The notes under the pieces: model-generated | Seen by the model: the letters and a program-made list of their open reading frames with translations, nothing else | The model's database searches: none | What the model was told of the DNA's origin: nothing | Made by a program: the position numbers and the translations under genes | Part shown: one piece after another, positions 1 through 64,000 of the stretch | Layout of the letters: the number at the start of each line of letters is the position of its first letter | Position numbering within the stretch: the first letter of the stretch is position 1 | Source: Deltaproteobacteria bacterium | GTDB taxonomy: Bacteria > Desulfobacterota > Desulfobulbia > Desulfobulbales > Desulfurivibrionaceae | NCBI GenBank assembly: GCA_021847425.1 | Contig: JAJZRF010000002.1 | Coordinates: 1-64,000 of the forward strand | Length of the DNA: 64,000 bases | Direction of reading: 5' to 3'

Positions 1-1
1 C

Positions 2-298
2 CGGATCAAGCAGCTCAAGGATATGCCCAAGCCCGATGAAAAGGAATTGGTCAAGGTGGAGGCGGTCATCAACTCCATGACCATCAAGGAGCGCCGCAAC
101 CACGCCATCCTCAACGCGAACCGCAGGGCGCGCATCGCCAAGGGGAGCGGCACCACGGTGCAGGATGTGAACAAGGTCATCAAGAGCTATACGGAAATGC
201 TCAAGATGATGAAACATATGAGCGGCAAGCCCGGCGGGCTAGGCGCCTTTGTCGGCGGACAGAAGAAAAAGAAACGGCCCAAGGGGCTGTTCCGGTAG
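2..298 (+). CDS. ffh: Signal recognition particle protein Ffh, C-terminal fragment
   Basis: This is the 3' end of an SRP54/Ffh gene whose NG GTPase domain lies before the window. The visible residues belong to the methionine-rich M domain, which binds 4.5S RNA and signal peptides: there is a Met-rich stretch (EMLKMMKHM), the conserved SMTIKERRN segment, and a region with RIAKGSGTT matching the RNA-binding helix-turn-helix. The C-terminus is a Gly-rich and Lys/Arg-rich tail typical of the family. The frame is open from base 2 with no start in view, so the first ATG at 23 is internal. Linkage to rpsP, a KH protein, rimM and trmD is the usual order in many bacteria and supports the call. Confidence 0.95.
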   Translation, partial: RIKQLKDMPKPDEKELVKVEAVINSMTIKERRNHAILNANRRARIAKGSGTTVQDVNKVIKSYTEMLKMMKHMSGKPGGLGAFVGGQKKKKRPKGLFR

Positions 299-331
299 GC
301 CGGAGCCTGTCCGGCGCATGAAATAAAGAAT

Positions 332-405
332 AACGCGGAGACGCAAAGGGCGCAAAGAAAACAGCCTGCCATTGAAAACGGCGCTTTCTTGCTTCTTGGC
401 GTTTA
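332..405. repeat. Dispersed inverted repeat, family B copy 1
   Basis: The ffh-rpsP spacer holds AACGCGGAGACGCAAAGG near 333 and, in opposite orientation, a related arm ending in CTTCTTGGCGTTT near 392-404. A similar arm (CTCTGCGTCTTGGCGTTT) recurs at about 11720-11740 upstream of rng. The arms could fold into an imperfect hairpin. It resembles the dispersed extragenic GCGxAGACGCAAAG-type repeats seen in many environmental bacteria. Its function is unknown. Confidence 0.6.
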
Positions 406-434
406 GTAATTAACTCACAGGAGGAAACAACAAC

Positions 435-680
435 ATGGCTGTACGGATTCGTTTGACCAGAATGGGCCGCAAGAAGAAACCCTTTTACCGCATTGTCGTT
501 GCCAACGCCGAGGCGTGCCGCGACGGTCAGTTTCTTGAAGTGGTCGGCACCTATGACCCCTGCAAGCAGCCCGCCGAGGTTATTGTCAAGCAGGACCGGG
601 TCAAGGTTTGGCTCGACAAGGGCGCGCTGCCTTCCGATACGGTGAAAAGCCTGCTTGCCAAAACCAGCGTGGCGGAATAA
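435..680 (+). CDS. rpsP: 30S ribosomal protein S16
   Basis: The 81-residue product begins [20 protein letters not shown], the strongly conserved S16 N-terminus, and includes the ETVGTYDP-like segment (here EVVGTYDPC). S16 is a small-subunit assembly protein. A strong AGGAGG ribosome-binding site lies about 10 bases before the ATG, which fixes the start. The length is normal for the family. It begins a ribosome-biogenesis block with the KH protein, rimM and trmD on the same strand, separated from ffh by a repeat-bearing spacer. Confidence 0.98.
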
Positions 681-686
681 TACCCC

Positions 687-917
687 ATGAAGGATCTGGT
701 AGCATTCATAGCCACCTCGCTGGTGGATGACCCCGCTGCGGTTCAGGTTACTGAAACGGAAGGCGATGGTGCCGTTGTTCTTGAGTTGCGGGTAGCCAAA
801 GAGGACCTTGGCAAGGTTATCGGGAAACAGGGCCGTACCGCCAGGGCCATCCGTTCGCTACTTTCAGCCGCCGCAGGCAAGGACAACCGCAAGGCCCGTC
901 TTGAGATAGCGGAGTAG
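687..917 (+). CDS. khpA: KH-domain RNA-binding protein (KhpA/YlqC family)
   Basis: This 76-residue protein is a single KH domain. The signature GxxG loop appears as [16 protein letters not shown] at about residues 49-64, followed by the basic helix that contacts RNA. KhpA-type proteins are small RNA-binding proteins, and placement between rpsP and rimM is their classic position in Gram-positive bacteria and delta-type Proteobacteria. The ATG lies six bases after the rpsP stop, so the two are probably co-transcribed. A stem-loop (925-955) follows the stop. Confidence 0.93.
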
Positions 918-924
918 GATTTTT

Positions 925-955
925 GTTGTAATCGCAAAAAAATCGCGATTACAAC
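925..955. repeat. Perfect 11-bp inverted repeat, family A copy 1
   Basis: GTTGTAATCGC (925-935) and GCGATTACAAC (945-955) are perfect reverse complements around a nine-base A-rich loop. There is no downstream T-run, so it does not look like a standard terminator. A second copy with one mismatch and a longer loop occurs at 35094-35140, making it a dispersed repeat. Its insertion between khpA and rimM may explain why rimM has no clear ribosome-binding site. Confidence 0.75.
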
Positions 956-988
956 GGGTATCACTGCGTAGCTTGTTAATCTTGTGTA

Positions 989-1603
989 ATGGACCTGTGG
1001 CTTTTGGGGGCTTCTGCGATTTCATCATTTTGGAAAATCCTTGATGTCGGTGTTGCCCATGGCGGGCAGATCGCGGTGGGCAAGGTTGTCAAGGCCCACG
1101 GCATCAAGGGGGAGATCAAGGTCTACCCTTTTTCCGGCAGGACCGATGATTTCCGCGGCTATAGGCTGCTGACCCTGGTCGAATCGGACCATGACCTGAG
1201 CAGGTCGTATGCGGTTGAGCAGTGCCGACCTTTGGGAAACCTGGTTCTCCTGCAGCTTGCCGGACTTGCCGGCAGAAGCGCGGCGGAAGGGTTGCGCGGC
1301 TGGGAGGTGCGGATCGGTCGGGAATTTTTGCCGCCCCTCGGGCCGGGGGCTTTTTACTGGCATGAGCTGGAAGGGCTGCCCGTGATCAGCGACACCGGGC
1401 GGGAGCTGGGCCGGATCACCTCGCTTCTGGCCACCCCTGCCCATGATATTCTGGTGATTACCGGGGCGGGAAGCGAATATCTGATCCCGGCGGTTGGTGC
1501 GTGTGTCGCCGGTCTTGCTCCGGATGGCAAGGCTCTGGTGGTTACACCGCCTCCGGGTTTGTTGGAAATGAATGCGGGTGGGGCGCCGGGCGATGCAATC
1601 TGA
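989..1603 (+). CDS. rimM: Ribosome maturation factor RimM
   Basis: The RimM core starts at QIAVGKVVKAHGIKGEIKVY, the hallmark N-terminal barrel motif, and ends with the PRC-barrel region containing PAHDILVI and YLIPAVG. RimM binds S19 and helps 30S head assembly. The ATG at 989 gives 204 residues, but about 26 of these precede the conserved core and no good Shine-Dalgarno is visible; a GTG at 1075 inside the core is the only closer alternative and looks too short. The 3' end overlaps trmD by up to 32 bases. The function is certain; the start is not. Confidence 0.9.
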   Translation: MDLWLLGASAISSFWKILDVGVAHGGQIAVGKVVKAHGIKGEIKVYPFSGRTDDFRGYRLLTLVESDHDLSRSYAVEQCRPLGNLVLLQLAGLAGRSAAEGLRGWEVRIGREFLPPLGPGAFYWHELEGLPVISDTGRELGRITSLLATPAHDILVITGAGSEYLIPAVGACVAGLAPDGKALVVTPPPGLLEMNAGGAPGDAI

Positions 1604-2399
1604 AGCCCCCGCAGGCGAGACCATCAGGTTTGACGTACTGACGATTTTCCCGGAGTTGCTGGATTCTCCGCTCAAAGAGGGGATAATCCGCAGGGCCCAG
1701 GAGGCCGGGCAGATCACCATTGTCTGCCACAACATCCGGGAGTATGCGCTGGACAAGCATGCCATGACCGATGACCGCCCCTTTGGCGGCGGGGAAGGCA
1801 TGGTGATGAAGCCGGAACCCCTGGCCGCTGCGGTGCAGGCCGTGCAGACCATGGCCCCGCAGCCTGGGAGGGTAATCCTCCTGAGTCCCCAGGGGCGGCC
1901 TTATACCCAGGGGGTAGCCGAAGAGCTGGCCGGTCAGGCACGGTTGCTTCTGGTCTGCGGCCGCTATGAAGGGGTGGATGAACGCTTTACCGCCCAATAT
2001 GTTGATGAGGAAATTTCCATCGGCGACTATATTCTCACCGGTGGCGAATTGGCGGCCATGGTCCTCATCGATTCCATCGCCAGGCTGAGGCCGGGGGTGC
2101 TGGGATGTGTGGATTCTGCGGATTATGACACCTTCAGCCGGGGCGGGCTCAAGTTTCCGCAGTATACGCGGCCCAGGCTGTTTGAGGGGATAGCACCGCC
2201 GGAGGTGCTTTTTTCCGGGGATCATGGTGCTGTGGCGCAGTGGCGGCTGGTTGCCGCGGTTGAGCGGACTTTGGCCAAGCGGCCGGATCTTGTTGCCGGG
2301 TTGCGTTTTTCCCCCAGCGAGTTGAAGATTCTACAGCGGCAGGGACTTCTTGCCAAACTGCGGGAGAGCGGTTGGAGCAGTCTGCCGGAGAAACAGTGA
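1572..2399 (+). CDS. trmD: tRNA (guanine-N1-)-methyltransferase TrmD
   Basis: TrmD makes m1G37 in tRNAs, which prevents +1 frameshifting. The conserved start of the fold is FDVLTIFPELLDSPL, followed by DDRPFGGGEGMVMKPEP and the trefoil-knot SAM site GDYILTGGELAAMVLIDS. The C-terminal domain carries the PQYTRP motif. The ATG at 1572 is preceded by GGAA; an in-frame ATG at 1593 would give 268 residues and is also plausible. The gene overlaps rimM at its 5' end and the next methyltransferase by four bases, indicating translational coupling. Confidence 0.97.
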   Translation: MRVGRRAMQSEAPAGETIRFDVLTIFPELLDSPLKEGIIRRAQEAGQITIVCHNIREYALDKHAMTDDRPFGGGEGMVMKPEPLAAAVQAVQTMAPQPGRVILLSPQGRPYTQGVAEELAGQARLLLVCGRYEGVDERFTAQYVDEEISIGDYILTGGELAAMVLIDSIARLRPGVLGCVDSADYDTFSRGGLKFPQYTRPRLFEGIAPPEVLFSGDHGAVAQWRLVAAVERTLAKRPDLVAGLRFSPSELKILQRQGLLAKLRESGWSSLPEKQ

Positions 2400-2989
2400 T
2401 TCAACAAGGTGCGCAAAGCCGGGAGCAACCCGCCCTGCGGCTCGATCTGGCCCTGGTCCATTATCCGGTCTGTAACAAGCACGGCGAGACCATCGGCTCG
2501 GCGGTGACCAATCTCGACCTGCACGATATTGCCAGGGCGGGCAGGACCTTTGGCGTCGACACCCTGTATATCGTCACTCCTTTCGCGGATCAGCAGGCGC
2601 TGGTCAGGGATATTCTGGAGCACTGGCAGACAGGGCATGGGGCGACCTATAATCCGAAACGCAAGGATGCTCTGTCCCTGGTGCGGATCTGCCATGACTT
2701 GGCGGAGATGTACGCACTGGCGGAGGCCAAATGGCGGCAAAGGCCGACGGTTCTGGCCACCAGCGCCAAGCCGCATGGCCACCAGCTTGATTTTACAGAG
2801 GCGCGGCAACGGATTTTTGCCGGAGAGCCGCATCTGATTTTGTTTGGTACCGGTTGGGGCTTGGCGCCGGAAGTTTTTACGGAGGTTGACGCTCTGCTGC
2901 CCCCCATTGCCGGGTTTGGCGAATATAATCATCTTTCTGTCCGGTCGGCTGCGGCCATTGTCCTGGACAGGGTGTTGGGTAAGCCGTAG
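2396..2989 (+). CDS. SPOUT-type RNA methyltransferase (COG4752/TM1570-like)
   Basis: The product matches the small SPOUT-fold family often found between trmD and rplS: DLALVHYPVCNKHGETIGSA at the N-terminus, then DLHDIARAGRTFGV, and a knot-like C-terminal region with ILFGTGWGLAPEV. It is a predicted SAM-dependent RNA methyltransferase whose target is unknown. The GTG at 2396 overlaps the trmD stop as GTGA and gives 197 residues; an ATG at 2372 is possible but would lie inside the trmD coding end. Tight coupling to trmD suggests a tRNA or rRNA substrate, but that is inference. Confidence 0.85.
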   Translation: MIQQGAQSREQPALRLDLALVHYPVCNKHGETIGSAVTNLDLHDIARAGRTFGVDTLYIVTPFADQQALVRDILEHWQTGHGATYNPKRKDALSLVRICHDLAEMYALAEAKWRQRPTVLATSAKPHGHQLDFTEARQRIFAGEPHLILFGTGWGLAPEVFTEVDALLPPIAGFGEYNHLSVRSAAAIVLDRVLGKP

Positions 2990-3045
2990 TAACAAAAGAA
3001 CCTTGCCGTCTGACTGACAAGAACGGCAGCAGCATAAGCGGCGTA

Positions 3046-3095
3046 AGGAGCCGTAACGGAACAGTCTGGCCTGTTTTTATTCCGTAACGGCTCCT
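3046..3095. repeat. Dispersed inverted repeat, family D copy 1
   Basis: AGGAGCCGTAACGGAA (3046-3061) faces TTCCGTAACGGCTCCT (3080-3095); 15 of 16 positions pair, the exception being an A-A mismatch inside GTAAC. A weaker copy with the same mismatch lies at 14382-14454. It sits just before the rplS promoter and has no T-run, so a terminator role is not evident. Confidence 0.65.
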
Positions 3096-3100
3096 AAACA

Positions 3101-3128
3101 TTGAAAAAACAGTGTGGGCGTGTATAAT
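3101..3128 (+). promoter_or_regulatory. Sigma-70 promoter for rplS
   Basis: TTGAAA (3101-3106), a 16-base spacer and a perfect TATAAT (3123-3128) precede rplS by about 47 bases. Together with the terminator after rplS this makes rplS a separate transcription unit within the operon. Confidence 0.7.
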
Positions 3129-3174
3129 GGCCCAGTGGAATCCGTTACCTTAAGGGGTTGAAAGAGGAAAAACT

Positions 3175-3522
3175 ATGAACATCATCGAACAGATTGAACA
3201 AGAGAATATGCGGCACGACATGCCGGACTTTCGCACCGGCGATACCGTGAAAGTGCATATCCGCATCGTTGAGGGCAACAAGGAAAGGACCCAGGTTTTT
3301 CAGGGGATTGTTGTTCGTCATCGCCGTGGGGTCATGGGGGCCAGCGTCACGGTCCGCAAGATTTCCCATGGAGTCGGCGTGGAGAAAACCTTCCCGTTAT
3401 GCTCTCCGAGGGTCGACAAGATCGAACTGGTGAGCGAGGGCCGTGTCCGGCGTTCCCGTCTGTACTACCTGCGCAATCTGCGTGGCAAGGCAGCGAGAAT
3501 TCGGGAAAAAGGCATCAACTAA
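3175..3522 (+). CDS. rplS: 50S ribosomal protein L19
   Basis: The 115-residue protein has the L19 signatures [22 protein letters not shown] and the C-terminal [10 protein letters not shown]19 lies at the 30S-50S interface. The ATG has a GAAAGAGGAAAAA ribosome-binding region just upstream. A sigma-70 promoter precedes it and a Rho-independent terminator follows, so its dosage can be set independently of trmD, whose usual operon partner it is. Confidence 0.98.
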
Positions 3523-3597
3523 CCTTTGTCCCTTGCCCGGAGCAGGAGCGGCCATGCCGCCCTGTGCTCCGGCCTTTTCCATATTGCCGTCATTGCC

Positions 3598-3624
3598 GGG
3601 CCACGGGAAACCGTGGCCCTTTTA
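3598..3624 (+). terminator. Rho-independent terminator after rplS
   Basis: GGGCCACGG (3598-3606) pairs with CCGTGGCCC (3611-3619) across a GAAA loop and is followed by a short TTTTATT tract. This nine-base-pair hairpin lies 75 bases after rplS and before the chosen rnhB start. Confidence 0.85.
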
Positions 3625-3663
3625 TTCGTGGTCCTTTCGGATAAGCACACAAGGTGGTGCGTC

Positions 3664-4311
3664 TTGCCCAGGGCGATAACACTGTGGCCAGCCTCTTCTG
3701 CTGGAGACACCTTTGCCATTGAACGGTCTCTGATCAGCCGGGGCTACGCCATTGTGGCCGGTACCGACGAGGCCGGCCGGGGGCCGCTGGCCGGGCCGGT
3801 GGTCGCCGCCTGCGTCATTCTTCCACCCCACTGCGACTATCAGCAATTCCAGGATTCGAAAACAATAAACGCCAAGGCCCGCGGGGAGCTGGCCCAACGG
3901 CTCGTTGCCCTGGGAGCGGCAATCGGGGTGGGAATCGTTTCCGCAGCGGAAATCGACCGGCTCAATATCCTGCAGGCCTCCCTGCTGGCCATGAAAAAGT
4001 CGGTGAAAAAGCTGCCGGTGGCGCCCGATTTCCTGCTGGTTGACGGCAAGTTTACGGTGCCGATGGCTCTGCCGCAAAAGGCCCTGGTCAAAGGCGACTC
4101 GCGCAGCGCCTCCATCTCGGCCGCATCCATTGTCGCCAAGGTGACCCGGGACGCAATCATGGAGCAGTACCATCTCGAATACCCCCGCTATAATTTTGCC
4201 GGACACAAGGGGTATCCCACGGCGGAGCATCGCCGGATTATCCGGGAAATCGGACCCTGTCCTATCCATCGACAGAGCTTCAGGCCGGTGCGCGATTGGG
4301 CGGAAAGATAA
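3664..4311 (+). CDS. rnhB: Ribonuclease HII
   Basis: RNase HII cleaves the RNA strand of RNA-DNA hybrids and starts ribonucleotide excision. The catalytic block GTDEAGRGPLAGPVV contains the DEAGRG metal-binding motif; later acidic sites lie in LLVDGKF and SIVAKVTRD, and HKGYPT is the conserved loop. The longest open frame begins at a TTG at 3526, but that would span the rplS terminator. The TTG at 3664 has AAGGTGG six bases upstream and gives 215 residues, a normal length. Its 3' end overlaps yraN by 16 bases. Confidence 0.93.
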   Translation: MPRAITLWPASSAGDTFAIERSLISRGYAIVAGTDEAGRGPLAGPVVAACVILPPHCDYQQFQDSKTINAKARGELAQRLVALGAAIGVGIVSAAEIDRLNILQASLLAMKKSVKKLPVAPDFLLVDGKFTVPMALPQKALVKGDSRSASISAASIVAKVTRDAIMEQYHLEYPRYNFAGHKGYPTAEHRRIIREIGPCPIHRQSFRPVRDWAER

Positions 4312-4688
4312 AAGAGGCGGGGAACATCCCCCTGGGACAGCAGGGAGAGGCGCTTGCCTGCCAATATCTTTCCCGGCAGGGCTATCGGCTGATTGCCAGG
4401 AATTATCGGACAAGGCTGGGGGAGATCGACATCATTGCCGAAGAGCAGGGGACCCTGGTTTTTGTCGAGGTCAAGACCAGGCGGGGCCATCGGTGCGGCC
4501 ATCCTTTTGAGGCGGTGACTCCAGCCAAGTGTCGGCAGATTTCCAAGGCCGCCCTGCAGTACCTGGCCGAGACGGGCAGGGAAGGGCAAGCGGCCCGTTT
4601 CGACGTGGTGGCGATCAGCTTTGGAGGCGAGGCACCGCCGGTGGTCGAGTTGGCGAAAAATGCCTTTGAGCTGAGTTATGGAGCGTGA
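4296..4688 (+). CDS. yraN: UPF0102 family protein YraN
   Basis: The 130-residue protein shows the YraN endonuclease-like fold motifs: GEALACQYLSRQGYRLIARN, then GEIDIIAEEQGTLVFVEVKT containing the E-x-D and E-V-K residues of the PD-(D/E)XK type. The biochemical role of the family is not settled; it is linked to nucleic-acid processing and usually sits next to rnhB, as here. The start is a TTG inside the rnhB end, and the stop overlaps the pdxA start as GTGA, so all three are likely translated as a unit. Confidence 0.9.
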   Translation: MGGKIKEAGNIPLGQQGEALACQYLSRQGYRLIARNYRTRLGEIDIIAEEQGTLVFVEVKTRRGHRCGHPFEAVTPAKCRQISKAALQYLAETGREGQAARFDVVAISFGGEAPPVVELAKNAFELSYGA

Positions 4689-5725
4689 TGGTGCAGACTG
4701 TTGCTGACGTAACCTCTCCCCCCTTGGGGATTACCATGGGCTGTCCGGTGGGCATCGGGCCGGAGATTATCCTGCGTTTTCTCTCCCAGGTTGGGGCGCA
4801 AACCGCTTCGTGGCCGGTGGTTATCGGCGATGCCGGGGTATTGCGCCGTTGCGCCGAGGCGCTCAAGCTTGGGCTTCGGGTGGTTGACTGGCAGCCGGGC
4901 ATGGTTTGCCAACCACAGGCGCTCAATGTGTTTTCCCTGTCCGATCTTGGCGGCGGATTGTGCTGGGGTAACCCCACCGCTGAAACAGGCCGGGCCATGG
5001 GGCGTTATATCGAGGAAGCGGTGCGGCTTGTCCGGCAGGGTCAACTGGCCGGCCTGGTGACCTGCCCCATCAGCAAGGCGGCGCTTAGGGCCGGAGGCTA
5101 CCGCTTTCCCGGGCACACCGAGATGCTGGCCGATCTCTGCCAGGCAGGGGATTTTGCCATGATGATGGCGGGCGCCAAGCTCAAGGTCACCCTGGTCTCC
5201 ATTCATCAACCCCTGGCGGAGGTGCCTGGTGCCATTACCCAGGAGGCGGTGCTGCGGATGATCGGTATCACCGGCCGGGCTCTGCGGGATGATTTCGGTG
5301 TGCTTGAGCCCCGTCTGGCTGTGGCGGGTTTGAATCCCCATGCCGGAGAAGGCGGCATGTTCGGCGATGAGGAGCAACGGGTCATCGCCCCGGCTGTTGC
5401 GGCCGGCCGACGGGGTGGGTGGTTGGTTGAGGGGCCGTTCCCGCCGGACACGGTATTTCACAAGGCAGCGGCCGGACGCTTTGACGCGGTGGTCTGCATG
5501 TACCATGATCAGGGGTTGATCCCTTTCAAGCTCCTGCATTTCAGCGACGGGGTGAATGTGACCCTGGGGTTGCCCATTGTCCGTACCTCGGTGGATCACG
5601 GCACTGCCTATGATATCGCGGGCAAGGGTTTGGCCGATCCATCGAGCCTGGCCGCCGCGGTTCGCATGGCCGGGACCATTGTTGCCAACAGACAAAAGCT
5701 GTCAGCTGCACGCTGTACGCTGTAG
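4685..5725 (+). CDS. pdxA: 4-hydroxythreonine-4-phosphate dehydrogenase PdxA
   Basis: PdxA oxidises 4-phosphohydroxy-L-threonine in the DXP-dependent pyridoxal phosphate pathway. Diagnostic motifs are GITMGCPVGIGPEI, the metal-binding FPGHTEMLADL, NPHAGEGGMFGDEE, the MYHDQGLIPFK site and RTSVDHGTAYDIAGKG. The start is GTG at 4685 (overlapping the yraN stop) or ATG at 4688. The final residues, KLSAARCTL, are encoded by an extragenic-type repeat (AGCTGTCAGCTGCACGCTG) and are not conserved family sequence. tmk follows 13 bases later. Confidence 0.96.
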   Translation: MMVQTVADVTSPPLGITMGCPVGIGPEIILRFLSQVGAQTASWPVVIGDAGVLRRCAEALKLGLRVVDWQPGMVCQPQALNVFSLSDLGGGLCWGNPTAETGRAMGRYIEEAVRLVRQGQLAGLVTCPISKAALRAGGYRFPGHTEMLADLCQAGDFAMMMAGAKLKVTLVSIHQPLAEVPGAITQEAVLRMIGITGRALRDDFGVLEPRLAVAGLNPHAGEGGMFGDEEQRVIAPAVAAGRRGGWLVEGPFPPDTVFHKAAAGRFDAVVCMYHDQGLIPFKLLHFSDGVNVTLGLPIVRTSVDHGTAYDIAGKGLADPSSLAAAVRMAGTIVANRQKLSAARCTL

Positions 5726-5727
5726 AG
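5692..5727. repeat. AGCTGTCAGCTG-type repeat at pdxA 3' end, family C
   Basis: The bases AGCTGTCAGCTGCACGCTG and the following GTACGCTGTAGAGG resemble the proB-proA spacer (AGCTATCAGCTGACCGCTGG near 16700). Here the repeat supplies the last codons and stop of pdxA. Confidence 0.5.
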
Positions 5728-5738
5728 GATGTCACGGG

Positions 5739-6338
5739 ATGGAAAGAAAAGGATTGCTCATCGCCTTTGAAGGAATCGACGGGACCGGCAAGACCACCCA
5801 GATAGAGCTGTTGGCCGAGGCCCTGCGCCAACGGGGCTTGAGCGTGGTTGCGACCCGCGAACCCACAGATGGGCAGTATGGCCGCAAAATCAGAGAGTTG
5901 TATAAAAACCGGAAGAGCGTGACCCCGGAAGAGGAGTTGGCCCTTTTTCTCGATGACCGGCGCGAGCATGTGGCGCAGGTCATCGGTCCGGCACTGGCCC
6001 TCGGCCAGGTGGTGCTCACCGACCGGTACTATTATTCCACCGCTGCCTATCAGGGAGCGGCCGGGCATGATCCGCAAAAGATCATTGCGGCAAATGAATT
6101 GTTTGCGCCGGTGCCGGATATGGTTATTATAATTGAGGTGCCTGTGTCTCTTGGCGTGCATCGGGTGCAGAAGCTCCGTGGCGAAACCCTGAACGATTTT
6201 GAACAGGAAGAGACCTTGGCCCGGGTGGCCAGGATCTTTGCCGGTCTCAATGGCCGCAATATCCGGCGCATTGACGGAACCGGCAACGCCGGAGGGGTGC
6301 ATGCCAAGATCATGGAAAACGTGGCCGGGCTTTTTTGA
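5739..6338 (+). CDS. tmk: Thymidylate kinase
   Basis: Tmk phosphorylates dTMP to dTDP. The P-loop FEGIDGTGKTTQIELLAEAL is at the N-terminus, DR(E)-type motif TREPTDG follows, and LTDRYYYSTAAYQGA carries the substrate-binding DRY block; the lid region contains an E-Q-E-E segment. The ATG at 5739 has CACGGGA upstream and gives 199 residues, a normal length; the longer frame back to 5577 overlaps pdxA coding sequence and is rejected. The spacing of 13 bases implies co-transcription with pdxA. Confidence 0.96.
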   Translation: MERKGLLIAFEGIDGTGKTTQIELLAEALRQRGLSVVATREPTDGQYGRKIRELYKNRKSVTPEEELALFLDDRREHVAQVIGPALALGQVVLTDRYYYSTAAYQGAAGHDPQKIIAANELFAPVPDMVIIIEVPVSLGVHRVQKLRGETLNDFEQEETLARVARIFAGLNGRNIRRIDGTGNAGGVHAKIMENVAGLF

Positions 6339-6423
6339 GCAAAAAAATATTTGTGTCCGCGGATTATGAAAAGTCCGGGCAAGAAATGCATGGGTTTTGT
6401 CAAGGTCTAAAGGGAGAAACTGT

Positions 6424-8169
6424 ATGCTGAAGCGTCTGCTGATTGCCGGTGGGTTGGCTTTTTGTTGTCTGTCGTGCGCTCCGGCTATTCGAGGGGTGGC
6501 CGGGCAGCCGCCCTTTGCTGCGGATCTTGAGCCTTATACGGAAGCGGTGGACAGGAGCTGTTCCTATTTTAATTTTCTCTGGGGCAAATCGGCCGAGCTT
6601 GAAGGCTACGACGAGGAGGCCATATACGCCTATAAGCAGGCCCTGGTTTGCGACCGGCGGGCCGGGCGCGTCATGCGTTCCCTGGCCGATATTCTTGTCA
6701 AAAACGGACAACGGGATCAGGCCATTGCATGGGTGAACAAGCTCATTGCGCTGAATCCAAAAGATTCGGACGCCAGGGCCTTCCTTGCCAATATTTACAG
6801 CAGCATGGAGCGGTTCGGGGAGGCTGCCGAGATATATCAGGCTATCCTGGTCGATGATCCGAAAAATTTTAATGTCCGGTTGCAGTTGGGCGGGCTGTAT
6901 GCCCGGATGCATGATTACGAAAAAGCGCGGCAGGTTCTGGAAAAATTGACGGAGATGAACCCTGATTCCTATGCCGGTTTCTATTATCTGGCCAGGCTCT
7001 ATCAGGAGATGCACCTTTTCGATAAGGCGGCGGAGGCTTACGAGAAGGCCCTCGTTCTTAACTGGTCGCCGATGCTGGCCTATGAGGCTGCCGAATTGTA
7101 TGAGCAGGAGAAACGGTATCCCGAGGCCATCGCCGTTTATAAGCAGATAGTTGAAGACGACGCCTCCGATGAGAGGGCCCGGAGCTTTCTGGCCCAAGCC
7201 TATTTCCGGCAGGGGAAGGTGGATGAGGCGATACAGGAGCTGGAACATCTGCGAAATATCTCGGCCAACCCGGCCAAGGTCGAGCTTGCCATCTGCCGGA
7301 TTCTCCTGGACGCGGGGCGACGTCTTGATGCCATCACCCGGCTGAATGCAATCCTCAAGAAAGATCCCCAGTCAGACGGAGCCCGGGCGCTTTTGATTAT
7401 GGCCTATTACCAGCAGGGCGATCTTGCGACCGCCAAAAAACTTCTCCGCCAGGTCCGGCCGGCCAGCCCGGCCTATGAGGAATCGGTCATCATGCTGGCC
7501 AGAATCATGCAGGAGGAAAAGGATTTCCCCGGCGCTGAGAAGATCCTGCGGCAGGCCATGGCCGACAAAGAGAATCGGCGGCTTAACTTTTATGTGGCCC
7601 TGGCAATGCTCTACGCCGGCCAGGACAAGTTTGATAAGGCCCACGGCGTGTTCGCCCAGGCCATTGCCGATTTTCCCGGCAATGTGGAGACGTATTACGA
7701 GTATGCCCTCTTTTTCCACAAGCTGGGGGACGAGGCCGGGGCCATGCGCCAAATGCAAGAGGTGCTGAAGCGGGAGCCGAAACATGCCCGGGCCTTGAAT
7801 TATATTGGCTATACCTGGGCCGAGGAGGGCCGGAACCTGGAACAGGCCAAGTCCTATATCGAACAGGCCGTCGACCAGTTGCCAAAGGATGGCTTTGTCC
7901 GGGACAGTCTGGGATGGGTCTATTACCGGCTGGGGGATTTTCCCGCTGCCGTCCGGGAGCTTGAACTGGCGGTGGTATTGTCGCCCGATGACCCGACAAT
8001 TTACGAGCATCTCGGCGATGCCTATTTGAAGAATAATGACAAGTTGAAGGCCCGCGATGCCTATCGCAAGTCGCTGGAATTCTATGAAGAACAGGACAAG
8101 AAGGATGCTGTCCGCCATAAGCTGGAGGCCTTGTCTCCCGAAGATGGCCAGACCGGCGGCGCAAAATGA
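6424..8169 (+). CDS. TPR-repeat lipoprotein
   Basis: The 581-residue protein begins with a signal peptide (MLKRLLIAGGLAFCCLSC) whose terminal Cys fits a lipoprotein site. The rest is a run of tetratricopeptide repeats: recurring patterns such as ARAFLANIYSSMERFGEAAE, AGFYYLARLYQEMHLFDKAA and YEHLGDAYLKNNDKLKARDA. Ten or more repeats span residues 40-560. TPR lipoproteins scaffold envelope complexes. The chosen ATG has AGGGAGAAA upstream. It overlaps the following lipoprotein gene as ATGA, suggesting that the two work together at the outer membrane. No more precise role can be read. Confidence 0.85.
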   Translation: MLKRLLIAGGLAFCCLSCAPAIRGVAGQPPFAADLEPYTEAVDRSCSYFNFLWGKSAELEGYDEEAIYAYKQALVCDRRAGRVMRSLADILVKNGQRDQAIAWVNKLIALNPKDSDARAFLANIYSSMERFGEAAEIYQAILVDDPKNFNVRLQLGGLYARMHDYEKARQVLEKLTEMNPDSYAGFYYLARLYQEMHLFDKAAEAYEKALVLNWSPMLAYEAAELYEQEKRYPEAIAVYKQIVEDDASDERARSFLAQAYFRQGKVDEAIQELEHLRNISANPAKVELAICRILLDAGRRLDAITRLNAILKKDPQSDGARALLIMAYYQQGDLATAKKLLRQVRPASPAYEESVIMLARIMQEEKDFPGAEKILRQAMADKENRRLNFYVALAMLYAGQDKFDKAHGVFAQAIADFPGNVETYYEYALFFHKLGDEAGAMRQMQEVLKREPKHARALNYIGYTWAEEGRNLEQAKSYIEQAVDQLPKDGFVRDSLGWVYYRLGDFPAAVRELELAVVLSPDDPTIYEHLGDAYLKNNDKLKARDAYRKSLEFYEEQDKKDAVRHKLEALSPEDGQTGGAK

Positions 8170-9008
8170 ATCGCGGTTTTTTTCGAGCCTTGCTGGCGGG
8201 GCTTGTTGTTTTTCTGCTGTTTTGCGGCGGATGCGCCACCCTGCCGCCCACCCGGCCTCTTGGTGAGTTGCAGCAGCAGCAAGCCGTTGCCCTGTTCCGC
8301 GAGACCATGGCGCAACAGCGGGATTGTCCCTGCTGTCTTGATGCCCAGGTACGGCTTTCGCTGAAATCCCTTGTCCAGAATGGCACGATCTCCGGCTTTG
8401 TTCAGGCCAAGGCGCCCTCTTTTTTGAAATTTACCGCCTTGAATCCCCTGGGCCAGCCCATGATGTTTTTGACCACGGACGGTACCTCTTTCCGGTATAT
8501 CGTGGTTCCGGAAGCAAAGGGCTATGAGGGGCTGGTCACGGCGGCCGCTTTTAAAAAGTATGCGCCGCCGGGTTTTGATCCGGCGCATGGGTTCTTTTGG
8601 CTTGCCGGCAGATTGGCGCCTGAAAAGCTGCGGATTTTTTCCGTGGCCCAAGACCCGGAAGGACATGGCCTCTGGCTAGAGCTTGCCTATGTCGGCGATG
8701 CTGCCTCCGAGGGGGTGGCATTCCGCCGGCATGTGCTCTTTGATCCCAAGGAAAAAGTAATCCGGCGGCATTTGGTGGCGGACTCTGATGGCCGGATCAT
8801 GGTCGATGTCCGGTATGATGATTATGCCCCGGCTTCCAACGGTGTGCCTGACAGCTGCCGAATGCCGGGGCTGATCACGATTCACGCCAACAATAACGGC
8901 GCGCTTATGGAACTCACCCTGGGGGACTGGCTGTACGATACCAGCTTCAGCGCGGAAGATTTCCGGGTGAATCTGCCTCCCGGCTTTCAACTGGTGCCCG
9001 TTGAATAA
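8166..9008 (+). CDS. LolB-like / DUF4292-type outer-membrane lipoprotein
   Basis: A 22-residue signal peptide ends at FLLFCGGC, a lipobox with Cys23 as the likely lipidated residue. The mature protein has beta-rich segments such as SLKSLVQNGTISGFVQAKAP, FLKFTALNPLGQPMMFLTT and VDVRYDDYAP, reminiscent of LolB and related half-barrels that handle lipids or lipoproteins. An unusual DCPCC cluster sits near residue 54. The start overlaps the TPR lipoprotein stop by four bases. LolB function is an inference from fold-like sequence pattern; the lipoprotein call is firmer. Confidence 0.65.
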   Translation: MNRGFFRALLAGLVVFLLFCGGCATLPPTRPLGELQQQQAVALFRETMAQQRDCPCCLDAQVRLSLKSLVQNGTISGFVQAKAPSFLKFTALNPLGQPMMFLTTDGTSFRYIVVPEAKGYEGLVTAAAFKKYAPPGFDPAHGFFWLAGRLAPEKLRIFSVAQDPEGHGLWLELAYVGDAASEGVAFRRHVLFDPKEKVIRRHLVADSDGRIMVDVRYDDYAPASNGVPDSCRMPGLITIHANNNGALMELTLGDWLYDTSFSAEDFRVNLPPGFQLVPVE

Positions 9009-9092
9009 CGATTAAGCATCTTCTGCTTGAGCCCTGCCAACACTTTAACGATCAACCACCCCCAGCCGGTCGGTTTTGTTCGGGAATTATTG

Positions 9093-11633
9093 ATGAATAG
9101 TGAGATAGACGCCCTGCTGCCGCAGGTAAGACAGCCCAGCAGGTACGGCGGCAACGAGCTGCATGTGGTGAAAAAGGAGTGGGACGGTGTTTCCCTCCGC
9201 ATGGTGCTGGCCTTTCCGGATCTCTATGAACTGGGCATGTCCCACCAGGGGTTGCAGATTTTGTATCATATCGTCAACGGCCGGGAGGATATGCTGGCCG
9301 AACGGGTCTACACCCCGGACCGGGATCTGGAGGAGCTGCTCCGCGCCCGGAAGTTGCCCCTGTTTTCCCTGGAGTCGCAGCGGCCGGTGGCTGATTTCGA
9401 TATTCTCGGCATCACGCTGCCCTATGAGCTCTGCTATACCAATATCCTCACCATCCTTGATCTGGCCGGGCTGCCGTTTCGCAGCGCGGCGCGAACCGGT
9501 GCGCATCCCCTGGTGATCGGCGGCGGACCCTGCGCCTTCCATCCCGAGCCGGTGGCTGATTTCTTTGACGCCATTCTCCTGGGAGACGGGGAGGAGGCGG
9601 TGCTGGAAATCGGTGAGGCTGTCCGCGCCGCCAAGGAAGGCGGGGAAGACCGGCAGACGGTTCTGGCGCGGCTCAGCCGGATCGAGGGGGTCTATGTTCC
9701 TTCCTTTTTTGAGCCTCAGTACGATGCGGATGGCAGTTTTCTCGGCATGCAGGTGCTCTCCGGCAACGGGCTGGTAAGACGAAGGATTCTTGCCGATCTG
9801 GAAGGCGCCAGCATCGAGCAGCCTCCCCTGGTGCCCCTTACCCGGATCGTCCATGACCGGCTCGGTCTGGAGATCGCCCGGGGGTGCACCCGGGGCTGCC
9901 GTTTCTGTCAGGCGGGCATGATCTACCGGCCGGTGCGGGAGCGCACCCCGGAGAAGATCTTTGCCATGGCCGAAAAAGGCATTGCCGAGGGCGGCTTTGA
10001 GGAGCTGGCCCTGCTGTCGCTCTCCACCGGCGATTATTCGTGCTTAAGCGAGCTGTTGGTTCGCCTGATGAACCGTTTTGCCAAGGAGCATGTCTCCGTG
10101 TCCTTGCCGTCTTTACGGGTCGGCACCCTTACCCCGGCGATCATGGAGCAGATCAGGCGGGTGCGCAAGACCGGTTTTACCCTGGCCCCGGAGGCGGGCA
10201 CCGACCGGTTGCGCAGGGTGATCAACAAGGGGATCACCGAGGAAGATCTGCTGAGTACGGCGGAGGCGGCTTATGGCCTGGGCTGGAAATTGATCAAGCT
10301 TTACTTCATGTTCGGTCTGCCCACTGAAACCGAGGAGGATGTGGCCGCGATCCCGGCCCTGGCCCAGAAGGTTTTAAAAGCAGGGCGAGGCGGCAACTGC
10401 CGGGTGAACGTGAGCGCCGCCACCTTTGTGCCCAAGCCCCACACCGTGTTTGAGCGGGAGCCCCAGCTTTCCATGGCCGAAGGCTATGCGCGGATGGATG
10501 TGATCAAGAAACGGCTGTACGGCAAGAACTGCACCCTGAAACGGCATGATCCGCGGATGAGCTATCTGGAGGGGGTGTTTTCCCGGGGCGATCGCCGTCT
10601 TGCTCGTTTGCTTGAGGAGGCCTGGCAGAGGGGCGCGCGCATGGACGCCTGGACCGAGCATTTTGATCTGAGCCGGTGGCAGGAGGCTGCTGCCGCCTGT
10701 GGCCTGGAGCTGGATGGCTACCTGCGCCGGCGGGAAGTGGATGAGCCGTTGCCTTGGCAGCATCTCGGCGTCGGGGTTCGGGATGATTTCTTTGCCGAGG
10801 AATACGGTAAGGCGTTGCGGGAAGAATATACCCCGGACTGCCGGGTGCATGGCTGTCAGCAATGCGGGGTCTGTGACCTGAAAACCCTCAAGCCTGTGGT
10901 GCATCATCGTAAGAACGCAGAGTCCGGCCTGGAGGCGGCGAACGCAGAAGCACCCCTTACGGGAAATTCCCCGGAAAAACAGGCTAATCGCCCGCATTTC
11001 AGCTACAAATTAACCTATTCCCGGTTGGGCAATGCCAGGCTGCTCAGTCATCTCGAGCTGCTCCAGGTTTTTTTCCGGGCTTTCAGCCGGGCCAAACTGC
11101 CGCTTAATTTTTCCCAAGGTTTCAACCCGACCCCCAAGGTTTCCTTTAGCCCGGCCCTGCCTCTAGGCACGGAAAGTCTGGTTGAGTTTGTTCTGATCGA
11201 TCTCTGGGAGCCGCTTTCGGACCTTGGCGGTTTTGTGCCTGCCATGAATAAACAGCTCCCCGAGGGACTTGTCGTGAGTAAGGCGGTGCTGGCAGGCAAG
11301 GAACATACTGGCACCATGGTCACCACCTACCATATCCGCCTGCCGCAGCTGCCCGTCCAGGAGGAGCTGGACCGGGTGCTGGCCCGGGAGAGTCTGCCGG
11401 TGGTGGTCATGCGCAAGGGGATGCAAAAGCAGCTCGATCTGCGGCCGCTGCTGCAGAGCCTGCGTTTGACCCCGGAGGGCGAGTTGGCGCTGTCCATGTT
11501 CAGCGCGCCCGGACAGCCGGGCGGTAAGCCGCTTGAGGTGGCGGCCAAGCTTTTCGGGCTGCCCGAGGAAGAGATCCGGCGGGCCAGGGTTTTGAAGGTG
11601 GCGAGCGAGCCGTATCTGGTAAGTGAAAGGTAA
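9093..11633 (+). CDS. B12-binding-type radical SAM protein fused to DUF2344
   Basis: The N-terminal part (to about residue 250) resembles the cobalamin-binding region of TIGR03960-type proteins, with LGITLPYELCYTNILTILDL and VIGGGPCAFHPEPVADFF. The radical SAM core follows with the cluster motif CTRGCRFCQAG at about residues 265-275. The last 220 residues are the DUF2344 domain, starting SYKLTYSRLGNARLLSHLEL. The fusion commonly precedes rng-rplU-rpmA-obg, and a role in RNA or ribosomal modification is suspected but unproven. The ATG at 9093 is preferred over a TTG at 9027. HGCQQCGVCD near residue 590 may bind another metal. Confidence 0.85.
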   Translation: MNSEIDALLPQVRQPSRYGGNELHVVKKEWDGVSLRMVLAFPDLYELGMSHQGLQILYHIVNGREDMLAERVYTPDRDLEELLRARKLPLFSLESQRPVADFDILGITLPYELCYTNILTILDLAGLPFRSAARTGAHPLVIGGGPCAFHPEPVADFFDAILLGDGEEAVLEIGEAVRAAKEGGEDRQTVLARLSRIEGVYVPSFFEPQYDADGSFLGMQVLSGNGLVRRRILADLEGASIEQPPLVPLTRIVHDRLGLEIARGCTRGCRFCQAGMIYRPVRERTPEKIFAMAEKGIAEGGFEELALLSLSTGDYSCLSELLVRLMNRFAKEHVSVSLPSLRVGTLTPAIMEQIRRVRKTGFTLAPEAGTDRLRRVINKGITEEDLLSTAEAAYGLGWKLIKLYFMFGLPTETEEDVAAIPALAQKVLKAGRGGNCRVNVSAATFVPKPHTVFEREPQLSMAEGYARMDVIKKRLYGKNCTLKRHDPRMSYLEGVFSRGDRRLARLLEEAWQRGARMDAWTEHFDLSRWQEAAAACGLELDGYLRRREVDEPLPWQHLGVGVRDDFFAEEYGKALREEYTPDCRVHGCQQCGVCDLKTLKPVVHHRKNAESGLEAANAEAPLTGNSPEKQANRPHFSYKLTYSRLGNARLLSHLELLQVFFRAFSRAKLPLNFSQGFNPTPKVSFSPALPLGTESLVEFVLIDLWEPLSDLGGFVPAMNKQLPEGLVVSKAVLAGKEHTGTMVTTYHIRLPQLPVQEELDRVLARESLPVVVMRKGMQKQLDLRPLLQSLRLTPEGELALSMFSAPGQPGGKPLEVAAKLFGLPEEEIRRARVLKVASEPYLVSER

Positions 11634-11664
11634 AAAGTTGTTGGTTTCGTAACAACTGAAAAAA

Positions 11665-11740
11665 TCAAGGCCACGGCGCAGAGATAACGTATTATACAAG
11701 ACAAGAGTTAAAACTTTGCGCCTCTGCGTCTTGGCGTTTA
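11665..11740. repeat. Dispersed inverted repeat, family B copy 2
   Basis: CAAGGCCACGGCGCAGAG near 11667 faces TTTGCGCCTCTGCGTCTTGG near 11714 and ends GGCGTTT. The right arm is the reverse complement of the pattern AACGC(C/G)xAGACGCA seen at 332-360. It fills the spacer between the radical SAM gene and rng. Confidence 0.6.
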
Positions 11741-11770
11741 TATTTTCAATATATCTGTCTGGTGAGAGTC

Positions 11771-13321
11771 ATGGCTACCGAACTGTTGATCAACGCCACA
11801 CCCTATGAGATCAGGATTGCCCTGGTGGAGCACGGCAACCTGGTGGAGTTTTATCTGGAGCAGCCCCGGGAGAAGGGGCTGGTGGGCAACATCTACCGGG
11901 GGAGGGTTGTCCGGGTTCTCTCCGGCATGCAGGCTGCCTTTGTGGATATCGGCCTGGAGCGTACCGGTTTTCTTTATGTGGATGATGTCCATATCACCAC
12001 CGACGATTTTGAAAAGCGGTTTGCCAAAAGCGACCGGGTGGACGAATGCAGCGGGGGCGGAGGCGGCTGTTGCGGCAACGAGACCCCGGATTCTCTTTGC
12101 CGGCGGACTCCGGGTCTGAATATCGGCGATCTGCTTACCGAGGGGCAGGATATCATGGTGCAGATCTGCAAGGAGCCCCTGGGCACCAAAGGGGCCAGGC
12201 TTACCTGCAACATTACCCTGCCTTGCCGGAACCTGGTCTTCATGCCCATGACCGATCACATCGGGATATCCCGGAAGATCGAGGACGAAACCGTTCGCAA
12301 GCAGCTCCGGCAGGATATTGAAACCCTGCGGCCGGCCGGCACCGGTTTTATCGTGCGGACCGTGGCGGAGAACGCCACCAACGAGGATCTCGAAGCGGAC
12401 ATGGAGTTTCTCCTGCATACCTGGGGAGAAATTCAGGATATCGCGGCCAAGGCCGCTGTGCCGAGTCTGGTGTATGAGGATCTTGATATCACCCTGCGGG
12501 TGGTGCGCGATATCTTTTCCCCGGAGGTGGAGCGGGTTTTGGTCGATGACCTGAAAACATTCAACCGGGTGCAGCATTTTGTGGAAACCTTTGCTCCGCG
12601 CCTGCAGGGCCGGGTACAGCTTTCGGAAAGCCCGATTCCCCTGTTTGACACCCATGGCGTCGAGATGGATGTCAACCGGGCCCTGGATAAAAAGATCTGG
12701 CTCCGTTGCGGCGGCTACATCATCATCGAAACCACCGAGGCCCTGACGGTCATCGACGTGAACACCGGCCGTTACGTGGGGAAAAGCGGGTTGGAGGAAA
12801 CCATCTTCAAGACCAACATGGAGGCGGTGAAGGAGATCGCCTATCAGCTCAGGCTGCGCAATATCGGCGGCATTATCATTGTTGACTTCATCGACATGGA
12901 AGAGGAAATCCACCGGGATGAGGTTTTTTCCGCCTTCAAGGAGGCGGCCAAAAAAGACAAGAGCCGGATCAATATCCTCAGGGTTTCCGAGTTCGGCCTG
13001 GTGCAGATGACCCGCAAGCGCAACCGGGAGGACCTGCGGCACATGATGTGCGAGCCCTGCCTCTACTGTCACGGCGATGGCATGTTGAAGTCGGGCCGGA
13101 CCATCTGTTATGAGATCTTCCGCAAGGTGGAGCGCGAGGCCAAAAAGGCCTTGGCCGATAATGTCGTCCTGAAGGTGCACCCGAGGGTGGCGGCCATGAT
13201 GCTCAAGGAGGAGGCGGCGACCATTGACTATTTGCAGGGCTCCACGGGCAAGCAGATCATTATCGAGCCGGTCAGGGACATTCACATGGAAAAATATGAA
13301 ATCCTCTGGGGCAGGGAATAA
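11771..13321 (+). CDS. rng: Ribonuclease G (RNase E/G family)
   Basis: This endoribonuclease acts in rRNA maturation and mRNA decay. The order is an S1 domain (about residues 36-125), a central RNase H-like region, and the DNase I-like catalytic site with TVIDVNTGRYVGKSG and GIIIVDFIDME supplying the metal-binding Asp residues. The Zn-link motif is CEPCLYCHGDG near residue 426. The S1 domain carries an inserted Cys/Gly-rich loop ECSGGGGGCCGNETPDSLC around residues 95-113. The ATG at 11771 is chosen over the GTG nine bases earlier. The length of 516 is normal for RNase G and lacks RNase E's scaffold tail. Confidence 0.95.
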   Translation: MATELLINATPYEIRIALVEHGNLVEFYLEQPREKGLVGNIYRGRVVRVLSGMQAAFVDIGLERTGFLYVDDVHITTDDFEKRFAKSDRVDECSGGGGGCCGNETPDSLCRRTPGLNIGDLLTEGQDIMVQICKEPLGTKGARLTCNITLPCRNLVFMPMTDHIGISRKIEDETVRKQLRQDIETLRPAGTGFIVRTVAENATNEDLEADMEFLLHTWGEIQDIAAKAAVPSLVYEDLDITLRVVRDIFSPEVERVLVDDLKTFNRVQHFVETFAPRLQGRVQLSESPIPLFDTHGVEMDVNRALDKKIWLRCGGYIIIETTEALTVIDVNTGRYVGKSGLEETIFKTNMEAVKEIAYQLRLRNIGGIIIVDFIDMEEEIHRDEVFSAFKEAAKKDKSRINILRVSEFGLVQMTRKRNREDLRHMMCEPCLYCHGDGMLKSGRTICYEIFRKVEREAKKALADNVVLKVHPRVAAMMLKEEAATIDYLQGSTGKQIIIEPVRDIHMEKYEILWGRE

Positions 13322-13393
13322 TCACCCTGGCTGAAGAGCCGCAAAAAAGAATGATGCGGGCGCGGGTTTTGCTGGGATATGGGATATTCTTGC

Positions 13394-13421
13394 TTGACAA
13401 TGTAGCCCTGTATGGTATTAA
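13394..13421 (+). promoter_or_regulatory. Sigma-70 promoter for rplU-rpmA-obgE
   Basis: TTGACA (13394-13399), a 16-base spacer and TATTAA (13416-13421) lie 165 bases before the rplU start. The resulting leader of about 160 bases is long enough for ribosomal-protein autoregulation, but no known leader structure was identified. Confidence 0.6.
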
Positions 13422-13586
13422 GATCGGTTTCACGCACCGGGCGGGATTGGGCTGCCAAAACGGTTTTGTCCGGCGGCTTTCGGTAGCTCGAGGCCGTCAA
13501 GGTGTGGGTCAAAAAAGAAGTTTTGTTCACCGAGTCGGCTGGCATCAGCCGTTTATCTGTTGAAGAGTTCAGTTGTTGGAGGAATT

Positions 13587-13898
13587 ATGTACGCAATCAT
13601 TCGTACCGGCGGTAAACAATATCAGGTTTCACCTGGCGAGCGTGTCCGGGTTGAGAAACTTGCCGGCAATATTGGTGATACCATTGAATTGTCCGATGTT
13701 CTCCTCATTGCCGATGGAGAGGAGGTCAAGATTGGCCAGCCCGTTCTCGACGGGGCCAAGGTCATGGCTTGCATCATAGAGCAAGATAAGGCCAAAAAGG
13801 TTCTGATCTTCAAAAAGAGACGCCGTAAGGCCTATCGCGTAAAAACTGGTCATCGCCAGCCCTTTACCTCCCTTGAGATCAAGGAAATTTCCGCCTAA
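13587..13898 (+). CDS. rplU: 50S ribosomal protein L21
   Basis: The 103-residue protein begins MYAIIRTGGKQYQVSPGE and ends with KTGHRQPFTSLEIKEI, both diagnostic of L21, which binds 23S rRNA early in assembly. TTGGAGGAATT directly before the ATG is a strong ribosome-binding site and decides against the longer frame starting at 13560. It heads the usual rplU-rpmA-obgE operon; the spacer to rpmA is about 206 bases. Confidence 0.98.
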   Translation: MYAIIRTGGKQYQVSPGERVRVEKLAGNIGDTIELSDVLLIADGEEVKIGQPVLDGAKVMACIIEQDKAKKVLIFKKRRRKAYRVKTGHRQPFTSLEIKEISA

Positions 13899-14104
13899 TA
13901 GGGCAGGAAGCGGTGTGGGCAGTCGAAAAAACAACTGATGCGTGTGAACAACGCCATCAGAATTGAAATACGTAAAATGTAAACGTTTAGCAGTGCCGCA
14001 GATGCGCGAAAGAGGTCTGTGAGCTATAGCCAGCCTATGTGAGCAGGCCGATGACAAAGCAGGTGTGGTGCTGCTGAACGTTTACAAACACACGAGGTGT
14101 TATT

Positions 14105-14381
14105 GTGGCACATAAGAAAGCGGGCGGTAGCTCAAAAAACGGTCGTGACAGTAACTCGCAACGGCGAGGGGTGAAAAAATTCGGCGGGCAGATTGTTCGG
14201 GCCGGCAATATCCTGGTACGCCAGGTTGGCACCGTGATCCACCCTGGCAAGAATGTTGGCCTGGGTCGTGATTATACCCTGTTTGCCAAGATTGACGGCG
14301 TTGTGAAATACGAAGAATTTGGCCGTGACAGAAAACGGGTCAGCATCTACCCGGTTGAAGCCAAAGTAGAGGTAGTAGCGT

Positions 14382-14383
<2 letters not shown>
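14105..14383 (+). CDS. rpmA: 50S ribosomal protein L27
   Basis: L27 reaches toward the peptidyl-transferase centre. The N-terminus [15 protein letters not shown] and the [10 protein letters not shown] segment are hallmark residues; [17 protein letters not shown] follows. There is no cleavable N-terminal extension like that of Firmicutes. The start is GTG at 14105 with GAGGTGT upstream. The 92-residue length is slightly above the usual 84-90. The stop codon lies at the edge of an inverted repeat. Confidence 0.97.
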
Positions 14384-16696
<2,313 letters not shown>

Positions 16697-16697
<1 letters not shown>

Positions 16698-16735
16698 CCT
16701 GCAGCTATCAGCTGACCGCTGGAAGCTGTAAAGGA
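16697..16735. repeat. AGCTATCAGCTG-type repeat between proB and proA, family C
   Basis: CAGCTATCAGCTGACCGCTG with GAAGCTGTAAAGG following resembles the tract at the pdxA 3' end. It occupies most of the proB-proA spacer and ends just before the proA ribosome-binding site AAGGAG. Confidence 0.5.
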
Positions 16736-16744
16736 GCACAAGAC

Positions 16745-18001
16745 ATGTCCATCCAGGAAACTATCAGGCAGATGGCAGTGGCGGCCAAAAAAGCGTCCCG
16801 CAACATGGCCAACCTGTCCACCACGGCCAAGAACAACGCCCTGCTGAAGATGGCCGAGGCGCTTCTTGCCCAAAAATCCTATATCCAGCAGGAGAATGAA
16901 AAGGATCTTGCCGCGGGCCGCGCCAAGGGACTATCCGGGGCCATGCTCGACCGGCTCGCCCTCACCGACAAGGTGATCGACAGCATGGTCGGAGGATTGC
17001 GCGAGGTTGCGGCACTGCCCGATCCGGTGGGGGAGATCGACGAGATGGTCAGGAGGCCCTCCGGCATCACCGTCGGCCGGATGCGCATCCCCCTGGGGGT
17101 TATCGGCATGATCTACGAGTCGCGGCCCAATGTGACCGTGGATGCGGCTGCCCTGTGCCTCAAGGCGGGCAACGCCATCCTGCTGCGGGGCGGCTCCGAG
17201 GCTATCCACTCCAATCTGGCCCTGGCCAAGGTGCTGCAGGAGGCCCTGGCAGCGGAGCAGATCGAGGCTGCGGCCGTGCAGGTGATCCCGGTCACTGACC
17301 GCGAGGCGGTTACGGCCATGCTCTCCCTTGAGGAGCAGATCGACTTGATCATCCCCAGGGGCGGCGAGGGCTTGATCCGTTTTGTGGCCGAGAACTCCCG
17401 CATCCCGGTGCTCAAGCATTATAAGGGCGTGTGCCATGTCTTTGTCGATGCAAGCGCGGATCAGGAGATGGGGGTGAACATCGTGATGAACGGCAAGGTG
17501 CAGCGGCCCGGGGTGTGCAACGCCCTGGAAGCGCTGCTGGTCCATAAGGATATCGCCGCCGAGTTCTTGCCCAAGGTCTGGAGCGAGCTGAAAAAAGCCG
17601 GGGTTCAGCTGCGGGGCTGCCCGCAGACCAAGGCGATTCTCCCGGAGATCACCCCAGCCCTGCCCACGGATTTCGGCATGGAGTTTCTCGACCTGATTCT
17701 GGCGGTGCGGGTGGTGGATGATCTGGACGCGGCCATGGACCATATTGTCCGGTACGGCTCCCAGCACACCGAGGTCATCGTCACCAACAGCTACGCCAAC
17801 GGCCAGCGGTTCCTCCGTGAGGTGGACGCCTCGGCGGTGATGATCAACGCCTCCACCCGGTTCACCGACGGCGGCCAGTTCGGTCTGGGCGCAGAGATCG
17901 GCATCAGCACCACCAAGCTGCACGCATACGGCCCCATGGGCTTGAAAGAGCTGACCACCAGGAAGTTCATCGTCTACGGAGACGGCCAGGTTCGCGGTTA
18001 A
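16745..18001 (+). CDS. proA: Gamma-glutamyl phosphate reductase
   Basis: ProA reduces gamma-glutamyl phosphate to the semialdehyde, the second proline step. The aldehyde-dehydrogenase fold is shown by IPLGVIGMIYESRPNVTVDA, LRGGSEAIHSN, the catalytic Cys in KVQRPGVCNALEALL, and the C-terminal FTDGGQFGLGAEIGIST. At 418 residues it is full length. AAAGGAGCACAAGAC before the ATG is a strong ribosome-binding site. It follows proB directly; nadD starts 22 bases after the stop. Confidence 0.98.
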   Translation: MSIQETIRQMAVAAKKASRNMANLSTTAKNNALLKMAEALLAQKSYIQQENEKDLAAGRAKGLSGAMLDRLALTDKVIDSMVGGLREVAALPDPVGEIDEMVRRPSGITVGRMRIPLGVIGMIYESRPNVTVDAAALCLKAGNAILLRGGSEAIHSNLALAKVLQEALAAEQIEAAAVQVIPVTDREAVTAMLSLEEQIDLIIPRGGEGLIRFVAENSRIPVLKHYKGVCHVFVDASADQEMGVNIVMNGKVQRPGVCNALEALLVHKDIAAEFLPKVWSELKKAGVQLRGCPQTKAILPEITPALPTDFGMEFLDLILAVRVVDDLDAAMDHIVRYGSQHTEVIVTNSYANGQRFLREVDASAVMINASTRFTDGGQFGLGAEIGISTTKLHAYGPMGLKELTTRKFIVYGDGQVRG

Positions 18002-18023
18002 GCAGGACTCCGGAGAAAGCAGG

Positions 18024-18692
18024 GTGGAACTTCCGCATAACCTCGGCACGCGGGTCGGCATCTTGGGCGGCACCTTTGATCCGGTGCACAATGCCCACCT
18101 GGCCATTGTCGAAGCGGCCAGGCGGGCCATGGCCCTGTCCGGCCTGCTCTTTGTTCCCGCCTTTCTGCCGCCCCACAAACCCACCTACGCCATCTCCGCC
18201 TTTCAGCACCGGGTTGCCATGCTGGAGCTGGCCGTCGCCGACCGGCCCGGTTTCCAGGTCTCCCGTCTGGAAGCGGAACGGGTGGGTCCTTCCTTCAGCA
18301 TCGATACCCTGAAGGCCTTGCGTCTCTGGCTGGAGCCGGAGGCTGCGCTATTCTTCATTATCGGCATGGATGCCTTTGCCGAGATTCACACCTGGAAGGC
18401 CTACCGGCAACTGCTGGATTATGCCTCGTTCGTAGTGATTGGCCGGCCTGATCATTGCCGGCACTCCTGCGGGCAGACCGTAACGGCTGATTTTCCCGGC
18501 TATACCTTTGCTGAGGCCCGTGGCTGCTGGCAGGGAGAGCCCGGTCAGGGCGCCATCCATCCGGTGGCCATGGTGCCGTTGAAGATCTCTTCCACCGGGA
18601 TTCGGGAAGCAATCAGGCAGGGCAGGTCTGTTCGGAATCTTGTTCCAGCGGCGGTGGCGGACTACATCGAGGCCCATGGGCTGTACCGGTGA
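18024..18692 (+). CDS. nadD: Nicotinate-nucleotide adenylyltransferase
   Basis: NadD converts nicotinate mononucleotide to deamido-NAD. The nucleotidyltransferase motifs are GILGGTFDPVHNAHLAI (the HxGH-type site, here HNAH), FVPAFLPPHKP, FSIDTLKAL and the C-terminal ISSTGIREAIRQG. The start is GTG at 18024, preceded by AGAAAGCAGG. The 222 residues are normal. It ends the plus-strand operon that began at rplU and converges on the transporter at 18703. Linkage obgE-proB-proA-nadD is common. Confidence 0.95.
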   Translation: MELPHNLGTRVGILGGTFDPVHNAHLAIVEAARRAMALSGLLFVPAFLPPHKPTYAISAFQHRVAMLELAVADRPGFQVSRLEAERVGPSFSIDTLKALRLWLEPEAALFFIIGMDAFAEIHTWKAYRQLLDYASFVVIGRPDHCRHSCGQTVTADFPGYTFAEARGCWQGEPGQGAIHPVAMVPLKISSTGIREAIRQGRSVRNLVPAAVADYIEAHGLYR

Positions 18693-18702
18693 CGCGTTTC
18701 TG

Positions 18703-20349
18703 TCATGCCGCAGGCTGGGCCGGAGCGGGCTCATCCTCTTCCGGCATGGCCCGTGTCAGGGTGGTCAGATAGAGCGCCCCTTTTTCAATCTGGTCGGCAA
18801 TGCGCCGGATATCGCTCATCAGGTCGATGAGCGACACCATCAGCCCCACCGGCAGCAGGTTCTTGGTTCCCGCCTTGAGCAGGCTTGACTTAAGATGGTG
18901 GTACATCTCCTCGGTTTGCTTGAACAATGCGGCGCACTCCTCCGGCGCATAGTCCTTCCTGGCCACATCGGTCAAATCCAGCAGCTTCACCACATATTGC
19001 TTGTATAGGCTTATCTCTCGGGCCAGGGTCTCATCTGTCACAGGCCGGCTCTGTTGCTGCATCTGGGCAACCCGCAGGGAGACATCGGCTATTTCCCGGT
19101 AGTAGCTGGTCACCCGCAGGGCGTTGGGCAACACGTGGTCAAGCTCTTCCGGCAGGCTGCCCCGCCGGATCAGATTGATGAAGTTGCCCACCTCGATCTC
19201 CAGTTTGAGCAGCACCTGGCGGTCCGATTCAAGCTGCTTGCCTGGGCCGGATTCGCTGCTCATGGCGCCCTTGGCCATGCGGCGGGCAATGTTGCCGATC
19301 CGTTCGATTTCCCTGGCCAGGGCATGGAAGGCCAGCACCGGGGTGGCGGCGATATTGCGGTCCAGATAGAGGGGGTGCGCCTCATCTTCTTCGTGGGAGC
19401 GGAACCTGCCCTTGAGCCAGGTGACCATGCTTCGGGTAAATGGCCAGATCAGGCAGACCCCCATGATATTCAGCGAGGTGTGGAACAGGGCCAGGAGGAT
19501 GGTGATGTTGGCGTTGAGGTGGAGGATCTCCGGGAAGAGTAAGAGGATATGGAGGAGAAAGGGCAGCAGGAGCAGGGCTGCGGCGCCGGTGGCCAAATTG
19601 AAGATGACATGGGCGGCGGCCACCCGTTTGGCATTGGGGGTGGCGCCGATCGCCGCCATGGCTGCGGTGGAGGTGGAGCCGATATTGGCGCCGATGATCA
19701 GGGAGGCGCCGTTGTCGAAGGGGAGAAGGCCTCCGGCGGCAGCGGTGAGGGTGATGACTATGGTGGCGCTGGAAGACTGTATTGCCACGGTGAGCAGGAG
19801 GCCGATGACCAGGAAGGTGAGATGACCCACCAGGCTGTTGCTCAGGAGCGCAGGCATGCTGAGTCCGGTCCCGGCAAAGGTGGCCCGGAGCAGGTCGATG
19901 CCCGTAAAAAAGACGCCGAAACCGGCAAGCGTCTCGCCGAGCGCCTCATAGCGGTTGTTGCCTCGGTTGAGCCGCAGCAACATGCCGAGACCGATGAGCG
20001 GCAGGGCGACAAGTTTTACAGCCCCCCGGAAATCAATCAGGCTCACCAGCCAGCCGATCATGGTATGGCCGATATTGCTTCCGTAAACGATGGTGATGGC
20101 CTGCATGAGGTCCATGAGCCCGGCGTTGACAAAGCCGATGGTGGCCACGGTCACTGCGCCGGAGGATTGTACCAGGGAGGTGATGAGAGCGCCGGAGAGG
20201 ATGCCTCGGAGCGGGGTGGCGGTGGAGCGTTCCAGGATGGTGCGCAGGGTGTTGCCCGCGGCAACCTTGAGGCCCTCGGTCATAAGCTGCATCCCGAGCA
20301 GGAAGAGGCCGATGCCCCCGATAAAACTGCCAAGGATGGAAAAGTGCAT
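18703..20349 (-). CDS. Na/Pi-cotransporter family protein with PhoU-like domain
   Basis: The N-terminal 320 residues are hydrophobic with two inverted Na/Pi (NptA-type) repeats, each with a QSS motif: LVQSSGAVTVATIGF near residue 60 and AIQSSSATIVITLTA near 195. The last 200 residues are a PhoU-like helical domain with many charged residues. It probably carries phosphate (or another anion) with sodium across the inner membrane; the PhoU-like part may regulate it. The start MHFSILGSFIGGIGLFLLG matches family starts. It is a single gene, divergent from malQ and convergent with nadD. Confidence 0.9.
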   Translation of the reverse strand: MHFSILGSFIGGIGLFLLGMQLMTEGLKVAAGNTLRTILERSTATPLRGILSGALITSLVQSSGAVTVATIGFVNAGLMDLMQAITIVYGSNIGHTMIGWLVSLIDFRGAVKLVALPLIGLGMLLRLNRGNNRYEALGETLAGFGVFFTGIDLLRATFAGTGLSMPALLSNSLVGHLTFLVIGLLLTVAIQSSSATIVITLTAAAGGLLPFDNGASLIIGANIGSTSTAAMAAIGATPNAKRVAAAHVIFNLATGAAALLLLPFLLHILLLFPEILHLNANITILLALFHTSLNIMGVCLIWPFTRSMVTWLKGRFRSHEEDEAHPLYLDRNIAATPVLAFHALAREIERIGNIARRMAKGAMSSESGPGKQLESDRQVLLKLEIEVGNFINLIRRGSLPEELDHVLPNALRVTSYYREIADVSLRVAQMQQQSRPVTDETLAREISLYKQYVVKLLDLTDVARKDYAPEECAALFKQTEEMYHHLKSSLLKAGTKNLLPVGLMVSLIDLMSDIRRIADQIEKGALYLTTLTRAMPEEDEPAPAQPAA

Positions 20350-20591
20350 GCTGCGGACTCCTTTTTAGCCGGATGTTTTTCTTATAATACCTGGTGTCTG
20401 CGGGATAGGCAATTGCTTGATGATATTGAAAATATTTCCCGGACATCGGAAGAGTCTGTTGCCGGGGGAGTTTTTTAATTGGAGAGACGGCCGGGCTTTC
20501 TGTATGATAAGGGTTGATATTCCCCGGTGTCCTTTGCCAAGAATCGGCACAGCACGGTCAGGCAGTCACAAAAAGAGAGTGGGCGACAACC

Positions 20592-22139
20592 ATGCACAAC
20601 CAGCGGAGCAGTGGCGTCCTTCTGCATCTTACTTCCCTGCCGGGGCCTTTTGGGATCGGAACCCTTGGCAAGTCCGCCTTCGAGTTCATCGACTTTCTCA
20701 GAGCGGCCGGTCAGACCCATTGGCAGATCCTGCCATATGGCCCGGTGATCGGCATATTCGGCAATTCGCCCTACATGAGCCTGTCCGCCTTTGCCGGCAA
20801 TCCTTTGCTCATCGATCCCGCTCAGCTCGTGGGGGCCGGTTTTCTCCGGCGGGAGCAGGTGGAAGTCTCGCCTGAATTTTCCGAATACCTGGTCGATTTT
20901 GCCGCTGTTCGTGGTTTCAACGAGAAAATTCTGAAGCTCGCCTTTTTGGAGTTTCAGCTGGCCGGGGACGCCGCTGCCCTCGCGGCCTTCGGTCAGGCAA
21001 TGGACTGGCTTGACGACTATGCTCTTTTTATGGCGCTACGGGAAGAATTTGATTCCAGTCCCTGGTTTTCTTGGCCAGCGGATATTGCCCGCCGGAAGCA
21101 GGAGGCCCTTGCCCGGTGGCGTGCAACCCTGGCCGAACGCATTCTTTTTCATAAATTTGTCCAGTTCTGCTTTTTTTCCCAATGGCAGATCCTGTGGAAT
21201 TACGCCCACAGCCATGGCGTAAAGATCATCGGCGATATCCCCATCTATGTGGCCCTGGACAGCGCCGACGTCTGGGCGCATCAGGAATGCTTTCTCCTTG
21301 ATCCCGAAACCGGACAGCCGACCCATGTGGCAGGCGTGCCCCCTGATTATTTCAGCGACACAGGGCAGCGCTGGGGAAATCCGCTTTTCAAATGGTACCG
21401 TGACGGGGGAGGGCTGAATGCGTCCCTGCTCGCCTGGTGGGGGCAGCGGTTTCGTCATCTCTGCCGGACGGTGGATGTGGTCCGCATCGATCATTTCCGC
21501 GGTTTTGAGGCATACTGGCAGATTCCGGCCTCGGAGGAGACTGCTGTCAACGGACAATGGGTCAAGGGACCGGGCCTGGAATTTTTTACCGAGATAAAAA
21601 AATATCTGGGCGAGCTGCCGATCATCGCCGAGGATTTGGGGGTGATCACCCCGGAGGTTGAGCTGCTCCGCGACACTCTTGGCTTTCCAGGGATGAAGGT
21701 GCTGCAGTTTGCCTTTGACTCCGACGAGCGCAACGCCTATCTGCCCCATAACTACACCACCGTGAACTGCGTCGCCTATACCGGCACCCATGACAACGAT
21801 ACGACCCTGGGCTGGTACTTCAGTGATACGGTTTTGCAAGCCAGCAAGACCAAGGCGTTGCGTTATGTCCACAGTCAACCGGGCAGTCCCATCCACTGGG
21901 ATTTCATCCGCCTGGCCTATGGTTCGGTGGCCGAGCTGGTCATTGTTCCGCTTCAGGATGTGCTGGGGTTCGGCAGCGACTGCCGGATGAACATTCCCGG
22001 CACCTCGGAGGGAAACTGGCGCTGGCGGTGCGCGGCTAGATTTTTGAATACTGAGGCAGCAAGGGCGTTGCGGGATGAAGTTCTGTTTTATAACAGGCTG
22101 CCAGTCGCCCCCGTTGTTTTTGGCAAAATGGAGAAGTGA
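20592..22139 (+). CDS. malQ: 4-alpha-glucanotransferase (amylomaltase, GH77)
   Basis: MalQ transfers maltooligosaccharide units and is used here probably in glycogen or maltodextrin turnover. GH77 motifs are RSSGVLLHLTSLPGPFGIGT, GDIPIYVALDSADVWAH, the nucleophile region VVRIDHFRGFEAYW, the acid/base block PIIAEDLGVITPEV and TGTHDNDT. The ATG at 20592 gives 515 residues and begins the conserved sequence; the longer frame from 20514 adds nothing recognisable. The next gene begins one base after its stop, so the two are co-transcribed. Confidence 0.96.
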   Translation: MHNQRSSGVLLHLTSLPGPFGIGTLGKSAFEFIDFLRAAGQTHWQILPYGPVIGIFGNSPYMSLSAFAGNPLLIDPAQLVGAGFLRREQVEVSPEFSEYLVDFAAVRGFNEKILKLAFLEFQLAGDAAALAAFGQAMDWLDDYALFMALREEFDSSPWFSWPADIARRKQEALARWRATLAERILFHKFVQFCFFSQWQILWNYAHSHGVKIIGDIPIYVALDSADVWAHQECFLLDPETGQPTHVAGVPPDYFSDTGQRWGNPLFKWYRDGGGLNASLLAWWGQRFRHLCRTVDVVRIDHFRGFEAYWQIPASEETAVNGQWVKGPGLEFFTEIKKYLGELPIIAEDLGVITPEVELLRDTLGFPGMKVLQFAFDSDERNAYLPHNYTTVNCVAYTGTHDNDTTLGWYFSDTVLQASKTKALRYVHSQPGSPIHWDFIRLAYGSVAELVIVPLQDVLGFGSDCRMNIPGTSEGNWRWRCAARFLNTEAARALRDEVLFYNRLPVAPVVFGKMEK

Positions 22140-22140
22140 G

Positions 22141-22713
22141 ATGAAGGTTCTGGCCTTGAGCGGGAGTCCGAGAAGAAAAGGAAATACCGAGACCTTGCTT
22201 CGCGCCGTTCTGAAAGGGGTTGAGGCGGCGGGCGGTGAGATCGAGCTGATTCGTCTCTATGATCTTCGTATTCAGCCGTGCATCGCCTGCGGCGGCTGCG
22301 ACAAAACCGGCGAATGCGTGCTGGAAGACGACATGCAGGAGTTGTATCCAAAAATCCTCGCCTCGCAGCGAATCATTCTTGCCTCGCCCATCTATTTTTA
22401 CGGAATCACCGCCCAGGCCAAGGCCTTTGTTGACCGCTGCCAGGCAATGTGGAACAAAAAACGCCTCCTCACCGAAAAAGGCGAATGGCGCAAGGACCCC
22501 AGCCGCAAGGGTTTTCTGGTGGCGGTGTCCGCCACCCACGGGGAAAGGGTTTTCGATGGCGCGATTCTTACCGCTAAATATGCCTTTGACGCCATGGGCA
22601 TGGGCTACGGCGGGGAGTTTGCGGTCAAGGGCATGGATGGCCGAGGGGACATGGCAAAGGATGAGGCTACCCTGGCGCAGGCGGAACTGGCGGGCAGAAA
22701 ATTTATGGATTGA
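22141..22713 (+). CDS. Flavodoxin-fold NAD(P)H-dependent FMN reductase-like protein
   Basis: The 190-residue protein has the FMN phosphate-binding loop GSPRRKGNTETLL at residues 7-19 and the Cys motif CIACGGCDKTGEC near 45-57, which marks the iron-sulfur flavoprotein / NADPH-dependent FMN reductase family common in anaerobes. SPIYFYGITAQAKAFVDRC is the typical isoalloxazine-loop region. The spacing of the four Cys could hold a cluster, but the classic archaeal Isf spacing is not confirmed. Substrate unknown. Preceded by GGAGAAGTGAG, it follows malQ by one base. Confidence 0.85.
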   Translation: MKVLALSGSPRRKGNTETLLRAVLKGVEAAGGEIELIRLYDLRIQPCIACGGCDKTGECVLEDDMQELYPKILASQRIILASPIYFYGITAQAKAFVDRCQAMWNKKRLLTEKGEWRKDPSRKGFLVAVSATHGERVFDGAILTAKYAFDAMGMGYGGEFAVKGMDGRGDMAKDEATLAQAELAGRKFMD

Positions 22714-22782
22714 AACTGGATGGTTGTGAGGTTTTCCCGTTGTCGGAAGCGCAAGGAAGGGGAATAAAAGGGGAATAAAAGG

Positions 22783-22811
22783 TTGACAAAACCCTTCCCA
22801 TCATTTAGAAA
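22783..22811 (+). promoter_or_regulatory. Promoter for tRNA-Glu
   Basis: TTGACA (22783-22788), a 17-base spacer and TAGAAA (22806-22811) place a start site about 7 bases before the tRNA gene at 22826. Confidence 0.6.
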
Positions 22812-22825
22812 ATGGCGCACAGCAT

Positions 22826-22901
22826 GGCCCCTTCGTCTAGTGGTCTAGGACGCTGGCCTCTCACGCCGGTAACACGGGTTCGAGTCCCGTAGGGGTCACC
22901 A
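22826..22901 (+). tRNA. tRNA-Glu (CTC anticodon)
   Basis: The 76-base sequence folds as a complete cloverleaf: acceptor GGCCCCT with AGGGGTC (one G-T pair), anticodon stem CTGGC/GCCGG with loop CTCTCAC giving anticodon CTC at 22860-22862, and T arm ACGGG-TTCGAGT-CCCGT. CCA is encoded at 22899-22901. It has its own promoter and terminator. A tyrosine recombinase gene ends nine bases after the CCA, in the opposite orientation, so this tRNA is a likely integration site. Confidence 0.95.
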
Positions 22902-22909
22902 GTGAGAAA

Positions 22910-23842
22910 TCAAGGACTTAGCCGTTTTCGGTTAGGTCCTTTTTTTGGCTGGTGGTTTCTCTGGTGTTTTTCTCCTGAAAAAACGGGAAGAGAATCCAGG
23001 GCAGACCGCACCGATTCAAGCCCCCTGATGTACCTCTCAGTAGTCGAAAGGTTCTTGTGCCGCAGGATGGCCTGAATCTGGACCATCGGAACCCCCTCCC
23101 TTGCAAGAATGCTCGCCGTCAAATGCCGGATAGCATGGAATCCAAAAGGCTGAATGCCAGCACGGCGACACAAACGGCCCATGAAGTGGATACGATACAA
23201 GAAGGGAACTCCATCGACGGAGAAAACAAAACCGGCCGGAGAATAATCAGCGGGGCGGAGATCAGCAAGGCCGCGCTGAAGATCAGCGGTCAATGGAAGC
23301 CGGGATTCCTCCCAGGTGCCGACACGGTTTTTGCGGGTGAGAAGCCGAAGGGTTCGTGATTCAAAATCCACATCAGACCACTTGAGCCGGAACAGCTCGC
23401 CACGGCGTGCCCCGGTATGAAGACAGGTAAGAAGAAAAGCGCGGTCCTGGTCATTCAGGCAGGCATTGAAAGCCAACCAAAAATCAGACTCGGGGGGAAC
23501 ATAACGGGCCGTTCGCTCTTCCTGGAATTTGTCTACCGCAAAAGGGTTATGAAGGTGCCGGGGGAAGGCTTCGATATATCGGCAACCCCAAGCCCAGGCC
23601 GCCATCAAATTCTTTCTGTCCTTGTTTGCGGCATATCCTGAACGGCTTTCTTTCTCCTGCTGCAGGAACGAAAGAATCATACCGGGTGGAAGCCGGTCAA
23701 GGGAAAGCTCTCGATCAATCACCTTGAAAAGCCGTCTGAAAACAGAAACCTTTTCCTGATAGGTCGAGCGGACAAACTTTGACCGGGCAAAATCAAGATA
23801 TCTGATGGCCAGCTCACCCAAAGATGTTGTGGGAGTCAACAA
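22910..23842 (-). CDS. Tyrosine recombinase (integrase), probably N-terminally truncated
   Basis: The 310-residue product keeps the core-binding domain (ELAIRYLDFARSKFVRSTY) and the catalytic domain: Arg in TGARRGELFRLKWSDVDF, HAIRH (H-x-x-R), the late His in AILRHKNLSTTERYI and the nucleophile Tyr in that segment. The frame begins with two TTG codons near 23840, has a stop 25 bases further upstream, and lacks the usual N-terminal arm, so it is likely truncated. The last dozen codons (KKGPNRKRLSP) lie inside the tRNA-Glu terminator. No other phage or ICE gene is present; this is a remnant or a minimal element. Confidence 0.88.
   Translation of the reverse strand: MLTPTTSLGELAIRYLDFARSKFVRSTYQEKVSVFRRLFKVIDRELSLDRLPPGMILSFLQQEKESRSGYAANKDRKNLMAAWAWGCRYIEAFPRHLHNPFAVDKFQEERTARYVPPESDFWLAFNACLNDQDRAFLLTCLHTGARRGELFRLKWSDVDFESRTLRLLTRKNRVGTWEESRLPLTADLQRGLADLRPADYSPAGFVFSVDGVPFLYRIHFMGRLCRRAGIQPFGFHAIRHLTASILAREGVPMVQIQAILRHKNLSTTERYIRGLESVRSALDSLPVFSGEKHQRNHQPKKGPNRKRLSP
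22914..22946 (+). terminator. Terminator of tRNA-Glu, within the integrase 3' coding end
   Basis: GGACTTAGCCG (22914-22924) pairs with CGGTTAGGTCC (22929-22939), with two G-T wobbles and a TTTT loop, and is followed by seven T residues. It lies 13 bases after the tRNA CCA and simultaneously encodes the last residues of the integrase on the other strand. Confidence 0.85.
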
Positions 23843-24022
23843 GAGACACGATGTTACCTGAAGTAGTCACGATTTAATCTGACACTTCTTGTATAAATGG
23901 AGTGAAATAAGGAGGAGTAAGATGACCACGAATCAGAAGTTGTAGCTGTTACGTGGTACTAGGGGACTTCCCCCTATTTTATCTGTTTGATTTCAACCTG
24001 TTGCAATCACGCCAGACCAACC
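23843..24022. mobile_element. Probable insertion-sequence end remnant
   Basis: Between the truncated integrase and valS, a sequence reading CACGATTTAATCTGACACTT is followed by ATAAGGAGGAGTAAG and an ATG (23921). From that ATG only six codons follow before a TAG, after which the same frame reads LLRGT, similar to the start of IS3-type OrfA proteins (LRLLRGE). This looks like the left end and ribosome-binding site of a decayed IS; the family assignment is tentative. Confidence 0.35.
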
Positions 24023-26707
24023 TCAGCGCAACTCCTCCAGTCTGGCCATGCCAGCCTTTATCTTCTCCAGCTTCGCCTGCATTTCCTCGATCTTTTCCCG
24101 TTCCTTGGCCTTCACCTCTTTCGGGGCGTTGGCCATGAACTTTTCGTTGCTCAGCTTGCCTTGGCAGCGGGCCAACTCGATCTCGGTCTTGTCCTGATCC
24201 TTCTGCAGCTTGGCTTGCTCCTTGTCCACATCCACCAGCCCGGTCAGGGGCACGAAGATTTCGATGTCGGTATAGAGGTAGGAGGCCGCGCCCTTGGGCC
24301 GGGTGCCTTCCTTCTGCACGGCCATGGTGGAGGTCCGGGTCAGGGTTTTGAGGGAACCGGCCAGGGAGGTCAACCCTGCGTGTTTGGTTTCGTCGTGGCA
24401 GATGATCAGGACCTCGATCTCGGCGGAGGGGTGGATCATGGCTTCGCTGCGGATGTTGCGGATGCCGCCGACAATTCCCATGAAGAGCACGGACAGTTCG
24501 GCAGCCTCGGGATTATCCCAGGCCGGATTCACCGTGGGAAAGGCTTCGACCATGATGCTGGTCCGTTCTCCGGGCAGCACATGCCAGATCTCCTCGGTGA
24601 CGAATGGGGTGATGGGGTGCAGGAGCTTGAGCGTGTTTTCCAGCACCGCCAGGAGAACGCCCTGTGCCTGCGACTTGGCCGTGGCGTTGTCGCCGTAGAG
24701 ATCGGACTTGATCCATTCCAGGTACCAGTCGCAGAACTCGTTCCAGACGAACTGGTAGATGGTCGAGGCCGCGTCGTTGAAGCGGTAGTCGTCCAGGGCC
24801 TGGCGTGTCTCGGTGATCGCCTGGTTGAGCCGGTGGAGGATCCAGCGGTGGGCCAGGGGCAGGGTGGCGGGGGCGATATCCTTGCTGATCCCGGGATCGC
24901 ACTCCTTGATGTGCATGAGGGCGAAGCGGGCCGCGTTCCAGATCTTGTTGATGAAGTGGCGGTAGCCTTCGATGCGCTCCTCGGCGAGCTTGATCTCGCG
25001 GCCTTGGGCGGCAAAGGCGGTGAGGGTGAAGCGCAGGGCATCGGTGCCGTACTCGGCCATGACCACCAGGGGGTCGATGACGTTGCCCGTTGACTTGCTC
25101 ATCTTCTTGCCGTGCTTGTCGCGGACCAGGGCGTGGAGGTAGACGTCCTTGAACGGCACCTCGTCCATGATGTGGATGCCCATCATCATCATCCGGGCTA
25201 CCCAGAAGAAGAGGATGTCGAAGCTGGTGATCAGCACCGAGGTGGGGTAGAAGAACTTCAGCTCCTTGGTCTCCTCGGGCCAGCCCAAGGTGGAGAAGGG
25301 CCAGAGGGCCGAGGAAAACCAGGTGTCCAGCACGTCGGTTTCCTGGGTGAGCTTGGCTGAGCCGCATTTTTCGCATAGCGCAGGGGCATGCTCTTCCACC
25401 ATGAAATGGGAGCAGTCGTCGCAGGTCCAGGCCGGGATCTGATGGCCCCACCAGATCTGGCGGGAGATGCACCAGTCGCGGATGTTGTCCATCCAGGCGT
25501 AGAAGGTGTTGTACCAGGTCTTGGGGTGGATGGTGGTCCGTCCGTCGCGCACCGCGGCCACGGCCTGGGCGGCCAGGGGTTTTACGGAAACAAACCACTG
25601 CAGCGAGGTGGTGGGCTCGACCACGGTTTTGCAGCGGTAGCACTGGCCCACCGCATGGGCGTAGTCCTCGATCTTTTCCAGGAATCCCTGCGCCTCCAGG
25701 TCGGCTACAATCTGCTTGCGGCAGGCGAAGCGTTCCAGCCCGGCGTAGGGGCCGGCGGCCTCGTTCATGATCCCGGAGTCGTCCATGACCTTGATCCGTT
25801 CGAGGTTGTGGCGCAAGCCGATCTCGTAGTCGTTGCGGTCGTGGGAGGGGGTGACCTTGAGCGCGCCGGTGCCGAACTCCCGCTCCACATGGTGGTCAAA
25901 GACCACCGGGATGGTGCGGTCGGTGAGGGGCAGCCGGATGCCGATTTCCTTCAAATGGCTGTAGCGCGCATCGTCGGGATGCACGGCCACTCCGGTGTCG
26001 CCCAGCATGGTCTCGGGCCGGGTGGTGGCGACCACCACATGGCCCGAGCCATCCGCATAGGGGTAGCGGATGTGGTAGAGCTTGCCTGCTGTCTCCTCGT
26101 GTTCCACCTCGTCGTCGGAGAGTGCTGTTTTGCAGCGGGGACACCAGTTGACGATGTAGTCGCCCTTGTAGATCAGCCCTTCCTTGTAAAGGCGGACAAA
26201 GACGGTGCGCACCGCCTTGGACAACCCCTCGTCCATGGTGAAGCGTTCCCGGTCCCAGTCGCAGGAGCAGCCCAGGTGCTTGAGCTGGTTGATGATGGTG
26301 CCGCCTTTTTCCTCGCGCCATTGCCAGACCCGCTCGATGAACTGGGCCCGGCCGAGGTCGTGACGGCTCTTGCCCTCGGTGGCAAGCTGGCGCTCCACCA
26401 CGTTCTGGGTGGCGATGCCGGCGTGGTCGGTGCCCGGCACCCAGAGGGTGTTGTAGCCGCACATCCGCTTGTAGCGGACCAGGACATCCTGCATGGTGTT
26501 GTTCAGGGCATGGCCCACATGGAGCACGCCGGTGACGTTGGGCGGCGGGATGACAATGGAAAAAGAGGGCTTGGTCTCGTCCATGGTGGCCTGGAAGTTT
26601 TTCTGCTCAAGCCATTTCCGGTACCACCTGGCCTCAACCTCTTTGAATTCGTATCCCTTGGCCAGCTCATGGCCGCCGGTCGCGACGAAAGTAGCGTTTT
26701 CGCTCAT
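24023..26707 (-). CDS. valS: Valyl-tRNA synthetase
   Basis: ValS charges tRNA-Val. The class I HIGH site is PPNVTGVLHVGHAL near residue 55, the KMSKS site is HGKKMSKSTGNVIDP, and the CP1 editing domain lies between. Cys pairs in WCPRCKTAL, CYRCKT, TCDDC and CEKCG suggest structural zinc, as in many ValRS. The C-terminal coiled coil starts at LVDVDKEQAKLQKDQDK. At 894 residues it is full length. The stop of dgt lies at 26711, three bases before the valS ATG, so the two are one transcript on the minus strand. Confidence 0.98.
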   Translation of the reverse strand: MSENATFVATGGHELAKGYEFKEVEARWYRKWLEQKNFQATMDETKPSFSIVIPPPNVTGVLHVGHALNNTMQDVLVRYKRMCGYNTLWVPGTDHAGIATQNVVERQLATEGKSRHDLGRAQFIERVWQWREEKGGTIINQLKHLGCSCDWDRERFTMDEGLSKAVRTVFVRLYKEGLIYKGDYIVNWCPRCKTALSDDEVEHEETAGKLYHIRYPYADGSGHVVVATTRPETMLGDTGVAVHPDDARYSHLKEIGIRLPLTDRTIPVVFDHHVEREFGTGALKVTPSHDRNDYEIGLRHNLERIKVMDDSGIMNEAAGPYAGLERFACRKQIVADLEAQGFLEKIEDYAHAVGQCYRCKTVVEPTTSLQWFVSVKPLAAQAVAAVRDGRTTIHPKTWYNTFYAWMDNIRDWCISRQIWWGHQIPAWTCDDCSHFMVEEHAPALCEKCGSAKLTQETDVLDTWFSSALWPFSTLGWPEETKELKFFYPTSVLITSFDILFFWVARMMMMGIHIMDEVPFKDVYLHALVRDKHGKKMSKSTGNVIDPLVVMAEYGTDALRFTLTAFAAQGREIKLAEERIEGYRHFINKIWNAARFALMHIKECDPGISKDIAPATLPLAHRWILHRLNQAITETRQALDDYRFNDAASTIYQFVWNEFCDWYLEWIKSDLYGDNATAKSQAQGVLLAVLENTLKLLHPITPFVTEEIWHVLPGERTSIMVEAFPTVNPAWDNPEAAELSVLFMGIVGGIRNIRSEAMIHPSAEIEVLIICHDETKHAGLTSLAGSLKTLTRTSTMAVQKEGTRPKGAASYLYTDIEIFVPLTGLVDVDKEQAKLQKDQDKTEIELARCQGKLSNEKFMANAPKEVKAKEREKIEEMQAKLEKIKAGMARLEELR

Positions 26708-26710
26708 CGG

Positions 26711-27775
26711 TTACATTACACTCCATGGTTTGGGAAGAAAGATGTTGGTGTAGAGATCAAGAGCATAGCGGTCGGTCATGCCGGCAATAAAGTCGCAGAC
26801 CATCTGCTCCCGCGGGGTTGTGGCATCATAGTCGATGACCTTTTCCCAGTGGTCGTCGTTGTTGATAAAATATTCGTACAGCTCCCGCAGCACCTTTTTG
26901 GCCTTGATGAAGTCGTCGTGCACCCGGTTGGTTTCGTAGACGTTTTCATAGAGAAAGGAGCGCAGCTCGGCAATGCCCTCCAGCAGCTGCGGGGTCATGG
27001 TCAGGGTTTCCCCTCCGTTTTTCAGGGTCTGGACTACAAGATCGTTGACCATGCTGCCGATGCGCCCGGAGTGATCAGGGCCGAACAGCTTCTGGAGATG
27101 GGAGGGGATCTGCGACTCGCTGATAATCCCGGCCCGCGCGGCATCGTCCAGATCGTGGTTCACGTAGGCGATGATATCGGCGATGCGCACCACCCTGCCT
27201 TCCATGGTTGTCGGCAGTTCGGAGAGATCATGGGGCAGAATCTCGCGGCGCCCCTTGGAATGCTTGGCTATGCCGTCAAGAACCTCGATGGTCAGGTTGA
27301 GCCCCGCGCCTTTTTTTTCCAGGATGTTCACCACCCGCAGGCTCTGGTCGTAGTGGCGGAAGCCGGTGGGATAGAGCTCGTCCAGCACCGCTTCCCCGGC
27401 GTGGCCGAAGGGGGTGTGGCCGAGATCATGGCCCAAAGCGATGGCCTCGGTGAGATGGCCGTTTAAGCGCAGGGCCACCGAGATGGTCCGGGCGATCTGG
27501 CTCACTTCGAGCACATGGGTGAGCCGGGTCCGGTAATGGTCGCCGGTGGGGGCCAGGAACACCTGGGTTTTATGCTTGAGGCGGCGGAAGGACTTGCAGT
27601 GGATGATCCGGTCCCGGTCGCGCTGGTACGCGCCCCGGATGGGGCATTCCTCTTCGGGCCTGAGCCTGCCTTTGGTGTTGCGGCTCAAAGCGGCATAGGG
27701 CGCCAGGCTTACGGCCTCGCGCTCCTCGATCTGCAGGCGGATGGAATGGTCCATGGCCTTAGCGGGCAGGAGCAT
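26711..27775 (-). CDS. dgt: dGTP triphosphohydrolase-like HD-domain protein
   Basis: This 354-residue protein shows the Dgt family order: [40 protein letters not shown], then the HD pair [14 protein letters not shown] and the later [15 protein letters not shown]. The metal-binding His/Asp residues of the HD fold are all present. It removes triphosphate from dGTP or related dNTPs; substrate range varies in this subfamily. The start offers two ATG codons (positions 1 and 8); the second, [13 protein letters not shown], fits family starts well. It is immediately upstream of valS. Confidence 0.9.
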
Positions 27776-28008
27776 GGTGATTATGTCCGGCGAAAACCAT
27801 CGGGGTGCAGGCCGGTTTTATAACTGGGAACATTTCTTTCATCGGGGATCTCCGGAATAGCGGCAGGGATCAAAAGGGGGGAAGAGGTTTAACTGTTCGT
27901 TTTTGCAATGGTTCGGCCTTGTGGGGCCAATCGGAAACAAGCGCTGAAGATACCGGCAAATGCACCGCCGGTCAAGTGCGATACGCTCGGCTTGGCCGCG
28001 GGGAAAAA

Positions 28009-30000
28009 TTATTCTTCCTCCTCTCCGGCGTAGCGGGCTTCGACCTTCTCCATCCCGGCCTGGGCCTGCTCCCAGTCCGCATAGCTTCTTTTCAGTTTTC
28101 TCCCCAGGGAGGTGTATTCGTTATTGAGCTCGGCAAACCGGTCCTGATCCTTGTAAAGCTCGGGGTCGGCCATGGCCTGTTCGAGCTGACCCTTTCTCCC
28201 TTCGAGCTGTTCGATCTCCTGTTCACAGCGGTCAACGATCTTTTTGAGCGGCGCGATTTCGCGGTTCTTCTGCTGGCGCATTTCCGCCTGAAGTTTCCGG
28301 GATTCCTTGCCCTTTTTCATCTGTTTTTCAGGAACTGAATTGCCGGGTTCGCTTTTGGGCGCACCAGCTGTTTTTTGCGGGGTGGCCGCCGTTTCGGCAT
28401 GGGTCTTGTGGAGATAGTAGTCGATGTTGCCGTCAAAGATGGTGCCGCGGCCGGATTTGATTTCCAGCACCTTGGAGACAAAGGAGTTGGCAAAATAGCG
28501 GTTGTGGGAGACGACGATGATGGAGCCGTCGTATTGGCGCATCGCCTCCTGGAGCACCTCCTGGGATTGGATGTCCAGATGGTTGGTGGGTTCATCGAGA
28601 ATGAGGAGATTGGCCGGGGTGGCGATCATCTTGGCCAGTGCCACCCTGCTTTTCTCGCCGCCCGAGAGCACCTCCACCTTTTTGTCCACGTCATCGCCGC
28701 GGAAGAGGAAGGCGCCCAGCAGGGAGCGGGTCTGGGTGACGCTCAGCTCGTTGTTCACATGGCTCAGGGTTTCCAGCACCGTGTAGCGGGAGTCAAGCTC
28801 CTGGGCCTGATGCTGGCCAAAGTAGGAGATGGCCACGTTGTGGCCGAAGCGGATGACGCCGCTGTCCGGAGTGACCAGGCCGGCCAGGATCTTCACCAGG
28901 GTGGATTTGCCCGCGCCGTTGACCCCGAGCACGGCCAGCTTTTCCCCGCGTTGCAGGGAAAAGGAAAGGTCGGTGAAAACCGGCTTTTCGCCGAACTGTT
29001 TGTTGAGATGCTCGATCTCCAGCACGGTCCTGCCGGAGGGCGGGGAGGGCGGAAAGCGGAAGGCGATGGAGTTTTCCGTCTCGTCCAGCTCGATCAGCTC
29101 GATTTTGTCCAGCTGTTTGAGGCGACTCTGCACCTGGGTGGCCTTGGTGGCTTTCGAGCGGAACCGGTCAACGAATTTCATGGTTTGCTCGATCATGGCC
29201 TGCTGATTCTCATAGGCCGCCCGCTTGATGATCATCCGGTTTGCTTTATCCACCAGGTATTTCGAGTAATTGCCCTTGTAGACGGTAAGCTCGCCCAGAG
29301 AAATCTCCCAGGTGACGGTGGTGAGGTTGTCGAGAAAGGAGCGGTCATGGGAGATCATCACCATGGCGCCCCGGTGATTTTTCAGGAACTCCTCCAGCCA
29401 GGTGAGCGACTCGATATCCAGATGGTTGGTCGGCTCGTCCAGCAGCAGGAGGTCCGGTTTGGCCAGCAGGATCTTGGCCAGCATCAACCGCATGAGCCAG
29501 CCGCCGCTGAACGAAATGCTGTCCTTGCTGAAATCGCTCGGGGTAAATCCCAACCCCAACAGAATCCTTTCGACCTGGGACTCCATGGTGAAGATGTCGG
29601 ACTGGTCCAGCCGGTGCTGCAGATCTCCCTGGCGGTGGAGCAGTTCGGGGAATTCTGGGGCTTCCGGGGGCACCAGGCCAAGGGCCTGATTGACCTGATC
29701 GAGTTCCTTCTGGAGCGCCAGGGCCTCGGCAAAGGCGGTTTTTGCTTCCTCAAACAGGGTGCGGCCAGGGGCAAAGGTGGTGATCTCCTGGGGCAGGTAA
29801 CCGACGCTGATGTTTTTGGAGCGGGTGAGGATGCCATCGTCCACATGCTTGACTTGCGCCATGATCTTGAGCAGGGTGGATTTTCCGGCGCCGTTTACCC
29901 CGACCAGGCCGATTTTTTCTCCGGGGTGGACGCGGACCGAGACATTCTTGAACAGGTGTTTGAGTCCGAACTGGATGGAAAGCTGGTTGATGGCAAGCAT
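28009..30000 (-). CDS. ABC-F family ATPase
   Basis: The protein has two ABC nucleotide-binding domains and no membrane segment, so it belongs to ABC-F, whose members act on the ribosome rather than as transporters. Domain 1 has [20 protein letters not shown] and LLLLDEPTNHLD; domain 2 has GVNGAGKSTLVKIL, VLSGGEKSRVALAKMI and LLILDEPTNHLD. The linker near residues 240-300 is the P-site tRNA interaction motif region. The C-terminal 120 residues form a charged coiled coil. At 663 residues it resembles the Uup/YdiF-type group; exact subfamily is uncertain. Confidence 0.93.
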   Translation of the reverse strand: MLAINQLSIQFGLKHLFKNVSVRVHPGEKIGLVGVNGAGKSTLLKIMAQVKHVDDGILTRSKNISVGYLPQEITTFAPGRTLFEEAKTAFAEALALQKELDQVNQALGLVPPEAPEFPELLHRQGDLQHRLDQSDIFTMESQVERILLGLGFTPSDFSKDSISFSGGWLMRLMLAKILLAKPDLLLLDEPTNHLDIESLTWLEEFLKNHRGAMVMISHDRSFLDNLTTVTWEISLGELTVYKGNYSKYLVDKANRMIIKRAAYENQQAMIEQTMKFVDRFRSKATKATQVQSRLKQLDKIELIELDETENSIAFRFPPSPPSGRTVLEIEHLNKQFGEKPVFTDLSFSLQRGEKLAVLGVNGAGKSTLVKILAGLVTPDSGVIRFGHNVAISYFGQHQAQELDSRYTVLETLSHVNNELSVTQTRSLLGAFLFRGDDVDKKVEVLSGGEKSRVALAKMIATPANLLILDEPTNHLDIQSQEVLQEAMRQYDGSIIVVSHNRYFANSFVSKVLEIKSGRGTIFDGNIDYYLHKTHAETAATPQKTAGAPKSEPGNSVPEKQMKKGKESRKLQAEMRQQKNREIAPLKKIVDRCEQEIEQLEGRKGQLEQAMADPELYKDQDRFAELNNEYTSLGRKLKRSYADWEQAQAGMEKVEARYAGEEEE

Positions 30001-30108
30001 GGTTGAGCATTATCCGCTGAAATTTTCAGTTGACTGAAAGAACAATCGGACACCATAGCACATTGCGCCGGGTATTTCTAACAGATGTTGCGTTGCGGAA
30101 AAGAAACC

Positions 30109-31224
30109 TCAGATGGCATAGGTGTCACCGGCAACGCCGGTGAGTTCGCCAAGATGGGTGGGCAGGACGATCAGGACGGTGGTGCCTTTGCCCAGCTCGC
30201 TGGTGACGGTGACGGTGCCCATGTGCTCGTTGATGATCTGTTTGACATAGGGCAACCCCAGGCCGGTGGTCCGCCGGTTGATGTGCAGATAGGGGTCGAA
30301 GATAACCTCGAGTATTTCCGCGGAGATCCCCGGGCCATCATCGGTGATTGTAACCTGGCAGCCGGCGGAGGTCCGTTCGGTTGCAATGATGATCCGGTTC
30401 TGCTTGGTGCAGGCATTCACCGCGTTCCGGAGCAGATGGGCAAGGGCGATCTTGATGAGCGAGCTGTTGCCATGGAAAAAAAGCGGGGCCTGACTGAGGG
30501 CGACCTGGAGATTGACCGCCTTGGCGCGGACCTCTTCCTGCAACGATTCCACAGCTTCCAGGACAATGGGGTTAAGGTCCAGCGGCGCGAAAATCTTTTT
30601 TGCCTCCGGCCGGACCGATTCGAATTTGCTCACCAGATTTTCAAGTTTGCGGGCCTGATCAAGGATATGGATCAGCTTTACCCGGCCCTCTTCTTCCGGC
30701 GGATAGGCGTTGAGGAGCCGGCGAACCATGCCGCCGATGATGGCGGCCGGGTTGCGCACTTCATGGGCGATGCGCAGGGCCATGCCAGCCCTGGTCCGCT
30801 CCGCGATGACCGCTTCGATGTCCTTGTTCAGGCGGAAAAGCTCCTGGCTGTTTTTTTCGATTTTTTCGCGGTCCCGGAGCATCCGTTCCATGATGGTTTC
30901 GATCCGGTTGAAAAAAAGGGTTACAGAGGCGATGACAATAAAGGCCATGCTGTTGATTGACCCGCTGTACGGGGCCACTATCCGCCAGAGGTCTTCCCTT
31001 CCGGAAAAGGTGAGAAGGTGTTTAAGGATGTGTCCACTGGAGCGCGACATGGCAAAGGCGAACAGCGCCCCGCAAAACCAGAGGAGAAAGATGGCCAGGG
31101 GGTTTTCCCGGTCGGTGCGGGCCAGGGCCAGGGCATGGTTGAGGCATAACCCTGAAAGAATGATGAGGGCGAAGGCCCCGCCGAAATCAAGGAGCCAGAT
31201 CGGCAGCATGGAGATGGTGATCAT
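30109..31224 (-). CDS. Membrane-bound sensor histidine kinase
   Basis: The N-terminus has three hydrophobic segments (about residues 5-30, 43-63 and 90-108) with short loops, then a coiled-coil linker, the HisKA His in ALRIAHEVRNPAAIIGG near residue 153, and HATPase motifs: N-box LLRNAVNACTKQN, G1 TDDGPGIS and G2 TGLGLPYVKQI. There is no periplasmic sensor domain of size, so the signal is likely membrane- or partner-derived. Its start overlaps the preceding membrane-protein gene as ATGA (31221-31224), which suggests that the pair forms one sensor. No cognate regulator is adjacent. Confidence 0.88.
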   Translation of the reverse strand: MITISMLPIWLLDFGGAFALIILSGLCLNHALALARTDRENPLAIFLLWFCGALFAFAMSRSSGHILKHLLTFSGREDLWRIVAPYSGSINSMAFIVIASVTLFFNRIETIMERMLRDREKIEKNSQELFRLNKDIEAVIAERTRAGMALRIAHEVRNPAAIIGGMVRRLLNAYPPEEEGRVKLIHILDQARKLENLVSKFESVRPEAKKIFAPLDLNPIVLEAVESLQEEVRAKAVNLQVALSQAPLFFHGNSSLIKIALAHLLRNAVNACTKQNRIIIATERTSAGCQVTITDDGPGISAEILEVIFDPYLHINRRTTGLGLPYVKQIINEHMGTVTVTSELGKGTTVLIVLPTHLGELTGVAGDTYAI

Positions 31225-31688
31225 GGGCGTCCCTGTCCAGGGGGAGATGGCCTGGATTGTTCCTCCCGGAGCAATTTAAGGCCCCGATAAAAAAGAAACA
31301 TGGCGGGCACGGCGAGGAGGTGATCCAGTTTCAGGATATAGTACAGACCCTCTTGCCAGCCATTCAGGCGGAGCAGGGGGATATCCGCGCCGGGCGGCAG
31401 GAACAGGGCGTCTTCGATCTCCAGATCGAGAAAATGTCCCACCATGGTGGCACCGCTCCAGAGCATGAGGAGCCAGGTCCCGGCGATGATGTATTGCCAT
31501 GCCTTAAGGGAAGCGAGACGGGTCTGGTGTGCTTTTACGGCAAAAAAGAAAAGCGAGACAATAAGGAAGAAGTGGGCGAGCTGATGGATGTACAACCCCG
31601 AATAGGCATGGGGCTGAAAGGCCAGAGCGTTATCCGGCAAAAGAGAGCCCGACAGCAGCAAAAAAACGGTGAAAAATAAGGTCGCCAA
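31221..31688 (-). CDS. Small membrane protein, partner of histidine kinase
   Basis: The 155-residue protein has a hydrophobic N-terminal segment ending ALAFQPHAYSG (possible signal peptide), then three further hydrophobic stretches: HFFLIVSLFFFAVKA, IIAGTWLLMLWSGA and a C-terminal DHLLAVPAMFLFYRGL. Several His residues (HQLAHF, HFLDLE, LDHLLA) are within or near membrane segments, which could bind haem or metal, but this is speculation. It overlaps the histidine kinase start by four bases. I do not recognise a family. Confidence 0.7.
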   Translation of the reverse strand: MATLFFTVFLLLSGSLLPDNALAFQPHAYSGLYIHQLAHFFLIVSLFFFAVKAHQTRLASLKAWQYIIAGTWLLMLWSGATMVGHFLDLEIEDALFLPPGADIPLLRLNGWQEGLYYILKLDHLLAVPAMFLFYRGLKLLREEQSRPSPPGQGRP

Positions 31689-31851
31689 AAAAGAACCTCG
31701 GATGGCTGGTTGTCTGGTGAAACCTCAGGCCAGAAGATTGGACATTATTATTGTCAAGATTAGCATATCATGTTGTGTGCTCTGGCTTGATATGAAAAAA
31801 ACGACTCGTGGAAAAAATATGTCAGGGGGGAAGTCCGCCACCGGGACAATA

Positions 31852-32685
31852 TCAGGCGCGGTCGTTCAATAAGTCCGGTTTTCTTGAAAGACCAAGCTCT
31901 TGGGAAACCTGGGTGGCAATCTCCTCTATGGATTTGCCCGCCGTGGAGACAATGGGAATCTTGTGATTGTGAAAGATGGTTTCGGCCGTCTGGATCTCCT
32001 CGCTGCAGGTGGAGCGTTTGGCATAATTGCTGTCCGCGTACCGTTTTTCCCGGACATTGTGGAGCACCTCAGGGGTGGTGGTCAGGCCGATGGCCCGCTT
32101 TATGTTCCTGATTATTTCTTCAGGCAGGGTGTATTTGCTGAGATACTCGGCGGTGAGGGGGAAATTTGCCGATTTCATTCCCATCTGCGTTGCCAGATAT
32201 ACACTGACCGGGGTCTTGCCGGAGCGGGAAACACCCAGCAGGATGACCTCGGCCTCGTCCAGTTCATGGGTGTTGACCCCGTCGTCATGTTCCAGGCAGT
32301 AGTGAATGGCCTCGACCCGCTTGGCCATGGTCAGGTTGTCGATATGCCGGGAAAAACCGGGAACGCCCAAGGCCTTTGCTTCAAGGCAGCCTTCCAGGCG
32401 CGTCATGAATATTTCAAAGGCGTCAAAAAGCTCGACCTCGGGGGCGTCGAAAACAGCGCGGATCTCCTTGGTCATGATGGTGCTGAAAATGAGGGGGCGG
32501 CGGCCGGATGATTTTTTCAGGATATAGTCCAGAATTTTTTTCGCTTCTTCCTTGTTAAGGACAAAGGGGAATTTTTCTTCGTGAAAATTGATTTCCGGAA
32601 ACTGGCAGATCAGGGCCTGGCCCAGGTTGGTCGCCAGGATTCCGGTGCTATCCGAGATATAATAGACGTCTTTCGATGACCACAT
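31852..32685 (-). CDS. ppsR: Pyruvate,phosphate/water dikinase regulatory kinase-phosphorylase (PSRP)
   Basis: The 277-residue protein is a DUF299/PSRP enzyme, which reversibly phosphorylates PPDK or PEP synthase using ADP and removes the phosphate with Pi. Motifs are YYISDSTGILATNLGQALI at the N-terminus, the P-loop LLGVSRSGKTPVSVYLA near residue 150, and MGMKSANFPL. It links PEP/pyruvate interconversion to energy state. It sits between the HD-GYP gene upstream and the kinase pair downstream, 45 bases after the HD-GYP stop; its target dikinase is outside the window. Confidence 0.95.
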   Translation of the reverse strand: MWSSKDVYYISDSTGILATNLGQALICQFPEINFHEEKFPFVLNKEEAKKILDYILKKSSGRRPLIFSTIMTKEIRAVFDAPEVELFDAFEIFMTRLEGCLEAKALGVPGFSRHIDNLTMAKRVEAIHYCLEHDDGVNTHELDEAEVILLGVSRSGKTPVSVYLATQMGMKSANFPLTAEYLSKYTLPEEIIRNIKRAIGLTTTPEVLHNVREKRYADSNYAKRSTCSEEIQTAETIFHNHKIPIVSTAGKSIEEIATQVSQELGLSRKPDLLNDRA

Positions 32686-32729
32686 GCTGCGTTGCTCCTT
32701 GTTGCCGGGGGGGAAGGGAAACGGTTGTC

Positions 32730-33689
32730 TCAGGCCGACCTTCCCCCTAAAAACAGGATGAACTCTTCAAACCGTTTTTGCTCGAAATGGCCGACCATCT
32801 CTTCCTTCATCAGGGTCAGGGCACTGATGGGGCGACGCGCCCCTCCGTAAGGGCGGTTGGTTGTCAGAGCGTCGTACACATCGGCAATGGTGGCAATTTT
32901 GGCATTGTCGGAAATCTGATCTTCCTTGAGTCCGTGGGGGTAGCCATTGCCGTTGATTTGTTCGTGGTGGTGCAGGATCACATCAAGGGTGGTTTCGGAG
33001 GTGTGCTTGGCCATGAGCCAGTGGCCTTGGCCCGGGTGTTTTTTGATGATTTCGAATTCCTCGAAGTCGAGTTTTCCCGGCTTGTTCAGGATGGTGTCCA
33101 GAATCTGGGTTTTTCCCACATCGTGCAGAATACAGCCCAGGGCAAAATCAAGGAGATCGGTGTCGTCGCCCTTGTGGATCATCAACCAGAGGCCCACGCC
33201 GAAAACCGCGACATTCACGCAGTGGGAAAAGGTGTAATAATCGTGCGAGCCCAAGCGAAGCAGGTGGCGGATGGATTGGGCGTCAGCCAGGGTAAGATCA
33301 ATGATGTTGCTGGTTATGGCTTTGGCGCGGGAGATGTTTCTGCCGCTCCGGGGGTCATCAAAAATATCCCGGATGATGTTTGTGGCGCAGGCATGCACAA
33401 TCGAGGATTTTTGCTCAAGGGGAACGGCTGAATTCCTGATAATGGAATCCAGGGATTGCTCCATGAAATTTTCAAATTTTTGGGCTGATTCCTGGGTGAT
33501 AAAGAGCGGCCCGTGGCTTTTCTGGGCGAGGATCTTCTTGATGTCGGCGATCTTGGTGTTGGCCGCGACCAGCAGCAGGGGTTTGTTGCTCTTGGCAGGT
33601 TTGGTGTAGATGTTGAAATCGATTGGCCGGTCTTCCGCAAGAAGATAATCGGTGACAATCCGGATAAATTTTTTGGGTTCGGAAAGCAT
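32730..33689 (-). CDS. HD-GYP domain protein, predicted c-di-GMP phosphodiesterase
   Basis: The N-terminal 130 residues (FNIYTKPAKSNKPLLLVAAN...) match the DUF3391-like or unassigned regions that often precede HD-GYP. The HD-GYP domain has ILHDVGKTQIL (HD), KHPGQGH, VILHHHEQINGNGYPHGL (the HHExxxGxGYP block) and IATIADVYDALTT. All metal and GYP residues are present, so hydrolysis of c-di-GMP is likely. The ATG at 33689 with AAGAG upstream is chosen; the open frame continues upstream to 33902 without recognisable sequence. It lies between FHA-cyclase and ppsR genes. Confidence 0.9.
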   Translation of the reverse strand: MLSEPKKFIRIVTDYLLAEDRPIDFNIYTKPAKSNKPLLLVAANTKIADIKKILAQKSHGPLFITQESAQKFENFMEQSLDSIIRNSAVPLEQKSSIVHACATNIIRDIFDDPRSGRNISRAKAITSNIIDLTLADAQSIRHLLRLGSHDYYTFSHCVNVAVFGVGLWLMIHKGDDTDLLDFALGCILHDVGKTQILDTILNKPGKLDFEEFEIIKKHPGQGHWLMAKHTSETTLDVILHHHEQINGNGYPHGLKEDQISDNAKIATIADVYDALTTNRPYGGARRPISALTLMKEEMVGHFEQKRFEEFILFLGGRSA

Positions 33690-33852
33690 GTTCTCTTCAG
33701 GTTCTCCAGGATTTTTACGGCACCGTAATGCTGGCGGAATTCCGCTCAGGCGGTGCGGCGCTATTGAGGATTTGCCCAACCTTTTTCGCCATTTCAGGGA
33801 CGATTTCAGGTCGTTTCCACGGCTTAGCGAGGGCCTGTAGCTGGCCGGTGTT

Positions 33853-34815
33853 CTATTCGAGATAGGCGGAAAGCTGGGAGAAGCTGCAGCCATAGGCATC
33901 AACCGCTTCCTGTTTTCCCTTCACCCGGAACGAATATTTCTTAAAAAAGGTCTCAGGCTCAAGGAGGTGCGCAACGGCGTCGCAGCCCATCACAAGATCC
34001 AGATCTTCCTGGGTGTTGGTCATATTTTCCAGACGAAACGCCACGTTGACCACGTCCCCGATCACGGTATAGTTCTGCCCATCCTGGGCAAGGTTTCCCA
34101 GCATGGCCTCGCCGGTATTGAGAGCCGCCCCGATCTGCAAAGGCCAGGGAAGATCCGGAACCTTCTTGCGGAGATTGAGGGTAAAGCTGTTGATGGCAAT
34201 GGCGGTTTTCAGGGCCTGGTGGATGTTGTCCCGGAGATTTGGCCCCGACCACAGGGCCATGACCGCGTCGCCGATGAATTTATCGACAATCCCCTCATGT
34301 TTGTGCACCAGCTTGCTCACTCCTCCGGTCCAATGCTGGAGAAGCTGGGAAACCCACTGGTCCCCCATGGTTTCCGACAGTCTGGTGAAATCGTGGATGT
34401 CGCAGATCAGGATGGTGATGATCTGTTTCTGGACAAAGGCTACGGTCATTTCATCGAGGTCCGGTCCGGTTGGTGGTGATGGCCGGGCTGGGGCCGTTTC
34501 TTGGTGGAACAGGAGGCGGGTGCTGCCGATGCCGATGCAGTCCCCGTTTTGCAGGGCAATGGGGGTATGGATTTTCCGGCCGTTGATAAAGGTGCCGTTG
34601 GAGCTTCCCAGGTCAATGAGATTGAAGCGGCCATTTTCCTCCCTTTGGATCATGGCGTGTTTCCGGGATACCCACGAGTAGGGCAGGGAGATATCGGTGT
34701 CTTTCACCCGGCCCATGGTATAGGTGGTGTTGCCGCTGAGCAGCCAGCGTTGGCCGTTGGCTTCCTGGGCATCAAGCAAGGTGAGGGTCGCCGGTGTTTC
34801 CGGTGGTGCGGTCAT
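33853..34815 (-). CDS. FHA domain - class III adenylate/guanylate cyclase
   Basis: An FHA domain (about residues 25-100; TMGRVKDTDISLPYSWVSRKH and DLGSSNGTFING) binds phosphothreonine peptides. A class III cyclase domain follows: metal-binding Asp residues in TILICDIHDFTRLSE and KFIGDAVMALW, and the transition-state Asn/Arg in GDVVNVAFRLE. It is soluble, with no membrane segment. The ATG at 34815 (320 residues) lies 19 bases after the selenoprotein stop; a TTG at 34881 would overlap that gene and is disfavoured. The cyclic nucleotide made and the kinase upstream are unknown. Confidence 0.9.
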   Translation of the reverse strand: MTAPPETPATLTLLDAQEANGQRWLLSGNTTYTMGRVKDTDISLPYSWVSRKHAMIQREENGRFNLIDLGSSNGTFINGRKIHTPIALQNGDCIGIGSTRLLFHQETAPARPSPPTGPDLDEMTVAFVQKQIITILICDIHDFTRLSETMGDQWVSQLLQHWTGGVSKLVHKHEGIVDKFIGDAVMALWSGPNLRDNIHQALKTAIAINSFTLNLRKKVPDLPWPLQIGAALNTGEAMLGNLAQDGQNYTVIGDVVNVAFRLENMTNTQEDLDLVMGCDAVAHLLEPETFFKKYSFRVKGKQEAVDAYGCSFSQLSAYLE

Positions 34816-34834
34816 GGTCGTCGGAGAGCCTTTT

Positions 34835-35059
34835 TTACCCGTGGCCCTGGATGAGGCTGATAATTTCTTCTGGCTCGGCAAAACGACCGGCTGCCTTTTT
34901 TGAAAAGATCAGACAGCCATCGGCTGTAATCTCGTAGATGCCGCCTGAGCCGGGAATAAGCTCAACCTCGGCGCCGAATTGTTTCTTCAGTTCGGCTTCC
35001 AGCCTGGAAGCCCGTGGCAGATAGTTTCATTGTGTGCAGTAGGTGATGCTGATTTTCAT
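34835..35059 (-). CDS. SelW-like (Rdx family) selenoprotein, UGA-encoded Sec11
   Basis: On the minus strand an ATG at 35059 opens MKISITYCTQ, then TGA at 35029-35027, then continues NYLPRASRLEAELKKQFG, VELIPGSGGIYEI and a TAA at 34837-34835. This is a full-length (74-residue) SelT/SelW/SelH-type thioredoxin-like protein in which the second Cys of the CxxC site is UGA, i.e. CTQU. Both halves match the family and are in one frame, which argues for selenocysteine rather than a stop. A perfect seven-base-pair hairpin with a GG-containing loop follows the UGA. A redox role is likely. Ordinary gene callers would split or skip it. Confidence 0.88.
34994..35012 (-). promoter_or_regulatory. Bacterial SECIS-like element
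   Basis: Read on the minus strand, GGCTTCC (35012-35006) pairs perfectly with GGAAGCC (35000-34994) around the loop AGGCT. The stem begins 14 bases and the loop 21 bases after the UGA, inside the 16-37 base UGA-to-loop range described for bacterial SECIS elements, and the loop has G at its second position as that consensus expects. Confidence 0.75.
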
Positions 35060-35372
35060 GGTGTGTTTCCGGGTGGTGGAAAATATTTTTTTTGTTGAAA
35101 TCGCAGGGAAGCGCAGACTTCGAAAAGCCGCGATTACAACAGTGGCCGTTTCGCCGCTCTAACTCCTTGATGTTAAGTCGCTGACCTGTGGCAATTACCC
35201 ATTTTTACGAGGCCGTTATTGTTACAGAGTTGGAAAGATTTGCGCAGTCCTTGGTTTCCTTATACCACAACAACAGCTGCGTATAACAGGATGGATTGTC
35301 CGATAAATTTGTAGCGATTGCAAGTGGAGAAATCGACAAGGGCGGGAAAATGATCACGCGGGGCAGCTCCCG
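35060..35372. other. Intergenic region upstream of the selenoprotein gene
   Basis: This 313-base stretch separates the flavoprotein stop (35373) from the selenoprotein start. It contains the second family A repeat (35094-35140) and otherwise no open frame with recognisable protein. The minus-strand promoter of the selenoprotein-cyclase unit should lie here, but no convincing -35/-10 pair stands out. Confidence 0.5.
35094..35140. repeat. Inverted repeat, family A copy 2
   Basis: GTTGAAATCGC (35094-35104) faces GCGATTACAAC (35130-35140), one mismatch in 11. The 25-base centre holds a small hairpin, GAAG-CGCAGA-CTTC. The arms match those at 925-955. Confidence 0.7.
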
Positions 35373-36629
35373 TCAACTGTGCCGGGGAGAAGGATGCGGC
35401 GATTGTGGGGTGGATTGCCTCAGCCATCTGAGAAGGCCTTGGGCGGCCCGGTATCCGGTGGTAAAGGCGCCCTGCAGCAGGTAGCCGCCGGTTGGCGCTT
35501 CCCAGTCCAGCATTTCCCCGGCCACGAAGACTCCCGGCAGTTGATGGAGCATGAGGTCCGCGTTCACCTCCGGGAAGGTAACGCCCCCGGCGGAGGAAAT
35601 TGCCTCGGCAAGCGGCCTGGTGTTGATGATGGGGACAGGCAGATTTTTGATCTTTCCGGCAAGCACTGCCGGATTTTTCAGCTCTTCCTGGCTACAGATT
35701 TCGCGGAGCAACGAATAGGCCGGCCCGGTGAGGTGTATGGCCTTGCGCAGGAAATTGACGAGACTCTCCTTGCCGCGTGGGTGTGCAAGCTTCTCTCGGA
35801 GAAGTTCCAGCGAAAGATCGCGTTTGAGGTCGAGAAATAGGGGAACAGGGGCGCCTTTTTCCAGCAGATCGCGGATGATACCGCTCAAGGCATAAACCGG
35901 GCCTCCTTCCAGGCCATGGTCGGTCACCATCACATCGCCGGTGGCCTGCCGGTCGCCGCAGCGGAGCAGAAGATTCTTGAGGGGTTTGCCGCTGAATTGG
36001 GCGCGAAAATGCTCGGACCACGCCACTTCAAGGCCGCAGTTTGCCGGGCGGAATGGCGCAAGGTGGACGCCTCTCGCGGCAAGGAACGAAGTCCAGCTTC
36101 CATCGGAGCCGGTTTGGGGCCAGCTTGCCCCGCCCAGGGCAAGAAGCACGGCCATGGCCGGGAATTCGAGGAGTGCGCCGTTTTCGGCAAGAAAGAGCGG
36201 CGCCCCTGTTTCGGCAAACCCCTGCCAGCGGTGGTGGTAGTGGAATACTACCCCGCGTCTGCCCAGGGTTTCAAGCCAGACTTTCAGAATATCGGGGGCC
36301 TTGGTGTCCTTGGGGAAGACCCGGCCGCTGGTGCCGACATAGGTTTCGACCCCGAGTCCGCGCAACCAGGCGCGCAGGTCGTCCGGTGAAAAAACGGCCA
36401 GGAGATTTTTGAAGATTTCGGCGTTATCGCCGTAGCGGGCGGCAAAATCTCCGGCTTTTTCCGAATGGGTGAGATTCAACCCGCTGCGACCGGCAACCAG
36501 AAATTTGCGCCCCGCCGAGCCCATTGCCTCGAAAATATGCACCGGCAGGCCTGCTTCGCTCAGGACCGTCGCCGCCATGAGCCCTGCCGGGCCACAGCCG
36601 GCAACCACCACCCTGGTCGCGTTTTTCAT
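35373..36629 (-). CDS. HI0933/BaiN-like NAD(P)/FAD-dependent oxidoreductase
   Basis: The N-terminal dinucleotide-binding motif is VVVAGCGPAGLMAATVLSEAG, followed by AGRKFLVAGRSGLNLTHSE, the G-R-K-F/G-G-R-C-N-type motif of the HI0933 family (here GRSGLNLT). The C-terminus has GGVTFPEVNADLM and VAGEMLDWEAPTGGYLLQGA, the second FAD-contact region. It most resembles the TIGR03862 subgroup of uncharacterised flavoproteins; the reaction is unknown. The ATG at 36629 starts the conserved sequence and overlaps the stop of the small Cys-rich gene as ATGA. Confidence 0.88.
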   Translation of the reverse strand: MKNATRVVVAGCGPAGLMAATVLSEAGLPVHIFEAMGSAGRKFLVAGRSGLNLTHSEKAGDFAARYGDNAEIFKNLLAVFSPDDLRAWLRGLGVETYVGTSGRVFPKDTKAPDILKVWLETLGRRGVVFHYHHRWQGFAETGAPLFLAENGALLEFPAMAVLLALGGASWPQTGSDGSWTSFLAARGVHLAPFRPANCGLEVAWSEHFRAQFSGKPLKNLLLRCGDRQATGDVMVTDHGLEGGPVYALSGIIRDLLEKGAPVPLFLDLKRDLSLELLREKLAHPRGKESLVNFLRKAIHLTGPAYSLLREICSQEELKNPAVLAGKIKNLPVPIINTRPLAEAISSAGGVTFPEVNADLMLHQLPGVFVAGEMLDWEAPTGGYLLQGAFTTGYRAAQGLLRWLRQSTPQSPHPSPRHS

Positions 36630-36820
36630 GGGGGAGATTGTTTTTTCCCTGTCTTGCCGGAGCTCTTTTTGTGCTCCAGCTCCTTGATCCGCTCGGTAAG
36701 CGCTTCGCTCAAGGTTACCCTCCCCTCGAGCACGCATCCCGGTCGGCCTGGAATACAGTCCTCTTTGAGCATCAGGCATTTGTCGTCATTGTAGTCGTAG
36801 TTTTTGCAGGAAAAGCTCAT
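36626..36820 (-). CDS. Small Cys-containing protein coupled to flavoprotein gene
   Basis: This 64-residue protein has four Cys in its first half (CKNYDYNDDKC, then EDC and PGC), followed by a helix and a Lys-rich tail. The Cys spacing (9, 6 and 6-7) could bind a metal or cluster. The ATG at 36820 is preferred over a TTG two codons earlier. Four-base overlap with the flavoprotein start indicates co-translation. Family not recognised. Confidence 0.6.
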   Translation of the reverse strand: MSFSCKNYDYNDDKCLMLKEDCIPGRPGCVLEGRVTLSEALTERIKELEHKKSSGKTGKKQSPP

Positions 36821-36867
36821 CGCCAAAGAACCCCTGGTGTAGGGTGAAATTTTGTAAGTACTCAGGT

Positions 36868-36925
36868 GGATAGGCCGAAGGCTGAAGGTTCTTTTGGTAT
36901 ACTTCAGTCTTCAGCCGTCAGCCTC
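36868..36925. repeat. GGCTGAAG-type inverted repeat
   Basis: GGCCGAAGGCTGAAG at 36873-36887 faces CTTCAGTCTTCAGCC starting near 36902. It fills the spacer between the small Cys-rich gene and the NtrC-type regulator and has the appearance of a common extragenic repeat. Confidence 0.5.
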
Positions 36926-36943
36926 AATTCCCAAACAGCTACG

Positions 36944-38329
36944 TCAGCGTTTCAGGATGCCGTGTTTTTTCATTTTATACTGGAGCAGGCTCTTGGTGAT
37001 GCCCAGGGCATCGGCCGCTTTTGTCTGGACATAGTCGGATTTGCTCAAGGCGGAGAGGACCATTTTCTTTTCAATGCCGTCAAGCACATCGGGCAGCGGG
37101 GTGTTGACCGGGATCGCCTGCTCCATGTCAAACCCATTCAGCCACTGCATGGGTTTTTTCCCGGGCATGGTTTCGGGCTGCACATCTTCCGGGCGGATCA
37201 AGTTTCTGCTGCAGAGAATGGCTGCCCGTTCGATGGTGTTTTCCAACTCGCGGATGTTGCCTTCCCAGGGCAGGGTCGTGAGAAACCGCACGGTTTCCGT
37301 GGTAATCTCCAGCTTGGGCTTGTCGAGCTGCTTGGCGTATTTGTTGACAAAATGGGCGACCAGCAAGGGGATATCATCGGTGCGCTCTCTGAGGGGGGGG
37401 AGGTGGATGTGGAGCACATTGAGCCGGTAATAGAGATCTTCCCGGAAATGACCCTTGTCCACCTCATCCTTGAGATCCCTGTTGGTCGCGGCGATGATCC
37501 GGACATCAACCCGCAGGGTCTGGCTGCCCCCGACCCGCTCGAAGTTGCGTTCCTGGAGAACGCGCAGCAGTTTGGCCTGGAGCGGCATGGCCATCTCGCC
37601 GACCTCGTCGAGAAACAGGCTGCCGGTGTCGGCCAGTTCGAACCTTCCCTTGCGCAGGGCGATGGCCCCGGTGAAGGCGCCTTTTTCATGGCCGAAGAGT
37701 TCGCTTTCCAGGAGATTTTCCGGCAGGCCCGCGCAGTTGAGGGAAATGAACGGCGCCTTTTCGCGCGGGCTGTTGCAGTGGATGGCCCTGGCCACCAGCT
37801 CCTTGCCGGTGCCGGATTCGCCGGTGATCAGGACCGAAGTCGAGGTCGGAGCCACCTTTTCGATAAGGTTGAAGATGGCCTGCATTTTCTGGTTCTTGCC
37901 GACCATGCTGGAATAAGAGGTGCGGGAGCGCATTTCCTCCCGGAGCCGGATGTTTTCGCGGAGCAAGGCGTAATGCTCCAGAGCCTTGTTGGCGTTCAGC
38001 ACCAGTTCGTCGTTGTTGAAGGGCTTGGTGAGATAGTTGAATGCCCCGGCTTTCATGGCGGCCACGGCCATTTCCACCTCTCCGAAGGCCGTGACCATAA
38101 TGACGGGCAGGTCCGGGTTGAGGGCTTTGGCCGCATTGAGCAGTCCCAGGCCGTCGAGCCCAGGCATGCGCATATCGGTAATCACCAGGTCAATGTCGGT
38201 CTCGCCCAGGATTTTGAGGGCCTCTTCCCCATTCCCGGCGGTAAAGACGCCGAACCCTTCCTCCCCGAGCAGCTCGGAGAGGACTACCAGGTAGTTTGGC
38301 TCATCGTCAACAATCAGTACGGTCTTCAT
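36944..38329 (-). CDS. Sigma-54-dependent response regulator (NtrC family)
   Basis: The receiver domain (residues 1-120) has the phosphoacceptor Asp in LVITDMRMPGLDG and Lys in YLTKPFNN. The AAA+ domain has Walker A ITGESGTGKELVARA, the sigma-54 contact loop GAFTGA, Walker B GSLFLDEVGEM, and an arginine-containing second half. The Fis-type helix-turn-helix at the C-terminus reads AADALGITKSLLQYKMKKHG. Full length at 461 residues. It ends the minus-strand unit receiver-CheA-NtrC, so it may be phosphorylated by the CheA-like kinase; promoters it controls are not known. Confidence 0.96.
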   Translation of the reverse strand: MKTVLIVDDEPNYLVVLSELLGEEGFGVFTAGNGEEALKILGETDIDLVITDMRMPGLDGLGLLNAAKALNPDLPVIMVTAFGEVEMAVAAMKAGAFNYLTKPFNNDELVLNANKALEHYALLRENIRLREEMRSRTSYSSMVGKNQKMQAIFNLIEKVAPTSTSVLITGESGTGKELVARAIHCNSPREKAPFISLNCAGLPENLLESELFGHEKGAFTGAIALRKGRFELADTGSLFLDEVGEMAMPLQAKLLRVLQERNFERVGGSQTLRVDVRIIAATNRDLKDEVDKGHFREDLYYRLNVLHIHLPPLRERTDDIPLLVAHFVNKYAKQLDKPKLEITTETVRFLTTLPWEGNIRELENTIERAAILCSRNLIRPEDVQPETMPGKKPMQWLNGFDMEQAIPVNTPLPDVLDGIEKKMVLSALSKSDYVQTKAADALGITKSLLQYKMKKHGILKR

Positions 38330-38404
38330 TATGAAAGCAGCCTTGCAGCAGTAGAATTTTTCGGGAAAACGTCTTGTGAGCGCCTTGGGGTGAAGGCATG
38401 CCTG

Positions 38405-40696
38405 CTATGCGGCATGCTCGGCGATTTCCTTGATATCGGCAATCAGGACAATATCGTCGTTGCCCATGATGGTGTATCCGCAGACCCCATTGATTTTTTG
38501 GAGTTTTTTGTAGCCATCGCCAAACTCCTTGGCCACGATTTTCTGGTAGGAAAGGATGCGGTCAACGAGCAGGCCGATCCCATGGGGCTTGCAGACCACA
38601 ACAACTTTATTGCTCTTGCCGGCCAGGGTCGAGGAGGCTTCCGGGTAAAAGAAGGTGTTGAGCTCAACAAGCCTAAGGATTCCGCCATCATATGCGATAC
38701 AGTTGTTTTCCGCAAGGAGAGGGATGATGTTTTCTGTTTCGATGATCGTGGTGATCTCATCGGAGGGAATGGCATAGGTCTCGTTGCCTGATTCAGCGAG
38801 CATGGCATCCTTGGTGACCAGGGTTTTGGTGAGCGGCACGGTGAGGGAAACCCTGGTGCCTTTGCCCACGGTGGAATCGAGCTGGATGCTGCCGTTGCAA
38901 TCCTTGAGGCCGGACATGACCACGTCCATGCCCACCCCGCGGCCCGAGACCTCGCTGACCTTTTCCGCCGAGCTGAACCCAGGCCTGAAAATAAGGTTGA
39001 TCAGCTCCCGGTCGCTCAATCGCTCCAACTCTTCAACTCCCATGAACCCCTTGTTTCTGGCGATTTCCTTCATTTTTAGCGGATCGATGCCCAGGCCGTC
39101 GTCTTCGATGATGATATGGACATTGTTCTCGTCCGTCCGCGCATGCAGGGTGAGGCTGCCCTGTTGCGGCTTGCCGGTTTTCTTTCTTGCCTCCGGCGTT
39201 TCGAGGCCGTGATCCAAGGAATTGCGCAGGATGTGGACCAGTGGGTTTTCGATTTTTTCCAGCAGGTCTTTGTCGATGACGGTTTCTTCGCCGGTGATGG
39301 TGAACTGAACATCCTTGCGGAGCGAAGTGGAAAGCTGGCGGACCACCTTGGGGAATCGCTGGAACAGTGATTTGACCGGCACCCGGCGGATGCTCATGAC
39401 ATTGGCGTGCAATTTTTCAAGCTGTTCGTCAAGCGCATGCACAATGCCGTCAAATCTGGAGATGAGCCCAAAATTCGCCAGATTGGCTTCCATCTGTTTT
39501 TTGAGAAAATTGAGGGAATCGAGGCTGATGTAAAGCCCGCCCACGGAATTGGCGAAGTTGTCGAGCCGCGCCTGATCAATGCGGATGGTTTTTGTCTGCT
39601 CGCCGCTTTTGCTTTCCCTGAGGTGGGCGTCGAGGGACCGTTTATCCTGGATTTCCAGGGCTTTTTTCAGGTCATTTTCCTGGATAGCCCCCTGTTCGAG
39701 GAGCAGTTCCCCGATCTTTTTCTGCTGGCCCAAGGCTGCGGAGATCTGCGCTTCGCTGACAAGCTGCTGCTCCACCAGAATTTCACCCAGCCGGGTGCTG
39801 CCAACCTTTGCCCTGGCCTCAAAACAGCCGATCACCGAGTTGAGGAGGTTTCGGCAGAGGGTGTTGTATTCATCGCTGGCCACCATCAGGGGGTCATCAA
39901 GGAAGTTTCGCATGGCAAGGAGTTCGTCAAGCACTCCGGCGATGGCGCTGTTGCCTTGCAGGGCTTCGCTTATCTGGGCAAGGGCCTGGGCAAAGGCGAG
40001 CAGGAGATCCTTGCCCGCGGCCTTTTTGCCTTCAAGAAGCCCGAGGATCAAACCGAACTGGGCCAGCTGGCTGCTGAACTCCCTGTCGCCCAGAAAGTAT
40101 TGGCTGTCTGGGGAGTAGGCGCTGCTCGGCCCTGTGTGTTTTTTGGCGGCGATAATTGTCTGGAGATCGATATTGGCTTTTTCAATTTGATCCAGCAACC
40201 CCGGGATTGTGGGGTGGGCGTAAATATTCTGGCCAAGATCCAGGAATTCATGGAGAAGATTTTCCAGGGTGATGACACTTTGGATGGAACCGGTTGCACT
40301 AATGGGCTGGACCGCCTCAATCTGGATGAGGAACTCTTTTTCTTCCGGGAGAAAAGCCACTGCGGCAGGGTTTTTTTGAGCCCGGTCGAGCATGGCCTGC
40401 AGGTATTCCACCCCCTTGAGCAGAAGGTCGATGATTTTTTTGTTGATGATGATTTCGCCTTTGCGGCAGGCGGCAAGGAGATTTTCCAGGCGGTGGGAGA
40501 ACTTGTTGATGTTGGTGAGGCCGAAGAAGCCGGAATTCCCCTTGAGGCTGTGAACCGGGCGAAAGATCCTGTTGATGATCTCACCGTTTCCGGGATCATC
40601 TTCCAGAGCGATGAAGTCCGCTTCGATTCCCTGGAGGGAATCGAAGGATTCATCGATAAAGCCTTGGAGTGCGTCAAGATCAACGTCATACTGCAT
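38405..40696 (-). CDS. CheA-like hybrid-architecture histidine kinase
   Basis: An HPt domain at the N-terminus carries the phospho-His in RPVHSLKGNSGFFG (His49). A helical middle region follows, then a repeated segment near residues 298-350, LGEILVEQQLVSEAQISAAL and IGELLLEQGAIQENDLKKAL, which resembles the MshEN/GspE N-terminal domain. The dimerisation region, HATPase (RNSLDHGLETP, EDDGLGIDP, GRGVGMDVV) and a C-terminal CheW domain complete it. No methyl-accepting receptor or CheR/CheB is nearby. One base separates it from the receiver gene at 40698. Confidence 0.92.
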   Translation of the reverse strand: MQYDVDLDALQGFIDESFDSLQGIEADFIALEDDPGNGEIINRIFRPVHSLKGNSGFFGLTNINKFSHRLENLLAACRKGEIIINKKIIDLLLKGVEYLQAMLDRAQKNPAAVAFLPEEKEFLIQIEAVQPISATGSIQSVITLENLLHEFLDLGQNIYAHPTIPGLLDQIEKANIDLQTIIAAKKHTGPSSAYSPDSQYFLGDREFSSQLAQFGLILGLLEGKKAAGKDLLLAFAQALAQISEALQGNSAIAGVLDELLAMRNFLDDPLMVASDEYNTLCRNLLNSVIGCFEARAKVGSTRLGEILVEQQLVSEAQISAALGQQKKIGELLLEQGAIQENDLKKALEIQDKRSLDAHLRESKSGEQTKTIRIDQARLDNFANSVGGLYISLDSLNFLKKQMEANLANFGLISRFDGIVHALDEQLEKLHANVMSIRRVPVKSLFQRFPKVVRQLSTSLRKDVQFTITGEETVIDKDLLEKIENPLVHILRNSLDHGLETPEARKKTGKPQQGSLTLHARTDENNVHIIIEDDGLGIDPLKMKEIARNKGFMGVEELERLSDRELINLIFRPGFSSAEKVSEVSGRGVGMDVVMSGLKDCNGSIQLDSTVGKGTRVSLTVPLTKTLVTKDAMLAESGNETYAIPSDEITTIIETENIIPLLAENNCIAYDGGILRLVELNTFFYPEASSTLAGKSNKVVVVCKPHGIGLLVDRILSYQKIVAKEFGDGYKKLQKINGVCGYTIMGNDDIVLIADIKEIAEHAA

Positions 40697-40697
40697 G

Positions 40698-41120
40698 TCA
40701 GTTTCCTTTTTCGCTGGCCAGCTCTTTGAGAATCTCGTTGATTCGGTTCAGTTTTTTGGCGGCACCATCCACGGCATCAATGAGTGCCTGCATGTCTTTG
40801 AAAGGCTTGAAGAAGATGTCATTTGCCCCATAGCGGAAGGCATTGAGGGTGTTGTTGATCGTGATGTAGCCGGTGATCATGATCACCTGGATGGTGCCGT
40901 TGTAATTTTTGATTTTGCGCAGCAGGGAAAGTCCGTCCAGTTCCGGCATCATGATGTCGCTGATGACGATGTCGAAATGTTCGTCCTCGATCATCTCGTA
41001 GGCTTTGACCGGGTTGTTGCAGGTCGTGATCTCATAGGGGGTTTCGGCAAAGGTCCGGGTAAGGGCCTTCAGGACGCTTGTTGAGTCATCGACGATGAGG
41101 AGTTTGTATTTTCTGGCCAT
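40698..41120 (-). CDS. Single-domain response regulator (CheY-like)
   Basis: The 140-residue receiver has YKLLIVDDSTSVLKAL, the phosphoacceptor Asp in DIVISDIMMPELDG, Thr in VIMITGY and Lys in IFFKPFKDM, all required positions. No output domain is present. The ATG at 41120 (AAGGA upstream) is chosen over a start at 41165. It is the first gene of the receiver-CheA-NtrC unit, so likely a direct partner of the kinase. Confidence 0.93.
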   Translation of the reverse strand: MARKYKLLIVDDSTSVLKALTRTFAETPYEITTCNNPVKAYEMIEDEHFDIVISDIMMPELDGLSLLRKIKNYNGTIQVIMITGYITINNTLNAFRYGANDIFFKPFKDMQALIDAVDGAAKKLNRINEILKELASEKGN

Positions 41121-41365
41121 GTGCGCGCATCCTTGCTGGGTATGTTTGAGGGGATAATCTGTCAAGGTTGGGAGCCCGGTGCAGTCCGCCTCTTAATATC
41201 GATTGTTGGAAATATTTTTGAAGGAACAAGGGAGAGTAAGAGCCGGGCAATCGCTATGGGTATCATAGGATCATTTCGGAAAAGGGATCAAGCGAAAAAA
41301 AAGAGGGGCTCGACGGCAGTGTCTGGGGTGAACAGAGAGGTTTTTTACTTGAATGCGGGGGGCGC

Positions 41366-42127
41366 CTACCAGAGGATGTCTTCCCAGTGCTGTTGGGCAG
41401 CTGACTTGTTTGCCTGCTCCGCGATGGCTTTCTTTTCCTGTGAGGTTAATTCATCCGAGAGAATATTATCGAGGTTGGCCGGGTCAACTATGCATGTTGT
41501 TTCCAGTGTTGCCCCGATTGTTTCCAGTGCAGACAGAACATTGTAGGCGAGAGAATCAGCGCTTTTTCCTGCCAGGGCATTCATAACGAAAAATTCAACA
41601 TACAAAGAAGGCCAGTCAAGCTGGTGGATGTGCCGCCATATCTTGACTGCCTGGATTTCACGAAGGTGGGGTGATTTGGCGACGGTATCCACATGGAGAT
41701 TCACGTCGGTTTGCCGCAAGGTATCGGACTTGAGCCAATAGAGGTCATGATAACCCTCATAGCCTGCTTGGGCCCGACCGGGAATCAGGTCGAGATCCGT
41801 GCCGTTTATGGAAATGCCAATGGAAACATTCTGACGGCGGGGATGCCAGCCATGCAAGGTGGCCAGGGTAAACAGCTCGTCATAGATTTTCTTCAAGGTC
41901 CCAGGCATTTCTGGTTTTAAAGAGATGAAGATATCCACATCGGTTACGCCATGCACGGCTGTTTGTTTTGCGTACGAGCCGGAATATGACAGAGCAACAA
42001 GCCAGTCTCCCGCCCAACGCTGTATCTTGGGGGCAATGCGGCTCGCTGCTTGTTCCGCGGCAGACTCAGGCCCGCGGGGGACTTCATATTTTTTGAGGAT
42101 GGAGAGGATATATTCGTCGCCTGTCAT
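41366..42127 (-). CDS. OAS/CD-NTase-like nucleotidyltransferase
   Basis: The polymerase-beta-type nucleotidyltransferase site is SGSYAKQTAVHGVTDVDIF, with GS and the paired acids D-x-D; a third acid lies in NGTDLDLIP. The helical C-terminal half (YVEFFVMNALAGKS and VDPANLDNILSDELTSQEKK) resembles the OAS1-type domain. Such proteins make cyclic or linear oligonucleotides or modify RNA, but no CBASS effector is adjacent, so the role is open. The ATG at 42127 has AAGGG eight bases upstream; the frame stays open to 42379 and could add 84 residues of unknown type. Confidence 0.75.
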   Translation of the reverse strand: MTGDEYILSILKKYEVPRGPESAAEQAASRIAPKIQRWAGDWLVALSYSGSYAKQTAVHGVTDVDIFISLKPEMPGTLKKIYDELFTLATLHGWHPRRQNVSIGISINGTDLDLIPGRAQAGYEGYHDLYWLKSDTLRQTDVNLHVDTVAKSPHLREIQAVKIWRHIHQLDWPSLYVEFFVMNALAGKSADSLAYNVLSALETIGATLETTCIVDPANLDNILSDELTSQEKKAIAEQANKSAAQQHWEDILW

Positions 42128-42384
42128 GCGATTACCCTTTGTGTCCGGGATCGGTTCCCTCTGTTTACTAAGAGAAAAATGTCTGCCTTGATCCAATGGA
42201 TTCCCAAAAACCTGCGGGAACTCATTTCTAGGTTTGTAGTACTGTTGGTTGGCCAGGAAGTCAATCCCGCTTTTTGTGTAAAACAGGTCTTCCGGCAGGG
42301 AAATTGTCCGGGCTTGTTCTTGATATTGATAAGCAGCGTCGGGCGAAGATGGGGCGCTTCCTCCCTGGTATCCTGCCAAGCCTC

Positions 42385-43248
42385 CTACCTCTGCGCCAGA
42401 GCAACGGCCCCCAGCCTTTGCTTGATGTCATGCAGGAGTTGGAGGGGAACACGGATGGTTTTAGCGCTGCCGCCCAGAGGGGTGGCAGGGTGTTTGTCCC
42501 CATGAAAATCCGAACCGCCGCTGAGGAGCAAGCCGTGCCGTGCGGCAAGGGTTTGCAGGAAGCGGCAGACCTTTTTTGAATGGGTGGGATAGAAGGTTTC
42601 AATCCCTGCCAGCCCGTAATTCTTGAGTTGGGCGACAAGGGCAGGGATTTTGTCAAGACCCGGGTCCGAGCAGGCCGGGTGGGCGAGCACCGCAAGGCCG
42701 CTGGCCTCGGCAATGCGACCGATTGCTTCCTCCGCCTGGGGTTTGGCGTGTTCCATAAAGGCGGGGCAGCCGCGTTTGAGGTAGCGGCTGAAGGCATCCT
42801 GGGTATTTTTGGCCAACCCCTTTTGGACAAGCAGGCGGGCGAAGTGGGGGCGGCCCACCTGATCTCCGGCAATCCGGGCCAGCTCCTCGCTGGTTATGGA
42901 GATGCCGAGGGCGTGGAGGCGTGCCAGTATCCCCTGGTTGCGGATGCGCCGGGCCTGTTGCAGACTTTCCAGAAAAGCGAGGAAGCCGGGGTGGTTATGG
43001 TTGAAGCCGTAGCCCAGGATATGGAGTGAAACCCCATCAAGACCGCTGCTGATCTCTATTCCCGAGACAACCTCAACCCCGGTGACGGCGCCTTGGGCAA
43101 GAGCCTCGGGAAGCCCCGCAACGGTGTCGTGATCGGTGAGGGCGATGGCCGCAAGTCTCCGGCGGGCAGCAAGGGCGAGCAAGGCGGAGGGGGTAAGCAG
43201 CCCGTCCGAAAAGGTTGAGTGGGTATGGAGATCGATAAACGGCGTCAT
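42385..43248 (-). CDS. PHP-domain phosphoesterase (TrpH/RNase AM-like)
   Basis: The PHP metal-binding motifs are IDLHTHSTFSDG at the N-terminus, IALTDHDTVAG, EISSGLDGVSLHILGYGF, and the C-terminal SGGSDFHGDKHP. The 287-residue length and order match the TrpH family, which includes 3',5'-nucleoside bisphosphate phosphatase and 5'-3' exoribonuclease (RNase AM) activity. It is divergent from pilT and upstream of the nucleotidyltransferase on the same strand, 257 bases apart. Confidence 0.93.
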   Translation of the reverse strand: MTPFIDLHTHSTFSDGLLTPSALLALAARRRLAAIALTDHDTVAGLPEALAQGAVTGVEVVSGIEISSGLDGVSLHILGYGFNHNHPGFLAFLESLQQARRIRNQGILARLHALGISITSEELARIAGDQVGRPHFARLLVQKGLAKNTQDAFSRYLKRGCPAFMEHAKPQAEEAIGRIAEASGLAVLAHPACSDPGLDKIPALVAQLKNYGLAGIETFYPTHSKKVCRFLQTLAARHGLLLSGGSDFHGDKHPATPLGGSAKTIRVPLQLLHDIKQRLGAVALAQR

Positions 43249-43411
43249 TTTTTACCACTATTTGCGCAAGGGCTTGCTTTTTTGCATGGAGTAATTTGGT
43301 CCGACTCTATATACTAGCACCACTGGTGCATAAATGCTGTATGGATGAGCAGCTCTTTCCGGGGGCTTATCTTCCGCTAACATCAACCTGCTGATTACAG
43401 GAGTTTTTGGC

Positions 43412-44494
43412 ATGGCTCAGATCGATGCTTTTTTTAAACTGATGAACGAGCAGGGAGCCTCGGATCTGCACATGGTTTCCGGTCAGCAGCCGATCCTGCG
43501 TATCCGGGGCGAGATGGAGCGGGTCAAGTACAAGGTCCTTGGCAACGACGAGCTCAAGGCCATGCTCTATGAGATTGTTTCCGAGGAAAAGGTGAAGGTC
43601 TTCGAGGAGACCGGCGATGTGGATTTCGGCTATGAAATTGCCGGGCTTGCCCGCTACCGCGGCAACCTCTTCATGCAGAAATACGGGATCGGCGCGGTAT
43701 TTCGTGAGATTCCCAGCAATATCCTGGGCTGCGAGCAGTTGGGGTTGCCCCAGGTTGTTTCGCAGCTCGCCACCCTGCCCAAGGGGATGGTTCTGGTCAC
43801 AGGCCCTACGGGCAGCGGCAAATCGACCACCCTGGCCGCCATTGTCGATCAGGCCAACAAGCTGCGGAAGGACCACATCCTGACCATCGAAGACCCCATC
43901 GAGTTCGTGCACAAGAGCCAAAACTGCATCGTGAACCACCGGGAGGTGGGGCTGCACACCCAATCCTTCTCCGCCGCCCTGCGCGGTGCGCTCCGTGAAG
44001 ATCCGGATATCATCATGGTCGGCGAAATGCGCGACCTGGAAACCATCGCCCTGGCCATGGAAGCGGCCATGACCGGGCATCTGGTTTTCGGCACCCTGCA
44101 CACCCTGAACGCCAACAAGACCGTGGACAGGATCATCGAAATCTTCCCGTCCAGTCAGCAGGCCCAGGTTCGCTCCACCTTGGCGGACGCCCTGAAGGCC
44201 GTGGTCTCCCAAACCCTTTTCAAACGGGTGGATATCAAGGGGCGCTGTGCCGCGCTGGAGATTCTGATCTGCACCCCGGCGGTGCGGAATCTGATCCGGG
44301 AGGGCAAAACCTATCAAATACCATCCGCCATGCAGACCGGGAAGAAATTCGGGATGCAGACCCTGGATGACGCGATCATGGATCTGATCAAAAAAGGCTG
44401 GATTTCCGGGGATGACGCCTATGTAAACTGCATTGACAAGAGCAAGTTCGTGCAGTTTCTTAAAAAACCGCCCACGGATTTCACCGATGCGTGA
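43412..44494 (+). CDS. pilT: Type IV pilus twitching motility ATPase PilT
   Basis: PilT powers pilus retraction. Walker A is VTGPTGSGKSTTLAAI, the Asp box ILTIEDPIEFVH, Walker B DIIMVGEMRDLET, the His box GHLVFGTLHTLNA, and the C-terminal retraction motif VRNLIREGKTYQIPS followed by GMQTLDD. These together separate PilT from PilB. The ATG at 43412 follows ACAGGAG. It is a single plus-strand gene; the rest of the pilus machinery is not in view. It could serve twitching, adhesion or DNA uptake, the last fitting with comEC next door. Confidence 0.96.
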   Translation: MAQIDAFFKLMNEQGASDLHMVSGQQPILRIRGEMERVKYKVLGNDELKAMLYEIVSEEKVKVFEETGDVDFGYEIAGLARYRGNLFMQKYGIGAVFREIPSNILGCEQLGLPQVVSQLATLPKGMVLVTGPTGSGKSTTLAAIVDQANKLRKDHILTIEDPIEFVHKSQNCIVNHREVGLHTQSFSAALRGALREDPDIIMVGEMRDLETIALAMEAAMTGHLVFGTLHTLNANKTVDRIIEIFPSSQQAQVRSTLADALKAVVSQTLFKRVDIKGRCAALEILICTPAVRNLIREGKTYQIPSAMQTGKKFGMQTLDDAIMDLIKKGWISGDDAYVNCIDKSKFVQFLKKPPTDFTDA

Positions 44495-44504
44495 GCGGTG
44501 GGCG
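44462..44504 (-). terminator. Terminator for comEC (minus strand), overlapping pilT end
   Basis: On the minus strand CGCCCAC (44504-44498) pairs with GTGGGCG (44475-44469) and is followed by GTTTTTTA. Inner bases TCAC and GTGA add pairing in the 22-base loop. It lies within the last codons of pilT. Confidence 0.5.
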
Positions 44505-44524
44505 CCGTTCGTGTGTCAGCTGGG

Positions 44525-47011
44525 TCACAGGGCTTCCTGCGCCTCATTGGTGGCCCGATAGGGGTGGGCGGTTATTTTTTTTCCGTCTGACACGAAAAAA
44601 ATGCTGCCTTGCCGGGCCGTTGAAAAGATATCCGTTCCGGAGTCCCGATACTGCGGCGGAGGAAATGGTTCCTTTTTGCCGGTTGACACCACGCAGTAGC
44701 GCGGTTTGACGGCCGCCACGAACCTGGCGCTGCCCGATGATCCCAAGCCGTGATGGGGCGCCAGCAGGACATCGGCTTTGAGCAGATCTCCCTTCTCCAA
44801 GATGTTTTCTTCGTGGTCCTTTTCGATATCTCCTGGAAAAAGAAAGGCGTTGCTGCCGTTGTCCAAGCGCAGAACCAGTCCCCTGTTGTTCGGGTTGCCA
44901 GAGATTGCCCTTCTGTCCGCGACCGGCTCTTTGTTTTCGGCAAGAGCCAGATTGGCCAGGCAGGTGATGGCAAAGCCTTTTTTCCCGGTGGCAAGCACTT
45001 CCCCCGCGCGGGCGACCCGTACCTGGCAGCCGTTTTTCTCGGCGTCCTGGAGAAAAGCGGCAAAGCCTGGCTCCTGGGAGCTGGTCTCGCTGAGCCAGAG
45101 AACCTTTGGCTGAAATCGCTTGATGATCCAGGGCAAGCCGTTAAAATGATCGGCATGGGCATGGGTGAGGATAATCTCCTCCACCCGTCTGACCTGATGA
45201 TGCCATAAAAATGGCGCGATCACCCGTTCTCCCACATTGAAAAGATCGTTGGGCGGGCCGCCGCCGTCGATTAAGATGACACGGCTGTCGGGTTGCTCCA
45301 CGACCGTGGCGCTGCCGTTTCCCACGGCCAGGAAAGAGATCCGCGTCGAGTTGTCATGCCATTTCGGCAGCGGGGTGTAGCCGGAAAGCAGCAGGGCGAA
45401 GCAGGCAAGCATGGCCAGGACGGGAAGCGGTCGCTGGGTGTGGAAGATCAGGAAAAGGAGCCCGTAGGAAAGGGCCATTAGGGGGATGGTCGGCGTGGGG
45501 AGCCAGAGAGAAGAGAACGGCAGTCCGGCAAGAAAACCGGTGAGCACATGGGAAATATGGATGCCGAGAGCTCCTGCCTTTAAAAGAAACACCGCGGCTG
45601 TTGGGGCAAACGGCTGGGCGAGAATGGCCATCAGGCCCAAGGGCAGGGTCCAGAAGCAGAGGGGCGGCGTGACCAGGAGGGTGGTTATGGGGCCTGTCAG
45701 GGAAATTCTGTTGAAGTGAAACAGGGCGAGCGGGGCTGTGGCGAGAAAGGCGGCGCAGGAGATGAAAAGCCCGGAGATGACGAGGTAGCGCAGGGTCTGC
45801 AAGGGAGAACGGTTGTCCTTTTTAGGGCGCCAGGCAGCGAGCCGCGGCATGGCGAGGATTATTGCCGCGGTGGCGGCAAAGGAGAGCTGGAAGGAGGCGG
45901 TGTGGATGCTGAGCGGATTCAGCAGGAGGATGCAGAGAGCGGCAATGGCAAGGTTGTTCAGGCTTGACCACTGGCGATCCAGGAGAATGGCGGTGATGAA
46001 AACGCCTGTCATGATCAGAGACCGCGCCACAGGGGGCTGAAAACCGGCAAAGCCGGTGTAGAGAAAGAGCACGGGGAACGAGAGGGCCAGGGCGATCTTG
46101 GCCGCAGGCAGGCGGAGCAGCAGCCAAGGGAAGCGACCGGCCAGAAAGCGGAAGAAAACCGTGGTCAGGAAAGCCACGACAACAAGATGGCTCCCGGAAA
46201 TGGCAAGAATGTGCATGATGCCGGTTGCCCGATACATCTCCGAGACTTCCGGCGAGAGGCCGCTGCTGTCTCCGATGAGGAGGGCCTGGTACAGCGCAGC
46301 ATCGCCCGGGGTAAGGCGAGCATAAAGAAAGGCCTCGAACTGCTGCCGGAATCTCTCAAGAAAATAGGGGTCCGGCATGGAAAAGCGGTTGGTGGCCAGG
46401 GGGAAAATGGGCTGAATGAAAAGTGGGGTGGCGACCCAGCCTTTGACCATGATCTCTTCGGTGGCAAGATACCCGGCATAGTCAAAGGCGCCAGGGGTTG
46501 CCTGCCTGTCCGGCAGGGAAAGCCGGGCGCGCACCAGATAATCCTGGCCGGGAACGAACCCCTTAAGCTGCGGGGCGTTTACCGTGAGTGCGACGCGACC
46601 TGTTGTCGAAACGGGGGCCTGGGCCGAAGGGAGCAGGATGCTGTCCGTCTCAAGGACGAGATGGGTTTTTGCATCCTTGAAAACAGGTTTGCGGATCAAT
46701 TTTCCAGTTAGGGAGGCATCCTGCTTTTCCGGGATGAGGCGGGCGAGATGATGGGCCGGCAGTTCCGGTGACAGGAACGATTCTGTATACAGCAGGCCGC
46801 AGAGAAAGAACAAGGGGAGCAGCAGGGTCAGGAATACGAAGCGGGCCTGCGGCCAACGGAGCAGGGCGATGGCTGCCAGAGTCGCGGTCAGGGCGGCCGG
46901 CAGCCAGAGGGAGGCGGCTGCCGGCTGCCAGTCGGCCCCGGCGGTCATTGCTCCGGCTCCAAAGGCCAGGAGGGGAGGCAGAAGAGGGTTGCGGTCTGTC
47001 AGGGGCAGCAT
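44525..47011 (-). CDS. comEC: DNA internalization competence protein ComEC/Rec2
   Basis: The 828-residue protein has N-terminal membrane segments and a DUF4131-like domain, the multi-helix Competence domain with HILAISGSHLVVVAFL, and a C-terminal metallo-beta-lactamase domain with LTHAHADHFNGLPWI near residue 615 and later LLAPHHGLGSSG. ComEC forms the inner-membrane channel for transforming DNA. All three domains are present, so natural transformation is possible, but the other competence genes are outside the window. It runs on the minus strand, with the sigma-factor gene 112 bases upstream. Confidence 0.95.
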   Translation of the reverse strand: MLPLTDRNPLLPPLLAFGAGAMTAGADWQPAAASLWLPAALTATLAAIALLRWPQARFVFLTLLLPLFFLCGLLYTESFLSPELPAHHLARLIPEKQDASLTGKLIRKPVFKDAKTHLVLETDSILLPSAQAPVSTTGRVALTVNAPQLKGFVPGQDYLVRARLSLPDRQATPGAFDYAGYLATEEIMVKGWVATPLFIQPIFPLATNRFSMPDPYFLERFRQQFEAFLYARLTPGDAALYQALLIGDSSGLSPEVSEMYRATGIMHILAISGSHLVVVAFLTTVFFRFLAGRFPWLLLRLPAAKIALALSFPVLFLYTGFAGFQPPVARSLIMTGVFITAILLDRQWSSLNNLAIAALCILLLNPLSIHTASFQLSFAATAAIILAMPRLAAWRPKKDNRSPLQTLRYLVISGLFISCAAFLATAPLALFHFNRISLTGPITTLLVTPPLCFWTLPLGLMAILAQPFAPTAAVFLLKAGALGIHISHVLTGFLAGLPFSSLWLPTPTIPLMALSYGLLFLIFHTQRPLPVLAMLACFALLLSGYTPLPKWHDNSTRISFLAVGNGSATVVEQPDSRVILIDGGGPPNDLFNVGERVIAPFLWHHQVRRVEEIILTHAHADHFNGLPWIIKRFQPKVLWLSETSSQEPGFAAFLQDAEKNGCQVRVARAGEVLATGKKGFAITCLANLALAENKEPVADRRAISGNPNNRGLVLRLDNGSNAFLFPGDIEKDHEENILEKGDLLKADVLLAPHHGLGSSGSARFVAAVKPRYCVVSTGKKEPFPPPQYRDSGTDIFSTARQGSIFFVSDGKKITAHPYRATNEAQEAL

Positions 47012-47123
47012 GTGTTTTGTTTGCGGACTTACTGCCGGGAAAGGATCAGCAAGCCTTGGCTGGTCTGGTTATTCGGCGTGCTGCCCCATGCGCGGCAATG
47101 AAAAATGAAGAACGGAACCGGGG

Positions 47124-48476
47124 TCAATCCAGAAAATGTTTGAGCTTTTCCCGTCTGCTTGAATGCCGCAACCGATTGAGCGCTTTTTTCTCGATCTGCC
47201 GGATGCGTTCCCGCGACACGTTGAACCGCTTGCCGATTTCTTCAAGGGTGTATTCCGCGTCCTCGCCTATGCCGAAGCGCAGGCGAATGATTTTTTCCTC
47301 CCGGGTGCTCAGGGTATTGAGGATACTTGTCACCCGATCGGAGAGTTGCTGGTTTTGCACAGCCTCGTAGGGTGAGATCGATTCCTGGTTTTCCAGAAAG
47401 TCTCCCAGGGTGCTGTCGTCGTCGCCCACCGGGGTTTCCAGAGAGATGGGTTCCCGGGAGGCCTCCAGAATGGCGAGGATCTTGTCCATCGGCAAGCCGG
47501 TTTTTTCGGAAATTTCAATGGGGGTCGGCTCGCGGCCCAGTTCTTTGAGAAGCGAGTAAAACGCCTTGAAAAACTGGCTTCTGAGCTCAAGGAAATGCAC
47601 CGGCAGCCGGATGGTTCTGGTTTTGTCAAGAATGGCCCTGGTGATTGCCTGCCTGATCCACCAACTGGCATAGGTGCTGAATTTGTTCCCCTTGGTATAG
47701 TCAAAACGGAAAACGGCCCGCATCAGGCCGAGATTGCCTTCCTGAATAAGGTCGGCCAGGGTGAGGCCCTGGTGCATGTAACGCTTGGCAATGCTGACGA
47801 CAAGGCGGAGATTGGCCTTGATCATGGCATCCTTGGCAACCTCGATGGAGCGGTGGAACATCTCCAGTTTGCAATGCATTTCCTGAAGTTTTTTGTTGCG
47901 CGGATGCATCTGGCAGGCCTTGACAATGGCGCGCATCATGAAATTGAGGTGCTGCTTTTTAGGTTTCAGGGTTGGGTCGCGTTTTTCCCAAAGGTCAATG
48001 CGCTCAACAAGCTGGTCCAGTTCCTCGGTCCCATGCTGGTCCTGGCGAACCGAGCGGATTATCGCGTCAAAGCCCTCGCGGATGGTTTTGCTGTATTTTT
48101 CCTCTTCCTGCGGGGTGAGCAGCTCGAACTTCCCCATCTCCCGGAGGTAGGTGGTGGTGGTTTCTTCCGGCTCCGGGCTATCTTCCTTGGAAACAAGGGC
48201 GGCGGCGTCCATGAGCTTGTCGTCGTCATCGTCCAGGGGCACGTCATCGTGCTGACCATCCCCGCCACCCTCCCAGTTTTTGCCATCGAGGGTTTTTTTC
48301 TTGCCGGATTTCTCCTGGCTGACTATTTCGATATTGTTCTCGTTGAGAAAATCGAAAATGCCGTCGATGGCATCAGCGTCTTTGCCTTCTGGAATCAGGT
48401 CGTTCAGAAAGCTGAGGGTGACGCAGCCGTCATCTTTTCCGGCTTCGAGTAATCTGGCTTTTATATCGGCAGGCAC
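47124..48476 (-). CDS. RpoD-family RNA polymerase sigma factor
   Basis: The N-terminal 45 residues look like region 1.1 (VTLSFLNDLIPEGKDADAID), followed by an acidic linker (DDVPLDDDDDK), region 1.2 (YLREMGKFELLT), region 2 (DLIQEGNLGLMRAVFRFDY, FSTYASWWIRQAITRAI), region 3 and region 4 (YTLEEIGKRFNVSRERIRQ). Only a short linker of about 80 residues lies between 1.2 and 2, so it is 450 residues rather than about 600. It could be the primary sigma or a close group 2 relative; the sequence alone does not decide. Divergent from rho. Confidence 0.88.
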   Translation of the reverse strand: MPADIKARLLEAGKDDGCVTLSFLNDLIPEGKDADAIDGIFDFLNENNIEIVSQEKSGKKKTLDGKNWEGGGDGQHDDVPLDDDDDKLMDAAALVSKEDSPEPEETTTTYLREMGKFELLTPQEEEKYSKTIREGFDAIIRSVRQDQHGTEELDQLVERIDLWEKRDPTLKPKKQHLNFMMRAIVKACQMHPRNKKLQEMHCKLEMFHRSIEVAKDAMIKANLRLVVSIAKRYMHQGLTLADLIQEGNLGLMRAVFRFDYTKGNKFSTYASWWIRQAITRAILDKTRTIRLPVHFLELRSQFFKAFYSLLKELGREPTPIEISEKTGLPMDKILAILEASREPISLETPVGDDDSTLGDFLENQESISPYEAVQNQQLSDRVTSILNTLSTREEKIIRLRFGIGEDAEYTLEEIGKRFNVSRERIRQIEKKALNRLRHSSRREKLKHFLD

Positions 48477-49095
48477 GGGCTAACCTCTCCTGGTTTCAAA
48501 GTTTTTTTCTGTTTCAGACAGACGCTGATTTTCGGTGTGACTGGGGCAGAAAACTTAACATTATACAAATAGTATCAGACGATGGCAAGGAAAAGTGAAT
48601 AAAAAATAATTGGTAGTTTTTTTCAGGTGGTTTCTGAATTTACGAAAAAAATGTTGACACTGGTTAGATTAGCCAATAGTATTCCGCATCGCATACTAAA
48701 AAATCAAGCCCATATCTTACCGCCGTAATAGTAAGGCCAAGATAATCCGAGAATGTACACCCAGCCCTCTGACCCAATTCTCGAAAAACGACCCGTTTAA
48801 TTTCATATTATTGCTCTCTGTAAAATTTCCGCATTGTCGAAAATTGCCTGGTATATCCGCTCAGTTAGATCGCGTCGGGCGGTTTATTTTTTTCGTGTTA
48901 CTGCGGAGACATTCCAACATTTTTTCATTTCAGATTTTTTCTGTTGTGATGGAGACGGGCACGGATATCGTGCTGTTCATGTTTTCCAGTCATGTCTTAA
49001 AATTTGAGTTCTTTTTAAAAAAATTGCCAGGGGCAGCCGCGTTTTAATCTTTTTAATATTGAGCGCAGCATACGGAAGCTGGAGAAAGGGATTGC
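48477..49095. other. AT-rich 619-base region between sigma factor and rho; long rho leader
   Basis: This divergent intergenic region is markedly more AT-rich than the rest of the window. It holds the putative rho promoter at 48654-48682, leaving a leader of over 400 bases before rho. No recognised riboswitch and no convincing protein-coding frame were found; the open frame at 48811-49047 starts with TTG and lacks a ribosome-binding site. Confidence 0.5.
48654..48682 (+). promoter_or_regulatory. Putative promoter for rho
   Basis: TTGACA (48654-48659), a 17-base spacer and TAGTAT (48677-48682) read toward rho. The -35 is perfect and the -10 matches 4 of 6. Confidence 0.5.
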
Positions 49096-50355
49096 ATGAA
49101 CTTATCTGAACTTAAATTGATGAAAATCACCGAGCTGACCAAGCTCGCCAAGGATTACCGTATTGAAGAATACAGCGCCATGCGCAAGCAGGAGCTGATT
49201 TTTGCCATCCTGCAGGCCGCCGGCGGGCAGGCCGAGAAAAACGGTGAGAACTGGGGCAGCGGTGTGCTTGAGGTTCTGCCCGACGGCTTTGGCTTTCTGC
49301 GGGCGCCGTATTACAATTATCTGCCCGGGCCCGACGACATCTATGTCTCGCCTTCCCAAATCCGGCGGCTCAATCTCCGCACCGGTGATACCATAGAGGG
49401 GCCGGTCCGCACTCCCAAGGAAGGCGAACGCTATTTTGCCCTGCTCAAGGTTGATAGCGTCAATTTTGATCCGCCGGAAAAGGCCCGGGATAAAACCCTG
49501 TTTTCCAACCTTACTCCGTTGCATCCCCAGAATCGCATAAATCTTGAGCGGGAGTCGGATAACTATTCCATGCGGATCATGGATATCATGTCTCCCATCG
49601 GCAAGGGCCAGCGGGGCCTGATTGTCGCTCCGCCCAGAACCGGCAAGACCGTGTTGATCAAGGATATTGCCAACAGCATCACCAGGAACCATAAAGAGAT
49701 TATTCTCATTGTTCTGCTGATCGATGAGCGGCCCGAAGAAGTCACCGACATGGCCAGGGGGGTTAATGCCGAGGTGATCAGTTCCACCTTTGATGAGCCT
49801 CCCCAGCGTCATATCCAGGTGGCCGAGATGGTGCTCGACAAGGCCCGGCGTCTGGTGGAGCACAAAAAGGATGTGGTGATCCTGCTGGACAGTATCACCC
49901 GCCTGGCCAGGGCTTACAATACGGTGGTGCCGCCAAGCGGCAAGATTCTTTCCGGCGGTGTTGATTCCAATGCCCTGCATCGTCCGAAACGTTTTTTTGG
50001 CGCGGCACGGAACATCGAAGAGGGCGGCAGTCTGACCATTCTTGCCTCTGCCCTGATTGAGACCGGCAGCCGGATGGACGAAGTTATTTTCGAGGAGTTC
50101 AAGGGGACCGGCAACATGGAGCTTGTGCTTGACCGGAAGATTGCGGATCGGAGAATCTTCCCTGCCATCGACATGGCCCGTTCCGGCACACGCAAGGAAG
50201 AGCTGCTGCTCACACCGGAAGAATTGAACAAGGTTTGGATTTTGCGCAAACTTCTGGGTTCCATGAACCCCATCGACGCCATGGAGTTTTTCCTGGCCAA
50301 GATGAAGGGTACCCGCTCCAACGCCGAATTTTTCGATTCCATGAAAGGCGGTTGA
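49096..50355 (+). CDS. rho: Transcription termination factor Rho
   Basis: Rho is the hexameric RNA helicase that ends transcription. Residues 1-45 are the Rho N-terminal domain ([20 protein letters not shown]), then the RNA-binding cold-shock domain with [20 protein letters not shown], and the ATPase domain: Walker [13 protein letters not shown], Walker [17 protein letters not shown], the Q-loop and R-loop region ([20 protein letters not shown]). At 419 residues there is no inserted domain. GGAGAAAGGGATTGC before the ATG is a ribosome-binding site. rpmE and prfA follow. Confidence 0.98.
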
Positions 50356-50456
50356 TTTTGGTTGGTCCGCAAATCCGGCTTGCAAAAAAAATTATATAAA
50401 GATATAGTGCACTGTTTTTGTTCATCTGGCCAAAAAAAGTGCCAGTCTGGGCTGTG

Positions 50457-50462
50457 TATAAT
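50457..50462 (+). promoter_or_regulatory. Possible -10 element for rpmE
   Basis: TATAAT preceded by GTG, in the same local context (GTGTATAATGG) as the rplS promoter, lies 42 bases before rpmE. No good -35 was seen at the proper distance, so confidence is limited. Confidence 0.4.
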
Positions 50463-50503
50463 GGATTTTTTGTTATTTGTTAATTTAATGGAGGTTTCTG
50501 GCC

Positions 50504-50713
50504 ATGAAAGAAGGCGTTCATCCCGAATATAATAAAATCAACGCTGTATGTGCTTGTGGCAATACAGTTGAACTTGGCTCGGTTCTCTCTGAAATAAAAG
50601 TGGAAATCTGTTCCGCCTGTCATCCGTTCTTTACCGGAAAGCAGAAGCTGATTGACTCTGCCGGCCGGATTGAGAAGTTCAATAAAAAATACGGCAAGAA
50701 ATCGGCCGAATAA
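50504..50713 (+). CDS. rpmE: 50S ribosomal protein L31, zinc-binding type
   Basis: The 69-residue protein begins [12 protein letters not shown] and has the C+ cysteine set CAC at 16-18 and CSAC at 36-39, which binds zinc, plus [20 protein letters not shown]. The zinc type suggests that a zinc-free paralogue may exist elsewhere. AATGGAGG precedes the ATG. It is placed between rho and prfA, the usual order. Confidence 0.98.
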
Positions 50714-50804
50714 GAAAAACTGTTTTTTGGTGTGTTGATGACGCCTTTGAGCCATCCTGTTAGGGGAGATGGTTCAGGGGCGTTCCTTTTTTGACGGGAT
50801 GATC

Positions 50805-51869
50805 ATGTTTGCCCAACTTGAAAATGTCGCAGAACGCAAGCTGGCGCTTGAAGCCAGACTTTCAGAGCCACAGTTGGCAAATGATCAAACAGAATTTCGC
50901 CGGGTGGCCAAGGAGCATGCCCATCTAGCCAAACTTGCGGACCTGTACAACCGCTATAAGAAGACAACTAAGGAAATCGCGGATAATCGTCTCCTGCTGC
51001 AGGAAGAAGACAGCGAGTTGCGGGAGCTTGTCCGCGCTGACCTTGCCGAGCTGGAAATCCACCAGGATGCATTGATCAAGGAGCTTCGGGTTGCCCTGCT
51101 CCCCAAGGATCCAAACGATGATAAAAACACCCTTCTTGAGATCAGGGCCGGCACTGGCGGCGACGAGGCGGCCCTGTTTGTCAGCGATCTGTTCAGGATG
51201 TACAGCCGGTATGCTGAGCAGCAGGGGTGGAAGGTTGAGGTGATGACCAGTAATCCCACCGGGATCGGGGGATTCAAGGAGATTATCGCCCTGATCAGCG
51301 GCGACCACGTCTACAGCAAGCTGAAATATGAATCCGGCGCCCATCGGGTGCAGCGTGTTCCTGACACGGAAACTCAAGGGAGGATCCATACCTCCGCCGT
51401 TACCGTGGCGGTGATGCCCGAAGCAGAAGAGGTTGAGCTTGATATCAGCCCCAATGATCTGAGGTTTGATGTCTACCGCTCCACCGGTTCAGGCGGGCAA
51501 AGCGTCAATACCACCGATTCCGCGGTCCGGGTTACCCATCTGCCCACCGGGCTGGTGGTGACCTGTCAGGATGAAAAATCCCAGCACAAGAACAAGGCCA
51601 AGGCCTTGCAGGTGCTTCGGGCCCGGCTCCTCGACAAGATGCAGCGCGAACAAGACGAGAAGATGTCCGCGGACCGCAAGAGTCAAGTGGGCAGCGGTGA
51701 TCGCAGTGAACGCATCCGGACCTATAATTTTCCCCAGGGCAGGGTCAGTGATCATCGGATCAATCTCACCCTGTACCAGCTGGATGATATCCTGATGGGG
51801 AAACTTGACGATATCATCGACCCGCTCATTGTTCATTTTCAAACCGAAGCCTTGCAGATCATGCAATAA
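50805..51869 (+). CDS. prfA: Peptide chain release factor 1
   Basis: RF1 recognises UAA and UAG. The GGQ motif is [18 protein letters not shown], and the surrounding [19 protein letters not shown] and [16 protein letters not shown] fit RF1. The internal [19 protein letters not shown] block is diagnostic. The ATG at 50805, with GACGGGA upstream, gives 354 residues; ATG codons at 50799 and further upstream are alternatives. prmC, whose product methylates the GGQ Gln, starts 53 bases after the stop. Confidence 0.97.
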
Positions 51870-51922
51870 AGCGTGTTCCGTGGAGGCGGTTTCCGCTTTT
51901 CCCCGGGCCGGAAGATCCACCC

Positions 51923-52780
51923 ATGATCCTCAAACAGCTATATCTTGAGAGCGTCCAGCGCCTTGCCGATGCAGGCGTTGCCGAGCCGCAAACTGAAGCA
52001 GCGCTCTTGCTGGGGCACGTCCTGAGTTATTCCAGAACCCAGTTTTTCCTTGCCCTGGGGCAGGAAATCTCTCCGCAGCATCTTTCCCTTTTTCATAAAC
52101 TTCTTTCCCGGCGTCTCCTTCGGGAACCATTGGCCTACATCACCGCGGAGCAGGAATTCTGGTCGTTGCCTTTCACGGTTTCTCCCAGTGTTCTCATTCC
52201 CCGGCCCGAGACCGAGGAGCTTCTTGAGAAAATTTTTGACACGGTGCGGCGGGAAGGTCTGGTGCCTGGCCCGGTGCTGGATCTGGGAGCCGGGAGTGGC
52301 GCGATCACCGTTGTCTTGGCCCGCGAACTCCAAGAGCGGCAGGTATTCGGGGTGGATCTTTCTCTGGCCGCCCTGGGGGTTGCCAAGGGAAATACCGTTC
52401 GGCATCAGGTGCAGCCGAGAATTTTTTTACTGAACGGGGACTGGTTGACGGCCATCAGGCAGGAAAGAAGGTTTGCCCTGGTTGTCTCAAATCCTCCCTA
52501 CATAGACGCAGGGGCAATGAACGCCCTGCAGCCGGAGGTAACCTTTGAGCCGCATGGCGCTCTGAGCGGCGGTGCGGACGGTCTCGCCGATATCCGGGCA
52601 TTGGCGGCGCAGGTTCACCCGGTAATGCTGGCTGGAGGCTTTTTTTTCATGGAGATCGGGGCGGACCAGCAGGAGGCGGTGTTGAAAATCTTTTCTTCCT
52701 TTCCTGAATATGATAGGTTGCAGGTCCATTTTGATCTGGCTGGTTTGCCGCGTATTTTTCAGGCCCGGCGCTGCTGTTGA
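51923..52780 (+). CDS. prmC: Release factor glutamine methyltransferase
   Basis: PrmC methylates the GGQ glutamine of RF1 and RF2. The N-terminal helical domain is followed by [13 protein letters not shown], the SAM motif [16 protein letters not shown] and the catalytic NPPY in [26 protein letters not shown] occurs near the C-terminus, as in family members. The length of 285 is normal. Adjacent to prfA, its substrate gene, it is followed by murA 91 bases on. Confidence 0.96.
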
Positions 52781-52871
52781 CGGCGATGGTCAGAAAACCA
52801 TTTTTACTCCGGAACAATGCAGCAACCGTTACGGGGTAGTTATTCCGCGATTTTTTATAAGTGAGAAATTC

Positions 52872-54131
52872 ATGGACAAGATAGTTATTCAAGGTGGATA
52901 CCCCTTGCATGGTGAAATTCCGGTGAGCGGCGCCAAAAACGCGGCCCTGCCGCTCATGGCCGCCTGTCTGTTGAGCGGGGAGCCGATCACCTTGCGGAAT
53001 GTGCCGGATCTCCGGGATACCAGAACCTTTCTTTCCCTGCTGGAGTCTTTCGGGGTTAAGTGGCAAAAAGACGGTGCCGTGCTGGTGCTTGATGCCTCGG
53101 CGATCACGAACTGCGAGGCATCCTATGATCTGGTGAAGACCATGCGAGCCTCGGTGCTGGTTCTGGGGCCGCTTTTGGCTCGGTTGGGCATGGCCCGGGT
53201 TTCCCTGCCTGGAGGATGCGCCATCGGCGCCCGACCCATTAATTTTCATCTCCAAGGGTTGGAAAAACTTGGTGCCCACTACGAGTTGAGTCAGGGGTAT
53301 GTTGATGCCAAGACCGGGGGAAGGTTAAAAGGAAGCACTGTCTGTTTCGATATCCCTTCCGTCACCGGAACGGAGAATCTCCTCATGGCCGCGACCCTGG
53401 CCGAGGGCGTCACTGTGCTCAAAAACGCGGCCCGTGAGCCGGAAATCGGCAACCTTGTCGATCTGCTTACAAGCATGGGGGCACGGATCAAGGGCAAGGG
53501 ATCAGACACCCTGGTGGTTGAGGGGGTGCAAAAACTGCATGGCGCCGAACAGGAGGTCATTCCCGACCGGATAGAGGCAGGGACGTATCTTCTTGCTGTC
53601 GGGGCAGTTGGCGGCGAGGTTACGGTGACGCAGTGCAACCCGCAGCATCTGCCCTCTCTGCTTGAAAAATTACGGGCGGCAGGGCTGTCCATCGAGGAGG
53701 GAAATGACCGCATCCATGTGGCCCGCAAGGTGCCTCTTAAAAGCGTGGATGTCAAGACCATGCCCTATCCCGGCTTCGCAACGGATCTCCAGGCCCAGAT
53801 CATGGCGCTGATGACCTTGAGCAATGGGCTGAGTGTGATTGCCGAGACCATCTTCGAGAACCGCTTCATGCATGTGGCCGAACTGCGGCGCATGGGGGCG
53901 GATATCAAGGTGGATGGCCACAGCGCCATTGTTACCGGCACAGGCCGGTTGAGCGGGGCGCCGGTGATGGCCACGGATCTGCGGGCCAGTGCTTCCCTGG
54001 TGGTCGCGGCCCTTGCCGCCGAGGGGGAAACCCATGTTTCCCGGGTCTATCATCTGGACCGCGGCTATGACAATCTGGTGGGCAAGCTCTCCGATGCCGG
54101 AGCTCGGATCAGGCGTGAAAAAGAAGAGTGA
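52872..54131 (+). CDS. murA: UDP-N-acetylglucosamine 1-carboxyvinyltransferase
   Basis: MurA adds enolpyruvate from PEP to UDP-GlcNAc, the first committed peptidoglycan step. [33 protein letters not shown], the active-site Cys loop [18 protein letters not shown] and RAGTYLLA-type [11 protein letters not shown] are present. The Cys (fosfomycin-sensitive form) is retained. The ATG at 52872 starts the conserved sequence and gives 419 residues; the longer frame overlaps prmC. Confidence 0.97.
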
Positions 54132-54149
54132 ATTGCACCGCTCCCGGTT

Positions 54150-54545
54150 TGCTGGGCACAAGTTTATCTATAAGTTGTCAGGCGATTTTCCAGCCAGTCC
54201 TGACGGATTTTCTTGGGGTTTTTCGCCTCTACGGCGCATGGCCTGGTCGTCGAGTTCGGCTTGAACGGGGATCATCCTGCCGTTCTCTAAGAGAGGCATT
54301 GATGCCGGATAGGGATTTTTCCCGCCACTTTTTCAGACGACATCCCTCCTGATACAGGGGGACCTCGGCCCCCAACTCTCCTCGGGCCAGGGCTTCGACG
54401 GACTCGCCGCGTGGCAGGCGCAACGCCGCTTCCCGCTTGCGGCCTAAACTCCATCGCCACCCCCCTTGGTCAACGTCCGGGGAACGGTTCACTCTTGTTG
54501 GTTTGTGTTGTCTGTTCGATCTTCTTGGATGGGGATTTCCCCTCA
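54150..54545 (-). pseudogene. Decayed IS3-type OrfA-like transposase fragment
   Basis: On the minus strand the translation reads RWSLGRKREAALRLPRGESV, then EALAR, ELGAEV and, after an irregular stretch, LKKWREKSLSGINASLRERQ. This matches the helix-turn-helix OrfA pattern (RKREAVLRLLRGEsldalsRELGVEiyRLEeWRe...). A second frame then gives VQAELDDQAMRRRGEKPQ, the following conserved segment, so there is at least one frameshift and small insertions. The 3' part and OrfB are absent. The IS family name is tentative. Confidence 0.6.
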
Positions 54546-54601
54546 AATTAGTGGCCAAGAAAACCTATGCCGTTTCAGTCTGTCTTTCGGAGATAAAGGG
54601 C

Positions 54602-54631
54602 TTGACTTTCGTTTTTCCGAAGGAGTAAATT
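54602..54631 (+). promoter_or_regulatory. Possible promoter upstream of zapB
   Basis: TTGACT (54602-54607) and TAAATT (54626-54631) with an 18-base spacer read toward zapB, about 124 bases before its ATG. Confidence 0.35.
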
Positions 54632-54754
54632 TCGTGTTCATCCGGCAGTTGCTGGAAAAAGGTCTTTTGTCTGCAATCCAGAGGCTGGAATGTGGGCTTT
54701 TCCGAGAGTAAATTCTATCCATCCCGTCTGTTTTTGGGAGAAGGGGCGTTCTGT

Positions 54755-55072
54755 ATGGAATATGAGGAAGATTTGAAAAAGCTTGAGAGTAACGTTGAAA
54801 AAATGTTGACCAGTCTCGACTCAGCCCAGGAAGATAAGATAAAACTGCAAGCTGATATTGCCCGCTTGGAACAGGACAAGAAAGGACTTGAGGAGCAAGT
54901 CAAGCGCTTGAAGGATGAGAAGAAAAATATTCATCAACGGGTCTCAGGGTTGCTCGGTTCCATTGAGAAATGGGAAAAACTAACGGTAGCCCAGTCTGAT
55001 TCATTGTCTTCCGCGAAGGGCGTCGGCAAGGATACATTTGAGCCCGTTCAAGGGGTTCTGATAGGCAACTGA
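54755..55072 (+). CDS. zapB: ZapB-like coiled-coil cell division protein
   Basis: The 105-residue protein is almost entirely heptad coiled coil from residue 5 to 75 (DLKKLESNVEKMLTSLD, LQADIARLEQDKKGLEEQVK). Such proteins just upstream of zapA are annotated ZapB or equivalent and stabilise the Z-ring. The ATG at 54755, with GGGAGAAGGGG upstream, is chosen. Naming rests on length, coiled coil and neighbour rather than a specific motif. Confidence 0.7.
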   Translation: MEYEEDLKKLESNVEKMLTSLDSAQEDKIKLQADIARLEQDKKGLEEQVKRLKDEKKNIHQRVSGLLGSIEKWEKLTVAQSDSLSSAKGVGKDTFEPVQGVLIGN

Positions 55073-55132
55073 TTGTGGAAATATATTGCTTTCAGGGAGT
55101 TATTCTGTTAACCCTTTCATTGGTGGTGCATT

Positions 55133-55414
55133 GTGGAACGATTGGTCACCTTTAAAGTGCTTGGCCAGGAGTATCCGCTCTATACAGATGCCCCGGAAAA
55201 AGATGTGCAGGAAATTTTGTCCTTGGTGAAAATGCAGCTGGAAGATGTTGGGCAAGCTTCTCAGCATGCTTTGCCCGCGAACAAGATCGGGATTTTAACG
55301 AGCTTGAACATCGCGGGTAAATACGTGAAGATGAAAAGGGAATACGAAGAATATAAGCAACGCGTTGAGGAAAAAATTGGTTTGCTCAGCGAAAGAATAG
55401 AGAAAAATTTTTAG
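55133..55414 (+). CDS. zapA: Cell division protein ZapA
   Basis: ZapA crosslinks FtsZ filaments. The 93-residue product has the N-terminal beta-hairpin domain MERLVTFKVLGQEYPLYTDA and the helix of ZapA (IGILTSLNIAGKYVKMKREY), followed by a coiled coil. The start is GTG at 55133. It follows zapB by 60 bases and precedes the 6S RNA locus, a long-standing gene order in Proteobacteria-type genomes. Confidence 0.88.
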   Translation: MERLVTFKVLGQEYPLYTDAPEKDVQEILSLVKMQLEDVGQASQHALPANKIGILTSLNIAGKYVKMKREYEEYKQRVEEKIGLLSERIEKNF

Positions 55415-55424
55415 ATATCATTGT

Positions 55425-55612
55425 GTTTTCCCCTGCCTTGTTAGTGATCTGGGAGAGTGTCTCGAGCCAACATTGAGATTGAGGGCGACTTTGCTGCTTC
55501 CGGAAAGGAATCCACTCCGGTGGAATTCCTTGAAGGGATTACAAGTACCGTCCACCTAACGCAGTTAGGTTCGATGTCACTGCCGGACACTTCAATGGCG
55601 GGGGATTTGGTT
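55425..55612 (+). ncRNA. ssrS: 6S RNA (SsrS)
   Basis: The sequence immediately after zapA fits 6S RNA, the sigma-70 holoenzyme inhibitor that mimics an open promoter. A closing stem pairs CCCCTGCC (55430-55437) with GGCGGGG (55597-55603). GAGCCAACATT (55464-55474) resembles the GAGCCGATATT segment of E. coli 6S. An apical hairpin, AAGGAATCCAC-TCCG-GTGGAATTCCTT (55505-55531), and the small hairpin CACCTAACGCAGTTAGGT near 55553 match the order of conserved elements, followed by GTCACTGCC. Ends are approximate. Confidence 0.8.
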
Positions 55613-56102
55613 GTTAGTTTACTGCCCATCTTCGGGATATTATGTTGGGCATTTATATAATATTGTGTGGTGAAGGCCTTCGTGCAGGCAGAATAAACAG
55701 TTATTTTGCTCTGCCATCAAGAGGATGCGAAAACGGTAGGATCTGCCGCTTTTCCCCGAGGGGGAACCGTGCAAAGGATTGTGTTTCAGGTCTCTTGTTG
55801 CGTCATACGACAAAAAAACTCTCCGGTGATATGGGGAGATATTATATTGAAAGTGTGGAAAACAGTCGTCTGAGGACTTGTTGCCAAGACAAGAGATTTG
55901 CACCTGAAATATCCTTTTTTTCGTTTTTGTTTCCTCCTGATTTCCTTCCTCCGGTTCCCACATAAGGGTTGGTGGCTTTTGTTGCAGACCTGATAGTAAG
56001 GCTTGCAATATCCCCTCTCCACTCCTTTTACCCATGAGCGCGACATGACCGCGAATGGTCTTGTGCGTGCTTTTCAGATAAATTTGACATGAGGTTGTCT
56101 CC
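55613..56102. other. 490-base non-coding stretch between 6S RNA and rny
   Basis: No credible protein frame is present. Visible structure: TGCCCA/TGGGCA flanking 55623-55651, a hairpin with GGCAGA/TCTGCC around 55693-55724, TTCCCC/GGGGAA around 55757-55769, and CTCTCC/GGGGAG near 55826-55845. These could belong to the 6S transcript tail, the rny leader or another small RNA; none is recognised. Confidence 0.4.
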
Positions 56103-57662
56103 GTGACTGTACAAATAATATTAGCGATTGTACTTGGCATATGCTGTGGAGTTGGCCTTGGTTTTCTGGTGCGCAAGAAGTTTCTTGAAGATCGCAGGGA
56201 AAATCTTGAGGCGCAGGGACGCAAGCTTATTGAAAACGCTTTGGCCGAAGCAGAGCAAATTAAAAAAGAAGCTGTTCTGCAAAGCAAGGATGAAGCTTAT
56301 GCTCTGAAACAGGAAGCAGAAAAGGAAATTAAGGCGCTCAAGAAAGATGTTCTTGAGGAGGAGAAAAAGTTCATCCAAAAACTTGAACAGATTGAGCGGA
56401 AAATGGATTTTCTGGACAAGCGGGAGATGGATTTCTTAAAAAAGGAACAGTCCTTTGCCCGGGAGGAAGAGGTTTTGGGGCGTCGACAAAAAGAGATTGA
56501 TCTTGTTATCGAAGAACAGCGCGTCCAGCTTGAAAAAATTTCCGGAATATCTCGTGAGGAAGCCAAAAAGCAGCTTACGGACAGCATCGAAAGTGAAGCA
56601 CGGATGGAAGCCGCCAAGATGGTGGTCAAGATTGAAAACGAAATGAAGATTCAGGCCGATAAAAAGGCAAAGGATATCATTGCCCTGGCCATTTCTCGAT
56701 ATGCCGGCGATTATGTCGCGGAAAAAACCGTTTCCGTTGTGCCTTTGCCAAATGAGGAGATGAAGGGGAGGATCATCGGCCGTGAAGGCCGGAATATCCG
56801 GGCTATCGAAGCCGCAACCGGAATCGACATCATTATTGACGACACCCCGGAAGCGGTGATCCTCTCGGGCTTTAATCCTGTCCGACGTGAGATTGCCCGT
56901 CAATCCCTGGAGCGATTGATCACCGATGGCCGAATTCATCCCGCCAGAATCGAGGAGATTGTGGAAAAGGTGAGCGAGGAGCTTGAGGTGACCATGCGGG
57001 AAGCAGGGGAACAGGCAACCTTTGATGTGGGAGCCCATGGCGTCAATTTGGAGTTGATCAAGCTGCTCGGTCGTCTCAAATACCGGACCAGCTATGGTCA
57101 GAATGTTTTGCAGCATTCCTTGGAGGTTGCCTTTCTCTGCGGCATTATGGCGGCCGAACTTGGAATTGATGTGAAACGGGCAAAGCGGGCCGGGTTGTTG
57201 CATGATATCGGCAAGGCCGTGGATCATGAGATTGAGGGATCACACGCCAGCATTGGCGCGGATTTGGCTAAAAAATATGGTGAATCATCGGTTATTGTGC
57301 ATGCTATTGCCGCCCATCATGAAGATGTTCCGCCGGATGGAGTTCTTGATGTTCTCGTGCAATCTGCTGACGCCCTCTCCGGCGCCCGGCCCGGGGCGCG
57401 AAAGGAAATGCTGGAGTCGTATGTCAAACGGCTTGAGGATCTTGAGAAGATTGCCAACTCTTTCAAGGGGGTTGAAAAATCCTACGCCATTCAAGCTGGC
57501 CGTGAAGTGCGGATCATAGTCAACAGTGGGGTGATCAGCGATGCCGAGGCAATGATAGTCAGTAAGGACATTGTCAAGAAGATCGAGCAGGAATTGACCT
57601 ATCCCGGTCAGATTCGTGTCACCGTAATCCGGGAAACCAGGGCAGTGGAATACGCCAAATAG
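56103..57662 (+). CDS. rny: Ribonuclease Y
   Basis: RNase Y is a membrane-anchored endoribonuclease starting mRNA decay. The N-terminal membrane segment ([20 protein letters not shown]) is followed by a long coiled coil to about residue 190, a KH domain ([19 protein letters not shown]) and an HD domain with [27 protein letters not shown] and AHHEDV. The start is GTG at 56103 with ACATGAGG upstream. At 519 residues it is full length. Coexistence with RNase G is notable but known in this group. A strong terminator follows. Confidence 0.97.
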
Positions 57663-57673
57663 TTAACGATTTT

Positions 57674-57719
57674 AAAAGCTGATGGAGCCCCTGTCGTCTG
57701 GGTCCATCAGCTTTTTTTT
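57674..57719 (+). terminator. Strong terminator after rny, upstream of tyrS
   Basis: AAAAGCTGATGGA (57674-57686) pairs perfectly with TCCATCAGCTTTT (57703-57715) and runs into a T-tract. It ends only 30 bases before the tyrS ATG, leaving little room for a separate promoter. Confidence 0.9.
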
Positions 57720-57749
57720 GAGGCGAGACCATCTATTGTTGACCATTAC

Positions 57750-58967
57750 ATGAATATATCAATTGAAAAACAGATAGAGTTGATCCAGCGCGGGGCTGTC
57801 AACGTTATTTCCCGAGCAGATCTTGTAAAGAAACTGGAAAAGTCGCAAACGACCGGAACGCCTTTAAAAATCAAGGCCGGGTTTGATCCGACCGCTCCGG
57901 ATCTTCATCTGGGGCATACTGTTCTTATTCAAAAACTGAAGCATTTCCAGGATCTCGGGCATGAGATTTGTTTTCTGATCGGGGATTTTACCGGGATGAT
58001 CGGGGATCCGACCGGCAAGTCCGAGACCCGGAAGCCTTTGACGGTCGAACAGGTGGAGAAAAATGCCGAGAGCTACAAAGAGCAGATCTTTAAGATTCTC
58101 GACCCGGAAAAAACGAAGATTGTTTTTAACAGCACCTGGCTGAATATGCTCACGTCTAAAGACTTCATCATGCTTGCCTCGCAACTTACCGTGGCGCGCA
58201 TGCTTGAGCGGGAGGATTTTAAGGTCCGTTTTGAAAATGAGCGGCCTATCAGCATTCATGAGTTTCTCTATCCCCTTATTCAGGGCTATGATTCTGTTGC
58301 TCTTAAGGCGGATGTGGAGATTGGGGGCACCGACCAGCTTTTCAATCTGCTCATGGGCCGGGATCTGCAACGGGTGTGGGGCCAGGAGCCCCAGGTGGTC
58401 ATCACCATGCCTTTGCTTGAAGGACTCGACGGGGTCAACAAAATGAGCAAATCCCTTGGCAATTATATCGGCATCACCGAAAAGGCCGATGATATCTATG
58501 GGAAAACCATGTCGGTTTCCGATGATCTCATGTTCCGGTATTTCGAGTTGCTCAGCGATCTTGCCGCGGAGCAAATAGATGCTCTCAAGGTGGAGATGCA
58601 GGCGGGACGGCTTCACCCCAAGGCGGTCAAGCAGCAGCTGGCCCGAGAATTAACTGGGCGCTTTTACGATGCCGTGACTGCCCAGAGGGCGGAAGAAAAT
58701 TTTGAGAAGATATTCAGCCAGCATGACAACCCGGAAGATATGCCCGCGATTGTCATGTCCGCCACTGAGGAAGGAGTCTGGCTGCCGAGACTCCTGGTTG
58801 AAACCCAGTTGGTCAGCGGAACCGGAGAGGCCCGGCGGATGATCCAGCAGAATGCTGTTTCTATTAATGGTGACAAGGTGAGCGACATAGAGCATCTCGT
58901 TATGGCCCAAGGCGAAATTATCCTCAAGGTCGGCAAGCGGCGTTTTTGCAAGGTTGTATTCACTTAG
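57750..58967 (+). CDS. tyrS: Tyrosyl-tRNA synthetase
   Basis: TyrS charges tRNA-Tyr. The HIGH-type site is [18 protein letters not shown], the KMSKS site is [15 protein letters not shown], and the C-terminal S4-like RNA-binding domain is [18 protein letters not shown]. Gaps and length (405) fit the TyrRS group with a small S4 domain. No obvious Shine-Dalgarno is near the ATG, and a terminator lies immediately upstream, so its transcription start needs attention. It is followed by a terminator at 58991-59030. Confidence 0.97.
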
Positions 58968-58990
58968 GTTCACAGCCTGCGAGAGGTAAC

Positions 58991-59030
58991 AAAAAAATGG
59001 GGATTCGATTAGTTCGATTCCCCATTTTTT
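58991..59030. terminator. Bidirectional terminator after tyrS
   Basis: AAAAAATGGGGA (starting 58992) pairs with TCCCCATTTTTT, ending near 59030, around a TTCGATTAGTTCGAT centre. Flanking A and T runs let it act on both strands, for tyrS and for the minus-strand gene ending at 59169. Confidence 0.85.
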
Positions 59031-59168
59031 GTTGATGGCACAGCGAAAAACAAGGAGTAAGCGAAGGAAATACCTGCTTTCTGCAAGATCATGCTGGATA
59101 TCAGGCCGGTAGTTTGTCCCGGCCCCGTGCTGGATGGTCTGTTTTTTTTAGCGTCACCGTCCGGGGAA

Positions 59169-59588
59169 CTATTTGCCCGCGTCGATTTTTTCTTGCTTGA
59201 TCTTGAGGCACTTGTGGCTGTAGTCATCGAACTCGGCGCAGGTACTCAGGACAAAGGCCTCCTGCCGGGGATAAAAGGCGCATTTGCTCTGGTAGTCGCA
59301 GGTTTTGTTGAACGAATCCCAATGCTGGCATTCTTCGGTACATTCCAGATTGTTATAGGTATAGATGGTCTTTTCAAAGAGGCATTTCTTGTCGAAATCG
59401 TCCCAGTACTGGCACTCCCGCACTGCCAGGGCCTGGCCCAAAGGTCCGGCCTGCCCCCCTGCACAGATCACGGCAAGATCCCGGTCGCGGTAGATCTCCC
59501 CTTTTTGGAGGTGCACCTCCTTGGCCCTGATGGCGCCGGGAAGGGCAAGCAGGAAAACAGACAACAGAAGCAGCAGGCGCGGATTCAT
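59169..59588 (-). CDS. Exported small protein with C-W-D-x-F-x-K-C repeats
   Basis: A signal peptide (LLLLLSVFLLALPGAIRA) with likely cleavage near residue 22 precedes a 117-residue mature protein. It contains three repeats built on C-x2-[WF]-D-x-[FY]-x-K-x-C: CQYWDDFDKKC, CQHWDSFNKTC and CAEFDDYSHKC, about 30 residues apart, plus further Cys. Disulfides in the periplasm seem likely. I do not recognise a family. It is a lone minus-strand gene bounded by the tyrS terminator on one side and a 262-base spacer without evident features on the other. Confidence 0.75.
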   Translation of the reverse strand: MNPRLLLLLSVFLLALPGAIRAKEVHLQKGEIYRDRDLAVICAGGQAGPLGQALAVRECQYWDDFDKKCLFEKTIYTYNNLECTEECQHWDSFNKTCDYQSKCAFYPRQEAFVLSTCAEFDDYSHKCLKIKQEKIDAGK

Positions 59589-59850
59589 AATCGTATCCTT
59601 TTGTGTGGGCAGGCCGGACCAGAGGCCTCAGGGGCAACGTCCCGTTTGCCATTCTTTTGTTGCCGGTAAAAAACCAGCGTTGCGGATCAAGATTTCCCGG
59701 TCCCCGCATTGAGGCGAGCAGCAGGCACTATTTCTAAGATCGCACATCTCGCCGTGGTTTTGGTTCCATCGCAACCATCCCGGCCGAACACCTGCATGCA
59801 ACCATTATGCAAAAAGCATCCGGCCGCTGCAATTTTTTTTTGGAAGGGGA

Positions 59851-60615
59851 CTACCTCACAAAGTAGACACAGGCGACAATACTCCCGATCCCCACCACGA
59901 TTCGTCGCAGCATCAGCGGGCTCATCCGTCCCGCCAGCCTGCCTCCCGCGACGCCACCGGCAAGGGCGCCAACCGCCATGACCAGGGCGGCCGGCCACAC
60001 CACCTGTCCGGAAAAAAGGAAGAACACTGCGGCGGAGATATTGACAGTGAAGGCGATGAACTGTTTCAGGGCATTGAGCCGGGTCAGCGAATCGTCCACG
60101 GCAATCCCCAGAACCGCCAGGATGATCACGCTCAATCCGGCGCCGAAATATCCGCCGTAAATCGCGGCGGAGGTTACCGGCACCAGCGCCCATCTGTCAT
60201 GCGCATGGCTGCCGTTGCTCTGCCCGGGGCGTCGCACAAGCCAGGCGCGGATTTTGTCCTGCGCAGCCAGCAATAGTGCAGCAAACAGGATCAAATAAGG
60301 CACCAGGACGCGAAAGAGATGATTTCCTGTGTGCAGGAGCAGAAAACCGCCGAAGATTCCTCCGAAAACGCTTGCGGGGAGAAGAAGCCAAAGCCTTTGA
60401 GTCTGGCCGCGAAGATCTTTTTTCTGGGCGAAGGTCGCCCCCAGATATCCCGGACAGAGCGCCACGGTGTTGGTCACGTTTGCTGCTACGGGTGGGAGCC
60501 CCACTGCGATAAGCATCGGAAAGGTGATCAGCGTGCCGCCCCCGGCCAGGGCATTCACGCCACCGCCGACAACGGCAGCCAGGCCAACAATAATCAGGTC
60601 AACGCCACCTGTCAT
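59851..60615 (-). CDS. TauE/SafE family anion exporter
   Basis: The 254-residue membrane protein has about eight hydrophobic segments and the family repeats: [20 protein letters not shown] near the N-terminus and [16 protein letters not shown] in the second half, matching the two TauE/SafE (DUF81) halves. These export sulfite, sulfoacetate or related organosulfonates, which would suit a sulfur-metabolising host, but the substrate cannot be read from sequence. It overlaps the GntR regulator by four bases (60612-60615), so regulator and transporter form an operon. Confidence 0.88.
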
Positions 60616-61319
60616 TCTTTCTCCATGACGGAAAGGGTTGCGCCGTGAATGTCGAGCATGGCGGTTGTGGTTGCCACGGCTTGAGATGCGTCATGGGTTT
60701 CGATGGCCGCCAGCAATTTGTCGTGCAGGTCAGCGGTTTGCGAACCCTTGCCGTCATCGGCGGTCCACAGGGCGGCAAGTGCTTCACGCAGGGTAAAGGC
60801 AAAGGTGCGATAGAGGTCGGCAAGAACTTCGTTGCCTGCGGCGTTTGCCACCGCACAGTGGAAGGAAATATCCGCATCGAGCGCTGCCGCCGCATCGTTA
60901 CCGGACAGGGCGTCATGCCGCATCCGGAGAAAGCCGCGCATGCGTTCCAGATCGGTTTCCTCCCGCCGTTTTGCAGCGAGGCGCACGATTTCGAGTTCCA
61001 GGGTTCTGCGGACTTCATTGACCTCGCGGATCCTGGCCCGGCGAAGTCTCTGGGCGAGGGGTTCCTTGTGCGAGGGCAGGGCCCGGACATAGGTCCCGTC
61101 ACCCTGGCGCACCTCCAGCATGCCATTGTGGGCCAAAACGCGAATCGCTTCGCGGAGGGTGGAGCGGCCAACGCCGAGCTCTTTCATGAGAAGCGGCTCG
61201 GCGGACAATTTTGAACCAATGGCATACTCGCCCGCTGAAATAGCACTCTGCAGGTGCTCAATCACCTGACCGGTGAGTTGTGATGGCTTGATTGTATTGT
61301 TTGATTTTATATTCATCAT
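60612..61319 (-). CDS. FadR/GntR family transcriptional regulator
   Basis: An N-terminal winged helix has [20 protein letters not shown] and [20 protein letters not shown] (GntR signature). The C-terminal FCD domain has [20 protein letters not shown] and later His residues that usually bind a metal and a carboxylate ligand. The 235-residue length is normal. It is the first gene of a two-gene operon with the TauE/SafE exporter and probably controls it in response to an organic acid or sulfonate; this is inference from context. Confidence 0.93.
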
Positions 61320-61483
61320 ATCATCAGATGTTTTATGGATTATAAAATGTCACAGAGAACGTGTCAATGCCAATCAGTCGTCCTAACTCTGTGTTTCCTT
61401 CCGTGTCTGGCAAGAATCGTGGGCGCAAGCGGCAACCGCACGGCCGGAAAGAGAGGGAAGGGGAAGATAGTTCCACCCCCTTC

Positions 61484-63937
61484 TTACTTCGCGCCCCTTT
61501 TTTTCTGCATGATCTTTTCAAGCTCTCCGCCATCGACAATCTCCTGCCGGATCAGGATGTTGGCCAGGATGTCGATCTGCTGCCAGTTGGCCTCCACCAG
61601 TTCCTTGGCCATTCGCGTGGCCTTGTCGATCCAGAGGCGGACCTGGCGTTCCACCACCTCCTGGAAAAGCTGCTTGTTCACGTTGCGGCTCAAGGTGTCG
61701 GCATGGACAAAACCCAGCTCCTCGTCCATGCCGAGGTTGGCAATAGCGGTGTAAGCCTGGCGGGTCGCATCCTCAAGGTCGCTGGCAGCCCCGGTGTCCA
61801 TGCCCTTTGAGCCGAATTTTTTTATGCTTGTCGTTCTTCCTGCCATGAGCACGCAGATGTTGTTGAATATCTCCTCTTTCGAGAGATTGCTGGGGAAATC
61901 CTCGAAGCTGTAGGAGATGAAACCCAGGGTCCGCAACCGCGGGGCAATGGTGACCTGCTCGATTTTGGTATTCGGGAGCAGCAGGTAGGAGAGCACCGCA
62001 TGCCCGGCCTCGTGGAAAGCGGTCATGCGCAGGTCTTCCTCCAGGTTGCGGATATGTTTTTTTTCAAGCTTCGAGCCGTACTTGATGATGTTGATCTGTT
62101 CGATAAGGATCTCTTCGCTGATGCAGTCAAGGCCGTGGCGGATGGCGTGGAGGGAGGCCTCCTTGCCGATGCGCTGCAGCTCGTAGCCGTTCATGCCGGA
62201 GATGTAGCGCACCACCTTGTCCACGTCGATCTTGCCGTTGTTGGGCTTTTTCAGGATCTGCTCGACGAAGAAGCGCCGCGCCTCCCGGTCAAGCTCCGGC
62301 GCCTCGACAAAGGTGTCGATGCGTTCAGGCTCGATGAGCAGGGGAGGCACCTCCTCCCGGCTCACCGCCGTAACCACGGTGAACACCGACTCCTCCGGCT
62401 CGGCGGAAAGCGCGTCGAGCTCCAGGGCGAGCTGGTCGGCGGGCACGCCGGTCAGCATCCCCTCCATCAGCCCCTTGACGTCGATGCCGTCCAGAAAAAC
62501 GATGCTGGGCGCGTATTCCCGCGCCTTGAGATAGACCTGCCGGATGTATTCGTTGTCAAACAGCTCGGTGCGGGAGACATAGATGTAGGGCCGGCCTGCC
62601 TCCCTGGCAAAGGCCTTGCCCAGCAGGGTTTTGCCGACGCCGGGAGGGCCGTGGAGCAGCATGCCCTTGGGCAGACTGATGGAAAACTTCTTCACCAGCT
62701 CGGGATGTTTCAGGATATTGATGATCTGCTTCAGGGTGGTTTTGGTCTGACGGTTGCCGGCGATGTTTTCAAAGCCGATCTCGGAAAATTCGACGGCCGG
62801 CCGTTCGTTGCGCAACAGCCCCTTGCTCACGGGCAGGGCGCGGGTTTCCGCCCCGGCCAGGCTGAAGATGAGGCTTTCTCCCCGCTGGTACTCATTCCAG
62901 GTCAGCTCCACGGTCTGGTTTTTTTTGTAGATCAGGGGCAGGATCTGGTCGCCGGCCTCCGAGAGCCGCTGGCGCGAGGCCTCACCCTTTTTGGTGACCT
63001 TGAAGATGATCCGGGCCGGAGGGGTGGGCAATTGCCGCAGGCTGCGGGTGATCTTGAAGAGCACCTCGTCGGGCAGCTTCTGCTTCACCTTTTTTGCGGT
63101 AATCGCCGGACCCAGGGAGAGCACCAGCAGCGGCACCAGCCCCTTGAGATCGGGAAACTCAAGGGCGATTCCCTTTTGGCGGAAATGTCCGGCCAGCTGT
63201 AACAGGGAATCCGTGCCGATGCGGACCATGGCGTTTATGCCCAGCCGGTTGAAGAGAACGATATAGTTCTGGGCCAGGGTGGCCAGGAGCTTGGGGGCGA
63301 TAGCCTCCTGGAGGATCTCGCCTGTCAGCTTCTTTTCCTTGGCGATTGCATCCATGATCAGGTTCTGGGCCCGGGTCTTGCTGCGCCGGAAGGTGGCCAA
63401 AAATTCCTTGCCCTGGTAAAGGGCGCTGCCCAAGGTGGAGGTGAAGATGAAGATCACCTCCCGGCAGTTGATGCCGCTGTCCGGATCCTCTTTGCTGATC
63501 AGGTCGAGCAGCGCCATCTGCAGCTGGTTGCTCGCCATTTCAATGGATTCAAAAAGGATGATGGCGCAGGGGGTGGCGCGGAGAAAGCGGATCAACTCGC
63601 CTTCCTGGATTTCCTGGCCGACGACCTGGGGGGCAAGGAGCTGGGCGGCGTTTTCCGGATCGCTGTAGCGTTCCAGGTCGAAGTGCTTGAAGCCGTCATA
63701 CTCCTTGAGCATGTTGCAGAGAACCCGGGCCAGATAGATCTTACCCACGCCCGGCGGGCCCAGGAAGGTGAAGATCGCCTTGGGCGGCGCCTCCTTGGGC
63801 GGACGGAAAGCCATGTGGATGAAGGCGTCCACCACTTCGTCGATGGCGTCGTTCTGGTCGAGAACGATCTTTTTCAGTTCCCGGCGGATGGCCTCAAACT
63901 GCTTGAGCTGATTTTTTTTGGGTCCGGAACGTGGCAA
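61484..63937 (-). CDS. Soluble FtsH-like M41 metalloprotease with tandem, degenerate AAA modules
   Basis: Residues 20-170 resemble a Clp-type AAA domain: GPPGVGK at 60-66 is followed by Ile rather than Thr/Ser, and the Walker B position reads CAIILFESIE. Residues 390-560 resemble FtsH: Walker A GPPGVGKTLL at 430 is intact, but Walker B is SIVFLDGID (Gly484 in place of the catalytic Glu) and the second-region-of-homology segment VTAVSREEV lacks the sensor Asn. The M41 protease has HEAGH at 642-646 and Asp720 in AASDLEDAT. No membrane segment is visible. The start is TTG at 63937 with GGGAGAA upstream. It is probably a protease with impaired or altered ATP hydrolysis. Confidence 0.85.
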   Translation of the reverse strand: MPRSGPKKNQLKQFEAIRRELKKIVLDQNDAIDEVVDAFIHMAFRPPKEAPPKAIFTFLGPPGVGKIYLARVLCNMLKEYDGFKHFDLERYSDPENAAQLLAPQVVGQEIQEGELIRFLRATPCAIILFESIEMASNQLQMALLDLISKEDPDSGINCREVIFIFTSTLGSALYQGKEFLATFRRSKTRAQNLIMDAIAKEKKLTGEILQEAIAPKLLATLAQNYIVLFNRLGINAMVRIGTDSLLQLAGHFRQKGIALEFPDLKGLVPLLVLSLGPAITAKKVKQKLPDEVLFKITRSLRQLPTPPARIIFKVTKKGEASRQRLSEAGDQILPLIYKKNQTVELTWNEYQRGESLIFSLAGAETRALPVSKGLLRNERPAVEFSEIGFENIAGNRQTKTTLKQIINILKHPELVKKFSISLPKGMLLHGPPGVGKTLLGKAFAREAGRPYIYVSRTELFDNEYIRQVYLKAREYAPSIVFLDGIDVKGLMEGMLTGVPADQLALELDALSAEPEESVFTVVTAVSREEVPPLLIEPERIDTFVEAPELDREARRFFVEQILKKPNNGKIDVDKVVRYISGMNGYELQRIGKEASLHAIRHGLDCISEEILIEQINIIKYGSKLEKKHIRNLEEDLRMTAFHEAGHAVLSYLLLPNTKIEQVTIAPRLRTLGFISYSFEDFPSNLSKEEIFNNICVLMAGRTTSIKKFGSKGMDTGAASDLEDATRQAYTAIANLGMDEELGFVHADTLSRNVNKQLFQEVVERQVRLWIDKATRMAKELVEANWQQIDILANILIRQEIVDGGELEKIMQKKRGAK

Positions 63938-64000
63938 GGGTTTTCTCCCATGAGGGTTTGCAGGCAGTTTCCTCCTTCCGGGCGGCTCAGGAGGTAGGCT

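Follow-up and report, generated by a model that had tools for sequence, protein, structure and literature searches.

The locus at 34835 to 35059 is best read, with a probability of about 97%, as the gene for a short SelW-like (Rdx) selenoprotein of a Desulfobulbales-type bacterium, in which a UGA is decoded as selenocysteine (Sec) by way of a downstream hairpin. Here, "the window" is the whole 64,000-nucleotide stretch that was analysed; its source genome is fragmented (121 contigs, 81% complete). The initial annotation had described a frame from ATG to TAA with a single TGA, which stands, and had named no strand; the gene is encoded on the minus strand. The features discussed below are as follows.

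34835..35059, minus strand: selW-like selenoprotein gene, 74 residues, ATG to TAA, one in-frame UGA.
35027..35029, minus strand: UGA codon 11, the U of C-T-Q-U; TGA in all Sec-clade homologues covering the site.
34994..35012, minus strand: SECIS-type hairpin GGCUUCCA-GGC-UGGAAGCC, with the stem from 14 nt and the loop 22 nt after the UGA.
33853..34815, minus strand: FHA + adenylate/guanylate cyclase gene, downstream of selW (FHA E=6.8e-21, Guanylate_cyc E=5.5e-11).
35373..36779, minus strand: HI0933-like / TIGR03862 flavoprotein gene, upstream of selW (TIGR03862 E=3e-135).

Reading along the minus strand, selW starts at an ATG at 35059 and ends at a TAA at 34837-34835, and the TGA at codon 11 is the only internal stop in the frame. 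The Cys of the C-T-Q-U motif is codon 8 (35036-35038). With TGA translated as U, the product is MKISITYCTQUNYLPRASRLEAELKKQFGAEVELIPGSGGIYEITADGCLIFSKKAAGRFAEPEEIISLIQGHG. No strong Shine-Dalgarno sequence is visible ahead of the ATG. The plus strand between 34835 and 35059 holds no gene, with two TGAs and nothing family-like in its translation. The window was also scanned by eye for further UGA-interrupted genes, and no second convincing candidate was seen.

The 74-residue translation was searched against Rdx-family profiles and exceeded the curated cut-offs for Pfam Rdx PF10262 (E=1.7e-22, 79.8 bits, cut-off 22.6), NCBIfam NF041051 SelTWH_Campy, 'SelT/SelW/SelH family (seleno)protein' (E=3.2e-29, 101 bits, equivalog cut-off 88), and TIGR02174 (E=2.8e-17, 62.8 bits, cut-off 34.2). 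The PF10262 alignment is full-length, placing residues 2-71 on profile positions 1-73/74. The C8-T-Q-U11 motif comes after strand 2-8, and both motif columns are invariant in the alignment, where U was entered as C. An AlphaFold model (pLDDT 94.1) has the thioredoxin-like beta-alpha-beta-beta-beta-alpha fold; its top Foldseek matches are SelW-related structures with a TM of about 0.9 and an rmsd of about 1 A, the best in the PDB being 2fa8, 'Selenoprotein W-related' (TM 0.92). By sequence, the PDB entries nearest to the translation either bear the name SelW-related or are hypothetical members of the family. The product of 34835..35059 is a genuine member of the Rdx/SelW family of small redox proteins.

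Homologues were sought in 116 genomes drawn from the genus, the family, and the order, and selW was present in 96 of them. In these 96 genomes, TGA was found in all matches spanning codon 11, the two stop-free matches being ones in which codon 11 lies outside the matched span; in the extracted homologue sequences, the TGA likewise falls at codon 11. Cys, encoded by TGC or TGT, occupies this column in alphaproteobacterial and Gordonia homologues, so the Cys anticipated at position 11 occurs in relatives from other phyla, while the order-level homologues covering the codon carry UGA. Compared with 16 orthologues from the genus and family, substitutions 3' of the UGA are mostly at third codon positions, which shows that the downstream part is translated; this part, initially claimed to fit the family, is conserved as protein. 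Codon 11 is very probably read as selenocysteine by the bacterium.

Three observations on gene content and variants were made along the way. The other 20 genomes gave no selW match, and a single genus (g16 of family f11) accounts for eight of these; all eight are >=96% complete, which suggests that selW was lost throughout the lineage. One genome (G004) has two selW genes, both with UGA (L021 and G004:C5:1857-2075); these may reflect a duplication or a strain mixture in the assembly. In another (G082), the SelW homologue (L131 / L163, minus strand, L163 about 1500-1719) has TGA at codons 8 and 11, so that U-x-x-U replaces C-x-x-U, with the downstream hairpin intact; found in this single genome, the change may be either a true variant with two Sec residues or an error of sequencing. 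When 395 genomes of the phylum were searched for more UxxU genes of the SelW type, two pattern matches came up, which were rejected as un-SelW-like by the matched letters only.

Bacterial SECIS elements sit within the coding sequence, immediately 3' of the UGA, whereas those of eukaryotes are found in the 3' UTR. The perfect 7-bp stem with loop AGGCT reported 14 bases past the UGA is present, and it can be read as GGCTTCC-AGGCT-GGAAGCC or, if an A-U pair closes, as an 8-bp stem with loop GGC. The minimum free energy is -14.3 kcal/mol, with a shuffle z of -2.05. A stem of >=5 pairs occupies the fixed position in 67 of 71 distinct Sec genes, compared with 3.0% of synonymous shuffles in which codons were drawn by the genes' own usage. 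Codon 18 is TCC (Ser) in 70 of the 71, while TCA and AGC are common at other Ser positions of these genes. The third bases of codons 17 and 21 (18 and 30 after the UGA) pair and covary, with 24 T-A, 11 C-G, 3 C-A, and 2 T-G combinations; the Fisher p of 1e-5 is indicative, since the 40 representatives counted (<85% identity) are still related. At the next stem position, T-A is replaced by G-C in one genome (L058). The stem was found at the same place in 0 of 63 Cys genes, which are an unclean hairpin control because their residues differ there. Measured against synonymous shuffles, the folding energy of the Sec genes is modest and no stronger than that of the Cys genes (mean z of -0.60 and -0.93, respectively); it does not tell the two sets apart, whereas the fixed-position test does. 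Rfam SECIS_1 (RF00031) gave no match in the genome, a result that is uninformative because 14 control genomes also gave none. From the Sec-gene alignment, the hairpin is conserved beyond codon constraint.

The genome was then checked for selA, selB, selC, and selD, and all four are present, each over its cut-off. Profile searches placed SelA (610.8 bits), SelB (362.6 bits), and SelD (378 bits) above curated cut-offs, and the Rfam model for tRNA-Sec scored 60.7 bits (cut-off 47), with an anticodon loop of CUUCAAA giving the anticodon UCA. ARAGORN did not report this tRNA in the genome; the Rfam model recovered it. The selD gene is itself a selenoprotein gene (L006 1477-2580, contig C81), with an in-frame UGA near the N-terminus (TSTVKAAGUAAK) at a position that we equate with the known catalytic Cys/Sec site; UGA is thus recoded in this genome outside selW too. 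When read through, the selD frame passes a second TGA near the C-terminus (EIVUSAG); translation of selD probably ends at this TGA.

The pieces fit a simple scheme. A ribosome starting at the ATG at 35059 would reach the UGA at codon 11, where the hairpin inside the coding sequence, just 3' of the UGA, would recruit SelB and Sec-tRNA (anticodon UCA); selenocysteine would be inserted, and translation would run on to the TAA. The predicted product is a single thioredoxin-like domain with C-x-x-U in the loop ahead of the first helix, where the motif could form a reversible Cys-Sec bond. Given this placement, SelW is most likely a small thiol/selenol oxidoreductase.

Could the TGA instead mark a Cys-type Rdx gene that was broken by mutation of TGC or TGT? 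Cys homologues exist, and a single base change yields TGA. A pseudogene is refuted by the conservation of the UGA at the same codon in all order-level homologues covering it, and it also sits badly with the protein conservation on both sides of the UGA, the mostly third-position changes downstream, and the full Sec machinery in the genome; we regard it as extremely improbable. That codon 11 was misread in sequencing or assembly, for which the fragmented state of the genome might speak, is less credible still, because independent assemblies from dozens of species have the identical TGA, among them the complete genome of Desulfosediminicola flagellatus (L057). Decoding of the UGA as Sec in an intact SelW-like gene is preferred over both. 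The initial proposal of a SelW-like selenoprotein, with Sec as the second residue of CxxU and a SECIS hairpin, held up against both of the refuting conditions that came with it: the genome has the Sec machinery, and homologues conserve the region downstream of the UGA as protein.

The initial annotation also placed selW in a redox-linked signalling unit with the FHA-cyclase. The likely cyclase start (ATG 34815) lies on the same strand, 19 nt past the selW stop, and a shared transcript is plausible. The flavoprotein gene, about 300 nt before selW, is syntenic in the genus, and the order flavoprotein, selW, FHA-cyclase, HD-domain protein, and kinase/pyrophosphorylase recurs in most of its members. 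Outside the genus, the FHA-cyclase adjoins selW in two genomes of the same family (G018 and G020). A dedicated unit, in which SelW would sense the redox state and control the downstream FHA-cyclase, draws on this spacing and adjacency. Against it, the loci fetched from other families of the order showed no FHA-cyclase next to selW, the genus includes at least two members (L027 and L052) that keep selW without the FHA-cyclase, and selW is much more widespread than the pairing. The proximity claimed for the two genes stands in most of the genus and in the two family genomes, and the functional unit is very unlikely. A narrower version, with SelW as the redox-sensing partner of the adjoining cyclase in a selenium-dependent second-messenger switch specific to the genus or family, is slightly more doubtful again, and any link between SelW and signalling by the cyclase is speculative. 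Around selW, the minus strand carries a dense run of signalling genes (30109-40696 of the window), comprising a CheA-like kinase, an NtrC-type regulator, the FHA-cyclase, an HD-domain protein, a kinase/pyrophosphorylase regulator, and a histidine kinase.

The closest named relatives are Desulfobulbaceae MAGs, a MAG labelled Desulfurivibrio, and Desulfosediminicola, which suggest the order Desulfobulbales. The 2006 survey of Zhang et al. lists SelW-like selenoproteins in Desulfotalea psychrophila, Geobacter sulfurreducens, and other organisms, and found very few Cys homologues of this family in Sec-using organisms (PMC1794560). Desulfotalea belongs to Desulfobulbales as well. The window protein is of the same family as those in the survey, with Sec in CxxU and the same scarcity of the Cys form, and differs in organism and sequence only. 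A 2026 review gives SelW-like proteins as CxxU only, under PF10262, and as 'predicted with high confidence' (PMC13188914). For Campylobacter jejuni SelW (CJnc60), full-length translation past the UGA was confirmed by Ribo-seq and proteomics (PMC11955535); the window protein scores above the equivalog cut-off of the corresponding NF041051 model. C. jejuni is from a different phylum. Among Cys-type alphaproteobacterial Rdx proteins, Agrobacterium Atu0228 (the 2fa8 structure) has the same fold, 43% identity, and a shared motif position. The aligned proteins of this type have Cys for Sec, lack the SECIS-type stem at that place, and carry NWLLRAxWM in helix 1 where the window SelW has NYLPRASRLE. 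Mouse SELENOW (PDB 2npb) belongs to the same family, with an E of 0.0035 by sequence and a TM of 0.67 by fold.

The selW gene of the window is ordinary and well precedented; genes of its kind were already described from related sulfur bacteria in 2006. Genes of the SelW type are easily lost in annotation because the UGA is taken as a stop, and in Epsilonproteobacteria, they were entirely overlooked (PMC4607533). The gene adds one SelW-type selenoprotein to a lineage already known as selenoprotein-rich, and, by comparison across the 71 distinct genes aligned, the case for a SECIS element in the SelW family is clear.

Follow-up and report, generated by a model that had tools for sequence, protein, structure and literature searches.

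Near one end of the window, by which we mean the whole 64,000-nucleotide stretch of DNA analysed, lies a gene for an 817-aa protein that we consider, with slightly better than even confidence, to be an M41 zinc protease, soluble and probably assembled as a hexamer, which has lost its ATP-driven unfolding motor, has kept its protease, and would act independently of ATP in the manner of LonC. As far as they can be read from the sequence, its domain layout, the loss of the catalytic Glu and the pore loop from both AAA modules, the intact zinc ligands and the purifying selection on the gene all fit this reading.

Gene and domain architecture

The frame contained 817 codons without a stop, its openness continuing to the window edge, and the open reading frame agreed in coordinates, strand and length with an earlier, sequence-only reading of this DNA (Table 1). 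The TTG start is plausible: in most close relatives the frame is closed by a stop shortly upstream, within a few codons, and the gene starts at the same Leu codon; a possible ribosome-binding site precedes it. Two other genes of the window, resembling by eye those for RNase Y (56103..57662, (+)) and tyrosyl-tRNA synthetase (57750..58967, (+)), gave it an ordinary housekeeping setting. The source genome contained three other M41 genes besides the hybrid gene, two of them canonical FtsHs in which all motor motifs sought were present and the third only partly visible.

Table 1. Features of the hybrid gene, with residues of the protein and positions in the window
Feature	Residues	Position	Strand	Basis or remark
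Whole gene		61484..63937	(-)	817 aa, TTG start; ORF, Pfam, AF2 model
GGGAG, possible ribosome-binding site		63945..63949	(-)	7 nt before TTG; by sequence reading
Module 1, ClpB NBD2 fold	5-354	62876..63925	(-)	VIA-align; AAA_2
Walker A 1, GPPGVGKI	60-67	63737..63760	(-)	Alignment; Ile67 variable
Site of ClpB-type pore loop of module 1	100-112	63602..63640	(-)	Aromatic motif lost
Walker B 1, IILFES	126-131	63545..63562	(-)	Ser131 replaces Glu
Module 2, FtsH-like AAA	380-620	62078..62800	(-)	Pfam, PDB/fold comparison
Walker A 2, GPPGVGKT	430-437	62627..62650	(-)	Intact; alignment
ELFDNEY, in place of FtsH FVG pore loop	458-464	62546..62566	(-)	Alignment
Walker B 2, IVFLDG	479-484	62486..62503	(-)	Gly484 for Glu, 45/45 rows
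Sensor-1 region	519-526	62360..62383	(-)	Val525 replaces Asn
SRH arginine region, IEPERIDT	535-542	62312..62335	(-)	Alignment
Family signature, EQINIIKYG	613-621	62075..62101	(-)	(Near-)invariant in alignment A1; pattern search
M41 protease domain	631-812	61502..62047	(-)	Pfam PF01434, 107.7 bits
HEAGH zinc motif	642-646	62000..62014	(-)	Intact; 45/45 rows
Asp720, third zinc ligand	720	61778..61780	(-)	44/45 rows; Asn in broken gene L035

The profile search proposed in the sequence-only reading recovered both AAA regions and the protease, with AAA_2, AAA and Peptidase_M41 each scoring above the Pfam cut-off. Among the NCBIfam models the N-terminal third was closest to ClpA and ClpB, while the C-terminal half was nearest FtsH, scoring 215.9 bits where the model's cut-off is 600. 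An AlphaFold2 model built from a 49-row alignment (A6) had a mean pLDDT of 82.5 and a pTM of 0.60, with parts of the M41 domain below pLDDT 60 in this monomer. Residues ~5-354 of the model matched the ClpB C-terminal domain by VIA-align (Z about 22, rmsd 4.1, 297-299 residues), and residues ~380-814 matched FtsH chains 6gcn (Z 21.1, rmsd 7.2 over 395 residues) and 2ce7 (Z 21.0, rmsd 6.4 over 400 residues). From these profile and fold matches we therefore conclude that the protein is chimeric, with a ClpB-type NBD2 joined to a soluble AAA-M41 unit of the FtsH kind, the extra N-terminal AAA module noticed earlier being the NBD2-like part. ClpB and ClpA have two Clp-type modules, whereas here a single NBD2-like module is followed by an FtsH-like second module fused to M41. 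With FtsH the protein shares the order of AAA and M41, the HEAGH and Asp ligands and the fold, but it carries the additional module and has no membrane anchor. No transmembrane stretch was found in the 817 residues, the highest 19-residue Kyte-Doolittle mean being 1.52 as compared with 2.28-2.53 in four canonical FtsHs by the same measure, which bears out the missing anchor reported earlier.

Motor and protease sites

The earlier claim that key residues had been lost from both AAA modules held, the catalytic Walker B Glu being gone from each. Which Glu, Asn and Arg matter in the motor motifs follows established AAA+ protein knowledge. Module 1 kept Lys66 of its Walker A motif, and its Walker B motif read FES in place of the LDE of Clp proteins, with Ser131 for Glu and Glu130 for Asp. 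This substitution and the loss of the ClpB-type aromatic pore loop go beyond what had been reported for the module, namely an Ile after the Walker A Lys; the Glu and the loop are features of the ClpB/ClpA NBD2 that are partly kept in the long forms described below. Ile67 is indeed present in the window protein, but it is not conserved: among 45 Desulfobulbales-type rows, which include the window protein and several partial or duplicate entries for a single gene, the position held I in only 24, T in 6, C in 3, N in 2, S in 1 and a gap in 9. We thus discarded a conserved Ile67.

For module 2, the same alignment confirmed two reported changes: the Walker B Glu is replaced by Gly (LDG), conserved as Gly484 in 45 of 45 rows, and the sensor-1 Asn is absent, its column containing Val525. 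Two further losses, on which the sequence-only reading was silent, were a short LFDNEY segment where FtsH has the FVEMFVGVG pore loop, and IEPERIDT against the RPGRFDR of the FtsH SRH, with most of the SRH arginines lost. With LDG, Val525 and IEPERIDT, the window protein lacks the functional AAA site that marks FtsH, in which a Walker B Glu stands together with a sensor-1 Asn and the SRH arginines. The Walker A Lys was kept in both modules in nearly all rows, and since module 2 keeps both its Walker A motif and the Walker B Asp, slow hydrolysis is possible. The zinc-protease residues were intact, as first read, and the zinc motif was intact in all 97 of the motor-dead sequences scored (see below).

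Relatives and their forms

A pattern-based scan of a genome collection, which its tool describes as spanning 84,980 species, returned 72 loci. Their titles named mainly Desulfobulbaceae, Desulfocapsa or Deltaproteobacteria MAGs and Campylobacterota; a small number were MAGs titled only Proteobacteria or bacterium. Scoring covered at most 5 candidates per genome for the Campylobacterota count below and at most 6 in another screen, and the counts resulting from these two are lower bounds. Among the matches listed, the fused form was observed in 19 of 58 relative genomes, its own included, and in 9 of 17 genomes of the same genus; its presence is therefore patchy. The exact signature pattern, which misses variants such as that of G041, occurred in 5 of 395 genomes spread over the phylum (its own, three of the same order, and G195 outside the order), and at least 31 of 298 Campylobacterota genomes, the phylum name being taken from locus titles, had a family member. 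Residue comparisons of relatives used distinct sequences only in two of the alignments, including the assignment of kinds.

Several kinds of protein were distinguished. Fused motor-dead forms comprised the window protein, all Desulfobulbales-type rows and most other long Campylobacterota rows. Five Campylobacterota fused proteins, four of them with 44-49% identity to the window protein, kept DE in module 2 and not in module 1. The sequence-only reading had held that close orthologues with canonical residues would mark its substitutions as local mutations; such residues were found only at the distance of these five proteins, while every Desulfobulbales row carried DG. A working second motor is thus compatible with the architecture, and the window protein might still be a weak ATP-driven protease through the Walker B Asp or other residues, but we regard this as very improbable given Gly484 in every Desulfobulbales-type row across many assemblies, with sensor-1, the SRH arginines and the pore loops lost as well.

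The long forms (20 rows) showed the reverse defect, with the module-2 motor residues Lys, Thr, Asp, Glu, Asn and Arg intact in 20 of 20 and the zinc His642 replaced by Tyr (8), Arg (9) or Lys (3). Their module 1 had Ala or Ser for the Walker B Glu and kept a ClpB-like loop, GYPxGWxGY. One long form, L211 (G855), had YEAGH, with only the first zinc His lost, and is perhaps a half-way state between HEAGH and YEAGR. Unlike the window protein, module 2 of the motor-intact long form L118 matched Cdc48/VAT chains in a PDB search (E 2e-76) in preference to FtsH (best E 5e-65). Short forms (38 rows, mostly of ~450 aa, with a few fragments) had no module 1, carried ED at Walker B 2 in almost all cases and kept HExxH in 38 of 38. 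Fully intact relatives, with DE in both Walker B sites, the sensor-1 Asn and HEAGH, were L208, L209, L210 and L048 (G646, G658, G687 and G440, respectively), rare double-motor M41 proteins of ~920-980 aa.

Selection on the gene

Median dN/dS over 91 pairs of 14 close genes was 0.16 for AAA1, 0.16 for the linker, 0.08 for AAA2 and 0.13 for M41, values from which purifying selection is read for every domain; the dead AAA2, having the lowest value, is thus the best-kept part. Two Desulfobulbales-type relatives, L035 (with HESGH and Asn at 720) and L037, had the gene split over at least two frames, which suggests that it can be dispensed with in some cases. These broken genes are the kind of evidence that decay would leave, but for the window gene dN/dS of 0.08-0.16 over the 91 pairs ruled decay out as far as sequence can tell, and identical residues in independent assemblies speak against an assembly artefact; either explanation is vanishingly unlikely.

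The strong constraint on AAA2, together with the Walker A Lys retained in both modules, is also what might be expected of a nucleotide-gated protease, in which ATP binding, with hydrolysis slow or absent, would open or close the ring, perhaps for site-specific cuts in a regulatory substrate. A purely structural cause could explain the same constraint, however, and around 73 loci we found no substrate, neighbour or regulator, which leaves gating decidedly unlikely.

In a control set of canonical FtsHs (15), M41 evolved at 1.96 times the AAA rate. The corresponding M41/AAA2 ratio lay at 0.92-1.18 for motor-dead groups, which is what a shift of constraint towards the protease would produce, and was 0.78 in the DE group; short forms entered this analysis without AAA1 columns, which gave a warning. 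The long forms had a ratio of 1.98, like the FtsH control, and we accordingly dropped the idea of a relaxed M41 in them, the ratio alone being uninformative there.

Proposed mechanism and known systems

The most economical account is a ring-shaped protease whose AAA rings would no longer pull. Both rings would most likely still bind nucleotide while acting as a scaffold and an entrance, and perhaps also as a switch. Without hydrolysing ATP, the enzyme would degrade protein ends or polypeptides that are unfolded or only loosely folded, much as LonC does among Lon proteases. The earlier suggestion of an ATP-binding but poorly hydrolysing protease fits this prediction, given the Walker A Lys kept, both Glu residues lost and purifying selection; nothing pointed to the regulated sheddase-like enzyme also suggested.

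By analogy with LonC we infer the hexamer, the nucleotide binding, the absent hydrolysis and the substrate class of the window protein. According to PMC3391209, LonC (MtaLonC) is an AAA+ protease in which the Walker B motif and the sensors are degenerate and the protease is intact; it forms a hexamer, binds six nucleotides without ATPase activity, and needs no ATP to cut proteins that are unfolded, though it leaves folded ones uncut. The window protein likewise combines lost ATPase residues with intact protease residues. LonC has a Lon serine-lysine protease domain (PMC3391209) where the window protein has M41, and it belongs to a separate family with its own independent motor loss. Within the M41 family, plant FtsHi and the Ycf2-FtsHi motor are described (PMC8197885, PMC9020784) as members that have lost one activity and act in mixed complexes. 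FtsHi keeps its ATPase and lacks HExxH, which is the pattern of the Campylobacterota long forms and the opposite of what the window protein shows, and it is membrane-bound in the plastid, whereas the window protein is soluble.

FtsH is held to require ATP for feeding its protease. A motorless lineage with a dead AAA ring under selection would reveal what the ring does besides pulling. Since relatives show the opposite pattern, with the motor kept and the cutting site lost, the protein is well suited to studying how a molecular shredder can function without its engine. A literature search whose coverage stopped short of subscription papers and preprints found no description of a ClpB-FtsH architecture or of a natural dead-motor M41 protease.

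Complementary losses across the family

We scored module 2 and the zinc motif in 125 sequences with at least 380 residues in the scored region, after setting aside duplicates or fragments (L004, L110, L108, L173, L037, L035, L077) and without requiring sensor-1 for the motor-intact label. Ninety-seven were motor-dead and protease-intact, 19 motor-intact and protease-dead, 9 intact in both and none dead in both, although the broken gene L035, if kept with Asp720 counted, would score as dead in both. This complementarity is suggestive rather than statistical, because all protease-dead rows fall within a single clade and only two independent pairs exist. For the same reason we rejected mutual exclusion as a statistical claim, the Fisher p of 5e-16 (125 rows) being dependent on the tree.

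The tree was built by a quick method, and the basal intact L208 and L209 lay on long branches beside the outgroup. A single clade of all motor-dead rows was rejected (p-AU 0.008), and the residues replacing the module-2 Walker B pair varied by clade (DG; ED; EG, ES, DN), both consistent with repeated motor loss; under parsimony, one loss and one regain was equally short (two changes). The DG rows grouped in a single clade (SH-aLRT 99.4) that sits inside the Campylobacterota rows, a placement suggestive of transfer between the Desulfobulbales-type and Campylobacterota lineages.

Partners and neighbours

The main rival to a free-standing protease is a mixed machine, in which an ATPase-competent, protease-dead subunit would unfold and feed substrates and a motor-dead subunit would cut. 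The motor would be the long-form paralogue in Sulfurovum and, in Desulfobulbales, either canonical FtsH or ClpB or some further ATPase. Its best place is in Sulfurovum sp. AR and NORP77, each of which held one long form (motor-intact, protease-dead) and one short form (motor-dead, protease-intact), and the absence of sequences dead in both among the 125 is in line with it. Of the 19 long-form genomes, 9 also had a short form. Among these 9 were all 7 genomes of the YEAGR type, two of which (G444, G461) had been reached via the short form. Ten long-form genomes, on the other hand, had no short form, and only 5 of 26 short-form genomes had a long form, leaving 21 without; pairing is therefore not obligatory, although many of the genomes are draft or incomplete MAGs and the absences correspondingly soft. 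We did not retain a strong co-occurrence of the two forms. No motor-intact long form was present among the matches listed in the 58 relative genomes, those of Desulfobulbales included, and taking these counts together we judge the mixed machine rather unlikely for the window protein.

The earlier proposal of one half of a hetero-oligomer accordingly stood in part: it drew indirect support from the Campylobacterota paralogues because they show the reverse defect, and found no partner among the Desulfobulbales matches listed, the short and long forms also often occurring alone. A broader reading, possible but somewhat short of probable, is a soluble ClpB-FtsH hybrid family with motor and protease parted by lineage, some lineages retaining the protease alone, some the second motor alone and a few both, in which the Sulfurovum halves perhaps form one mixed complex and the Desulfobulbales half is a free-standing ATP-independent M41 protease. 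The reverse-defect paralogues provide a ready-made test of whether different chains can supply motor and protease.

Clustering of the neighbouring ORFs of 73 loci (L005-L077) yielded no conserved neighbour, and an operon or neighbour partner was ruled out on this basis. A defence system was also dropped, PADLOC having returned partial AAA matches only. The commonest neighbour cluster, from 14 short-form and mostly Sulfurovum loci, resembled uracil phosphoribosyltransferase by eye. At two loci (L031, L033) the hybrid gene was followed, a few kilobases downstream, by a canonical FtsH-type gene on the opposite strand, an arrangement that was not a rule elsewhere.
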